Shown: one piece after another, positions 1 to 38,172 of the stretch
Numbering within the stretch: position 1 is the stretch's first letter
How the letters are laid out: every line of letters starts with the position of its first letter
Assembly (NCBI GenBank): GCA_012521875.1
Contig: JAAYLN010000084.1
Location: forward strand, 1-38,172
Origin: Lentisphaerota bacterium
Lineage (GTDB): Bacteria; Verrucomicrobiota; Kiritimatiellia; RFP12; JAAYLN01
DNA: 38,172 nucleotides
Direction of reading: 5' to 3'
The notes under the pieces: model-generated
The model's database searches: none
What the model saw: the letters and a program-made list of their open reading frames with translations, nothing else
Told to the model about the DNA's origin: nothing
Translations under genes and position numbers: made by a program

Positions 1-30
1 AAATTATTATTCTGACTAGCCGCCACGGCC

Positions 31-307
31 AGAGTACCGCCTTCAGGCGGAAGTGGATCAGTGTCTTCAGCCCCGTTCCCTTGCCCCCTTTTTCCAAAGG
101 AAAGAAGGCTTCGCGGGCCTGAAGGTCCTTGTTGACTTCCGGCTGAAGCCGGTACTCCGACGCGACTGCGATCCTTATACGGGGATTGTACCGTGAGCGC
201 TGCCTAGACCGACCGCAAAGTCATCACGGTACGGCTGGCGCGCGCCGGGGACGCCGCGTCTACCATGCTGCCCCTTCAGCCTTACCTACCGCCCCGCGTC
301 CCCCTCA
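31..307. repeat. 277-bp dispersed repeat, copy 1
   Basis: This stretch matches 4898-5174 over its whole length, with many substitutions but the same overall length. Its first 130 bases begin and end with related arms (31-54 and 135-157) that are near reverse complements of each other. Each arm is itself a hairpin of the form CCGCC-ttca-GGCGG or CCGGC-tgaa-GCCGG. The second half carries a shared block around 'ccgcgtctaccatgctgcc'. No reading frame is conserved between the copies, so it looks like a non-coding REP/MITE-like element. The outer boundaries are estimated by eye. Confidence 0.8.
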
Positions 308-336
308 CCCTTTTATACTCTCCTTTTACACTCTTC

Positions 337-361
337 GATCATACGACTGAGTCGTATGATC
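337..361. repeat. perfect 25-nt palindrome
   Basis: GATCATACGACT and its exact reverse complement flank a single G, giving a 12-bp perfect inverted repeat. No T-tract follows on either strand, so it is not a classical terminator. It could be a protein-binding site or another REP-type unit in this repeat-rich region. No gene lies within 250 bases. Confidence 0.75.
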
Positions 362-434
362 AACAAGCGCGACAAGCGATGACAATCGACAACGGCTTGC
401 ATCTGGCAGACCTACGCCTTATTCCATGACTATA

Positions 435-516
435 TCCCGCCCCTACAGGGCTAGTAATTTTTTGGCTCAATCCCCAGGCCATTGCCCTGGGCTGGCATGT
501 CGCGCCCCTTCAGGGC
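435..516. repeat. REP-like cluster of small GC-rich hairpins
   Basis: Three short palindromic words occur in a row: a CCCTACAGGG-type unit, CCCAGG-N7-CCTGGG, and a GCCCCTTCAGGGC unit, joined by AT-richer linkers. The style (a 'ccattgccctgggc' word followed by 'catgtcgcgcccc') resembles repetitive intergenic text found in several PVC and Bacteroidetes genomes; that comparison is from memory. No coding potential was seen. Confidence 0.5.
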
Positions 517-524
517 TGTCAGAA

Positions 525-562
525 ACTTTGTCGCGAGCCTTGTCGGTAACTTTGTCGAAGCC
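525..562 (-). repeat. CGACAAAG-type repeat module, reverse orientation
   Basis: Read on the minus strand this is nearly identical to the 38-base module found twice inside priA (10317-10354 and 10707-10744): three CGACAAAG or GACAAGG words separated by 'ttac' and 'ctcg'. Here it is intergenic, downstream of hicA. See the finding on the dispersed module. Confidence 0.75.
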
Positions 563-615
563 AACGAGTAAGCGGATGGAGTAAGTGAAACCTTTTAGCA
601 ACGAGGAAACAAGGG

Positions 616-855
616 CTACGCACGATCGTATGCGCTTATAAAGGCGTCCCTTGGTATTCCCGCCTGATTAAGGATCGTCCGCAACGTCGAACTCTTGATA
701 TAGGGATGATTCGGCATCGTCAGCGGCGTTGATGTACCATCTGCATTCTCGCGCACCATCGCGATGTGGTTTCCTTCACGGACAAGTCGGAAACCAAGTG
801 CTTCGAGAGCGCGGATAACCTTCCGGTTCGGCGCATCAACCGGAAACTTGGCCAT
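616..855 (-). CDS. hicA: HicA-type mRNA interferase toxin
   Basis: A 79-residue protein with the compact HicA (YcfA-like) layout: an N-terminal helix and strand (RALEALGFRLVREGNHIAM), the conserved histidine in GNHI, and a C-terminal half with MPNHPYIKSSTLRTILNQAGI. Members are small dsRBD-fold ribonucleases that cut mRNA and are neutralised by HicB; the cut itself is not shown by the sequence. The ORF track starts one codon earlier at a TTG; I use the ATG at 853-855. That start comes from a 19-bp tandem duplication (839-876), and no Shine-Dalgarno is visible before it. The gene lies 18 bases downstream of hicB in the same orientation. Confidence 0.85.
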   Translation of the reverse strand: MAKFPVDAPNRKVIRALEALGFRLVREGNHIAMVRENADGTSTPLTMPNHPYIKSSTLRTILNQAGIPRDAFISAYDRA

Positions 856-876
856 CAACCGGAAACTTGGCCATCA
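839..876. repeat. 19-bp tandem duplication at the hicB/hicA junction
   Basis: The unit TGATGGCCAAGTTTCCGGT (minus strand) occurs twice back to back. The first copy holds the hicB stop overlapping an ATG (TGATGG); the second copy supplies the functional hicA ATG. Because 19 is not a multiple of 3, the first ATG now opens a 12-codon frame that ends in TGA. A single-unit ancestor would have had an ATGA stop/start overlap. Confidence 0.9.
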
Positions 877-1098
877 GGCTGGAACTCCCGCCTCGGCGAT
901 GAACGCCTCGAGGATAGGCGGATCAACTTGGAGACAATCCGCGCCGAATGTCTCCAGATGGAATTGCAGGGCCGACTTGAGATCAGCAACTGCTGCCTCG
1001 TATGTGTCGCCCTGGCCAACAACGACCCCCTTGATCCCTAGAGGATATGCCACGTAGGTGTCCGGATGTCGCTCTATGACTATTTTCAACGCGCTCAT
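874..1098 (-). CDS. hicB: HicB-family antitoxin
   Basis: A 74-residue protein with the HicB fold signature: an N-terminal strand (LKIVIERHPDTYVAYPLG), a central VGQGDTYEAAVADLKSAL segment and a short acidic tail. HicB proteins bind and block HicA and often repress their own operon. No separate helix-turn-helix or ribbon-helix-helix extension is visible, so DNA binding is uncertain. The ORF track begins at 1281, but the ATG at 1096-1098 is preceded by GGAGAG about 10 bases upstream and matches the usual family start. The antitoxin precedes the toxin, the reverse of the commonest hicAB order. Confidence 0.82.
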   Translation of the reverse strand: MSALKIVIERHPDTYVAYPLGIKGVVVGQGDTYEAAVADLKSALQFHLETFGADCLQVDPPILEAFIAEAGVPA

Positions 1099-1122
1099 CT
1101 TGCACTGCTCTCCATGTGTCCA

Positions 1123-1151
1123 AGTGTACCCCACCACTGCCTCGTCTGCAA
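1123..1151 (-). promoter_or_regulatory. sigma-70-like promoter of hicBA
   Basis: On the minus strand TTGCAG (1146-1151) and TACACT (1123-1128) are separated by exactly 17 bases and lie just upstream of the hicB ribosome-binding site, leaving a leader of about 18 bases. Assigned by pattern only. Confidence 0.55.
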
Positions 1152-1157
1152 GCAGAC
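1144..1157. promoter_or_regulatory. candidate hicBA operator
   Basis: An inverted repeat GTCTGC-AA-GCAGAC overlaps the -35 box of the proposed hicBA promoter. Toxin-antitoxin operons are commonly autoregulated through inverted repeats at this place. This short HicB shows no obvious DNA-binding domain, so the role is a guess. Confidence 0.35.
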
Positions 1158-1284
1158 AAACGCTTTGCCCTTTATTTGCCTTAGCCTCACTTGCTATACT
1201 GCAAGGCAGATACTGAAGAAGGGTTTCTTCCAAAACGGAGCACCACCCGTTATCTTTCAACCAACGCCAACCGAGGGTCAACGC

Positions 1285-2193
1285 ATGGACAGGCGAGAGT
1301 TTATCAAGACGGCAGCGGTCGCGACGGCCGCGACGGCCGTCAACCTTAAGGCCGGCGCGCAGACAGCGGCTCCCGCCGAGGCGGGATTATCCACCGTCGT
1401 TGCCGTCCGCAACGGGGATCCCGTGACCATGTTCCGAAAGGGCATCGAGGCCCTCGGCGGCATGAAGGCCTTCGTCAAGCCCGGCCAGAACGTCGTGGTC
1501 AAGCCCAACATCGCATGGGACAGGACGCCGGAATACGGCGCGAACACCTCGCCCGAACTTGTCGCGGAAATCGTGCGCCAGGCGCTCGCCGCAGGTGCCG
1601 GGGAAGTGACCGTGTTCGACCACACCTGCAACGAATGGAAAAGCTGCTACAAGAACAGCGGCATCGAGGCGGCGGCCACGGAGGCAGGAGCGAAAGTGGT
1701 TTCGGCAGGCAGCGAGGGGGACTACGAGCCACGGACGGCCGAGGGTGCGGTGAAAATGAAGAAGGCGCTGATCCACAAGGCACTCCTCGCCGCCGATGTC
1801 GTAATCAACGTGCCAATACTTAAAAACCATGGCGGAGCCAAGATGACGGCCGCCATGAAGAACTGGATGGGCGTGGTGTGGGATCGGGGCTTCATGCACA
1901 GGAACAACCTCCCCCAGTGCATCGCCGACGCCATCTTGTACAGGAAGCCCGACCTGAACGTCATAGACGCCTACCGGGTCATGCTCACCAACGGCCCGCG
2001 GGGCGTCGGCCTTTCCGATGTCGTGGAAAGGAAGTACATGCTGCTGTCGCGGGACATCGTGGCCATTGATTCCCAGGCGGCAAAGATCATGGAGTACTCT
2101 AAAGAGAACGTGCCGTACATCGCCCTCGGGGAAAAACTGGGCCTGGGCACGACCGACCCGCTGAAAATGTCCATCACAAGAATCGACGCATGA
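1285..2193 (+). CDS. DUF362 family protein with Tat signal
   Basis: A 302-residue protein. The N-terminus MDRREFIKTAAVATAA is a textbook twin-arginine signal (RREFIK then an alanine-rich h-region), so the folded protein is probably exported by Tat. The mature part is a DUF362 domain: VVVKPNIAWD near residue 70, a GAGEVTVFDHTC strand, then ADVVINVPILKNHGGAKMTAAMKNWMGV and a C-terminal DLNVIDAYRVM strand. DUF362 proteins often accompany Fe-S proteins, and their reaction is mostly unknown. The ORF track begins at 1066, but the ATG at 1285 gives the Tat signal and has a GAGG-like site upstream. Its stop overlaps the next start (ATGA), and tatA and tatC follow, which fits Tat export. Confidence 0.85.
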   Translation: MDRREFIKTAAVATAATAVNLKAGAQTAAPAEAGLSTVVAVRNGDPVTMFRKGIEALGGMKAFVKPGQNVVVKPNIAWDRTPEYGANTSPELVAEIVRQALAAGAGEVTVFDHTCNEWKSCYKNSGIEAAATEAGAKVVSAGSEGDYEPRTAEGAVKMKKALIHKALLAADVVINVPILKNHGGAKMTAAMKNWMGVVWDRGFMHRNNLPQCIADAILYRKPDLNVIDAYRVMLTNGPRGVGLSDVVERKYMLLSRDIVAIDSQAAKIMEYSKENVPYIALGEKLGLGTTDPLKMSITRIDA

Positions 2194-3683
2194 AGAAGGC
2201 ACCCCGCAGAATCCGCATCGCCACCGCCCTGACGGTGCTTGTCATCCTGGCGCTGGTCTTCGCGGGCAGGCTGCCGCTGCTGCCCCAGGCCGGCCCCGCG
2301 ATTCTGCGCGTTGCCGCCACAGGCGCCGCGACGGCGGCGGTTGTCGTGGCCGTGCTCGTGCTCCTGACATGGCTCTACGGGCGCTTCTACTGCGCGGCGC
2401 TGTGTCCGCTCGGCATCCTGCAGGATTTCATCGGCTGGGTGTCGCGCCGCAAAAGCAAAAGAACGCCACGAAAAAACCTCAAGACGCTGCGCTACACCAT
2501 TCTGGCCGTAACGGCCGGCCTGATTGCGGCAGGCTGGACAATCCCGGCCAAACTATTCGAGCCGTTCTCCGTGTTCGGCCGCTTTTACGCCGGTTTTGTG
2601 ATGCCCGTGTTTGCGAAGTTTGTGCGAAGGCACGGCATCCGGGTGATTGACGGCGACTATGCAGCAAGCGCGGCGGGCATCGCCGCCGGTGCAGGCGTCC
2701 TGGCCGTCCTGATTCTTCTGGTTGTCTGGAAAAGGAGAATCTACTGCACGTCCATCTGCCCCGTGGGAACCCTGCTCGGCCTTTGCTCCAAGGCCGGGGC
2801 TTTCCGCATGAGCATTGGAGAGTCGTGCGTCCACTGCGGAAAATGCGCCACGGTGTGCCCGGCCGGCTGTATCGACCCCGGGGCGGGCACGCTGGACAAC
2901 GAGCGCTGCCTGCGCTGCATGAACTGCGTGGCCGTGTGCCCGCGGAACTCCATCACATGGTCAAGACGCCGTGCCACCGGCAAGGCGGTTTCCCGCCAAC
3001 CCGCTGGAGAAGACGCACGCGAACCGCGCCGCCGCTTCCTGGCGGGCATGGCGGGGACAGTGCTGGCCTCGTTCGGCCTCGGCCGGATATTCAAGCCCAA
3101 CGGAATGGCAAAACGTCCTCCACAGCCCGCAATCTATCCGCCGGGTGGCGGAAGCGCGGCGCGTTTCGAGTCCAAATGCACCGCGTGTCTTCTGTGCGTC
3201 GCGAACTGCGGCGGCAACGTGCTGCGCGCACCGGACTCGAAAATCCGCTCCGTCCATCTGGACTACGAAAAAGGCATGTGCGAGTTCAACTGCAACATGT
3301 GCTCGACAATCTGCCCCACCGGCGCCATCCGCCCCCTGCCGCTTGAGAAGAAACAACGCTGCCGCATCGGAATGGCCGAGCTGCACAAGTCACGCTGCGT
3401 TGCCTTTGTCGACGGCACCCATTGCGGCGCCTGCGCCGAGCATTGCCCGACGGGTGCCTTGCGCATGGTGCAGCACGCGGGCGCCCCCTGCCCCGTTCCG
3501 GAACTGAACAAGGACCTCTGCATCGGATGCGGCAACTGCAGCTACCCATGCCCCGTGAAACCCGTCCCCGCCATGACCGTATCCCCGGTTCCCATCCAGA
3601 CGCAGGCCGCCGACCCTGCACACTATTTCGACAAACCGCCCGCCGAGGCGCACCCCCATCAGGATGACGCCTGGCTGATCTGA
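2190..3683 (+). CDS. membrane polyferredoxin, NapH-NapG-like fusion
   Basis: A 497-residue protein with two parts. Residues 1-260 resemble NapH/NosR-type membrane ferredoxins: hydrophobic segments at about 10-30, 40-62, 100-118 and 160-180, each pair followed by a CxxxCP motif (68-72 and 186-190), then two 4Fe-4S sites (CVHCGKCATVCP, CLRCMNCVAVCP). Residues 280-300 form an internal twin-arginine-like sequence (RRRFLAGMAG) and another hydrophobic segment. Residues 330-460 are NapG-like with four more cysteine groups (CTACLLCVANC, CNMCSTICP, CGACAEHCP, CIGCGNCSYPCP). A role moving electrons across the membrane to the periplasm is inferred. The operon with DUF362 and tatAC supports Tat-dependent placement of the C-terminal half. 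Confidence 0.83.
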   Translation: MKKAPRRIRIATALTVLVILALVFAGRLPLLPQAGPAILRVAATGAATAAVVVAVLVLLTWLYGRFYCAALCPLGILQDFIGWVSRRKSKRTPRKNLKTLRYTILAVTAGLIAAGWTIPAKLFEPFSVFGRFYAGFVMPVFAKFVRRHGIRVIDGDYAASAAGIAAGAGVLAVLILLVVWKRRIYCTSICPVGTLLGLCSKAGAFRMSIGESCVHCGKCATVCPAGCIDPGAGTLDNERCLRCMNCVAVCPRNSITWSRRRATGKAVSRQPAGEDAREPRRRFLAGMAGTVLASFGLGRIFKPNGMAKRPPQPAIYPPGGGSAARFESKCTACLLCVANCGGNVLRAPDSKIRSVHLDYEKGMCEFNCNMCSTICPTGAIRPLPLEKKQRCRIGMAELHKSRCVAFVDGTHCGACAEHCPTGALRMVQHAGAPCPVPELNKDLCIGCGNCSYPCPVKPVPAMTVSPVPIQTQAADPAHYFDKPPAEAHPHQDDAWLI

Positions 3684-3710
3684 CCACCCCAACCACAAGG
3701 AGATGTAAAA

Positions 3711-3944
3711 ATGTCCGTTGGCATGTCTGAAATCCTTCTTATCCTGCTCATTGTCCTGCTCGTGTTCGGCGCGAAGCGCATCCCGGAAATCGCCAGGGCC
3801 CTGGGGCGCGCTTCCTACGAGTTCAAAAAGGCCAAGGGCGAAATCCAAAGGGAAACGGAAGAGCTGATGAAAGAGAGTGAAAAGCTCGCCGAAGCCGAAG
3901 CGAAGAGACCCGACGAGAAGCAAGACGACACCACCCATGGCTGA
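3711..3944 (+). CDS. tatA: Sec-independent translocase subunit TatA
   Basis: A 77-residue protein typical of TatA/TatE: a short N-terminal hydrophobic helix (EILLILLIVLLVFGA), a hinge, the amphipathic helix KRIPEIARALGRASYEFKKA, and a charged Glu/Lys-rich tail. TatA oligomers form the pore through which TatC-bound folded substrates pass. A strong AAGGAG lies 8-9 bases before the ATG. The gene is 27 bases downstream of the polyferredoxin and overlaps tatC. No separate TatB is present in the window, so this is probably a minimal TatA-TatC system. Confidence 0.93.
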   Translation: MSVGMSEILLILLIVLLVFGAKRIPEIARALGRASYEFKKAKGEIQRETEELMKESEKLAEAEAKRPDEKQDDTTHG

Positions 3945-4800
3945 AGCGCAGCCCGACACCTTTATCGCGCATCTCGAGGAACTCCGGCGCACGCTGCTGG
4001 CCTGTCTGGCCTCCTGGGCTCTGGCGCTTCCCGCCGGCCTGGCGCTGGCGCCCTGGACCGTGTCCGCCCTGCTGCGCTGGAGCTGTCCGGCGTCGTTGTC
4101 CACACTGCACTATTTCTCCCCGCTGGAGGTTTTCGTCGTCCACCTCCGGATGGGATGCGTCATCGCGGCGGTGCTGTGCTATCCCTACGCCATGCACCGC
4201 ATCTGGAGATTCCTCCGGCCGGCCTTGTATGACAACGAACGCCAATCCCTGCGTGTCTGGATTGTCTATTCGTCGGTTCTCTTTCTCGCGGGCGGCGCCT
4301 TCTGTATTGCCACGATCCTGCCGATTTTGATGCAATTCTCCGCCTCGTTTGCGACGCCCCGGATCACCCCGGTCATCGGCATTGCCCAGTTCATGTCGCT
4401 GGCGGGCGCGCTGATCCTGGCCTTCGGCGTGATGTTCCAGACGCCGATTGCCGTCTGCGCCCTCGTCAGATTCGGTGTGATCAGCGTGGAGAAGCTGAAG
4501 CAGTCCCGGCCCTATATGCTGATCGTCATCCTGATCGTGGCGGCCATCCTCACGCCCCCCGACGTCCTCAGCCAGATCATGCTGGCCCTGCCGACCTGGC
4601 TCCTGTTCGAGGTGGGGATTTTCCTGGCCTCGCGCACAAGGCCCGCACAACAGCTAGGCGAACAACACCCGCCAGACGAACCCCGCGCGAAACTGATCGA
4701 ACCGCCCCGACCCCAACCCGCCGACGACGACACCAACGGTACCGACGACACCATGCTGTCGTTCTACGAGCAGGAATCCTCGCGAACAGCAAAAGAATAA
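3937..4800 (+). CDS. tatC: Sec-independent translocase subunit TatC
   Basis: A 287-residue polytopic membrane protein and the signal-peptide receptor of the Tat system. The N-terminal FIAHLEELRRTL is the conserved cytoplasmic signature; IWRFLRPALYDNERQSLR matches the conserved loop before the third helix, and six hydrophobic segments follow to about residue 230. The last 50 residues are a Pro/Asp/Glu-rich tail beyond the usual family length. The ORF track uses a GTG at 3877, but the ATG at 3937 places the signature correctly; it overlaps the tatA stop by 8 bases, indicating translational coupling. Confidence 0.93.
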   Translation: MAEAQPDTFIAHLEELRRTLLACLASWALALPAGLALAPWTVSALLRWSCPASLSTLHYFSPLEVFVVHLRMGCVIAAVLCYPYAMHRIWRFLRPALYDNERQSLRVWIVYSSVLFLAGGAFCIATILPILMQFSASFATPRITPVIGIAQFMSLAGALILAFGVMFQTPIAVCALVRFGVISVEKLKQSRPYMLIVILIVAAILTPPDVLSQIMLALPTWLLFEVGIFLASRTRPAQQLGEQHPPDEPRAKLIEPPRPQPADDDTNGTDDTMLSFYEQESSRTAKE

Positions 4801-5264
4801 GGTCTTGCAAGACTCAGGCGGATGACACGGAGACCGTTAACCGCCAAGACGCCAAGAGCGCCAAGTTTTTACGCTTTATTACAACTAGCGCGCCGTCAGA
4901 GTACCGCCTTCAGGCGGAAGTGGTTCAGGGGCTTCAGCCCCGTTCCCATGCCCCCTTTTTCCAAGGGAAAAAGGGCTTCGCGGGCCTGAAGGCCCTTGTT
5001 AACTTCCGGCTGAAGCCGGTACTCCGCCCCGACTGCGCCCCCCATACAGGGACTGTACCGCCAGCCGCGCAATGACCAACCACAAAGGCTGCACGGTACG
5101 GCGGGCACACGGCGTGACTGCCGCGTCTACCATGCTGCCCCTTCAGCCTTACCCACCGCCCCGCGTCCCCCTCATGCCATCTGCTGCATGGTGTGATTTC
5201 ATTGACCCCATTGACCGTGTTGACCTTAATGACGGTGGCCCATCGTGGTGCGGTTCCACGCTGG
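4801..5264. repeat. intergenic repeat block after tatC (dispersed repeat copy 2)
   Basis: There is no gene here. 4839-4865 is a 27-base word built on 'cgccaag' units, identical to 13120-13146. 4898-5174 is the second copy of the 277-bp repeat described at 31-307, with paired hairpin arms at 4898-4921 and 5002-5024. 5200-5233 contains TTGACC repeated every 9 bases. The block ends at the stop of the disrupted beta-helix gene, which points towards it. Confidence 0.8.
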
Positions 5265-7978
5265 TCAGCGCAGCAGGAAAATCGAGCCGCCTCCGTGCTG
5301 GAGTTCGGCACAGCCGATATCGGGGTGCCTGCCGTAGATGCGCTGGTTGCCGTAGAGGTCACGCGCACCGGCGTGCCAGTCGAGCAGTGTCGCGGCATCG
5401 CGGCATGGCCCGTCAACATAAATCCGGATGCGCCCTTCACGGTCGAAGGTATAGACGTTACCGGTCGCCTCGATGCAACCAGCCCCCAACCCGTTGGTCG
5501 GGTAGGTGCAACTGTAGGTGATGCGGGTGGTCGCGTTGCAGTTCGGGATTACATCGGCGTCGTCCGTGACGAAGTTGTCGGCAATCAGGCAGTTGACAAC
5601 GACGGCGCCGGTATTGGCATAGAGCGCGCGGTTCACGTCTGTCACGCCGCTCTCGTAGCTGTTGCCCACAACCGTGCAGTTGGCCGCAGTCGCGTTCTCG
5701 ACCCAGAGTCCGCAGGACTGTGTGATTTTGAGACCGGTGTCGTCAAGGTGGTTGCTGATGACGAGTGAATTGCGGATGGTACCACCGGCGATGTAGGCCG
5801 CGCCGCGTGCGTGGTGCGTCTGTTTGTCGTCGTGGTTGTCACGGAACTCCAGGCGGTCGGAAAAGGCGGCGGTGCCCTTCTGGTAAAGCGCGATGCCGTA
5901 GTGGTTCTGATTGGCACAGTTCGCGAGGAAGAGCGTGTCGAGAATCGAGCCGTTGTCGTTATAGACTATGCCGTAGCCGTAGTTGTTCATGTAGTTCGCC
6001 GTGACGAGGACGTTCGAAATCACGCCGCCCGCATTGTAAATCGCGCTGCCGCTGCCCCCCTTGCCCCGCGTGACCGTGAGATCGCAAAGACGCGCCGTCG
6101 GGCCGTAGAGTTCTATGAGTCTTCCGGTGTTTCCGGCGTCGAGCACCACATCCTCGCGTATGCCCGTGCATCCGCGGATCGTCACGTCGCGCCCGTTAGC
6201 GACGATAATCGTGCCGTCCGTCTTCGCGGAGGCCGCGTTGATCATGTGGGTGCCGTTTGTCAGCAGAATGGTGGTACCGTCGAGCGCGTAACGGAGTGCC
6301 TCGTTGACGTTCGTCGCGGCGGTTTCCCAAGTCGCATAAGGCGGTGTTGCGGCGTCGTTTTTCTGAACGACATACAGGGTCGCGGGGCCGACGGTGAAAT
6401 CGCGCGAGAAGAGCGTAGAGTTGCCACCTTTGGTGGCCTTGAGGGAGAGCGTCACGGTACCGTAGGCGGAAAGCTGCGCGGTCACGGAATCAGGTGTGCC
6501 GAGGGATTGCTCGAAAGTGCCGTCCCCATCCAGATCCCACTCGAATGTCGCCCCGGCGGGATCGCCCTCGACGACAGGTGTGAGCGTGAAGAAAAACGGC
6601 GTCGTGCCATCGTAAGAAATCACCGCGTAGCGGTCCGCTTCGAACACCGCGGCGAAGGAGGCGGCCTGGCGCTCGCAAGGGCCGATATCCGGTGCCGTGC
6701 CGGAGAGGCGCGGTAGTCCCGCGTAATCGAGTGCCGTCGCCTCCCAGCCCGCCGTAAAGCCGGCATCAATGAGTGCCGAACCGAGTGGCGGTACAAGCTC
6801 GCCATCGTTGTAGCGGAGCATGCCGTATTCAAAGGCGACGGCACCGGGCATCGCGGCGTCCGGTACGGGAGTGGCGCAGTTGATGAAGGCGGATGCCGTT
6901 CCGCCCCAGTCCGCCGCCTCGCCGCTGACGGCACGGTTGCCGGCGATGACGCAGTTGCGCACGGTGCCGCCCGCCGCGCGGACGCCGTACACCGTGTAGG
7001 AGGCGTCGGTAATGATGTGGGTGTTGTTGACGACGAGGCAGTTTTCGAGCACACCGCCGCCGACCCAGACGCCGCTGGCCTTGTTGGAATAACGGCAGGA
7101 GCCGAGTCGCGTGTCGGCGATGATGCTGTTGCGGACAGTGCCGCCGGTCATATAGACCGCGGCCTGCGTGCCCTGGTGCGCCTCGTTGGCGAGATAGTTG
7201 TTGGTGATCGTGCAGCGGTCGACGAGCGACGCGGCATCGGCCTGCTGGATGGCGATGGCGCCGCCGTTCTGGCAGAGGCGGTTGCCGTCGATAAGAGAAT
7301 CAATGATGCGGCCGCCGTTTACATTGAAAACAGTAGCATAACCGTAGTTGGCGATCAGGCACTTGGTAACGCGGCAGTTCGTGACCATGCCGCCGTAGTT
7401 GTAGATACCAAAAGCCTTGTCGCTGTTAGCACCGGCGCCGTTGCGGATAGTGACGGAGGCGAGGACGGCCCCCGGGGTGAGAATCCGGACGACGCGCCGG
7501 ACATCGGAACCGGTGATTTCGACATCCTTCCAGGCGCCGCTGTAGCCTCGGTCGTCGAAGCCATGTTCTTCGTGAACCCGAAGACACCGCCCGCTCCGCC
7601 GCCGGCATCATAGACACGCGCCTCGAAGCGGTACCAGCCCGCAGGCAGATTCGTGATGTTCAGGTATTGCATAGAATTGACGCCGGAGAGCGTGTTGGTG
7701 TGGATGCGGACGAAACACTTGTCGTCGATGCGGGCGCCGAAGCGCACATCATCACCGTCGAGGTAGATTTCACCCCAGTAGATCCATGTCCGCGGCGGCT
7801 ACCAGTTGGCGGACGAGGTCACCACCTCCACGCCGGCGCAGGAGTTCGTGACCGATGGATAGGCCGTTGTGTTCCATCCGCCCACAGTGCCATAGTTCAG
7901 GCCGGGCCGCAGCGCGGCGCTGGCGCACCACGGCAGCGCGATGACGATCAGACAGCAGGAGAGACAAAGCTTCTTCAT
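5265..7978 (-). pseudogene. disrupted secreted beta-helix protein
   Basis: The N-terminus MKKLCLSCCLIVIALPWCASA is a signal peptide with GAGGA 8-9 bases upstream. It leads into a PA14/lectin-like domain (PGLNYGTVGGWNTT ... WIYWGEIYLDGDD). An in-frame TAG at 7799-7801 interrupts that domain, and reading resumes in the same frame. Near 7560 the frame shifts: the text after FGFTKN continues sensibly (GFDDRGYSGAWKDVEITG) only in the frame of the 707-residue ORF. That ORF holds a right-handed beta-helix, a PKD-like segment (ATFEWDLDGDGTFEQ), and a second beta-helix clearly related to the first. The C-terminus ends DIGCAELQHGGGSIFLLR. It was probably a cell-surface or secreted protein and now looks broken, although sequencing or assembly error cannot be excluded. 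Confidence 0.75.
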
Positions 7979-8665
7979 ACCCAGAATCCTCACACGTTAA
8001 GCACTTTTTAACAAAACCCAGTGCCACTAACAAGGAGCAATCCGTGATTTCGCGGTAATCGGGTAGAGACAGGGGCGCATGAAGAGTGGCATATTCCCCA
8101 CCTTTCAGTTGCCGTACCGTGAGCTTGTGCCAGCGCGGCGGGCAGAGTGGTTCGGTACAGGCGGGGGACAGGAGACAGGGGACAGGGAGTGGCAGTAGGC
8201 AGTGGCTGGCTGGTAGACACGGCGTCCCCGCCGCGTGGTGGGGGACAGGAGATAGGGGGCAGTGGGTAGTGTCGACAGCGTCGACGGTGTCGCGATGTGG
8301 GGGTGGTCGAGCGAATCGAAAGAATCGAGCAATCCGAAAGAATCGAGCAATCCGAAAGAATCGAATCATTCGAATCCATCGACTCTATCGATTCTTTCGA
8401 CAAAGGCGACAAAGCGACAAAGTTTAGGATTCCTGGTCTGAGACACCGCATTCAAATCTGCGCAAATCTGCGCACATGCGCCTGCGAAGCAGGACATCTG
8501 CGGTTAAAAACCCTTCGCGCCTTCGCGTGATCTTTCCCTGTTGCTTTCGACAAAGGCGACAAAGTATCGCCGACAAAGCACGCGACAAAGTTGGCGTCTA
8601 TGGCCCATTCCAACTGCCTACTGCCACTGCCTACTGCCACTGTCGCCGCCCCGCAGGGGCGGCGG
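7979..8665. repeat. intergenic mosaic of short tandem repeats
   Basis: There is no credible gene. In order: 8160-8190 and 8245-8265, heptamer-style 'gggacagga' tandems; 8212-8235, a reversed piece of the 277-bp repeat; 8321-8374, three 18-base units (agaatcgagcaatccgaa), the third diverged; 8399-8430 and 8549-8605, runs of CGACAAAG words; 8454-8510, an 'aaatctgcgc' repeat sharing a 29-base word with 16708-16736; 8610-8640, 'ctactgcca' tandems. ORFs called here simply read through the repeats. Confidence 0.8.
8644..8664 (-). terminator. palindrome abutting the priA stop
   Basis: A 9-bp perfect stem CGCCGCCCC-GCA-GGGGCGGCG lies two bases past the priA stop codon on the minus strand. There is no U-tract, so it is either a factor-assisted terminator or a REP unit. 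The same palindrome core occurs at 16859-16875. Confidence 0.5.
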
Positions 8666-11287
8666 CTACATCAGGCTCACCGCATCTATATCCACCGCCA
8701 GCCAGACGCCCTCGGGCAGGCGTGCAGCGCGCAGGGCGCGGCGCAGGGCGCTGGTGATCGTCCGTGTGGCGGAAGCCCGCAGAATGATCTGGTACCGGTA
8801 ATGGTTGCGCATCTTGGCCAGCGCCGCAGGCACGGCTTCGGAGACGAGCAGTCCCCGTATATTCAGTTCACCGAGCCGCCGTGCCAGCGCCTCGGCCGTG
8901 AAGGCCACGTGCGACTCCTCGGCACCGCGCAGTGTCAGGCAGGCCAGATGGATGTAGGGGGGATACCCGAGCTTTTCGCGTATAGGCAGCTCGCCAGCGG
9001 CAAAGGCCTCGAAATCCTCGGTACAGGCGGCGGTGACGGCGGGATGGCCGGGCGTGTAGGTCTGGATGATCACCTCGCCGGGCGTGGCACCGCGTCCCGT
9101 GCGCCCGGCCACCTGCGCCAGCAGTTGGAAGGTGCGCTCGCCGGCCCGGAAGTCGGGCAGGTGCAGGCTGGAGTCGGCCAGCACGATGCCGACGAGCGTG
9201 ACATTCGGGAAATGGAGTCCCTTGGCGATCATCTGCGTGCCGATCAGGATGTCGGTACGTCCGGTGCGGAAGGCGCCGAGGATGTCGTCGTGACTCAGCT
9301 TGCGCGAGGTGGAATCAGCATCCATGCGTCCGAGGCGCGCGGCGGGGAAGCAGCGGGCGATGATCTGCTCCAGACGCTGTGTACCGAAGCCGGCATAGCG
9401 GAACTTGGGGTCGTGGCAGGCGGGGCAGTCGGCGGCCGGCCGTTCCCAGGCACCGCAGATGTGGCAGCGCAGGCAGTCGTCGGCACGGTGGTAGGTGAAG
9501 GCGATGTCGCATGCCTTGCACGTGGCGACGAAGCCGCACGCGGGACAGACTAGCGAGGTGGAGTAGCCGCGGCGGTTGAGGAAGAGCATGGTCTGTTCGC
9601 CGCGCTTCAGGCGTTCGCCGATGGCGTCGAGCAGGGTTTTGGAGAAGACCTGCACATGTCCGCTGCGTGCCTGCTCCCGCCGCATATCAACCACCTGCAC
9701 CATGGGCATGGCGGCATGGTCGGCGCGGTGGGTAAGGCGCGTGGTGGCGTACTTGCCGCGCTGCACATTGCGCCAGGATTCGAGCGATGGCGTGGCCGAC
9801 CCCAGCAGCACGGCGCAGGGCTCGAAGTGGCCGCGCATGACGGCCACGTCGCGCGCGTGGTAGCGCGGCGCCTCGTCCTGCTTGTAGCTCGGCTCGTGCT
9901 CCTCGTCAACCACGATGAGTCCCAGCCGCTCGACCGGCGCGAAGACCGCCGAGCGCGGGCCGACGACCACGCGCGCCTCGCCGCGGCGGATGCGCTGCCA
10001 CTCGTCGTAGCGCTCGCCATCGCCCAGCGCGCTGTGGAGCACCGCTATGCGGTCGCCGAAGCGGCCCGCGAAGCGCTGCACGGTCTGCGGTGTGAGCGCG
10101 ATCTCCGGCACCAGCACGATTGCGCCGCGCCCCTGCTCCAGCACGTGCGCAATGGCCTGGAGATAGACCTCGGTCTTGCCCGAACCCGTGACGCCATAGA
10201 GCAGGAGCGGCCTGGGTGGTTGGTGAGTGGTGAGTGGTGAGTGGTGAGTGGTGAGTGGTTGGTGGTTGGCGGTTGATGGTTGGTGGTTGATGGTTGGTGG
10301 GGAGGCTGGTGGAGCCGCTTCCGACAAAGTTACCGACAAAGCTCGCGACAAAGTTGGGGATTCTCCTGAACCCTGAACCCTGAACCCTGTCCCCTCTCCA
10401 GAGGCGGCCACGATGGCCGCCAGCGCGGCGGCCTGCTCGGGATTCAGCGCCAGCGGGCGTGTCGGCAGGATGTGGCGGTTGGCGAGCGGATCGCGCCGGA
10501 TGGCGCGTGGTGTGATGGTGATGCGTCCGGCGGCCTCCAGCCTGCGCAGCGTCTCCGGCGCACAGGAGAACTCGGTGCAGAGGGACTGCAGCCAGCCACC
10601 GCCGACGCGCCGGATGTTGTCGAGCAACTCCTGCTGGCGCGGTGTGAGGGTTGGTGGTTGATGGTTGGTGGTGGGTGGTGAGGCTGGTGGAGGCGCTTCC
10701 CCTTCCGCTTCCGACAAAGTTACCGACAAAGCTCGCGACAAAGTGGGTGCTCTGGCCTGTTCCAACTGCCTACTGCCACTGCCTACTGCTACTCCCTGTC
10801 TCCTGTCCCCTGTCTCCTGTCCCCTGTCTCCTGTCTCCTGTCCCCCGTCCCCCGTCTCCTCCACCGCCTCGACGAAGAGCTGCTCCTTCTGCTGTGTGCG
10901 CCCGCTGCGCACCGGTGCCGGCAGCACGGCCTGCAGGCAGCGCTCGAGCGGTGCGCAGTAGTAGTCGGCGATCCAGCGTGCCAGTTTCAACAGCGAGGGC
11001 AGGATGAAGGTCTGTTCGCCATCTACCGATATAATGCTCTTGAGCCCGGCCGTGGGCGGCGGAGCCGGCAGTCCCGGCAGCAGCGGCAGCTCCGGCGCCG
11101 CGGATGCGGCGGCGGCATCGCGTGGCGCTGTGGTCTCGGCGAGCTCGACGATATAGCCAGTGGCGGTACGGTGGCCGAAGGGCACCGTGACGCGCGCCCC
11201 CGGCAGGGCGCGGTCGCGCAGGGTCTCGGGTATGGCATAGTCGAAGAGCCGTCCGAGATCGGCATCCATGGCAACGCGGGCGAACAT
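8666..11287 (-). CDS. priA: primosomal protein N' (PriA helicase) with two repeat-derived inserts
   Basis: An 873-residue replication-restart helicase. The N-terminal DNA-binding domain (ARVTVPFGHRTATGYIVE) is followed by a winged-helix region (LTPRQQELLDNIRR) and the helicase core with Walker A GVTGSGKTEVYL (about residue 365), VPEIALTPQ, DEEHEPSYKQ and GTQMIAKGLHFP. Paired zinc-binding cysteines (CPACG, CKAC, CLRCHIC, CPAC) are present, and the C-terminal domain is intact. Residues about 143-215 and 298-361 are low-complexity inserts encoded by tandem repeats that also occur between genes. Both fall in linkers, one before the winged helix and one just before Walker A. Without them the length is about 737, close to the usual 730. 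The start at 11287 follows a terminator hairpin of the upstream gene. Confidence 0.95.
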   Translation of the reverse strand: MFARVAMDADLGRLFDYAIPETLRDRALPGARVTVPFGHRTATGYIVELAETTAPRDAAAASAAPELPLLPGLPAPPPTAGLKSIISVDGEQTFILPSLLKLARWIADYYCAPLERCLQAVLPAPVRSGRTQQKEQLFVEAVEETGDGGQETGDRGQETGDRRQGVAVGSGSRQLEQARAPTLSRALSVTLSEAEGEAPPPASPPTTNHQPPTLTPRQQELLDNIRRVGGGWLQSLCTEFSCAPETLRRLEAAGRITITPRAIRRDPLANRHILPTRPLALNPEQAAALAAIVAASGEGTGFRVQGSGESPTLSRALSVTLSEAAPPASPPTINHQPSTANHQPLTTHHSPLTTHQPPRPLLLYGVTGSGKTEVYLQAIAHVLEQGRGAIVLVPEIALTPQTVQRFAGRFGDRIAVLHSALGDGERYDEWQRIRRGEARVVVGPRSAVFAPVERLGLIVVDEEHEPSYKQDEAPRYHARDVAVMRGHFEPCAVLLGSATPSLESWRNVQRGKYATTRLTHRADHAAMPMVQVVDMRREQARSGHVQVFSKTLLDAIGERLKRGEQTMLFLNRRGYSTSLVCPACGFVATCKACDIAFTYHRADDCLRCHICGAWERPAADCPACHDPKFRYAGFGTQRLEQIIARCFPAARLGRMDADSTSRKLSHDDILGAFRTGRTDILIGTQMIAKGLHFPNVTLVGIVLADSSLHLPDFRAGERTFQLLAQVAGRTGRGATPGEVIIQTYTPGHPAVTAACTEDFEAFAAGELPIREKLGYPPYIHLACLTLRGAEESHVAFTAEALARRLGELNIRGLLVSEAVPAALAKMRNHYRYQIILRASATRTITSALRRALRAARLPEGVWLAVDIDAVSLM
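10207..10395. repeat. repeat insert inside priA, preceding Walker A
   Basis: Plus-strand order: GAGTGGT heptamers (about 10220-10258), 'ggttggtggttgat' heptamers to 10300, the 38-base CGACAAAG module (10317-10354), then ACCCTGA heptamers (about 10369-10388). The reading frame stays open and is translated as PTLSRALSVTLSEA and Thr/His/Pro-rich text. Boundaries are set by where PriA-like sequence stops and resumes. Confidence 0.85.
10645..10862. repeat. repeat insert inside priA, preceding the winged-helix region
   Basis: Plus-strand order: 'ttggtggttgatgg' heptamers, the same 38-base CGACAAAG module (10707-10744), a 'gctctggcctgttccaactg' link, ACTGCCT/ACTGCC units, then eight or so CTGTCCC/CTGTCTC heptamers up to 10860. 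The frame is open throughout and gives Gly/Asp/Gln/Thr repeats (TGDGGQETGDRGQ) in the protein. It shares its module order with 8549-8640 and 16584-16650. Confidence 0.85.
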
Positions 11288-11298
11288 TAAACGGGCAT

Positions 11299-11333
11299 AA
11301 AAAAGGCCCTCCGCAGGGGTCTGCCGGAGGGCC
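11299..11333 (-). terminator. Rho-independent terminator of the prepilin-like gene
   Basis: On the minus strand GGCCCTCCG-N11-CGGAGGGCC forms a 9-bp perfect stem and is followed by six Ts. It starts 30 bases past the stop of the prepilin-like gene and ends just before priA, so priA probably depends on read-through or its own promoter nearby. Confidence 0.88.
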
Positions 11334-11363
11334 GTATAACTACATAAGACCAGAAGAGGCGAA

Positions 11364-12047
11364 CTACTGGGCGCAGGTCCAGAGCGGCAGATCGTTGGTG
11401 ATGCCGATGCCCATTACGATATAGTTGTAGAGATACTTCGGGCGGGCATCAAAGATACCGCCACCCTTGGCGACCCAGACAGCACGCTTCCTGCCGAAGG
11501 GCTTGCCCTCCATCAGGGTGATGCGCGCTTTGTCGTTCTCATCTTTGGCGCTCGACAGTTCATTGGCCTCGACGTTCTTGCTGACGAGGAAGGGGAGTTC
11601 GGCGGGGGCGGTGTCGCCGATTTCGGCCACGCGCCAGGCGATGTTCTTGTCGGCCACGGCACCGCCACCGGTGTGGGGCTGGATGCCCTGGGCAATGAGC
11701 GCCTCGGGCGTCAGATCCGAGACGAGGCGGTCATCGGCGGTTCCCGCAACCTCGGTTGTGGTCTCTCCGTCGGAGAGCAGGTAGGTGAAGTACTTGGCGC
11801 TGTCGCCAGTGTCCTTCTTGGTTTCCACCGGCCACAGGGGGCCGAGGTTCAGCGGTTCGCGCTCCATGTTGGCCGAGAGGATGGCGGACCAGATGCCGCG
11901 TCCCTTGTTCTTCATGGCGGTTGCGCGCGCCGAATCCATAGCATTCGAGATCGCCGGGAAGAGCGCCGCTGCCAGAATGGCGATGATCGCGATCACGACG
12001 AGCATTTCAACGAGGGTGAAACCCTTGATCTTCTTGAGGATTGCCAT
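11364..12047 (-). CDS. prepilin-type protein (type II secretion / pseudopilin-like)
   Basis: A 227-residue protein with a class III signal peptide: MAILKKIKG followed by FTLVEMLVVIAIIAILAAALFPA, with the cleavage glycine, mature phenylalanine and Glu5 all in place. A prepilin peptidase should cut before the phenylalanine, and the hydrophobic helix should anchor or polymerise the protein. The remaining 190 residues are hydrophilic with no recognised domain and end in PLWTCAQ. AGGAG lies 7-8 bases before the ATG. It is a single-gene unit with its own promoter and terminator and no secretion genes nearby. PVC genomes often hold many such stand-alone pseudopilin-like genes, so its exact partner is unknown. 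Confidence 0.85.
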   Translation of the reverse strand: MAILKKIKGFTLVEMLVVIAIIAILAAALFPAISNAMDSARATAMKNKGRGIWSAILSANMEREPLNLGPLWPVETKKDTGDSAKYFTYLLSDGETTTEVAGTADDRLVSDLTPEALIAQGIQPHTGGGAVADKNIAWRVAEIGDTAPAELPFLVSKNVEANELSSAKDENDKARITLMEGKPFGRKRAVWVAKGGGIFDARPKYLYNYIVMGIGITNDLPLWTCAQ

Positions 12048-12113
12048 TAGTTTTCTCCTGCCACGTGTGGGCTGTTACTTACCGATCAAACGAGCCGTGC
12101 TTGTTCAGTGTTA

Positions 12114-12142
12114 AGTATTGCACGTGGGCAGCAAATCGTCAA
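12114..12142 (-). promoter_or_regulatory. sigma-70-like promoter of the prepilin-like gene
   Basis: On the minus strand TTGACG (12137-12142) and AATACT (12114-12119) are separated by 17 bases, about 65 bases upstream of the ATG. Assigned by pattern only. Confidence 0.5.
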
Positions 12143-12259
12143 TCGTCATTTTACAGGGGGCTCTTTTTTTTCTGATTGGTCTTTTTTTTGCGTTTTTTGC
12201 CGTTTGCGGGCCGACTTACCACTTGCGCCGGACAACTGGCCTGCTAAAATGAGTGCCGG

Positions 12260-13114
12260 GTGAAGATCGTATTCATATTCGTTGATGGCCTGGGGCTGGC
12301 GCCCGCCTCGCCGGACAATCCGGTGAATGCGGAGAATTGCCCGGTGCTGCACGACCTGATCCTCAACCACAGCCGCCCCATAGATGCCTGTCTGGGTGTT
12401 CCGGGACTGCCGCAGAGCGCCACGGGCCAGGCCACGCTCTTCACCGGTCTCAACGCCGCCCAGGCCATGGGGCGCCATGTGGAGGGCTTTCCGGGGCCTA
12501 TGCTCCGCAAGCTGGTCGAGCAGGACAACATCTTCCTGGCGCTCAAGCGCATCTCCAAGCGCGGCAAGTTTGCCGACGGGTATCTTGCCGACTCCGTTGA
12601 TGAAATCCGCAACCGCCGCTTCCGCTCGGTGACCACGACGGCCGCGCTGACCTGCCCCGAGGTGATCTCCCTGCGCACCGATCTGCTCGCCAACCAGGCC
12701 GTCTGCCACGACCTGACGCGCCAGACCCTGGTGGCCAGGGGCTACACGGGGCCGCTCGTCACCCCGCAGGCGGCGGGCGAGCACCTGGTCCATCTGGCGC
12801 TGGGCTACGACTACACCCTCTTCGAGTTCTTCGAATCCGACCGCGCCGGGCACTCGGGCGACATGCAGCAGGCCGCCGCCGTGCTCGGCAAGCTCGATGC
12901 CTTCCTCGGCACGGTGTTCCCGCTGGCGGTGGAACTGGGCATGCTGACGGTTCTGACAAGCGATCACGGCAACATCGAGTCCATCGGCCACCATGGCCAC
13001 ACCTTCAATCCCGTACCCCTGATCGCGCTGGGCGAGGGTGCCGATGACCTGCGCCGCAGTGTAACGAACCTGATCGGGATCACGCCGCAGATACTGCGCC
13101 TGCTCAATGCGTGA
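12260..13114 (+). CDS. alkaline phosphatase/iPGM-superfamily metalloenzyme
   Basis: A 284-residue protein with the metal-binding pattern of the alkaline phosphatase and cofactor-independent phosphoglycerate mutase superfamily. It has an N-terminal IFVDGLGL (metal Asp), QSATGQATLFTG (likely nucleophile Ser/Thr region), FEFFESDRAGH and the C-terminal SDHGNIE with GHTFNPVPL. It is much shorter than true iPGM (about 510 residues) and lacks the inserted transferase domain, so it is probably a phosphohydrolase-like relative with unknown substrate. It starts at GTG; an upstream ATG at 12249 runs into a stop after four codons. The gene stands alone, with a T-rich 211-base gap before it and a repeat block after it. 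Confidence 0.75.
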   Translation: MKIVFIFVDGLGLAPASPDNPVNAENCPVLHDLILNHSRPIDACLGVPGLPQSATGQATLFTGLNAAQAMGRHVEGFPGPMLRKLVEQDNIFLALKRISKRGKFADGYLADSVDEIRNRRFRSVTTTAALTCPEVISLRTDLLANQAVCHDLTRQTLVARGYTGPLVTPQAAGEHLVHLALGYDYTLFEFFESDRAGHSGDMQQAAAVLGKLDAFLGTVFPLAVELGMLTVLTSDHGNIESIGHHGHTFNPVPLIALGEGADDLRRSVTNLIGITPQILRLLNA

Positions 13115-13119
13115 GGTTG

Positions 13120-13225
13120 AACCGCCAAGACGCCAAGAGCGCCAAGACAGGGAACCGCGAATGGACGCGAATCGACGCGAATGCTGCTGGTGATTGATGG
13201 TCATCAGACTGATGGTCATCAGACT
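13120..13225. repeat. three short repeat families between genes
   Basis: 13120-13146 is identical to 4839-4865 (27 bases, 'cgccaag' units). 13153-13182 repeats 'gacgcgaat'-like units three times. 13196-13225 is GATGGTCATCAGACT twice in tandem. No gene is present between 13115 and 13308. Confidence 0.85.
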
Positions 13226-13308
13226 TGCGCCGCCACCGTGAACACTGTACCCTTAGTAGCTTCAATCCGCTAGCGGTATAGCGGTGTAGTGGCAGAGAGG
13301 AACAGACG

Positions 13309-14577
13309 GTGCAAACGAGAAGAATGGGCGACAAGGGACGCGAGGTACGCATCGGCGTCGTCGGCGTCGGTGAGCGCGGCTATGGGCAGATGCTGACCCT
13401 GCTGGATATGCCGGACGTGCGCGTTGCCGCCGTGTGCGATGTCTATCCCGACCGCGTGGAGCACGCGCAGAAGGGCGCGGCGGAGAAGCAGGGATTTAAA
13501 CCGGACGGCTATGACGACTACCGTGAGCTGAACCGGCGTGATGACATCGAGGCGGTCGTGATCATGACCTCCTGGCAAACGCACTCGCTGATCGCCGTGG
13601 ATGCCATGCTCTGCGGCAAGTATGCGGCCATGGAGGTCGGCGGCGCGGCCTCGGTCGAGGAGTGCTGGCAACTGGTGCGCACCAGCGAGAAGACCGGCAA
13701 GCCCTGCATGCTGCTGGAGAACTGCTGCTACGGTCTCGAGGAGATGACCCTGCTCAACATGGTGCGGCAGGGCCTCTTCGGCGAGCTGGTCCACTGCCAG
13801 GGCGGCTACCTGCACGACCTGCGCGATCAGATCGGCAAGGGCGACATCCTCCGGCACTACCGGCAAGACAACTTCCTCAGCCGCAACGGCGAGCTCTACC
13901 CCACGCACGAGCTGGGGCCGATCGCAAAATACCTCAACCTCAACCGCGGCAACCGCATGCTAGCGCTCACCAGCATGGCCTCTAAGGCCGCCGGCATGAA
14001 GGCCTGGTTCCGCGAGCACCGCCCCGACTCGCCGCTGGCCGGACGGCAGTTCAACCAGGGCGACATCGTCACTACCATGATCTCCTGCGCCAATGGCGAG
14101 ACGATTCTCCTGACGCATGACTGCACGCTGCCCCGCCCCTACTCGCGCGGCGGTCAAATCCAGGGCACGCGCGGCATCTGGATGGAGAACAACCGCGGCA
14201 TTTACCTTGAGGGCCACTCGCCAACGCATCCCGGTGAGTGGGCGCACCGCTGGGAGTCCGACAAGGAGTATATGCAGACCTACAAGCATCCGCTCTGGAA
14301 GGCCTATGAGGAGTACGGTCTGCGCGGCGGCCACGGCGGCATGGACTACCTCGTGCTGCGTGCCTTCATCGAGAGCGTGCAGGAGGGCAGGCAGACGCCG
14401 ATCGATGTCTACGACACCGCCTCCTGGATGGTGATCACCGCGCTGAGCGAGCAGTCGGTGGCCATGGGCGGACAACCGGTGCCGGTGCCCGACTTCACCG
14501 ATGGTGCCTGGATCAACCGCGGCGCACCGGATACGGGCATGTACTCGCTGGATTATATTGAAGGCGTGACGGTGTAG
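13309..14577 (+). CDS. Gfo/Idh/MocA oxidoreductase, GH109-like
   Basis: A 422-residue protein. The N-terminal Rossmann fold has RIGVVGVGERGYG, and the second half is the GFO/IDH/MocA C-terminal domain. Several motifs match glycoside hydrolase family 109, the NAD-dependent alpha-N-acetylgalactosaminidases: ENCCYGLEEMTLLNMVRQG, the GELYPTHELGPIAKYL region, GGHGGMDYLVLRAFIESV and PDFTDGAW near the end. Such enzymes hydrolyse by transient oxidation at C3 of the sugar. No signal peptide is present, unlike many family members, so it should act in the cytoplasm. It starts at GTG with AGAGAGG about 8 bases upstream; an in-frame ATG at 13324 is a possible alternative. The permease gene follows after 22 bases. 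Activity on GalNAc is inference from similarity. Confidence 0.8.
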   Translation: MQTRRMGDKGREVRIGVVGVGERGYGQMLTLLDMPDVRVAAVCDVYPDRVEHAQKGAAEKQGFKPDGYDDYRELNRRDDIEAVVIMTSWQTHSLIAVDAMLCGKYAAMEVGGAASVEECWQLVRTSEKTGKPCMLLENCCYGLEEMTLLNMVRQGLFGELVHCQGGYLHDLRDQIGKGDILRHYRQDNFLSRNGELYPTHELGPIAKYLNLNRGNRMLALTSMASKAAGMKAWFREHRPDSPLAGRQFNQGDIVTTMISCANGETILLTHDCTLPRPYSRGGQIQGTRGIWMENNRGIYLEGHSPTHPGEWAHRWESDKEYMQTYKHPLWKAYEEYGLRGGHGGMDYLVLRAFIESVQEGRQTPIDVYDTASWMVITALSEQSVAMGGQPVPVPDFTDGAWINRGAPDTGMYSLDYIEGVTV

Positions 14578-14599
14578 GCCGCGCACCGCGGAGGATTTC

Positions 14600-15589
14600 G
14601 TGACGCAAACCCCGCGCCAATCTTTGGCCCGCCTCGTATGGCTGGTGCTGCTGGCGCTGGTTGTACCGTGCGCCTGTGTCTTTCTGGGACCGGAGGGTTT
14701 CGGCCTGCCCGATCTGCAGACCCCCATCGGGCGTGCGCTCCTCACGCTGCGCCTCCACCGGATCGCGACCGGTTTCGTCGTGGGCGCAGCCCTTGCGGTC
14801 TCGGGCGCGGTCTTCCAGGCCGTGCTGCGTAACCCGCTCGCCGATCCCTATGTGCTCGGCATTAGCGGCGGCGGCGCGCTGGGCGCGGCCATCGCCATTC
14901 TCTTCGGCTGGTACGCGATCCATCCCATGCTGCTGCCGCTCAACGCCTTCGTCGGTGCCGGCGTCACGCTGATCATCGTCTACGCCCTGGCCGCCTACGA
15001 TGGCGCACCCACGATCTACGGACTGATCCTCAGCGGCGTCATCGTCAGCGCCATGGCCTCGAGCCTGCTCATGCTGCTGCTTTCTCTTTCGAGCGTCGAG
15101 GGACTCCATAGCGTAACCTGGTGGACTCTGGGCAACCTGCAGGGCTCCTCGCCGCAGTTGCTGGCGGCCTGTGCCCTCTGCTCCTGCATCGGCATCGCCG
15201 CCAGCGCGGGCATGGCGCGCGACCTCAACGCGCTGGCACTGGGGGCGCCGATGGCCCACCACCTCGGTGTGCGCCCCGACCGTACCGCCGCCCTGGCGCT
15301 CGCCGCCGCCACCCTGGCTGCTGCCGCAGCCGTGGCGCTGGCCGGCCTGATCGGCTTTGTGGGGCTGATCGTGCCGCATGCCATGCGGCACTGGATCGGG
15401 GCCGACCACCGGCGGCTGATATGGGGTTCGGCTCTGGGCGGGGGTACGATGCTGGTGCTGTGCGATACGCTGGCCCGGCTGCTGATGGCCCCGCGTGAAC
15501 TCCCCGTGGGCGTTATTACCGCACTTGTGGGCGGCCCCTTCTTCCTTGTGCTGTTACGTGTTCGCCGCCAGCAATGGAGCGTGGGATGA
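14600..15589 (+). CDS. FecCD/BtuC-family ABC transporter permease
   Basis: A 329-residue permease with about nine to ten hydrophobic segments and family motifs LRLHRIATGFVVGAALAVSG, NPLADPYVLGISGGGALG, WTLGNLQG and GLIGFVGLIVPHAMR. This family imports ferric siderophores, haem or cobalamin through a BtuCD-type complex. It starts at GTG with GGAGG 6-7 bases before it. The ATPase gene overlaps its stop by ATGA. No periplasmic binding protein lies in the window, so the substrate cannot be told from context. The close link to the GH109-like gene may be simple co-transcription. Confidence 0.92.
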   Translation: MTQTPRQSLARLVWLVLLALVVPCACVFLGPEGFGLPDLQTPIGRALLTLRLHRIATGFVVGAALAVSGAVFQAVLRNPLADPYVLGISGGGALGAAIAILFGWYAIHPMLLPLNAFVGAGVTLIIVYALAAYDGAPTIYGLILSGVIVSAMASSLLMLLLSLSSVEGLHSVTWWTLGNLQGSSPQLLAACALCSCIGIAASAGMARDLNALALGAPMAHHLGVRPDRTAALALAAATLAAAAAVALAGLIGFVGLIVPHAMRHWIGADHRRLIWGSALGGGTMLVLCDTLARLLMAPRELPVGVITALVGGPFFLVLLRVRRQQWSVG

Positions 15590-16380
15590 GCACCGCCACC
15601 CCCGCGCTGCAGTTCGATGCGGTCACGGCCGGCTACCGCAACCATCTGGTGCTCAAGGACCTTTCGCTGACCGTCAATGCCGGCGAATGCGTGGCACTCC
15701 TGGGCCCCAACGGCGTCGGCAAGACCACCTGCATCCAGGTGGCCACCAACCGGCTGCCCTGCCAGTCGGGCGAGGTGCGGCTCTTCGGCGAGCCGGTGAC
15801 GCGCCTCGCCGCTGTGCGGCGCGCCCGGAAGGTTGGTGTGGTGACGCAGGAACTCTCCACCCCGATGGCCTTTACCGTGGGCGAGATGGTCATGATGGGC
15901 CGCACGGCGTGGCTGGGACGCTGGACCGCTCCTGCGGCACACGACCATGCGGCGGTGGCGGAGGCCATGGAGATGACCGATACGCAGGAGCTGGCCACGC
16001 GTGCCTTCCCATCGCTTAGCGCCGGCGAGCGCCAGCGCGTGGCGGTGGCCATGGCCCTGGCCGGCGAGCCGCGCCTGCTGCTGCTCGACGAGGCCACCGC
16101 GCATCTCGACCTTGCCCACCGCATGGAGATCGTGCGCCTGATCCGCCGCATCAGTGCCGCACGGCAACTGGCGGTCGTGGCCGTGGTCCACGACCTCAAC
16201 CTCGCCGCCGAGTACTTCCCGCGTCTGGTGCTGCTTGCCGAGGGACGCGTGGCGGTCGACGGATCGCCCGGGGCCGTGCTTGATCCCGCCCTGCTGCAAC
16301 GCGTCTACGGCTGCGAGGTCACGGTACAGCGCGACCCGCTCGCCAACTGCCTGCGCGTCTTCCCGCGCTTTCGCGAGTAG
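15586..16380 (+). CDS. ABC transporter ATP-binding protein, FecE/BtuD-type
   Basis: A 264-residue ATPase that powers the adjacent permease. Walker A is GPNGVGKTT, the Q-loop is TQELS, the signature is LSAGERQRVAVAMAL, Walker B is LLLLDEATAHLD and the H-loop is VVHDLNLAAEYF. Length and C-terminus fit the siderophore/cobalamin importer ATPases. The ORF track starts at 15574; I prefer the ATG at 15586, which overlaps the permease stop as ATGA and has GGAG upstream. The standard phosphate-loop wording GPNGAGKST is here GPNGVGKTT, which is tolerated in the family. Confidence 0.92.
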   Translation: MSTATPALQFDAVTAGYRNHLVLKDLSLTVNAGECVALLGPNGVGKTTCIQVATNRLPCQSGEVRLFGEPVTRLAAVRRARKVGVVTQELSTPMAFTVGEMVMMGRTAWLGRWTAPAAHDHAAVAEAMEMTDTQELATRAFPSLSAGERQRVAVAMALAGEPRLLLLDEATAHLDLAHRMEIVRLIRRISAARQLAVVAVVHDLNLAAEYFPRLVLLAEGRVAVDGSPGAVLDPALLQRVYGCEVTVQRDPLANCLRVFPRFRE

Positions 16381-16894
16381 ACGCGGCGTCTAGGCTGAGA
16401 CGCCCCCAGCCACTCTCTCTTTCGCTTTTGACAAAGCGTAGGGACAAAGTGCGGAGACGAAGCGTAGCCGACAAAGCGTGGAGACAAGGTGTGGGGACAA
16501 GGTGTAGGTGCGAAGCACACACTTAAACCCTCTCTTAATCTCACTCTTAAACGGCACACTTCATCCACCCGCTTAATCTTTAGCTTTCGACAACGTTTCC
16601 GCCAAAGCTCGCGACAAAGTGGCGTCTCTGGCCTGTTCCAACTGGCGACCGCCGGTCGCCAGTGGCCCCACTAGTCTTAGACACTCTGCACCAAATCCGC
16701 GAAATCCGCGCACATGCGCCTGCGAAGCAGGACATCCGTAGCTTCATCCTACCGCGCAGCGGCCATCCAAAACAATCCTGTTAATCCTGAAATCCTGTCA
16801 AAAAAACAGCGGGGCAGGCCCGGAAAATCCTGAAAATCGTATCTCGCGCCTGTTCCAACCGCCCCGCAGGGGCGGCGGCGTTACTGAACCCTAA
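16381..16894. repeat. intergenic repeat mosaic between the ABC genes and obg
   Basis: No gene is present. 16428-16505 carries six or more GACAAAG/GACAAGG words 13-17 bases apart. 16584-16650 is a diverged copy of the composite module also at 8549-8640 and 10707-10800, ending in 'gtctctggcctgttccaact'. 16708-16736 is a 29-base word identical to 8470-8498. 16774-16809 and 16825-16840 contain 'aatcctg' units. 16859-16875 repeats the CCGCCCC-GCA-GGGGCGG palindrome seen after priA. Confidence 0.8.
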
Positions 16895-16918
16895 AGCGTG
16901 CCGCCCTGGCGGCACGCT
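16895..16918 (-). terminator. perfect palindrome spanning the obg stop
   Basis: AGCGTGCCGCC-CT-GGCGGCACGCT is an 11-bp perfect stem with a minimal loop. It contains two bases of the obg TAG stop codon. No T-tract follows on the minus strand, so termination by this hairpin alone is uncertain. Confidence 0.5.
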
Positions 16919-18062
16919 ACCGGCACCGCCTCTTGCGACGCGGTGAGGGGGTGCCGAGATCGAGGAAGCTGGCGCTGGCGAGCTTCTCGGGCGAGATGAA
17001 CTCGCCGTTGGCGGTGGGCGTAGTCAGTTCCCCGGACAGGGCCTCCGGTGCTGCACCGGGAGCCACGGGTTGGATCAGTTCCTTGAGGCGGGCGCGCAGG
17101 ACATCGAGTCCCTCTCCTGTCCTGGTGGAGATGGGCAGCGACTTGCGGCGGGCGGCCCTGTTGAGCTGCGGGACGTTCCCGCGGGCACCCGGCAGATCCA
17201 TCTTGTTGGCGACGAGCATGACCGGGCGCTTCAGCAGTTCGGGATCGAAGCGGCGGATCTCGTTGCGCAGGGCGCGGTAGTCGTCCCAGGGGGTGCGTCC
17301 GTCGACGCCGGCGGCGTCAATGACGAAGAGCAGCACCCTGGAGCGCGACAGGTGGCGCAGGAAGTCGTGGCCCAGCCCCACACCGGCATGCGCGCCCTCG
17401 ATGATGCCTGGAAGGTCGGCGATACGGATCTGGCTGAAGTCGTCGAACTCGACGGTGCCGATGATCGGGTTGAGGGTGGTGAAGGGATAGGCGGCGATGC
17501 GGGGACGCGCCGCGCTCAGGGCGGAGAGCAGGGAGGATTTGCCGGCATTGGGGAAGCCCACGAGGCCGACTTCGGCGATGAGCTTTAGTTCCAGCCGCAG
17601 GCGGCGCTCCTCGCCCGCGCCGCCGGGGGTGAATTCGGTGGGAGCCTGGTGGGTGGCGCTCTTGAAGTGGACGTTGCCGAGTCCGCCGGCGCCGCCGCGG
17701 GCGACAATCAGTTCCTGACCGTCGGTGGTGATATCGCCGATCTGCTCGCCGGTCTCCTCGTCGAATACCAGCGTACCGCAGGGAACGCGCACGATCAGGT
17801 CGGCGCCATTGCGGCCGTACATCTGCTTGCCCTGGCCGGGAACGCCAGCCTCGGCTATGAGATGCGGGGCAAAGTAGAGCTGGATCAGCGAGTCGACGTT
17901 GACGTCGCCGCGGAGGATCACATGCCCTCCGCGTCCGCCGTCCCCGCCATCGGGGCCGCCGCGGGGCACATGCGCCTCGCGGCGGAAGCTGCCCGAGCCA
18001 TCGCCACCGCGTCCTGCCCGTGCCTGGACAACGAGGCTATCGACAAAGTGGCGTGTTTTCAC
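16917..18062 (-). CDS. obgE: GTPase Obg/CgtA
   Basis: A 381-residue ribosome-associated GTPase. The glycine-rich Obg domain fills residues 1-157 (ARAGRGGDGSGSFRREAHVPRGGPDGGDGGRGG, cited in part; QAPTEFTPGGAGEERRL). The G domain follows with GFPNAGKSSLL, DLPGIIEGAH, NKMDLPGA and a S-T-R-T-G switch at G5. A short positively charged tail ends in RRKRRCR, with no OCT domain visible. Obg acts late in 50S assembly and in stress control. It starts at GTG with a weak ribosome-binding site, 33 bases after rpmA, in the widely conserved rplU-rpmA-obg order. The stop lies in a strong palindrome. Confidence 0.96.
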   Translation of the reverse strand: MKTRHFVDSLVVQARAGRGGDGSGSFRREAHVPRGGPDGGDGGRGGHVILRGDVNVDSLIQLYFAPHLIAEAGVPGQGKQMYGRNGADLIVRVPCGTLVFDEETGEQIGDITTDGQELIVARGGAGGLGNVHFKSATHQAPTEFTPGGAGEERRLRLELKLIAEVGLVGFPNAGKSSLLSALSAARPRIAAYPFTTLNPIIGTVEFDDFSQIRIADLPGIIEGAHAGVGLGHDFLRHLSRSRVLLFVIDAAGVDGRTPWDDYRALRNEIRRFDPELLKRPVMLVANKMDLPGARGNVPQLNRAARRKSLPISTRTGEGLDVLRARLKELIQPVAPGAAPEALSGELTTPTANGEFISPEKLASASFLDLGTPSPRRKRRCR

Positions 18063-18095
18063 GTCGGCAACCCGTGGCCGGCGGAGTGAGCCGGA

Positions 18096-18347
18096 TTAGA
18101 CAGCAGCGTCAACCACCGGCGTGATGTTCACAATGCGGCCTTCCTTGGTGAAGGTCACAATGCCGTCTGCCAGGGCAAACAGGGTGTGGTCGCGTCCCGT
18201 GCCGACAGCCTCGCCGGCATGGATTTTGGTGCCGCGCTGGCGCACGATGATGGTGCCGGCCTTGACAATCTGGCCGTCGTAGCGCTTGACGCCCAGCCGA
18301 CGACCGATGCTGTCGCGCCCGTTGGTCTTGCGTGTTTTGCGTGCCAT
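18096..18347 (-). CDS. rpmA: 50S ribosomal protein L27
   Basis: An 83-residue L27. Core motifs are [37 protein letters not shown] and [12 protein letters not shown]. The N-terminus [10 protein letters not shown] is short and lacks the cleavable extension found in Firmicutes, so it should reach the peptidyl-transferase centre directly. GGAGAG lies about 11 bases before the ATG. It sits between rplU (27-base gap) and obg (33-base gap). Confidence 0.97.
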
Positions 18348-18374
18348 GGTTAGATTTCTCTCCGAAAATCGAGC

Positions 18375-18692
18375 CTAGGCGATGGACTTGACGGTCACGG
18401 TCGTCAGTTCCTGACGGTGTCCGACCTTGCGCTCGTAGCCCTTGCGCCGCCGCTTCTTGAAGTTAATGAGTTTTGCGCCGCGCTTGTCGTCTTGCACGAC
18501 CGTAAGCACGACCTTGGCGCCCTCGACATAGGGCTTGCCTACCCGCAGTTCCTTGCCGTCCGAAATTGCCAGAACCTCGGTAATCTCGACGTCGCTGCCC
18601 GTCGCTTCCGGCAACCGCTCGATATCGAACGTCATGCCGACCGCTACGCGATATTGTTTGCCGCCTGTCTCGACGACCGCATACGCTTCCAT
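18375..18692 (-). CDS. rplU: 50S ribosomal protein L21
   Basis: A 105-residue L21, which binds 23S rRNA in the large subunit. The family start YAVVETGGKQYRV, then VEGAKVVLTVVQDDKRGAKLINFKKRRRKGYERKVGHRQELT, shown here in part, match the usual pattern KxKRRK-xYxRKxGHRQ. AAGGA lies 11 bases before the ATG. It is the first gene of the rplU-rpmA-obg operon, behind a leader with two hairpins and a clear promoter. Confidence 0.97.
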   Translation of the reverse strand: MEAYAVVETGGKQYRVAVGMTFDIERLPEATGSDVEITEVLAISDGKELRVGKPYVEGAKVVLTVVQDDKRGAKLINFKKRRRKGYERKVGHRQELTTVTVKSIA

Positions 18693-18769
18693 GGTTTCTA
18701 TTCCTTAAGCTTGCCCGCGGCTGTTGCGCGCTCCCGCCCGGACGGAGCTTCTCTCCGATGAGAAGTGAA
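18693..18769 (-). promoter_or_regulatory. 5' leader of rplU with hairpins
   Basis: The inferred 75-80-base leader contains CTTCTC-ATCGGA-GAGAAG and then GCTCC-N9-GGAGC before the ribosome-binding site. Structured leaders before rplU serve autogenous control in some bacteria. No match to a known L21 leader family could be tested here. Confidence 0.35.
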
Positions 18770-18775
18770 ACGATT

Positions 18776-18804
18776 AGATTACCTTAAATGCGCCTTTCCG
18801 TCAA
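18776..18804 (-). promoter_or_regulatory. sigma-70-like promoter of rplU-rpmA-obg
   Basis: Minus-strand TTGACG (18799-18804) and TAATCT (18776-18781) are separated by exactly 17 bases. The -35 box contains the TGA stop of ahcY, so the ribosomal operon starts immediately at the end of the preceding gene. Confidence 0.7.
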
Positions 18805-20201
18805 TACCGGTAATGCTCGGCCTTGTAGGGACCGTCAACCGGCACCCCGATGTAGTCGGCCTGGCGCGGCGTGAGCCTGGTCAGGCGGGCGCCCAGGTGA
18901 TCGAGGTGCAGACGGGCGACCTCCTCGTCGAGTTCCTTGGAAAGCCGGGTGACCCCGACCTCGTGCGGCTCGTTCCAGAGTGCGATCTGCGCCAGCGTCT
19001 GGTTGGTGAAGGAGGTGCTCATTACAAAACTGGGGTGCCCGGTGGCACAACCGAGGTTGACCAGGCGCCCCTCGGCCAGCAGGTAGATGCAATGGCCGTC
19101 GGGGAAGATGTACTTGTCGACCTGCGGCTTGATATTGACGCGGCGGATGCCGGGCCAGGCCTTGAGCCTGGCGACCTGGATCTCGTTGTCGAAGTGCCCG
19201 ATGTTGCAGACGATGGCCTGGTCGCGCATGCGGCTCATGTGCTCGGCGGTGATCACGTCGCAGTTGCCGGTGGTGGTGACAAAGATGTTAGCCACGGGCA
19301 GGGCCTCCTCGATGACGGTGACCTTGTAGCCCGCCATGCAGGCCTGCAGGGCGCAGATGGGGTCGATTTCCGAGCACCACACCTGGGCCTTGTGCTCCTT
19401 GAGCGCCTCGGCGCAGCCCTTGCCGACGTCGCCGTAGCCGCAGACGAAGGCCAGCTTGCCGGCGATCATCACGTCCATGGCGCGCTTGATGCCGTCGACG
19501 AGCGACTCGCGGCAGCCGTAGATGTTGTCGAACTTCGACTTGGTGACCGAGTCGTTGACGTTGATGGCGGGCACGAGGAGGCGCTTCTCGGCCTCCAACT
19601 GGTAGAGGCGGTGGACGCCGGTGGTGGTCTCTTCCGAGACGCCCTTCCAGCCGGCCACGGCGCGCTCGAACCAGCCCGGCTCTTCCTTGATAATACGGGC
19701 GATCAGGGCGTCGATGATGCGCGCCTCCTCGACCTCGTTATCCAGCGACAGGATCGAGGGATCCCTGGTAGCCGCCATGCCGCGGTGGAGCAGCAGTGTC
19801 GCGTCGCCGCCGTCGTCGACGACGAGCTGGGGGCCCGAGCCGTCGGGCCAGGTCATGGCCTGCTTGGTACACCACCAGTACTCCTCGAGGGTCTCGCCCT
19901 TCCAGGCGAAGACGGGGATGCCGCGCGCGGCGATGGCGGCGGCGGCGTGGTCCTGCGTCGAGAAGATATTGCAACTGGCCCAGCGCACGTCGGCACCGAG
20001 TTCGGCCAGCGTCTCGATCAGCACGGCCGTCTCGACGGTCATGTGGAGACTGCCCATGACGCGGGCGCCCTTGAGGGGCTTGGCGGGGCCGTACTTGGCG
20101 CGCGTGGCCATCAGGCCGGGCATCTCCTTCTCCGCGATCTCAATGGCGCGGCGACCCCAGTCGGCCAGCGAAATGTCCTTGATCTTGTACTTCATGCTCA
20201 T
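18801..20201 (-). CDS. ahcY: adenosylhomocysteinase (SAH hydrolase)
   Basis: A 466-residue NAD-dependent enzyme that splits S-adenosylhomocysteine into adenosine and homocysteine, clearing the product of methyl transfer. Visible motifs: [36 protein letters not shown], the NAD-binding [30 protein letters not shown] and the C-terminal [10 protein letters not shown]. The length is that of the longer bacterial form with the extra insertion. The ATG is preceded by AGGA. It lies 30 bases downstream of metK in the same direction, so SAM synthesis and SAH removal are probably co-expressed. Confidence 0.97.
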
Positions 20202-20231
20202 TCTGTCCTGTTATGGCGGCAGGTGCCGCGG

Positions 20232-21422
20232 CTATTTCAGATTGGCGGCGTCGCGCAGCGCCTCGGCGCGGTCAGTCTTCTCCCAGGGGAAGAGGGAGCG
20301 TCCGAAGTGGCCGTAGGCCGCCGTATCGCGGTAGCACCAGCCCCTGGGGCACATCAGGCCAAGCTCGCGCACAATGGCCGCCGGGGTGAAGTTGAAGATA
20401 CCACTCTCCGAAAGGATCTGCGCGATGCGCTCCTCGGGAATCCGCGCGGTACCGAAGGTCGAGACGTTGATGCTCAGCGGCCTGGCGACGCCGATGGCGT
20501 AGGCCACCTGGATCTCGCACTTGGCGGCCAGGCCGGCGGCCACGATGTTCTTGGCCGCGTAGCGCGCATAGTAGGCCGCGGAGCGGTCAACCTTGGAGGG
20601 ATCCTTGCCCGAAAAGGCGCCGCCGCCATGCGACCCGACCCCGCCGTACGTATCGACGATGATCTTGCGGCCGGTCAGTCCCGAGTCGCCTTGCGGGCCG
20701 CCGATGACGAAGCGCCCGGTGGGGTTGATGAACCACTTGGTTTCGTTGGTGAGCAGATTCGTCGGACGCAGCACCTCGGTGGCAAAGGCCGTGAGATCCG
20801 CGCGGATGCGCTCAAGCGGGACTTCCTGCGTCTGGTGCGAGATCACGACCGAGGTGATCGCCCTGGGGCGGCCATCCTCGTGCAGAATCGAAACCTGGGC
20901 CTTGGAGTCGGGTTCGAGGTAGGCGATTGCGCCGCTCTTGCGGGCCTCGGCCAGCTTGGCGAGCAGGCGGTGCGAGAGCATGATGGCGGCCGGCATCAGC
21001 TCCGGCGTGGCATCGCTGGCATAGCCGAACATCATGCCCTGGTCGCCGGCACCCTGGTCTTCCGGCTCTTCGCGGCTGACGCCGAGGTCGATGTCGGCCG
21101 ACTGCGCGTGCAGACCGCATACATAATTAAAGGTGTCGTAGGAGTAGCCAAGGTTGGGTTTGACGTAGCCGATATCCTTCACGACGCCGCGGGCGATCTG
21201 CTCGTAGTTGATCTTCGCGGCACCCCCATCCCTGAGCTTGAGTTCCCCGGCGTTGACGGTCAGGTTGGAGGTAACCAGCGTCTCGCAGGCTACGTGGGCG
21301 GCGGGATCGAGCGCCAGGCAGGCGTCGAGAATCGCGTCGGAAATCTGGTCGCACACCTTGTCGGGATGTCCTTCGGAGACCGATTCGGAGGTGAAAACGT
21401 GGCTCGAGGCAAGCTTGCTCAT
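20232..21422 (-). CDS. metK: S-adenosylmethionine synthetase
   Basis: A 396-residue enzyme making SAM from methionine and ATP. Motifs are FTSESVSEGHPDKVCDQISD at the start, the hexapeptide GAGDQG and the P-loop-like GGGAFSGKDPSKVDRSAAY. The ORF track starts at 21446; the ATG at 21420-21422 gives MSKLASSHVF, places the family N-terminus correctly and has AAGGA about 9 bases upstream. It is transcribed away from nusA. No SAM riboswitch fold was recognised in the short upstream gap. Confidence 0.97.
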   Translation of the reverse strand: MSKLASSHVFTSESVSEGHPDKVCDQISDAILDACLALDPAAHVACETLVTSNLTVNAGELKLRDGGAAKINYEQIARGVVKDIGYVKPNLGYSYDTFNYVCGLHAQSADIDLGVSREEPEDQGAGDQGMMFGYASDATPELMPAAIMLSHRLLAKLAEARKSGAIAYLEPDSKAQVSILHEDGRPRAITSVVISHQTQEVPLERIRADLTAFATEVLRPTNLLTNETKWFINPTGRFVIGGPQGDSGLTGRKIIVDTYGGVGSHGGGAFSGKDPSKVDRSAAYYARYAAKNIVAAGLAAKCEIQVAYAIGVARPLSINVSTFGTARIPEERIAQILSESGIFNFTPAAIVRELGLMCPRGWCYRDTAAYGHFGRSLFPWEKTDRAEALRDAANLK

Positions 21423-21448
21423 GGTGGTTGTCCTTAATAAGAGCACAA

Positions 21449-21477
21449 ATCATAGCCGATTTCACCGTGCTATGCAT
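21449..21477 (-). promoter_or_regulatory. possible metK promoter
   Basis: TATGAT (21449-21454, minus strand) is a good -10 match about 27 bases before the metK ATG. The -35 region at 17 bases (ATGCAT) is poor, so only the -10 is persuasive. Confidence 0.35.
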
Positions 21478-21504
21478 CTGAAAAAGTGCGGATGAACCAT
21501 AGCG

Positions 21505-21533
21505 TTGACATTGTTTTACCAGCAGGGTACTAT
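21505..21533 (+). promoter_or_regulatory. sigma-70 promoter of nusA-infB
   Basis: A perfect TTGACA (21505-21510) and TACTAT (21528-21533) are separated by 17 bases. Transcription would start near 21540, giving a leader of about 105 bases with a hairpin in it. Confidence 0.8.
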
Positions 21534-21568
21534 TATCTTCCTCCTTGAAAAGGGATTTTGAAGGATTG

Positions 21569-21598
21569 GGGTGGGCTTACGCCCGCCCTGTTTGTTCT
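21569..21598 (+). terminator. terminator-like hairpin in the nusA leader
   Basis: GGGTGGGC-TTAC-GCCCGCCC forms an 8-bp stem with one G-T pair and a tetraloop, followed by TGTTTGTTCT. It lies between the promoter and the nusA start, so it could act as an attenuator. The U-tract is broken by two Gs and a C, so efficiency is unknown. Confidence 0.5.
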
Positions 21599-21644
21599 AT
21601 GGTGACAACCCAAGAGGGCGGCGCGGCGCCCAGTCCGGTGAAGC

Positions 21645-22934
21645 ATGAGCGGAATTAACAACGAACTGTTGACAGTCATCAACTATATGGAGCGCGAGCG
21701 TGGAGTCAGCCGTGAGCTGATCATCCAGGCGATCGAGTCTGCCCTGGAGGCAGCCGCACGCAAGAGCCTCGGCGTTGCCGACGGCGTGCGCGTCGACATC
21801 AACCGCAAAACGCTGGCGATCAAGGCCTTCCAGACTCTGACTGTCTCGGATGACGACAGCGGGCCGAACCTGATCTCCCTGCGCCGGGCTCGTGACTTGA
21901 AGCCGGATGCCGTTGTCGGCGAGGAGATCGAGATCGAGCTGCCGCACACCCAGATCGGGCGCATCGGCGCGCAGAACGCGCGCCAGATGATCATGCAGAA
22001 GATCCGCCAGGCCGAGCGCGACAACGCCTATATCGAGTACAAGGACCGCATCGGCGAGGTGGTCAGCGGCACTGTGCGCCAGATCGTGCGCCGCGACCTG
22101 ATCATCGATATCGGCCGCGTAACGGCCCTGCTGCCCGCCCGCGAGCGCATTCCCAAGGAGGAGTTCGAGATCGGCGACACCCTGCGCGCGTATGTCTACC
22201 GGGTGCAGCCGAGCGTCAACGGCTCGAGCGTGATCCTCTCGCGCGCCTGCCCCGAGTTTGTAAAGGCGCTCTTCCGCATCGAGGTCTCCGAGATTGCCGA
22301 CGGCATCGTCGAGGTCATGGGCGTCGCCCGCGATCCGGGCAACCGCGCCAAGATCGCCGTGCGCTCGCATGACGACAAGGTCGACCCGGTCGGCGCCTGT
22401 GTCGGACTGCGCGGTGCGCGCGTGCGCAGCATTGTGCGCGAACTCAACGGCGAGCGCGTGGATATTGTCCGCTGGCACGAGGATATCCGCCAGTATGCCA
22501 CGCAGGCACTCTCGCCGGCACGGCTGGCCAGTGTCGTGGTCGTCTCCGAAACCTCGCGCCTGCTGCGTGTGATGGTCGACCCCGACCAGCTCTCGCTGGC
22601 CATCGGACGCCAGGGGCAGAATGTGCGCCTGACCTCGAAGCTGCTGGGTTGGAAGGTGGATATCCAGCGCACGGACCATGAGGATTCCTTCGAGACGCGC
22701 GTGTCGCGGGCGATCGACGGCCTGGCCGCGATCGAGGGCATAAACCGCGACGAGGCAGAGATTTTGGTTCAGAACGGCTTCCTGTCACCCGAGGGCATTC
22801 TGGATGTCGAAGTGCCATATCTCCAGGAGGTCACCGGACTCTCCGAGGAGGCCGTCCGCAGAATTTGGGATGCCGCGCATGCCATGGGCTCGCCCAGGCA
22901 GGACGCGTATGAGCAAGAGGATGAAATTTCATGA
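21645..22934 (+). CDS. nusA: transcription termination/antitermination factor NusA
   Basis: A 429-residue RNA-polymerase-binding factor controlling pausing and termination. The N-terminal domain covers residues 1-125, the S1 domain about 132-198 (DRIGEVVSGTVRQIVRRDLI), and KH1 about 215-280 with GLRG at 254-257. KH2 spans about 290-345 with GRQG at 321-324, and a C-terminal helix-hairpin-like part lies at 355-415. It lacks the duplicated acidic repeats of the E. coli protein. The gene normally follows rimP, which is absent here. Its stop overlaps the infB start (ATGA). The ribosome-binding site GGTGAAG is weak. Confidence 0.96.
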   Translation: MSGINNELLTVINYMERERGVSRELIIQAIESALEAAARKSLGVADGVRVDINRKTLAIKAFQTLTVSDDDSGPNLISLRRARDLKPDAVVGEEIEIELPHTQIGRIGAQNARQMIMQKIRQAERDNAYIEYKDRIGEVVSGTVRQIVRRDLIIDIGRVTALLPARERIPKEEFEIGDTLRAYVYRVQPSVNGSSVILSRACPEFVKALFRIEVSEIADGIVEVMGVARDPGNRAKIAVRSHDDKVDPVGACVGLRGARVRSIVRELNGERVDIVRWHEDIRQYATQALSPARLASVVVVSETSRLLRVMVDPDQLSLAIGRQGQNVRLTSKLLGWKVDIQRTDHEDSFETRVSRAIDGLAAIEGINRDEAEILVQNGFLSPEGILDVEVPYLQEVTGLSEEAVRRIWDAAHAMGSPRQDAYEQEDEIS

Positions 22935-25795
22935 GAATATTTGAGCTGGCCCAGGAGTTGCAAACGACAAGCGGCGAGGTGCTGCGCTTGGCGCGGGCGC
23001 TGGACCTGGACGCCAGGTCAACCCTGTCGCGCCTGGACAACGACGATGTCCAGACGTTGAAGCGCAGCATGGCCTCGCAGCCGTCTGGGGCAAGACAGGT
23101 TCCGGTCAAGACACAGGCTCTTCTGGCCGCCAAGCGCAAGCGCGCCGCGCAACAGAGAGACGCCAAGGCGGCTGCCGAACGGCAGGCGCTTGAGGCGGCG
23201 ATCTCGCGTGCCCGCGAAGCGCACGCGCGTGCCAGCGGCGAAGCACCGGACACCAAGCCGTCCAGGAAGACCGATGCCCCGGTCGAGGCTGCTGCGGCAG
23301 CACCGGCCACCGGGACGCCGGACGTGCCTGAGAAGACCCTGAAGATCGAGCCCCTGCCGCCTGTCGAGGTGGAGGGCAAGGTCATCATCCATGCTGCGGT
23401 CGAAACCCTGGAGCCCGCAGAGAAGACCGGTTCGCATGCGGCAGAGGATGATGATCGCGACTCACACGGCGTCGAGATTGATCCCGACGAGGAGTTCGAC
23501 CCCGACGAGGAGATTGCCACGGCCTATCTCGGCCGGCAGGCCAAGACCCCGCAGACATCCAAGGCGCACCCCATGCGTCCCAAGGAGACGCGTGACGTCG
23601 ACTTGCCGCGGCCGCCCGCGGGCAAACGCGGAGCCGCTGCGGCAGCCAAGACACCGGCCTCCAGGCGAGGCACCCGGGATGCCGCCGGCAGGGCCGCACA
23701 GGCGCAGGACCGCCGCGAAGAGGCCGCACAGGCACGCGGCCAGAAGGGCGGCATCCCGCGCGGGCTGCAGCAGGGCATTCCACGCGGACAGCAGGGCATC
23801 GTGCGCGGCAAGCAGGACGGAGGTATCCCGCGCGGGCTGCAGCAGGGCATTCCACGCGGACAGCAGGGCATCGTGCGCGGCAAGCAGGACGCTGGTATCC
23901 CACGCGGCAAGCAGGGCGGCATTCCGCGCGGCAAGCAGACCGCCACCGAGCGCGGTGCCACACCCGCCAGGCAGCGCTTCGCCCCCGTCGTCTCCAGCGC
24001 CCCATCGGCCGACAAGGTGATCCAACTGCGCGGCCCTATCCCCCTCAAGGATCTGGCCGAGATGATGGGCATCCGCCCCAACCGCCTGATCGCCGACCTG
24101 ATGCAGTTGAACGTGCTCGTCTCGATCAACCAGCGGGTCGACATCGAGCGGGCCGGCAAGATCGCCGAAAAGTACGGCTACACCGTCGAGATGGAGCGCA
24201 CCCGCCGCTCCGCGACGCGCAAGCCGACCATCAAGCGCCTCGATGAGGAGGACGACATCCCCGAGGACCAGCCCGAGGATATGAAGCCGCGTCCGCCCGT
24301 CGTGACCTTCCTCGGCCACGTCGACCACGGCAAGACCTCCCTCATGGACTACATCCGCGAGGCCAAGGTGGTCGCCGGCGAGGCCGGCGGTATCACGCAG
24401 CACATCGGCGCCTACTCCGTCGAGGTCGCCGGGCGCAAGATCACTTTCCTTGATACGCCGGGTCATGCGGCCTTCTCGGCCATGCGCGCCCGCGGCGCCA
24501 ACCTCACCGACATCGCCGTGATCATCATCGCCGCGGACGACGGCATCATGCCGCAGACGCGCGAGGTCATCAGGCAGGCCCAGCAGGCCGGGGTGCAGCT
24601 CATGGTTGCGATCAACAAGTGCGACCTGCCCTCCGCCAAGCCCGACCGCGTGCGCCAGCAACTGCAAGGCGAAGGCCTCACCCCCGAGGAGTGGGGCGGC
24701 GACCTGATCGTCTGCGAGGTCAGCGCCATGACCGGCCAGGGCGTCGACCACCTGCTCGAGATGATCCTGCTCCAGGCCGATATGCTGGAACTCGAGGCCA
24801 ACCCCGACCGCCGCGCCGATGGCTACGTCATCGAGGCGCAGCTCGAGCTGGGCCGTGGCCCGACGGCCACCCTGCTCGTCTCCTCGGGCACGCTCAAGCA
24901 GGGCGATGTTGTGCTAATCGGCGAGCATTTCGGCCGCCTGCGCGGCCTGGTTGACGACCGCGGCCGCAAGGTGCTCAAGGCCGGCCCGGCCACGGCCGTG
25001 CGCGTCATGGGCCTCTCGGGCGTGCCCGAGGCCGGCGCGGAGTTCCGCGTGATGGTCAACGAGAAGCGCGCCCGCGAGCTGGCGGAGAAGTTCGCCCAGG
25101 AACGCAAGGACGCCGAGCTGACCGCCGCCAGCCGTACCGTGACGATGGACACCCTGCTCGAAAAGCTCACCGAGCAGGAGAAGAAGCAGCTCAACGTGAT
25201 CGTCAAGGGCGACACCCAGGGCTCGGTCGAGGCGATCGTTGACTCGCTGCGCGACATCCGCAGCGAGAAGATCGCGCTGGAGATCATCAACACCGGCGTC
25301 GGCAACATCTCCACTACCGACGTGCAGCGCGCTGCGGCCAGTGATTCCCTGGTGGTGGGCTTCCAGGTGGGGCTGGACACAGGCGTTGCGGCGCTGGCGC
25401 GCCACGAGAATGTGCGAGCCCAGACCTTCCGCATCATCTACGAGCTCTTCGACCATGTGAAACAGGCGATGCTCGACCTGCTCGACCCCGAGTACCGCGA
25501 AGTCCACAAGGGCGAGGCGCAGATCCGTGCCATCTTCGACATCGGCCGCAAGGGCCGTGTCGCCGGATGCCAGTTGCTCGGCGGCACCATTGCCACCCGC
25601 TTCCGCGTGCGTATCAAGCGTGCCCGCGAGGTGATCTTCGACGGCCGCATCGCCTCGCTGCGCCACTTCCAGGACGAGGTGCCCGAGGTCAGCGACCTGC
25701 AGGAGTGCGGTATCTTCTTCGACGGCTTCGAGGATTTCGCCGAGGGCGATATCGTCGAATGCTACGCCATGGAAGAGCTCGAGCGCACGTTGTAG
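22931..25795 (+). CDS. infB: translation initiation factor IF-2 with unusual repeat linker
   Basis: A 954-residue GTPase that brings initiator tRNA to the 30S subunit. There are two IF2-N modules (residues 1-50, [20 protein letters not shown]; and about 358-430, [18 protein letters not shown]). The G domain starts near residue 458 with [21 protein letters not shown] and SAMTG. Domains II-IV complete the usual length. Between the IF2-N modules is a long low-complexity linker. Its residues 273-337 consist of eight GI[P/V]RG[L/Q/K]Q units, encoded in part by a 72-bp tandem duplication. The basic repeat is not a standard IF2 feature. Translation is coupled to nusA. Confidence 0.97.
23750..23941 (+). 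repeat. tandem repeat in infB encoding GIPRGxQ units
   Basis: Two 72-bp units (23750-23821 and 23822-23893) differ at only a few bases and are followed by two shorter related units up to 23941. Each encodes variations of Gly-Ile-Pro/Val-Arg-Gly-X-Gln. The near-identity at DNA level indicates recent expansion. Confidence 0.9.
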
Positions 25796-25802
25796 GATAC
25801 GC

Positions 25803-25834
25803 GCCCATTCCCGCCGCCCGTGGCGGGAATGGGC
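25803..25834 (+). terminator. hairpin after infB
   Basis: GCCCATTCCCGCC and its exact complement GGCGGGAATGGGC enclose a 6-base loop, seven bases past the infB stop. The stem is 13 bp. The following bases (accataatact) are not a T-tract, so intrinsic termination is likely but not certain. Confidence 0.65.
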
Positions 25835-25874
25835 ACCATAATACTGGCGCCAGGCCATCGTCCTCGTCCTCGAG

Positions 25875-25990
25875 CCCGGTACTGCCGTGCCTGCCGGCAC
25901 TACCGGTACTGCCGGTGTTGCTCACGGTTGGGCAGACGCCCGCCCCTCCCGCTTGCGCCACGCCGCTACTGTCCCCTGTCTCCTGCCCTT
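25875..25990. repeat. short tandem-repeat remnants before the secreted-protein cluster
   Basis: Variants of 'ccggtactgccg' repeat between about 25877 and 25918. At 25966-25989 a CTGTCCC/CTGTCTC heptamer run like that inside priA appears again. No gene was seen in the 250-base gap. Confidence 0.6.
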
Positions 25991-26046
25991 ATTTTCCGGT
26001 GGAGTAAAAACAGATATGATGCTTTAATAAACCCGGATTGTGCGTT

Positions 26047-27510
26047 ATGAACCGTTTTCTATTACCACTTTCGCTGCTCCTCCTCTCTATCGCCATGGCA
26101 GCGCCGCGCAGCGGCGCAGCGGCGACCAACCTGATCGTCGCCGCCGGGGACGGCGTGGCGCTCACCGCCTACTGTACCCACCCCTTCGATGCGCGCCGCA
26201 TCATGCCCGATGACGACGGCGCATCCGCCCTCGCCACCGGACTCGATGCCGTCGCGGCGCGCGGCGCGTCCGAAGCCCTCTCGCTGGTGGTCAGGAGCCC
26301 CGCTGCGGTACAATCACTCTCGATCGAGGTCGCCGACCTTGTCGCCGGCGACAAGACCCTGCCCGCGAACATCATCGACATCCGTATCGTCAAGGTCTGG
26401 TACCAGTCCGGCAACGCCTGGTTCACCGAGATCGCCGATCACGGGCGTCCGGTGCTGGTGCCCGAGCTGCTGCTGCACAACGACAACCTCGTGCGTACCG
26501 ACCCCAAGGCCCGTTCCAACCTCGTGCTCTCCAAGGGGCAGCACCTGCCCTGCACACAAGCCGGTCTCGTGGCGGACGACGATGCCGCGACGCTCCAGCC
26601 CTTCACCCTCGCCGCCGGCGCGGCGCGCCAGCTCTTCGTGGGCATCACCGTGCCCCGCGACGCCGCGCCCGGATACTACACGGGGCGTCTCACCTTCGAG
26701 GCCGACGGCCGGCCGGCCGGTTACATGCCGGTTGCGCTGCGCGTGCTCCCCTATGTGCTGCCGCCGCCACGCGCCCGCTTTAGCGACCGCCCGTTTGTAT
26801 ATTACGCCCCCGCCGGCCTCGGCTCCTTCACCACGCCCCCGCCGTCCGATTTCCGCCCCATCACCTTCGCGACAACACCCGACTACCGGCAGCAGGCGCA
26901 TCTGCACAAGGTACACCTCTTCACCCAGACGGCCACCCTGCGCCAGCTTGAGCCCGTCCGCGCCATCGGCGCCATGGCCCTCGACGCCGCGCCACCGCTT
27001 CCCGGCATCGAAAACCCGGCGGTCTGGCGCCGCAAGAAGGGCATAATAGCCTTCCTCGCGGGCTACGACGGCATCTACCTGGCCGCCATCACCGACCCCG
27101 TCGCCCCCTGGAACGAGGCCGGACGTCCGGTTTACCGCTCGCGCTCGCTGCTCTATCCCACCGCCACCGCCGCCCTCCACACCCTGGCTTCCGAAGCACT
27201 CCGCGCCGCCGCCACCGACGTGGCCTACCTGAGCTATCTCCACACGCTGGCGCAGGGGCTGCTAGCCGCGGACGACCATACCATCGTGGTTGAAGGCCGC
27301 CGCGCCCTCGCCTGGACGGAGGACATCAGCAAGAGCTCCCCCGCGCCGGACACCGTGCGCCTCGACGCCATCGCCTGGATCGAGCGGCTCCGCCAGTTTG
27401 CCCCCTCCCGCCCCGACGCCCTCGCCTGTACGGGCGGCACGCATGCCGCCCCGCCGCCTACTGCCACAGCCTCAGCCGCTGTAAAGGCGGCGCGCATGCC
27501 GCCCCCCTGA
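26047..27510 (+). CDS. secreted DUF4091-like protein lacking the catalytic core
   Basis: A 487-residue protein starting with a signal peptide (MNRFLLPLSLLLLSIAMAAP). Residues about 85-235 form a beta-sandwich related to that of the 1300-residue gene at 28821: NIIDIRIVKVWYQSGNAW and LVPELLLHNDNLVRTD match ESLDIRIVKCWFNPASGW and LAPELLLYDDALVKVD. The C-terminal part (IENPAVWRRKKGI ... YPTATAALHTLASEALR) matches the end of the other protein's barrel. The middle of that barrel, including the Asp-Glu pair, is missing, so it is probably non-catalytic. The ATG at 26047 is chosen over the earlier start at 26038 because it begins the signal peptide. Two secreted-protein genes follow closely. Confidence 0.72.
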   Translation: MNRFLLPLSLLLLSIAMAAPRSGAAATNLIVAAGDGVALTAYCTHPFDARRIMPDDDGASALATGLDAVAARGASEALSLVVRSPAAVQSLSIEVADLVAGDKTLPANIIDIRIVKVWYQSGNAWFTEIADHGRPVLVPELLLHNDNLVRTDPKARSNLVLSKGQHLPCTQAGLVADDDAATLQPFTLAAGAARQLFVGITVPRDAAPGYYTGRLTFEADGRPAGYMPVALRVLPYVLPPPRARFSDRPFVYYAPAGLGSFTTPPPSDFRPITFATTPDYRQQAHLHKVHLFTQTATLRQLEPVRAIGAMALDAAPPLPGIENPAVWRRKKGIIAFLAGYDGIYLAAITDPVAPWNEAGRPVYRSRSLLYPTATAALHTLASEALRAAATDVAYLSYLHTLAQGLLAADDHTIVVEGRRALAWTEDISKSSPAPDTVRLDAIAWIERLRQFAPSRPDALACTGGTHAAPPPTATASAAVKAARMPPP

Positions 27511-27524
27511 TTCAAGGAAAAACC

Positions 27525-28808
27525 ATGTCGCTTATTATAAAATGGCTCCCGCCCATCGCCTGCCTCCTTCTGGTTGCGGGACGCGCGCCCCTTGTCCGGG
27601 GGCAGACACTCAAGGCCACCGAGGTCATCCACTCGAGCTGGGTCGCGCTCGACCGCGGCAGCAATGCCGACTTCGTCGAGGAGAACTTCAGGCAGAAGCC
27701 CTCGTGCGTACACACGAACTTCATCCGCATCGAGGCGCCCGCCACGTCCGGGGCGCGCCCGCAACCGGAGAGCGGCCATGCCGCGGCCGTCATCTACAAC
27801 CACAGCGGCTGGCTGTTCGCCCTGCGCTTCCGTGCCGGGCATGATCCGGCCCGCTTCGGCAAGACCGAGCTATACCTGCGCTCCCACAATCCCGATGTGC
27901 CGCCGCGCCACCTGCAAATCCTGCCGGCCGACGACCGCATCCTGCAAATGGCACCGCTTGACTTCGGCGGCGCCATCGTGATCCCGCACCGCAACCGCCC
28001 CAACCCCAGGCACCCCTACATCAGCGAGACGGAGCTCGCCTCCGGCTTCGGCCCCGCCGGGCCGCTCAACCACGAATTCAAGATCATGCGTACCGCCAGC
28101 GGCGAGCACCTCATCACCTGCTTTTTCCGCTGGAAGGGGTTCGGTACCGACCTGCCCTTCAATCTCGAGAATGCCCGCCAGGGCATAGACTGGGGCATCA
28201 AGATCATCCGGCACGGACCCGATGGCACCAGATACGTCTTCGGCCCCTCGGACGCGCCCTACGCCGACTACGCCACCCTCTCCTGGCCGCCGATCAAGGC
28301 CGCCTACCGCATCGGCATCTATCACAAATGGGTCTTCATCGGCCTCAGCTCCCTCGCCGGACAGGTCAGCGAGGGCGCCCGCTCCTACTGGGAGATATCC
28401 GGCGCGGAGTCGGCCTACGGTTTCCGCCAGCCGGCGGAGCCCACCCTGCAGCCCCGCGAACCGGCCTCCGACCGCCTCTTCCTCGCCGCCCGGCTCGAAC
28501 CCTTCCTGACGGCCAACCAGAAGTTCCTCTCCATGTTTTCCTACTCCTCGGAAAAGGGCTCGCCCTCGTACAGCCTGCCCGACAACGCGAAGGACGACTT
28601 CTTCACCAGGGAAGTGCGCCGCCTCTACTCCTACCGCGACGACATCGCCGACCTGCGCCGTGCCTATCTCCTCGACCGCCTGCTCGGGCGGGAGGTGCAG
28701 ATCCCCGCGCCCAAACCAACAAAGAAGGCTCCCGCCCCAGTCACCTGGGACTCACTGGAAGACGGCGGCCTCCATGAGATCAAGCTCGATGAAGATCCGC
28801 TCTTCTAA
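27525..28808 (+). CDS. secreted protein of unknown function
   Basis: A 427-residue protein with an N-terminal signal or anchor (MSLIIKWLPPIACLLLVAG). The body (SSWVALDRGSNADFVEENFRQ, GWLFALRFRAGHDPARFGKTELYLRS, HEFKIMRTASGEHLITCFFRW) looks like beta-rich carbohydrate-binding or CBM9/DOMON-like folds, but I do not recognise a family with confidence. The C-terminal 100 residues are helical and charged (DDFFTREVRRLYSYRDDIADLRRAY). It lies 14 bases after the DUF4091-like gene and 12 bases before the next, in one probable operon, so an extracellular polysaccharide-related role is a reasonable guess. Confidence 0.6.
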   Translation: MSLIIKWLPPIACLLLVAGRAPLVRGQTLKATEVIHSSWVALDRGSNADFVEENFRQKPSCVHTNFIRIEAPATSGARPQPESGHAAAVIYNHSGWLFALRFRAGHDPARFGKTELYLRSHNPDVPPRHLQILPADDRILQMAPLDFGGAIVIPHRNRPNPRHPYISETELASGFGPAGPLNHEFKIMRTASGEHLITCFFRWKGFGTDLPFNLENARQGIDWGIKIIRHGPDGTRYVFGPSDAPYADYATLSWPPIKAAYRIGIYHKWVFIGLSSLAGQVSEGARSYWEISGAESAYGFRQPAEPTLQPREPASDRLFLAARLEPFLTANQKFLSMFSYSSEKGSPSYSLPDNAKDDFFTREVRRLYSYRDDIADLRRAYLLDRLLGREVQIPAPKPTKKAPAPVTWDSLEDGGLHEIKLDEDPLF

Positions 28809-28820
28809 AGGGAAATGACG

Positions 28821-31800
28821 ATGACTTTCCTTCCCAACCATACCCTCCGCCGCGCCCGTGTGCCGCTGCCGCTCTGCCTCGCCGCACTGCTGGTGGTGAC
28901 CGGTCCCCTGCGGGCCGGCACCCCGCCCACCACCCTCGTGCTCGATACCGCGCGCATCACACCCACTGCAGGCGTCCGCATCGACCGCGGTGCCGCGCCC
29001 GACGGTACCGATGCCCTGGTCTTCAACGGTACCGCCGAAGGCGGCGTGCCGTTCCCCGTCTCCGACGACGAGCTGAAGCGTCTCCCCGGAACGGAGCTGA
29101 GTGTCAGCTTCTGGGTGCGCATAGACCGGATTGCCGAGTCCCGCATCGGCCTGGGATGCCGCATCCCGCAGCACCGCCAGCCGCGGCAGGCGCCGATCAT
29201 CGTGGATGCCGGTACCGTCGCCACCGCCTTCGGCTCCTACAATATCTACTCGCCGGTGGAGCAGCCGCTGGCCACCGGTGCCTGGCACCATGTCGCCTTC
29301 ACCTACTCCATGTCGAACCTCACCTTCGCGACCTACTACGACGGCATTCCCCAGCGCTGCGGCACCCTGACGCCCGACATCCCCGCGCCGGTGGCGGTCT
29401 CCAGCCTGCTCGGCCCCCTGGGCGGCAAGCCGTTCACCGGAGCCATCGGCGGCGTGCGCCTCTGGAACCGGGCGCTGCCGGCGGAGGCGCTGCTGCGCTT
29501 CCGCCCCTCGCCCGCCGCCGCCCGCGCCCTGGCGGCACCCCTGACCGCCGCGGCGTCCGACACGCCCCACGCCCCCTTCCGCCAGTGGTGTACCGCGCTG
29601 GCCGCCGAGGCCAAGGCGGGCGAGCCAGTCTCGCTGCGCCGCTGGCAGTTCATCGCCGGCGTCACCCGCGACCTGCCCACCCTCGCGTCATGGGCCCGCC
29701 CCCTAGCCACCGGACGCCTGGCCCGCGCGCCCTTCCTCGCAACCTCGATCTATCCCTACGACCACGAGAAGCGCCTGCCGTTCCGTCTGCCGCACGACGG
29801 CACCCCCACCGACACCCTGGAAACCGCCCTCGCCAGGGGTGAATACGAGTCGCTCTCCTTCATGCTCCATCCCCTGCGGAACATCGGCAGGCTCGAGATC
29901 AAGGCAGCCCCCCCCCGCAATGAAAAGGGCGCCACCCTGCCGGTGGAGTCGCTCGATATCCGCATTGTCAAGTGCTGGTTCAATCCCGCCAGCGGCTGGA
30001 ACACCTACTTCGGCGGCGGCCGCGAGTTCCCCACCCTGGCCCCCGAGCTCCTGCTGTACGACGACGCCCTCGTCAAGGTTGACACCGACAACCGCGCCAA
30101 CTACCTGCGCGTCGACTACCGTTCCGGCTCACGCTATGTGGATATCAGCCGCTACGGCACCCCCTCGACCGTCCCGCCCTTCAACTATGTCCGCGACCCG
30201 GTCGCGGACGCGCCGGGCCCCCTGCCCCTGCCGCTACCGCTCACCGAGGGACGCAACCAGCAGTTCTGGGTCACCGTGCATGCCCCCTCCAACGCCGCCC
30301 CCGGCACCTATACCACCGAGATCACCCTCACCGCCGACGGTGCCGCCGCCGGCTCGCTGCAGCTCAGCGCCACCGTGCGCCCCTATCTCCTCCCGCGCCC
30401 GATGACGCGCTACAACCCGAACCTCGAATACCTCGGCGCCTTCATGAACCACTGCCAGCTCGCCTCCCAGGTCGGCATGGGCAAGAGCCTGGCACACGCC
30501 GAGAAGCGCTTCCTGGCCGAGATGCGCAACATGGTCGCCCACAACATGCTGCATCCCTTCATGTCGGGCTTCGACAACGAGTCCGATGACGAGCTCACCA
30601 TCCGTCAATTCCAGCTCATGCGCGAGGCCGGCATGCCGCTCCAGCCCCTCTTCGGCGGCTCCGGCTTCAATCCGGAGTGGCTGGGCTGGATGCGCGAGGG
30701 CGGGTCGTTCGAGAACGAGCCGGAAACCTACGAGCGCTTACGGCGCGACTTCGAGAAGCGCATCATCCGTGCCGCCGGCCGTTTCGACGAGGTGGTGGGG
30801 CACCGCGACGTCTACTTCTACGGCCTCGACGAGGCGGGGCCCGGCACCGTGCGCCAGGAGTTCGCCTTCTTCTCGATCCTGCACAAGTACGGCTTCAAGG
30901 CCTTCATCACCTCCGGCGTGGCCGCCTTTGCCAACTTCGTCGTGGATGCCAACGACATCCCCGCGCACGTCAGCGAGTTCGAGGCCCGGCGCTGGCACCT
31001 CGGCGGCGCGCGGCTCTTCAGCTACGCCTGTCCCTTCACCGGCCCCGAAAACCCCGAGGTCTGGCGCCGCACCAAGGGACTGCGGATGTACATGGCCAAC
31101 TACGACGGCATTGCCGAGTATGTCTGGTACGAGGGCCACCATATCTGGAACGATTTTGTCGCCGCCAGCCGCTACAAGAACTTCAACATCGTCTATCCCA
31201 CCCACGACGGCGTGATCGATACCGTCGCCTGGGAGGCGCTGCGCGAGGCCTTTGACGATGTGCGCTACGCGACGCTCCTGAAGCAGATTGCCACCGCCGC
31301 CATGGCCGCGGATGCCCCGGAAACCGCCACCATGGGCCGCGAGCACCTCTTCTGGCTCGAATCCACCGATCCCGAGACCGTTGACCTCGACGCCTTCCGC
31401 GCCAGCGCGGCCCAGCGTATCGAGATGCTCGCCAAGCGGCTGCCAGGCTTCCGTTCCCCCGCCGCGCCCCGGGCCCGCCTCACCCTGCCCGCCCCCCTGC
31501 CGGCACTCGCCGCAAGTCCCGCACAAGCCGGCACCTCCGCCGGTGAAGGCATCAGCGAGGCCGACGCCAGACTCCTGTCCGCCGTCCTGACGGATCGCGC
31601 GCGCACGGAAGCACTCCACGGACGCCCCCGCCTGCGCCAGTCCTACCTGGAAACCCTCGATAAGCTCACGGGCGACGCCGCCCGCGCGGAACTCCTCGTG
31701 ACCCTCGGCGCGCTGGAGGCCGATATGGGCGCCACGTCCGACGCGCTCGGGCACTGGCACGCCGCTGCAACCATGGGCGCCGCCTCCACCACCAACCGCC

Positions 31801-32723
31801 TGCGCGCCATCCGGGGCATCATCGGGCACGACCCCGTCGGACCGCGCGCCGCCGCCTTCGCGAATCTCGCCAAGACCCTGCCGGGCGTCACGACCGACGA
31901 TCTGCTCGAGGTCAACCTGGCACTCGCCAAGCGGCGCAAGAGCCAGAATTTCTACGACCAGGCCATCCCCCCGCTGCTGGCCGCCGCCGCGACCAGCGGG
32001 CTCGATGCTTCGCGCCTGACCCGCATACGCCTGGAATTGGCCGCCACCTACCGCGTGCTGGGCAACGATGCCGAGGCCCGCAGGATCTACCAGGAGGTCA
32101 TCAACGCCGGCGGGGCGGCGGCGCAGGTCAATGCGGCCTACCGCGGACTGCTCGAGACCATCGTCACCCCCACCGAATACGACTGGGTGCCGACCAGGGC
32201 GGCGCTCGACGAGGCTCTGGCCATCTACAACGCCGCCTGCGATAAGGGCCGCCTCTCCAACCAGGCGGCCGCCGACTTCATCGCCCTCATGGCACCGGCC
32301 TTCATCGCCGCCGGCCAGCCCGGCGTGATCATCGGACTCGGCGAGCCCCTGGTCGCCCCCGGCGCGGCGCTCAAGCGCAGCGAGGCGGCGCTCCTCTTCG
32401 AAAAGCTGGGCGACGCCCACGTCGCGCTCAAGCAGCACGCCAAAGCCGTCTCCTGCTACGAGCGCGTCGAGCCGGTCGGACAGCTCCGCATCCTGGAGAA
32501 GATCGGTGACAACGCCCGGCTGGCCAAGAACTTCCGCCGTGCCCAGCAGGCCTATGCCGACATGGTTCCCATGATCGACAAGGAGGAGAACAAGTCGTTC
32601 TACAACCGCATCTCGCGCTACGTCGTCCTGCTCACCCAGGCCACACGCGACGCGACCGCCCCCACCACCGAGTCGGTCTTCGACGCGCCGGGCGACTTCG
32701 GTGGTCTCACACTGGAAGAGTAA
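28821..32723 (+). CDS. large secreted LamG + GH123-like (DUF4091) + TPR protein
   Basis: A 1300-residue protein. It has a signal peptide (LPLCLAALLVVTGPLRAG), a LamG/concanavalin-like domain at about 45-235 (LSVSFWVRIDRI, WHHVAFTYSMSNLTFATYYDG) and a beta-sandwich at 310-540. A DUF4091/GH123-like barrel spans about 540-850, and helical TPR-like repeats run from about 930 to the end. The barrel contains YFYGLDEAG, whose adjacent Asp-Glu pair matches the catalytic pair of GH123 beta-N-acetylgalactosaminidases; activity is inferred. The ORF track uses the ATG at 28815, but AAAGGG sits only two bases before it and about 8 before the ATG at 28821, which I prefer. The stop is two bases before the AddB-like gene. 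Confidence 0.78.
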   Translation: MTFLPNHTLRRARVPLPLCLAALLVVTGPLRAGTPPTTLVLDTARITPTAGVRIDRGAAPDGTDALVFNGTAEGGVPFPVSDDELKRLPGTELSVSFWVRIDRIAESRIGLGCRIPQHRQPRQAPIIVDAGTVATAFGSYNIYSPVEQPLATGAWHHVAFTYSMSNLTFATYYDGIPQRCGTLTPDIPAPVAVSSLLGPLGGKPFTGAIGGVRLWNRALPAEALLRFRPSPAAARALAAPLTAAASDTPHAPFRQWCTALAAEAKAGEPVSLRRWQFIAGVTRDLPTLASWARPLATGRLARAPFLATSIYPYDHEKRLPFRLPHDGTPTDTLETALARGEYESLSFMLHPLRNIGRLEIKAAPPRNEKGATLPVESLDIRIVKCWFNPASGWNTYFGGGREFPTLAPELLLYDDALVKVDTDNRANYLRVDYRSGSRYVDISRYGTPSTVPPFNYVRDPVADAPGPLPLPLPLTEGRNQQFWVTVHAPSNAAPGTYTTEITLTADGAAAGSLQLSATVRPYLLPRPMTRYNPNLEYLGAFMNHCQLASQVGMGKSLAHAEKRFLAEMRNMVAHNMLHPFMSGFDNESDDELTIRQFQLMREAGMPLQPLFGGSGFNPEWLGWMREGGSFENEPETYERLRRDFEKRIIRAAGRFDEVVGHRDVYFYGLDEAGPGTVRQEFAFFSILHKYGFKAFITSGVAAFANFVVDANDIPAHVSEFEARRWHLGGARLFSYACPFTGPENPEVWRRTKGLRMYMANYDGIAEYVWYEGHHIWNDFVAASRYKNFNIVYPTHDGVIDTVAWEALREAFDDVRYATLLKQIATAAMAADAPETATMGREHLFWLESTDPETVDLDAFRASAAQRIEMLAKRLPGFRSPAAPRARLTLPAPLPALAASPAQAGTSAGEGISEADARLLSAVLTDRARTEALHGRPRLRQSYLETLDKLTGDAARAELLVTLGALEADMGATSDALGHWHAAATMGAASTTNRLRAIRGIIGHDPVGPRAAAFANLAKTLPGVTTDDLLEVNLALAKRRKSQNFYDQAIPPLLAAAATSGLDASRLTRIRLELAATYRVLGNDAEARRIYQEVINAGGAAAQVNAAYRGLLETIVTPTEYDWVPTRAALDEALAIYNAACDKGRLSNQAAADFIALMAPAFIAAGQPGVIIGLGEPLVAPGAALKRSEAALLFEKLGDAHVALKQHAKAVSCYERVEPVGQLRILEKIGDNARLAKNFRRAQQAYADMVPMIDKEENKSFYNRISRYVVLLTQATRDATAPTTESVFDAPGDFGGLTLEE

Positions 32724-32725
32724 GC

Positions 32726-35572
32726 ATGAGCATAACACGCCATTTCCTGGGCTGGGACCGGCCGCTCTGCGAGACCGTTCCGGCCTACCTTCTGGACGGC
32801 ACATCCGCAGCGCGCGCCGACATGCGCGACACCCTGCTGGTGGTGCCGACGCGCCAGTCAAGCTGGCGGTTGCGGAACGCGCTGCCGGTGGCCGCCCACA
32901 AGCGCGGCCGGGCACTGCTCGGCCCGGAGATCATCACGCCCCCCGTACTGCTCGAGCCGGAGGCCGCCCCCGGTACCGCCACGGCGCTGCAATCCCTGCT
33001 GGCCTGGGTGGCGGTACTGACCGCCATCGAGCCCGGCGCATGCCCCGCGCTGCTCGGCACGCGGCGCGACCGTCCCTCCGATTGCAACTGGGCCCTGCCG
33101 GTGGCGCGCCGCTTCCAGGAGCTGCGCCGCGAGCTGGCCGATGGCAACCTGTCGCTCGCACAGGTCGCCGCCAGGGGCGCGGATCTCGAGGAGCAGGAGC
33201 GCTGGAACGAGCTGGCCGAACTCGAGGGCCGCTACATGCGCCAGCTCGCCACATGGAAACTGAACGATCCGCTGGCCGTCAAGCTGGCCCAGGCCACCGG
33301 CGCGCCAGTGCCGGAGGAGGTCAGGCGCGTCATCCTGGCGGCGCTGCCCGATCCGCCCGAGCTGCTCCTGACGCTCCTGACGCGCTGGAGCGCGGCCGGC
33401 ATTGCCGTCGAGGTGCTCGTGGCCGCGCCCCCGGAGGAGGCCGCGCTCTTCGATGCCTGGGGACGCCCCCTGCCGGAGAAGTGGGCCGTCCGGCAGATCG
33501 ACGTGGGCAACGCCGTCCTCAGGCTCGAGGCCACCCCTGAGGAACAGGCCGCGCGCATCGCCCGTGCCGTGGCCGAGGCCTTGCAGACCGCGCCGCCCGC
33601 TGCGGCGGATGGAGAGACGCCGCAGATCGCCATCGGCGTGCCCGATCAGGAGGCGGTCGGGCCGCTGCAGCGCGAGCTGGCGGCCCTCGGGCTGCCCGCC
33701 TTCGATCCGCGCAACCGCCCCTTCAGCGATTCGCCCCTCTACCGCCTCGTGCAGGCATTGCTCGATCTGCGCGCGCGCGACAGCTACGACGCGGTCGCCA
33801 CCCTGCTGCGCCATCCCGACGTCCTGGCGGCTCTCGGCAACGCCACCGGCCTTCTGCGGGCGCTGGACGCCTTCCAGACGGAACACCTGCCCGTCACGCT
33901 GGCCGACATGCACCAGCGCGACGGCGAACAGGCCTGCCGGCCGCCCGCCGGGGCGCTCGACCGGGTACGGCACTGGCGGCGGCGCCTGAACGAGGGCGGC
34001 CTGGCCGGGGGCCTGCGCGATGTACTGCAGGATATCTACAAATCGCGCCTCCTGCACGACGACAACCCCGCCGATGCCGCCTTCCAGCAGGATGTCACCG
34101 CCTTTGATGGTGTCCTGCGCGAGCTGGAGAGCGCCGGTGCCGCCGCTCCGGCGGACGACACGGCCGCCGCCGTGCTCCTGGCGCGTCTGCGCGAGGGTCA
34201 GATCCGCCCCGAACGCAATCAGGAACCGCTCGAGCTCGAAGGCTGGCTCGAGCTGGCCTGGAACCCCGCCCCGCTGCTCTTCGTCGCGGGGATGAACGAG
34301 GGCTATGTGCCCGACGGCAAGGTGGGCGACCTCTTCCTGCCCGACACGCTGCGCAACAGGCTCGGACTGCGCGACGACGCCATGCGCGTGGCGCGCGACG
34401 CCTACGTGCTGACGGCCCTGCTGGCCCAGCGCCGCACCGCCGGACGCATAGTCCTGCTGGTGGGCAAGACCTCGGCGGCCGGCGATCCGCTGCGCCCCTC
34501 GCGGCTCCTCTTCCGCTGCCCCGACGAGCAACTGGTCGCCCGCGCCAAGCTGCTCTTCAGCGAACCTAAGGCGGCGCGCAGTGCCTCGGCCTACCAGATC
34601 AGCTTCAAGCTCGATCCCGCCCTGCTGCCGCCCGCAGTCATCAGCGACAAGCGCACTCGCCGGCTCTCGCCCTCGTCCATCAAGACCTACCTCGCCAGCC
34701 CGCTGCGCTTCTACCTCGCCGAGGTGCTCGGCATGGAGGCGCTCGACGACCGCGCCCGCGAGCCCGACGCACGGGCCTTCGGTACCCTCGTGCATGACAC
34801 GCTCGAGGCCATGGCCGACGCGGGGAAGGCCGTCTGGGGCTGCGGCGATGCCGCGAGGCTGGGCGATTGGCTGGAGCGGCACCTGCGGGAGAACTGCCGC
34901 CGGCGCTACGGCGTCAGCCCCTGGCTGGGGGTCGAGCTGGCCCTCGATAGCGCCGTGCGCCGCCTGCGCGCCTTTGCCGCCAGACAGGTGGAGTGGCACG
35001 CGGCGGGATGGGGGATCGTGAAGAATGAGCAGGATCTCTCCTGCATCATCGGTGGCGTGACCATCAACGGACGAATCGACCGCATAGATCGCCACAGGGA
35101 GACTGGCGTCTGCGTCATCCTCGACTACAAGACCAGCGACAAGGCCAGGAGTCCCGTCGAGACCCATTTTGCCCCCGCCCGCGAGGACGAGCCAATCCCC
35201 GAGGCGGGGCTCTCCGCGCTGCTCATCAACCCGGATGGCAAAGATACCAGTAAACGCTGGACCGACCTGCAACTGCCGCTCTACCGCGAGTTCGTGCGCG
35301 GCGAGCTGGGCCCCGATGTCCAGACGGGCTACATCGCGCTGCCGAGCGCGCTGGGCGATACCGGTTTCCTGCTCTGGGATGGTTACACCGATGCCCTGCA
35401 GGATTCGGCCATGGCCTGCGCGCGGGCGGTGGTCGCCAACATCCGGGATGGGAAATTCTGGCCGCCGGGCAGTCTCAAGAGCGGCTATGAGGACGACTTC
35501 GCCGGTCTCCTGCTCGACGATCCGGCCAATACGATCAACCCCCCGTCCGTTCCGTGGAGGGTCACGCCATGA
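32726..35572 (+). CDS. AddB-like PD-(D/E)XK nuclease of double-strand break repair
   Basis: A 948-residue protein. The first 600 residues look like a degenerate UvrD-type helicase: TLLVVPTRQSSWRLRNAL stands where a Walker A would be, so no ATP site, and LLFVAGMNEGYVPD matches the family. The C-terminal nuclease has FGTLVHDTLEAM, GRIDRIDRH and VILDYKTSD, the RecB/AddB-type metal site. The cysteines that hold the Fe-S cluster in classical AddB are absent (SPLRFYLAEVL where CPF is usual). It should process broken DNA ends with the AddA-like helicase encoded next. GGAAGAG lies before the ATG, and the stop overlaps the addA start (ATGA). Confidence 0.85.
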   Translation: MSITRHFLGWDRPLCETVPAYLLDGTSAARADMRDTLLVVPTRQSSWRLRNALPVAAHKRGRALLGPEIITPPVLLEPEAAPGTATALQSLLAWVAVLTAIEPGACPALLGTRRDRPSDCNWALPVARRFQELRRELADGNLSLAQVAARGADLEEQERWNELAELEGRYMRQLATWKLNDPLAVKLAQATGAPVPEEVRRVILAALPDPPELLLTLLTRWSAAGIAVEVLVAAPPEEAALFDAWGRPLPEKWAVRQIDVGNAVLRLEATPEEQAARIARAVAEALQTAPPAAADGETPQIAIGVPDQEAVGPLQRELAALGLPAFDPRNRPFSDSPLYRLVQALLDLRARDSYDAVATLLRHPDVLAALGNATGLLRALDAFQTEHLPVTLADMHQRDGEQACRPPAGALDRVRHWRRRLNEGGLAGGLRDVLQDIYKSRLLHDDNPADAAFQQDVTAFDGVLRELESAGAAAPADDTAAAVLLARLREGQIRPERNQEPLELEGWLELAWNPAPLLFVAGMNEGYVPDGKVGDLFLPDTLRNRLGLRDDAMRVARDAYVLTALLAQRRTAGRIVLLVGKTSAAGDPLRPSRLLFRCPDEQLVARAKLLFSEPKAARSASAYQISFKLDPALLPPAVISDKRTRRLSPSSIKTYLASPLRFYLAEVLGMEALDDRAREPDARAFGTLVHDTLEAMADAGKAVWGCGDAARLGDWLERHLRENCRRRYGVSPWLGVELALDSAVRRLRAFAARQVEWHAAGWGIVKNEQDLSCIIGGVTINGRIDRIDRHRETGVCVILDYKTSDKARSPVETHFAPAREDEPIPEAGLSALLINPDGKDTSKRWTDLQLPLYREFVRGELGPDVQTGYIALPSALGDTGFLLWDGYTDALQDSAMACARAVVANIRDGKFWPPGSLKSGYEDDFAGLLLDDPANTINPPSVPWRVTP

Positions 35573-38172
35573 ACCAGCTTCAGAACCGCGCGATCTCCGC
35601 CTCGGCCGGCACGGGCAAGACCTTCCGGCTGGCGCACCGCTACCTCGGCCTGATGGCCGCGAGCATTCCGCCCGACCGTATCTGCGCGCTGACCTTCACC
35701 CGCAAGGCGGCCGGCGAGATCTTCGACAAGATCGTCGCCCGCCTGGCCGCTGCCGCCACCGACGGCAGGACACGCGCCGAAACCCGCGACACGATCGCCC
35801 GCGAGGGTCTGCCGGCCCCCGAGGACACCCCCGAGGCCTATATCGCGCTGCTGCGCCAGCTTCTCGACCAGAGCCACCGCCTGCGCATCGGCACCCTGGA
35901 CAGCTTCATCCTCGGCATCGTCAACGCCTTCCCGCTGGAACTCGGCATCTCGCCCGACACGCGTCCCATGGACGGCGACAGCGGCGAGGCCCAGGCCCTG
36001 CGGCAGGCCATTTTCACCCGCCTCTTCGACCCCGCCCAGGGCGCGGGCAAGGAGGGTGGCGCGCTGCTCTCCGAACTCCGCCTGGCCCGCGCGGGGCAGG
36101 AGGACAAGCAGCTCGGCAGGACGCTCGACAGGCTGATAACCGACGGCTACGACTTCTACCGCAATCATAAGGCCCACCACTGGGGCGACACCCTTCGCAT
36201 CTGGCCCGGCAACGGGCGCTGGTGGGAACATCCCCCGACCGGCAGCGGCTATACCGCCGACGCGCTGGCGGCAGCGCTGGAGACCGTTTTCGGCGCGAGT
36301 GGACGCCCCAGGAGCCTGGGCGAAACATGCGCCAGGCTGGCGCGCGCGGGCATGGAGCACGCGCTCGACAAGCCCTGCCCGGACTTGAGCACCCGGGTCG
36401 CGCAGCAATTGATGGCTGCGGCCGAACACGATGCGCCGCCAACCCTGACCTACTACAGACAGGACTATCCGGTACCCGCCGCGCTCTGGCCCGACCTGCG
36501 CCGCGCGATCATCAACCTGATTGCCGTCGAGGTTGACCGCGCCGCCTCGAAGACACATGGCCTGCGCCAGGTGCTGGAGCGTTACGATGCGTACTATAAC
36601 GAGTCGCTGGCAAGCGGCGGCCCCTTCACCTTCGAGGATCTGTCGCGGCTGCTCGGCACCGGCGCGGCCGTACCGAGCCTCAACCGCGGCTACCCCAACT
36701 CCAACCGTCTCTACATAGACTACCGCCTCGACAGCCAGCTCGACCACTGGATGCTCGACGAGTTCCAGGATACCAGCGACAACCAGTGGCTGGCGCTGGA
36801 AAACCTGATTGACGAGGTCATGCAGGACGAGGAGCGCTCCTTCTTCTACGTGGGCGACGTCAAGCAGTCGATCTATGGCTGGCGCGGCGGCAACCACCGT
36901 CTCTTCCACCAGGTGCTCGCCAAGTATGGCGGCCTCGGCCGGCGGGCCATCGCCCTCGAGTCGATCACCAGATGCTACCGGTCGCTGCCGGCGGTCATTG
37001 ATGCGGTCAATGCCGTCTTCGATGATCTGGCCGGGTGGGAACCCAAGACCGAAGGTACCGGACCACGCCCGGATGCCGTCGAGGCCTTTGGCCGTTTCTG
37101 GGAAAGGCATGAAAGCGCCCGCAAGGGCGAGGGCGAGGGCTATGCCGCGCTGGTGGAGTACGAATCCACCACTGGCAAACGACGATCTGCGGAGAATGAG
37201 GACGAGGAGGAGGAAACCCTCGAGCCCGCCGCCTATAAGGCCGTTGCCGCGGTACTCCAGGAGGCTGGCCCGTCGCTGGCGCACCTCTCGGTGGCGGTTC
37301 TTGTCCGCGACAACAACTCCGGTCGCGCCTGCGTCGACACCCTGCGGCGCCTGCTGCCCGGCGTGCCGGTGGTACACGAGGGCAAGGGCGGCATCGTCGA
37401 CCATCCTGTGGTCACGCTGCTGCTGGCGCTGGTGCGCTACGCCGCCCATCCCGGCGACACCGTCGCCCTGCGCCATCTGCAGATGAGCCCGCTGGCTAAG
37501 CTGGATCGCCTGGGCTCCATCGAAGAACTCCCCGCCCGCGTGCTGGGAGAGCTGCAGACGCATGGTTTTGCCGCCACCCTGCGCCAGTGGGGCGCCGCGC
37601 TTGGCAACCTCGATGCCTTCGGCCAGCAGCGCCTGCTCGAGCTGCTGACGGCGGCGGAGGCCTTCGACGCCCGGGGCCTCTGCGATGCCGACGCCTTTGC
37701 CGACCATGTCGCCGCCTACCAGGCCAGGAGCAGCGCCGAGGCGGGTGCCGTGCGCGTGATGACGATCCACCAGGCCAAGGGACTGGGCTTCGACCTCGTG
37801 GTGGTGCCCTTCAGCGCCAACGCCAAGAGCTTCGGCAAACCGGGACGGCCAACATTCCTGACGGGCGATGACTGGGTGCTCGACCCGCTGAAGAACGATT
37901 TGCTGGAGGCCGTCGGCGGTGCACCGCTGCAGGCGCAGGAGCGCGAATATGCCGAAGCCAACTTCGCCCAGCTCTGCACGCTCTACGTGGCGCTGACCCG
38001 CGCCAGGCAGGCGCTGGTAATGGTTATACCGGCCCCTGCAAAGAATCCGACTGCCATCCGCGAGGCCGACCTGCTGCGCGAGCGCCTCGTGACAGAGACG
38101 CTCGACGAGCAACTGCCTAACGGCGCCGGACGCATACTCTACCAGACCGGCGACCGCCTCTGGCACCAGCGG
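35569..38172 (+). CDS. AddA/RecB-like UvrD-family helicase, 3' end outside window
   Basis: 868 codons are visible and open to the window edge; the frame is missing from the ORF track because no stop is reached. Helicase motifs: the Walker A SASAGTGKTFRLA, Ia ALTFTRKAAGEI, II DEFQDTSDNQW, III YVGDVKQSIYGWRGGN, V VRVMTIHQAKGLGFDLVVVP and VI LYVALTRARQALV. This is an SF1A 3'-5' helicase that unwinds broken ends for recombination. A C-terminal nuclease domain, as in AddA, would lie beyond the window and cannot be confirmed. The start ATG overlaps the AddB-like stop, so the pair is translationally coupled. Confidence 0.9.
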   Translation, partial: MNQLQNRAISASAGTGKTFRLAHRYLGLMAASIPPDRICALTFTRKAAGEIFDKIVARLAAAATDGRTRAETRDTIAREGLPAPEDTPEAYIALLRQLLDQSHRLRIGTLDSFILGIVNAFPLELGISPDTRPMDGDSGEAQALRQAIFTRLFDPAQGAGKEGGALLSELRLARAGQEDKQLGRTLDRLITDGYDFYRNHKAHHWGDTLRIWPGNGRWWEHPPTGSGYTADALAAALETVFGASGRPRSLGETCARLARAGMEHALDKPCPDLSTRVAQQLMAAAEHDAPPTLTYYRQDYPVPAALWPDLRRAIINLIAVEVDRAASKTHGLRQVLERYDAYYNESLASGGPFTFEDLSRLLGTGAAVPSLNRGYPNSNRLYIDYRLDSQLDHWMLDEFQDTSDNQWLALENLIDEVMQDEERSFFYVGDVKQSIYGWRGGNHRLFHQVLAKYGGLGRRAIALESITRCYRSLPAVIDAVNAVFDDLAGWEPKTEGTGPRPDAVEAFGRFWERHESARKGEGEGYAALVEYESTTGKRRSAENEDEEEETLEPAAYKAVAAVLQEAGPSLAHLSVAVLVRDNNSGRACVDTLRRLLPGVPVVHEGKGGIVDHPVVTLLLALVRYAAHPGDTVALRHLQMSPLAKLDRLGSIEELPARVLGELQTHGFAATLRQWGAALGNLDAFGQQRLLELLTAAEAFDARGLCDADAFADHVAAYQARSSAEAGAVRVMTIHQAKGLGFDLVVVPFSANAKSFGKPGRPTFLTGDDWVLDPLKNDLLEAVGGAPLQAQEREYAEANFAQLCTLYVALTRARQALVMVIPAPAKNPTAIREADLLRERLVTETLDEQLPNGAGRILYQTGDRLWHQR

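What the first reader, a model, noticed from the sequence alone, without database searches (positions are those of the whole stretch)
2190..3683. NapH-NapG-like fusion with an internal twin-arginine motif, next to its own tatAC
The protein has NapH-like membrane helices and cytoplasmic-type ferredoxin sites. A RRRFLAG motif comes directly before a fifth hydrophobic segment, and a NapG-like four-cluster domain follows. In denitrifiers NapG is a separate Tat substrate. The arrangement suggests dual targeting: Sec inserts the first helices and Tat moves the folded C-terminal ferredoxin out, as known for actinobacterial Rieske proteins. The next two genes are tatA and tatC, and the gene before encodes a Tat-signal DUF362 protein, so exporter and cargo may form one module.
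Basis: partly seen in the sequence, partly recalled or inferred. Interest (0 to 1): 0.68.

Follow-up and report, generated by a model that had tools for sequence, protein, structure and literature searches.

The report
Tat-linked polyferredoxin and nickel-pincer module
A bacterial gene cluster encodes a membrane wire of iron-sulfur clusters whose outer half is probably exported folded by the Tat machine encoded next to it, and its constant partner protein looks like a long-sought user of a rare nickel cofactor working outside the cell membrane.

Summary
In detail: window 2190-3683 encodes a NapH-NapG fusion with RRRFLAG directly before a fifth hydrophobic segment. It lies between a Tat-signal DUF362 gene and tatA-tatC. 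Dual Sec/Tat insertion of this polyferredoxin family is already published and tested (Tooke 2017, eLife 26577), so that part is not new. The twin arginine is conserved in 54 of 55 relatives. TatC lies within 5 kb of the polyferredoxin in 27 of 73 Verrucomicrobiota genomes that carry it (0.3 expected), in several gene orders. This tatC is the genome's only copy. New here: DUF362 models onto the LarA (nickel-pincer nucleotide, NPN) fold with the Lys anchor, Ni-ligand His and one catalytic His invariant. NPN-synthesis genes larB/C/E are built into the same cluster in about a dozen genomes, one with DUF362-polyferredoxin-LarB-LarC-LarE-TatA-TatC in a row. I conclude that the window most likely encodes a Tat-exported NPN-type enzyme wired to the quinone pool by the dual-targeted polyferredoxin. 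NPN binding and the electron path are inferred, not shown. The best counter-evidence is four near-complete genomes with DUF362-polyferredoxin but no larBCE.

The parts
1285..2193 (+). DUF362 protein with N-terminal Tat signal (MDRREF), LarA-like fold; candidate periplasmic NPN enzyme
   Evidence: PF04015 8.5e-49, PF10518 TAT_signal; AlphaFold pLDDT 84, top 18 PDB matches all LarA family
1828..1899 (+). DUF362 residues H182, K192, H205 (equivalents of LarA catalytic His174, NPN-anchor Lys184, Ni-ligand His200; L. plantarum numbering of the last two from memory)
   Evidence: invariant in 35/35 relatives; aligned in register with LarA by profile comparison
2190..3683 (+). polytopic polyferredoxin, NapH-NapG fusion, predicted 7 [4Fe-4S], 5 TM
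2391..2939 (+). NapH-like part: CxxxCP pairs (aa 68/72, 186/190) and two cytoplasmic-type Fer4 sites (aa 213-250)
   Evidence: alignment A1 and 55-member alignment
3018..3089 (+). internal twin-arginine motif (R280-R281) and TM5 (aa 277-300)
   Evidence: RR in 54/55 relatives; TM5 less hydrophobic than TM1 and TM2; helix 277-300 in model
3168..3563 (+). NapG-like four-cluster domain, predicted periplasmic
3711..3944 (+). tatA
   Evidence: PF02416 8.9e-18; TIGR01411 above cut-off
3937..4800 (+). tatC, overlapping tatA; sole TatC of the genome
   Evidence: PF00902 1.7e-50, TIGR00945 above cut-off; one match in own genome

Best explanation
The four genes form one redox module. (1) The polyferredoxin's first four helices are inserted by Sec; the RR motif then hands helix 5 and the folded NapG-like four-cluster domain to Tat, leaving three clusters inside and four outside (shown for a family member by others; inferred here). 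(2) The DUF362 protein is exported folded by Tat. Its fold and residues match the LarA N-terminal site that holds the nickel-pincer nucleotide (NPN), so it is most likely an NPN (or NPN-like) hydride-transfer enzyme loaded in the cytoplasm by LarB/LarC/LarE and then exported (inferred). (3) The polyferredoxin carries electrons between the quinone pool and DUF362, so that it works as a periplasmic 2-hydroxy-acid or sugar oxidoreductase rather than a closed-cycle racemase (inferred; direction unknown). (4) tatAC sits there because these two cofactor proteins are major clients of a single, small Tat system (inferred from linkage).
For: Family already shown Sec+Tat-dependent. RR conserved 54/55. 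Natural split versions have a separate NapG gene whose own N-terminus carries RR: L080, L081, L040. TatC within 5 kb of the polyferredoxin in 27/73 phylum genomes across 5 families, 0.3 expected, in at least five gene orders. DUF362-polyferredoxin pair in most of them and as DUF362-NapH-NapG in an actinobacterial MAG, L040. DUF362 model: top 18 PDB hits are LarA-family. H182/K192/H205 invariant 35/35 and aligned to the LarA sites. LarB/LarE/LarC beside the polyferredoxin, with representatives above curated cut-offs; G064 has DUF362-PFD-LarB-LarC-LarE-TatA-TatC contiguous. Own genome encodes LarB, LarC and LarE. A. muciniphila-sized genome G161 has LarBCE, no LarA, and DUF362-PFD. In the own genome and G001, G178, G064 the only TAT_signal profile match is this DUF362.
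Against: G149, G215, G226, G312 (97-100% complete) have DUF362-PFD with the H/K/H residues but no detectable LarB/C/E. Own genome also has a divergent LarA-like ORF that could be the user of its LarBCE. Own lar genes are not linked to the window. First catalytic His (H113) is Thr or Asn in 8/35. Profile-profile significance is modest (P 0.004 with a hand-built set; none with the narrow alignments). PFD x LarC co-occurrence is only moderate (84/107 vs 155/281). G014 has the polyferredoxin without detected TatC. LarBCE-AKR-PFD clusters without adjacent DUF362 exist (L078, L153).
Confidence: 0.58

Rival explanations
1. The polyferredoxin is a general quinol-to-periplasm electron hub for several Tat-exported oxidoreductases, and DUF362 is one partner with another cofactor or none; lar genes are neighbours because some partners use NPN.
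For: In some loci the partner is a Tat-signal aldo/keto reductase with Fer4 sites instead of DUF362 (L120, L121, L148, L159). DUF362-PFD without LarBCE in four near-complete genomes.
Against: LarA fold match and invariant Lys/His set; lar genes recur in the cluster in families f3, f4, f5, f42, f44, f48.
Confidence: 0.27
2. tatAC adjacency is incidental: tatAC is the housekeeping exporter and happens to sit in this region.
For: It is the only TatC; TatC is not found within 5 kb of the polyferredoxin in 46 of 73 genomes, including Akkermansia-type genomes.
Against: 27/73 linked versus 0.3 expected, in rearranged orders and several families.
Confidence: 0.1
3. The C-terminal four-cluster domain stays in the cytoplasm and RR is a topology signal only.
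For: No experiment was done on this protein; topology is predicted (inference).
Against: MLMS-1 homologue exports reporters through Tat, and the paper substituted the twin arginines to test this; split genes carry RR at the N-terminus of NapG; RR is the most conserved feature of the linker.
Confidence: 0.04

Closest known systems
Polytopic polyferredoxin PFD (Q1NSB0, delta proteobacterium MLMS-1), Tooke et al. 2017 eLife 26577
   Same: NapH-NapG fusion, five TM, RR before TM5, 3 cytoplasmic + 4 extracytoplasmic [4Fe-4S], weakly hydrophobic TM5 with downstream positive charges
   Different: The paper does not mention DUF362 and no tat linkage was found in the passages read; some relatives here carry a second NapG unit
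NapH / NapG quinol dehydrogenase of nitrate respiration
   Same: Same two modules, membrane quinol side and periplasmic ferredoxin
   Different: One fused chain; scores far below the NapH and NapG equivalog cut-offs; no napA seen in the cluster
Actinobacterial Rieske QcrA
   Same: Sec inserts first helices, Tat the last one with its Fe-S domain
   Different: Unrelated protein, three TM
LarA lactate racemase superfamily (nickel-pincer nucleotide enzymes)
   Same: DUF362 shares Pfam clan CL0471 (PMC11770544), fold, and the Lys/His cofactor-site pattern; lar genes in the cluster of relatives
   Different: No PF09861 match, shorter (about 300 aa), Tat signal, next to a polyferredoxin; racemases need no electron partner

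Membership tests
Dual Sec/Tat polytopic polyferredoxin (Tooke 2017) | RR motif directly before TM5, even number of TM before it | tested here: met
   aa 280-281, helix 277-300; RR 54/55 in relatives
Dual Sec/Tat polytopic polyferredoxin (Tooke 2017) | Seven [4Fe-4S] Cys sets, 3 before and 4 after the RR | tested here: met
   28 Cys invariant or nearly so
Dual Sec/Tat polytopic polyferredoxin (Tooke 2017) | Low-hydrophobicity TM5 followed by positive charges | tested here: met
   TM5 KD 1.48 vs 2.37 (TM1) and 2.49 (TM2), but TM3 scores similar; 3 positive, 0 negative after TM5. Approximate scale, not the dG server of the paper
Dual Sec/Tat polytopic polyferredoxin (Tooke 2017) | Tat-dependent translocation of C-terminus | not testable with these tools
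   needs reporter fusion
NapH or NapG equivalog | Curated NCBIfam score | tested here: not met
   NapH 57 of 234 bits, NapG 53.5 of 269
LarA family (PF09861) | Pfam Lar_N match | tested here: not met
   only DUF362 and TAT_signal reported
LarA-like NPN protein (clan-level) | LarA fold | tested here: met
   Foldseek E 5.5e-6, prob 1.00, top 18 all LarA; TM-score (query) 0.38-0.52
LarA-like NPN protein (clan-level) | Anchor Lys, Ni-ligand His, two catalytic His | tested here: inconclusive
   H182, K192, H205 in 35/35; H113 in 27/35; alignment P 0.004
LarA-like NPN protein (clan-level) | LarB, LarC, LarE in the genome | tested here: inconclusive
   present in own genome and most relatives tested; absent in G149, G215, G226, G312
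LarA-like NPN protein (clan-level) | Covalent Ni-NPN on the Lys | not testable with these tools
   needs mass spectrometry
TatAC translocase | TatA and TatC above curated cut-offs | tested here: met
   TIGR01411 58.7/53.9, TIGR00945 156.4/132.7

The most novel reading that the evidence does not exclude
DUF362 proteins of this type are nickel-pincer-nucleotide enzymes that are loaded in the cytoplasm, exported folded by Tat and coupled to the quinone pool by a dual Sec/Tat polyferredoxin. As far as I know that would be the first periplasmic NPN enzyme, the first with external electron transfer, and one answer to why many genomes carry larBCE without larA.
Probability: 0.48. Interest if true: 0.88.

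Novelty: new variant of a known kind. Interest (0 to 1): 0.72.

Why it matters
About 15% of genomes analysed by others make the NPN cofactor without a LarA to use it, and the receiving protein is unidentified (PMC11796402). DUF362 is a widespread family of unknown function in the same Pfam clan as LarA. The clusters found here name DUF362 as a candidate, give the residue to test (K192), predict a cellular place (periplasm) and a redox partner, and place it in genomes such as one with the exact chromosome length of Akkermansia muciniphila. They also give a clear genetic case of Tat genes travelling with their cofactor-bearing cargo.

Tried and rejected
Novelty of dual targeting: rejected after finding Tooke 2017. 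'Dedicated second Tat system': rejected, single TatC (single also in all 45 TatC-bearing genomes of the 59-genome set). Four-gene order as widespread: rejected; DUF362-PFD-tatAC in exactly that order was seen only in the own genome, G001 and L035/G178, but linkage in other orders is common. First idea that LarBCE is always without LarA here: rejected for the own genome, which has a divergent LarA-like ORF (L136). Strict LarBCE dependence of DUF362: not upheld (four counterexamples). PDB sequence search for DUF362 found nothing useful, and the polyferredoxin fold search gave only ferredoxin-type matches. hhalign with the narrow alignments gave no signal. A chimeric LarB+LarE query was used only to save searches.

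Full report
What is in the window. Four genes run in one direction with overlapping or nearly touching ends: DUF362 (1285-2193, MDRREF Tat signal), the polyferredoxin (2190-3683), tatA (3711-3944) and tatC (3937-4800). The DUF362 stop and polyferredoxin start share ATGA; tatC starts inside the end of tatA.

The polyferredoxin and dual targeting. A literature search returned Tooke et al. 2017 (PMC5449189). It describes this family: a fusion of NapH and NapG, five TM segments, seven [4Fe-4S], RR before TM5. It reports Tat-dependent translocation of MBP and AmiA reporters fused to an MLMS-1 member, with the twin arginines substituted as the test, and a Sec-to-Tat handover governed by low hydrophobicity of TM5 and following positive charges. 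The window protein shows the same features. TM5 is less hydrophobic than TM1 and TM2 and is followed by 3 positive and no negative residues (an approximate scale, and TM3 is equally weak). In 55 relatives the first Arg is kept 55 times and the second 54 times, while the linker around it varies; 28 cluster cysteines are nearly all invariant. Some genomes carry NapH and NapG as two genes, and there the NapG gene starts with its own RR signal (L080, L081, L040). So the dual-targeting idea is well supported but not new.

The tat link. The own genome (93% complete) has one TatC, the one in the window. In 59 relatives TatC, where found, is single. Across 388 genomes of the phylum, 107 have the polyferredoxin at E <= 1e-35. 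I searched 73 of those 107 for TatC and DUF362. TatC is present in 72 of the 73 and lies within 5 kb of the polyferredoxin in 27, in five families, where about 0.3 would be expected by chance (related genomes are not independent, so the tail probability there should not be taken literally). Orders differ: tatAC-DUF362-PFD (L113-L118), divergent from DUF362-PFD (L108-L111), PFD-tatAC (L120, L121, L124), tatAC-PFD (L122, L123), DUF362-PFD-tatAC (window, L035, L062). Linkage that survives rearrangement argues for function rather than plain inheritance. In the own genome and in G001, G178 and G064 the only match to the Pfam TAT_signal profile is the DUF362 gene itself, and four TatC-less relatives have none. 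That profile is weak, so this is a hint of a small substrate set, not a census.

The partner. DUF362 is the most constant neighbour and also stands before NapH-NapG in an actinobacterial MAG, L040. Its AlphaFold model (pLDDT 84) matches LarA lactate or malate racemases and LarA-like enzymes in its top 18 PDB hits (E 5.5e-6 to 1.9e-4, TM-score 0.38-0.52). PMC11770544 states that DUF362 and the LarA domain share Pfam clan CL0471. A profile comparison of mixed DUF362 and LarA sets (P 0.004) puts H113, H182, K192 and H205 on the LarA catalytic His, second catalytic His, cofactor Lys and Ni-ligand His (the numbers 184 and 200 for L. plantarum LarA are from memory). H182, K192 and H205 are invariant in 35 relatives; H113 is kept in 27.

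Nickel-pincer genes in the cluster. LarC (PF01969) was searched because of the fold match. In G064 it lies between the polyferredoxin and tatAC, and LarB and LarE fill the remaining space, giving DUF362-PFD-LarB-LarC-LarE-TatA-TatC on one strand. Further clusters: G041 PFD-LarB-LarC-LarE-Tat-DUF362; G123 PFD-LarB-TatA-TatC-Tat-DUF362; G025 LarE-LarC-TatC-TatA-DUF362-(Tat-signal protein)-NapG; G182 PFD-LarB-LarC-LarE; G103 PFD-LarC-LarE-TatA; G349 PFD-LarC; G267 LarC-LarE-LarB near DUF362-PFD; G016 and G393 LarE/LarB/LarC with a Tat aldo/keto reductase and PFD; G311 LarC-tatAC-DUF362-PFD; G067 LarB after PFD. LarB of G041, G123, G182 and G178, and LarC and LarE of G041, pass NCBIfam equivalog cut-offs; the others were labelled by sequence similarity. 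The own genome encodes LarB, LarC and LarE on other contigs. G161, whose chromosome length (2,664,102) equals that published for A. muciniphila, has LarBCE, no PF09861 match, and DUF362-PFD. Others have reported that about 15% of genomes have larBCE but no larA and that the receiving protein is unknown (PMC11796402).

What speaks against. G149 (length equals Opitutus terrae), G215, G226 and G312 have DUF362-PFD and the H/K/H residues but no detectable LarB, LarC or LarE. G215 and G312 even have a canonical LarA, so their cofactor supply is unclear in any case. PFD and LarC co-occur only moderately (84/107 vs 155/281, p 1.3e-5, not corrected for kinship). The own genome has a divergent LarA-like ORF (L136) that could use its NPN. 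In some loci DUF362 is replaced by a Tat aldo/keto reductase with Fe-S sites, so the polyferredoxin may serve several partners.

Mechanism, with status. Sec inserts TM1-4, Tat exports TM5 plus folded four-cluster domain: shown for a homologue, inferred here. DUF362 exported folded by Tat: inferred from signal and linkage. DUF362 binds NPN: inferred from fold, residues and lar gene clusters. Electron exchange between quinone pool and DUF362 through the polyferredoxin: inferred from NapGH analogy and constant pairing; direction and substrate unknown. The literature library held no paper on DUF362 as an NPN protein, but most subscription papers and bioRxiv are not in it.

Noticed in passing
window 30-307 and 4897-5174: A 278-nt direct repeat (86% identical) flanks the whole hicA to tatC segment; could be an intergenic repeat or trace of mobility.
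   Followed up: partly
window 616-1281 (-): HicA-type toxin gene (PF07927) and a probable HicB partner (no Pfam match) directly upstream, opposite strand.
   Followed up: partly
window 8666-11287 (-), around 10236-10867: PriA ORF contains stretches of dispersed repeat sequence (14-nt tandem units and an 84-nt repeat also found at 16570), read in frame as low-complexity inserts.
   Followed up: partly
L074, L075, L076: Polyferredoxins of 627-662 aa with two NapG-like units in tandem, i.e. about eight extracytoplasmic clusters.
   Followed up: partly
L125 (G161, A. muciniphila-sized genome): After the internal RR the sequence has a lipobox-like LSGC, so the exported domain may be cleaved and lipidated; other members end TM5 with AxA-like sites (L077, L078, L036).
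   Followed up: no
L120, L121, L124, L148, L158, L159, L078, L153: Second polyferredoxin type of about 440-460 aa beside Tat-signal aldo/keto reductases with Fer4 sites, or beside a second DUF362 type with H-x9-K.
   Followed up: partly
L134 (G215), L133 (G312): Canonical LarA in genomes without detectable LarB/LarC/LarE; source of the cofactor unclear.
   Followed up: no
L136 (G000:C351): Own genome has a LarA-like ORF with VVPHEVVGMANHNKN, an H-x9-K-N motif intermediate between LarA and DUF362.
   Followed up: partly
window 23741-23884: 72-nt tandem repeat (94%) inside the infB (IF-2) N-terminal region.
   Followed up: no
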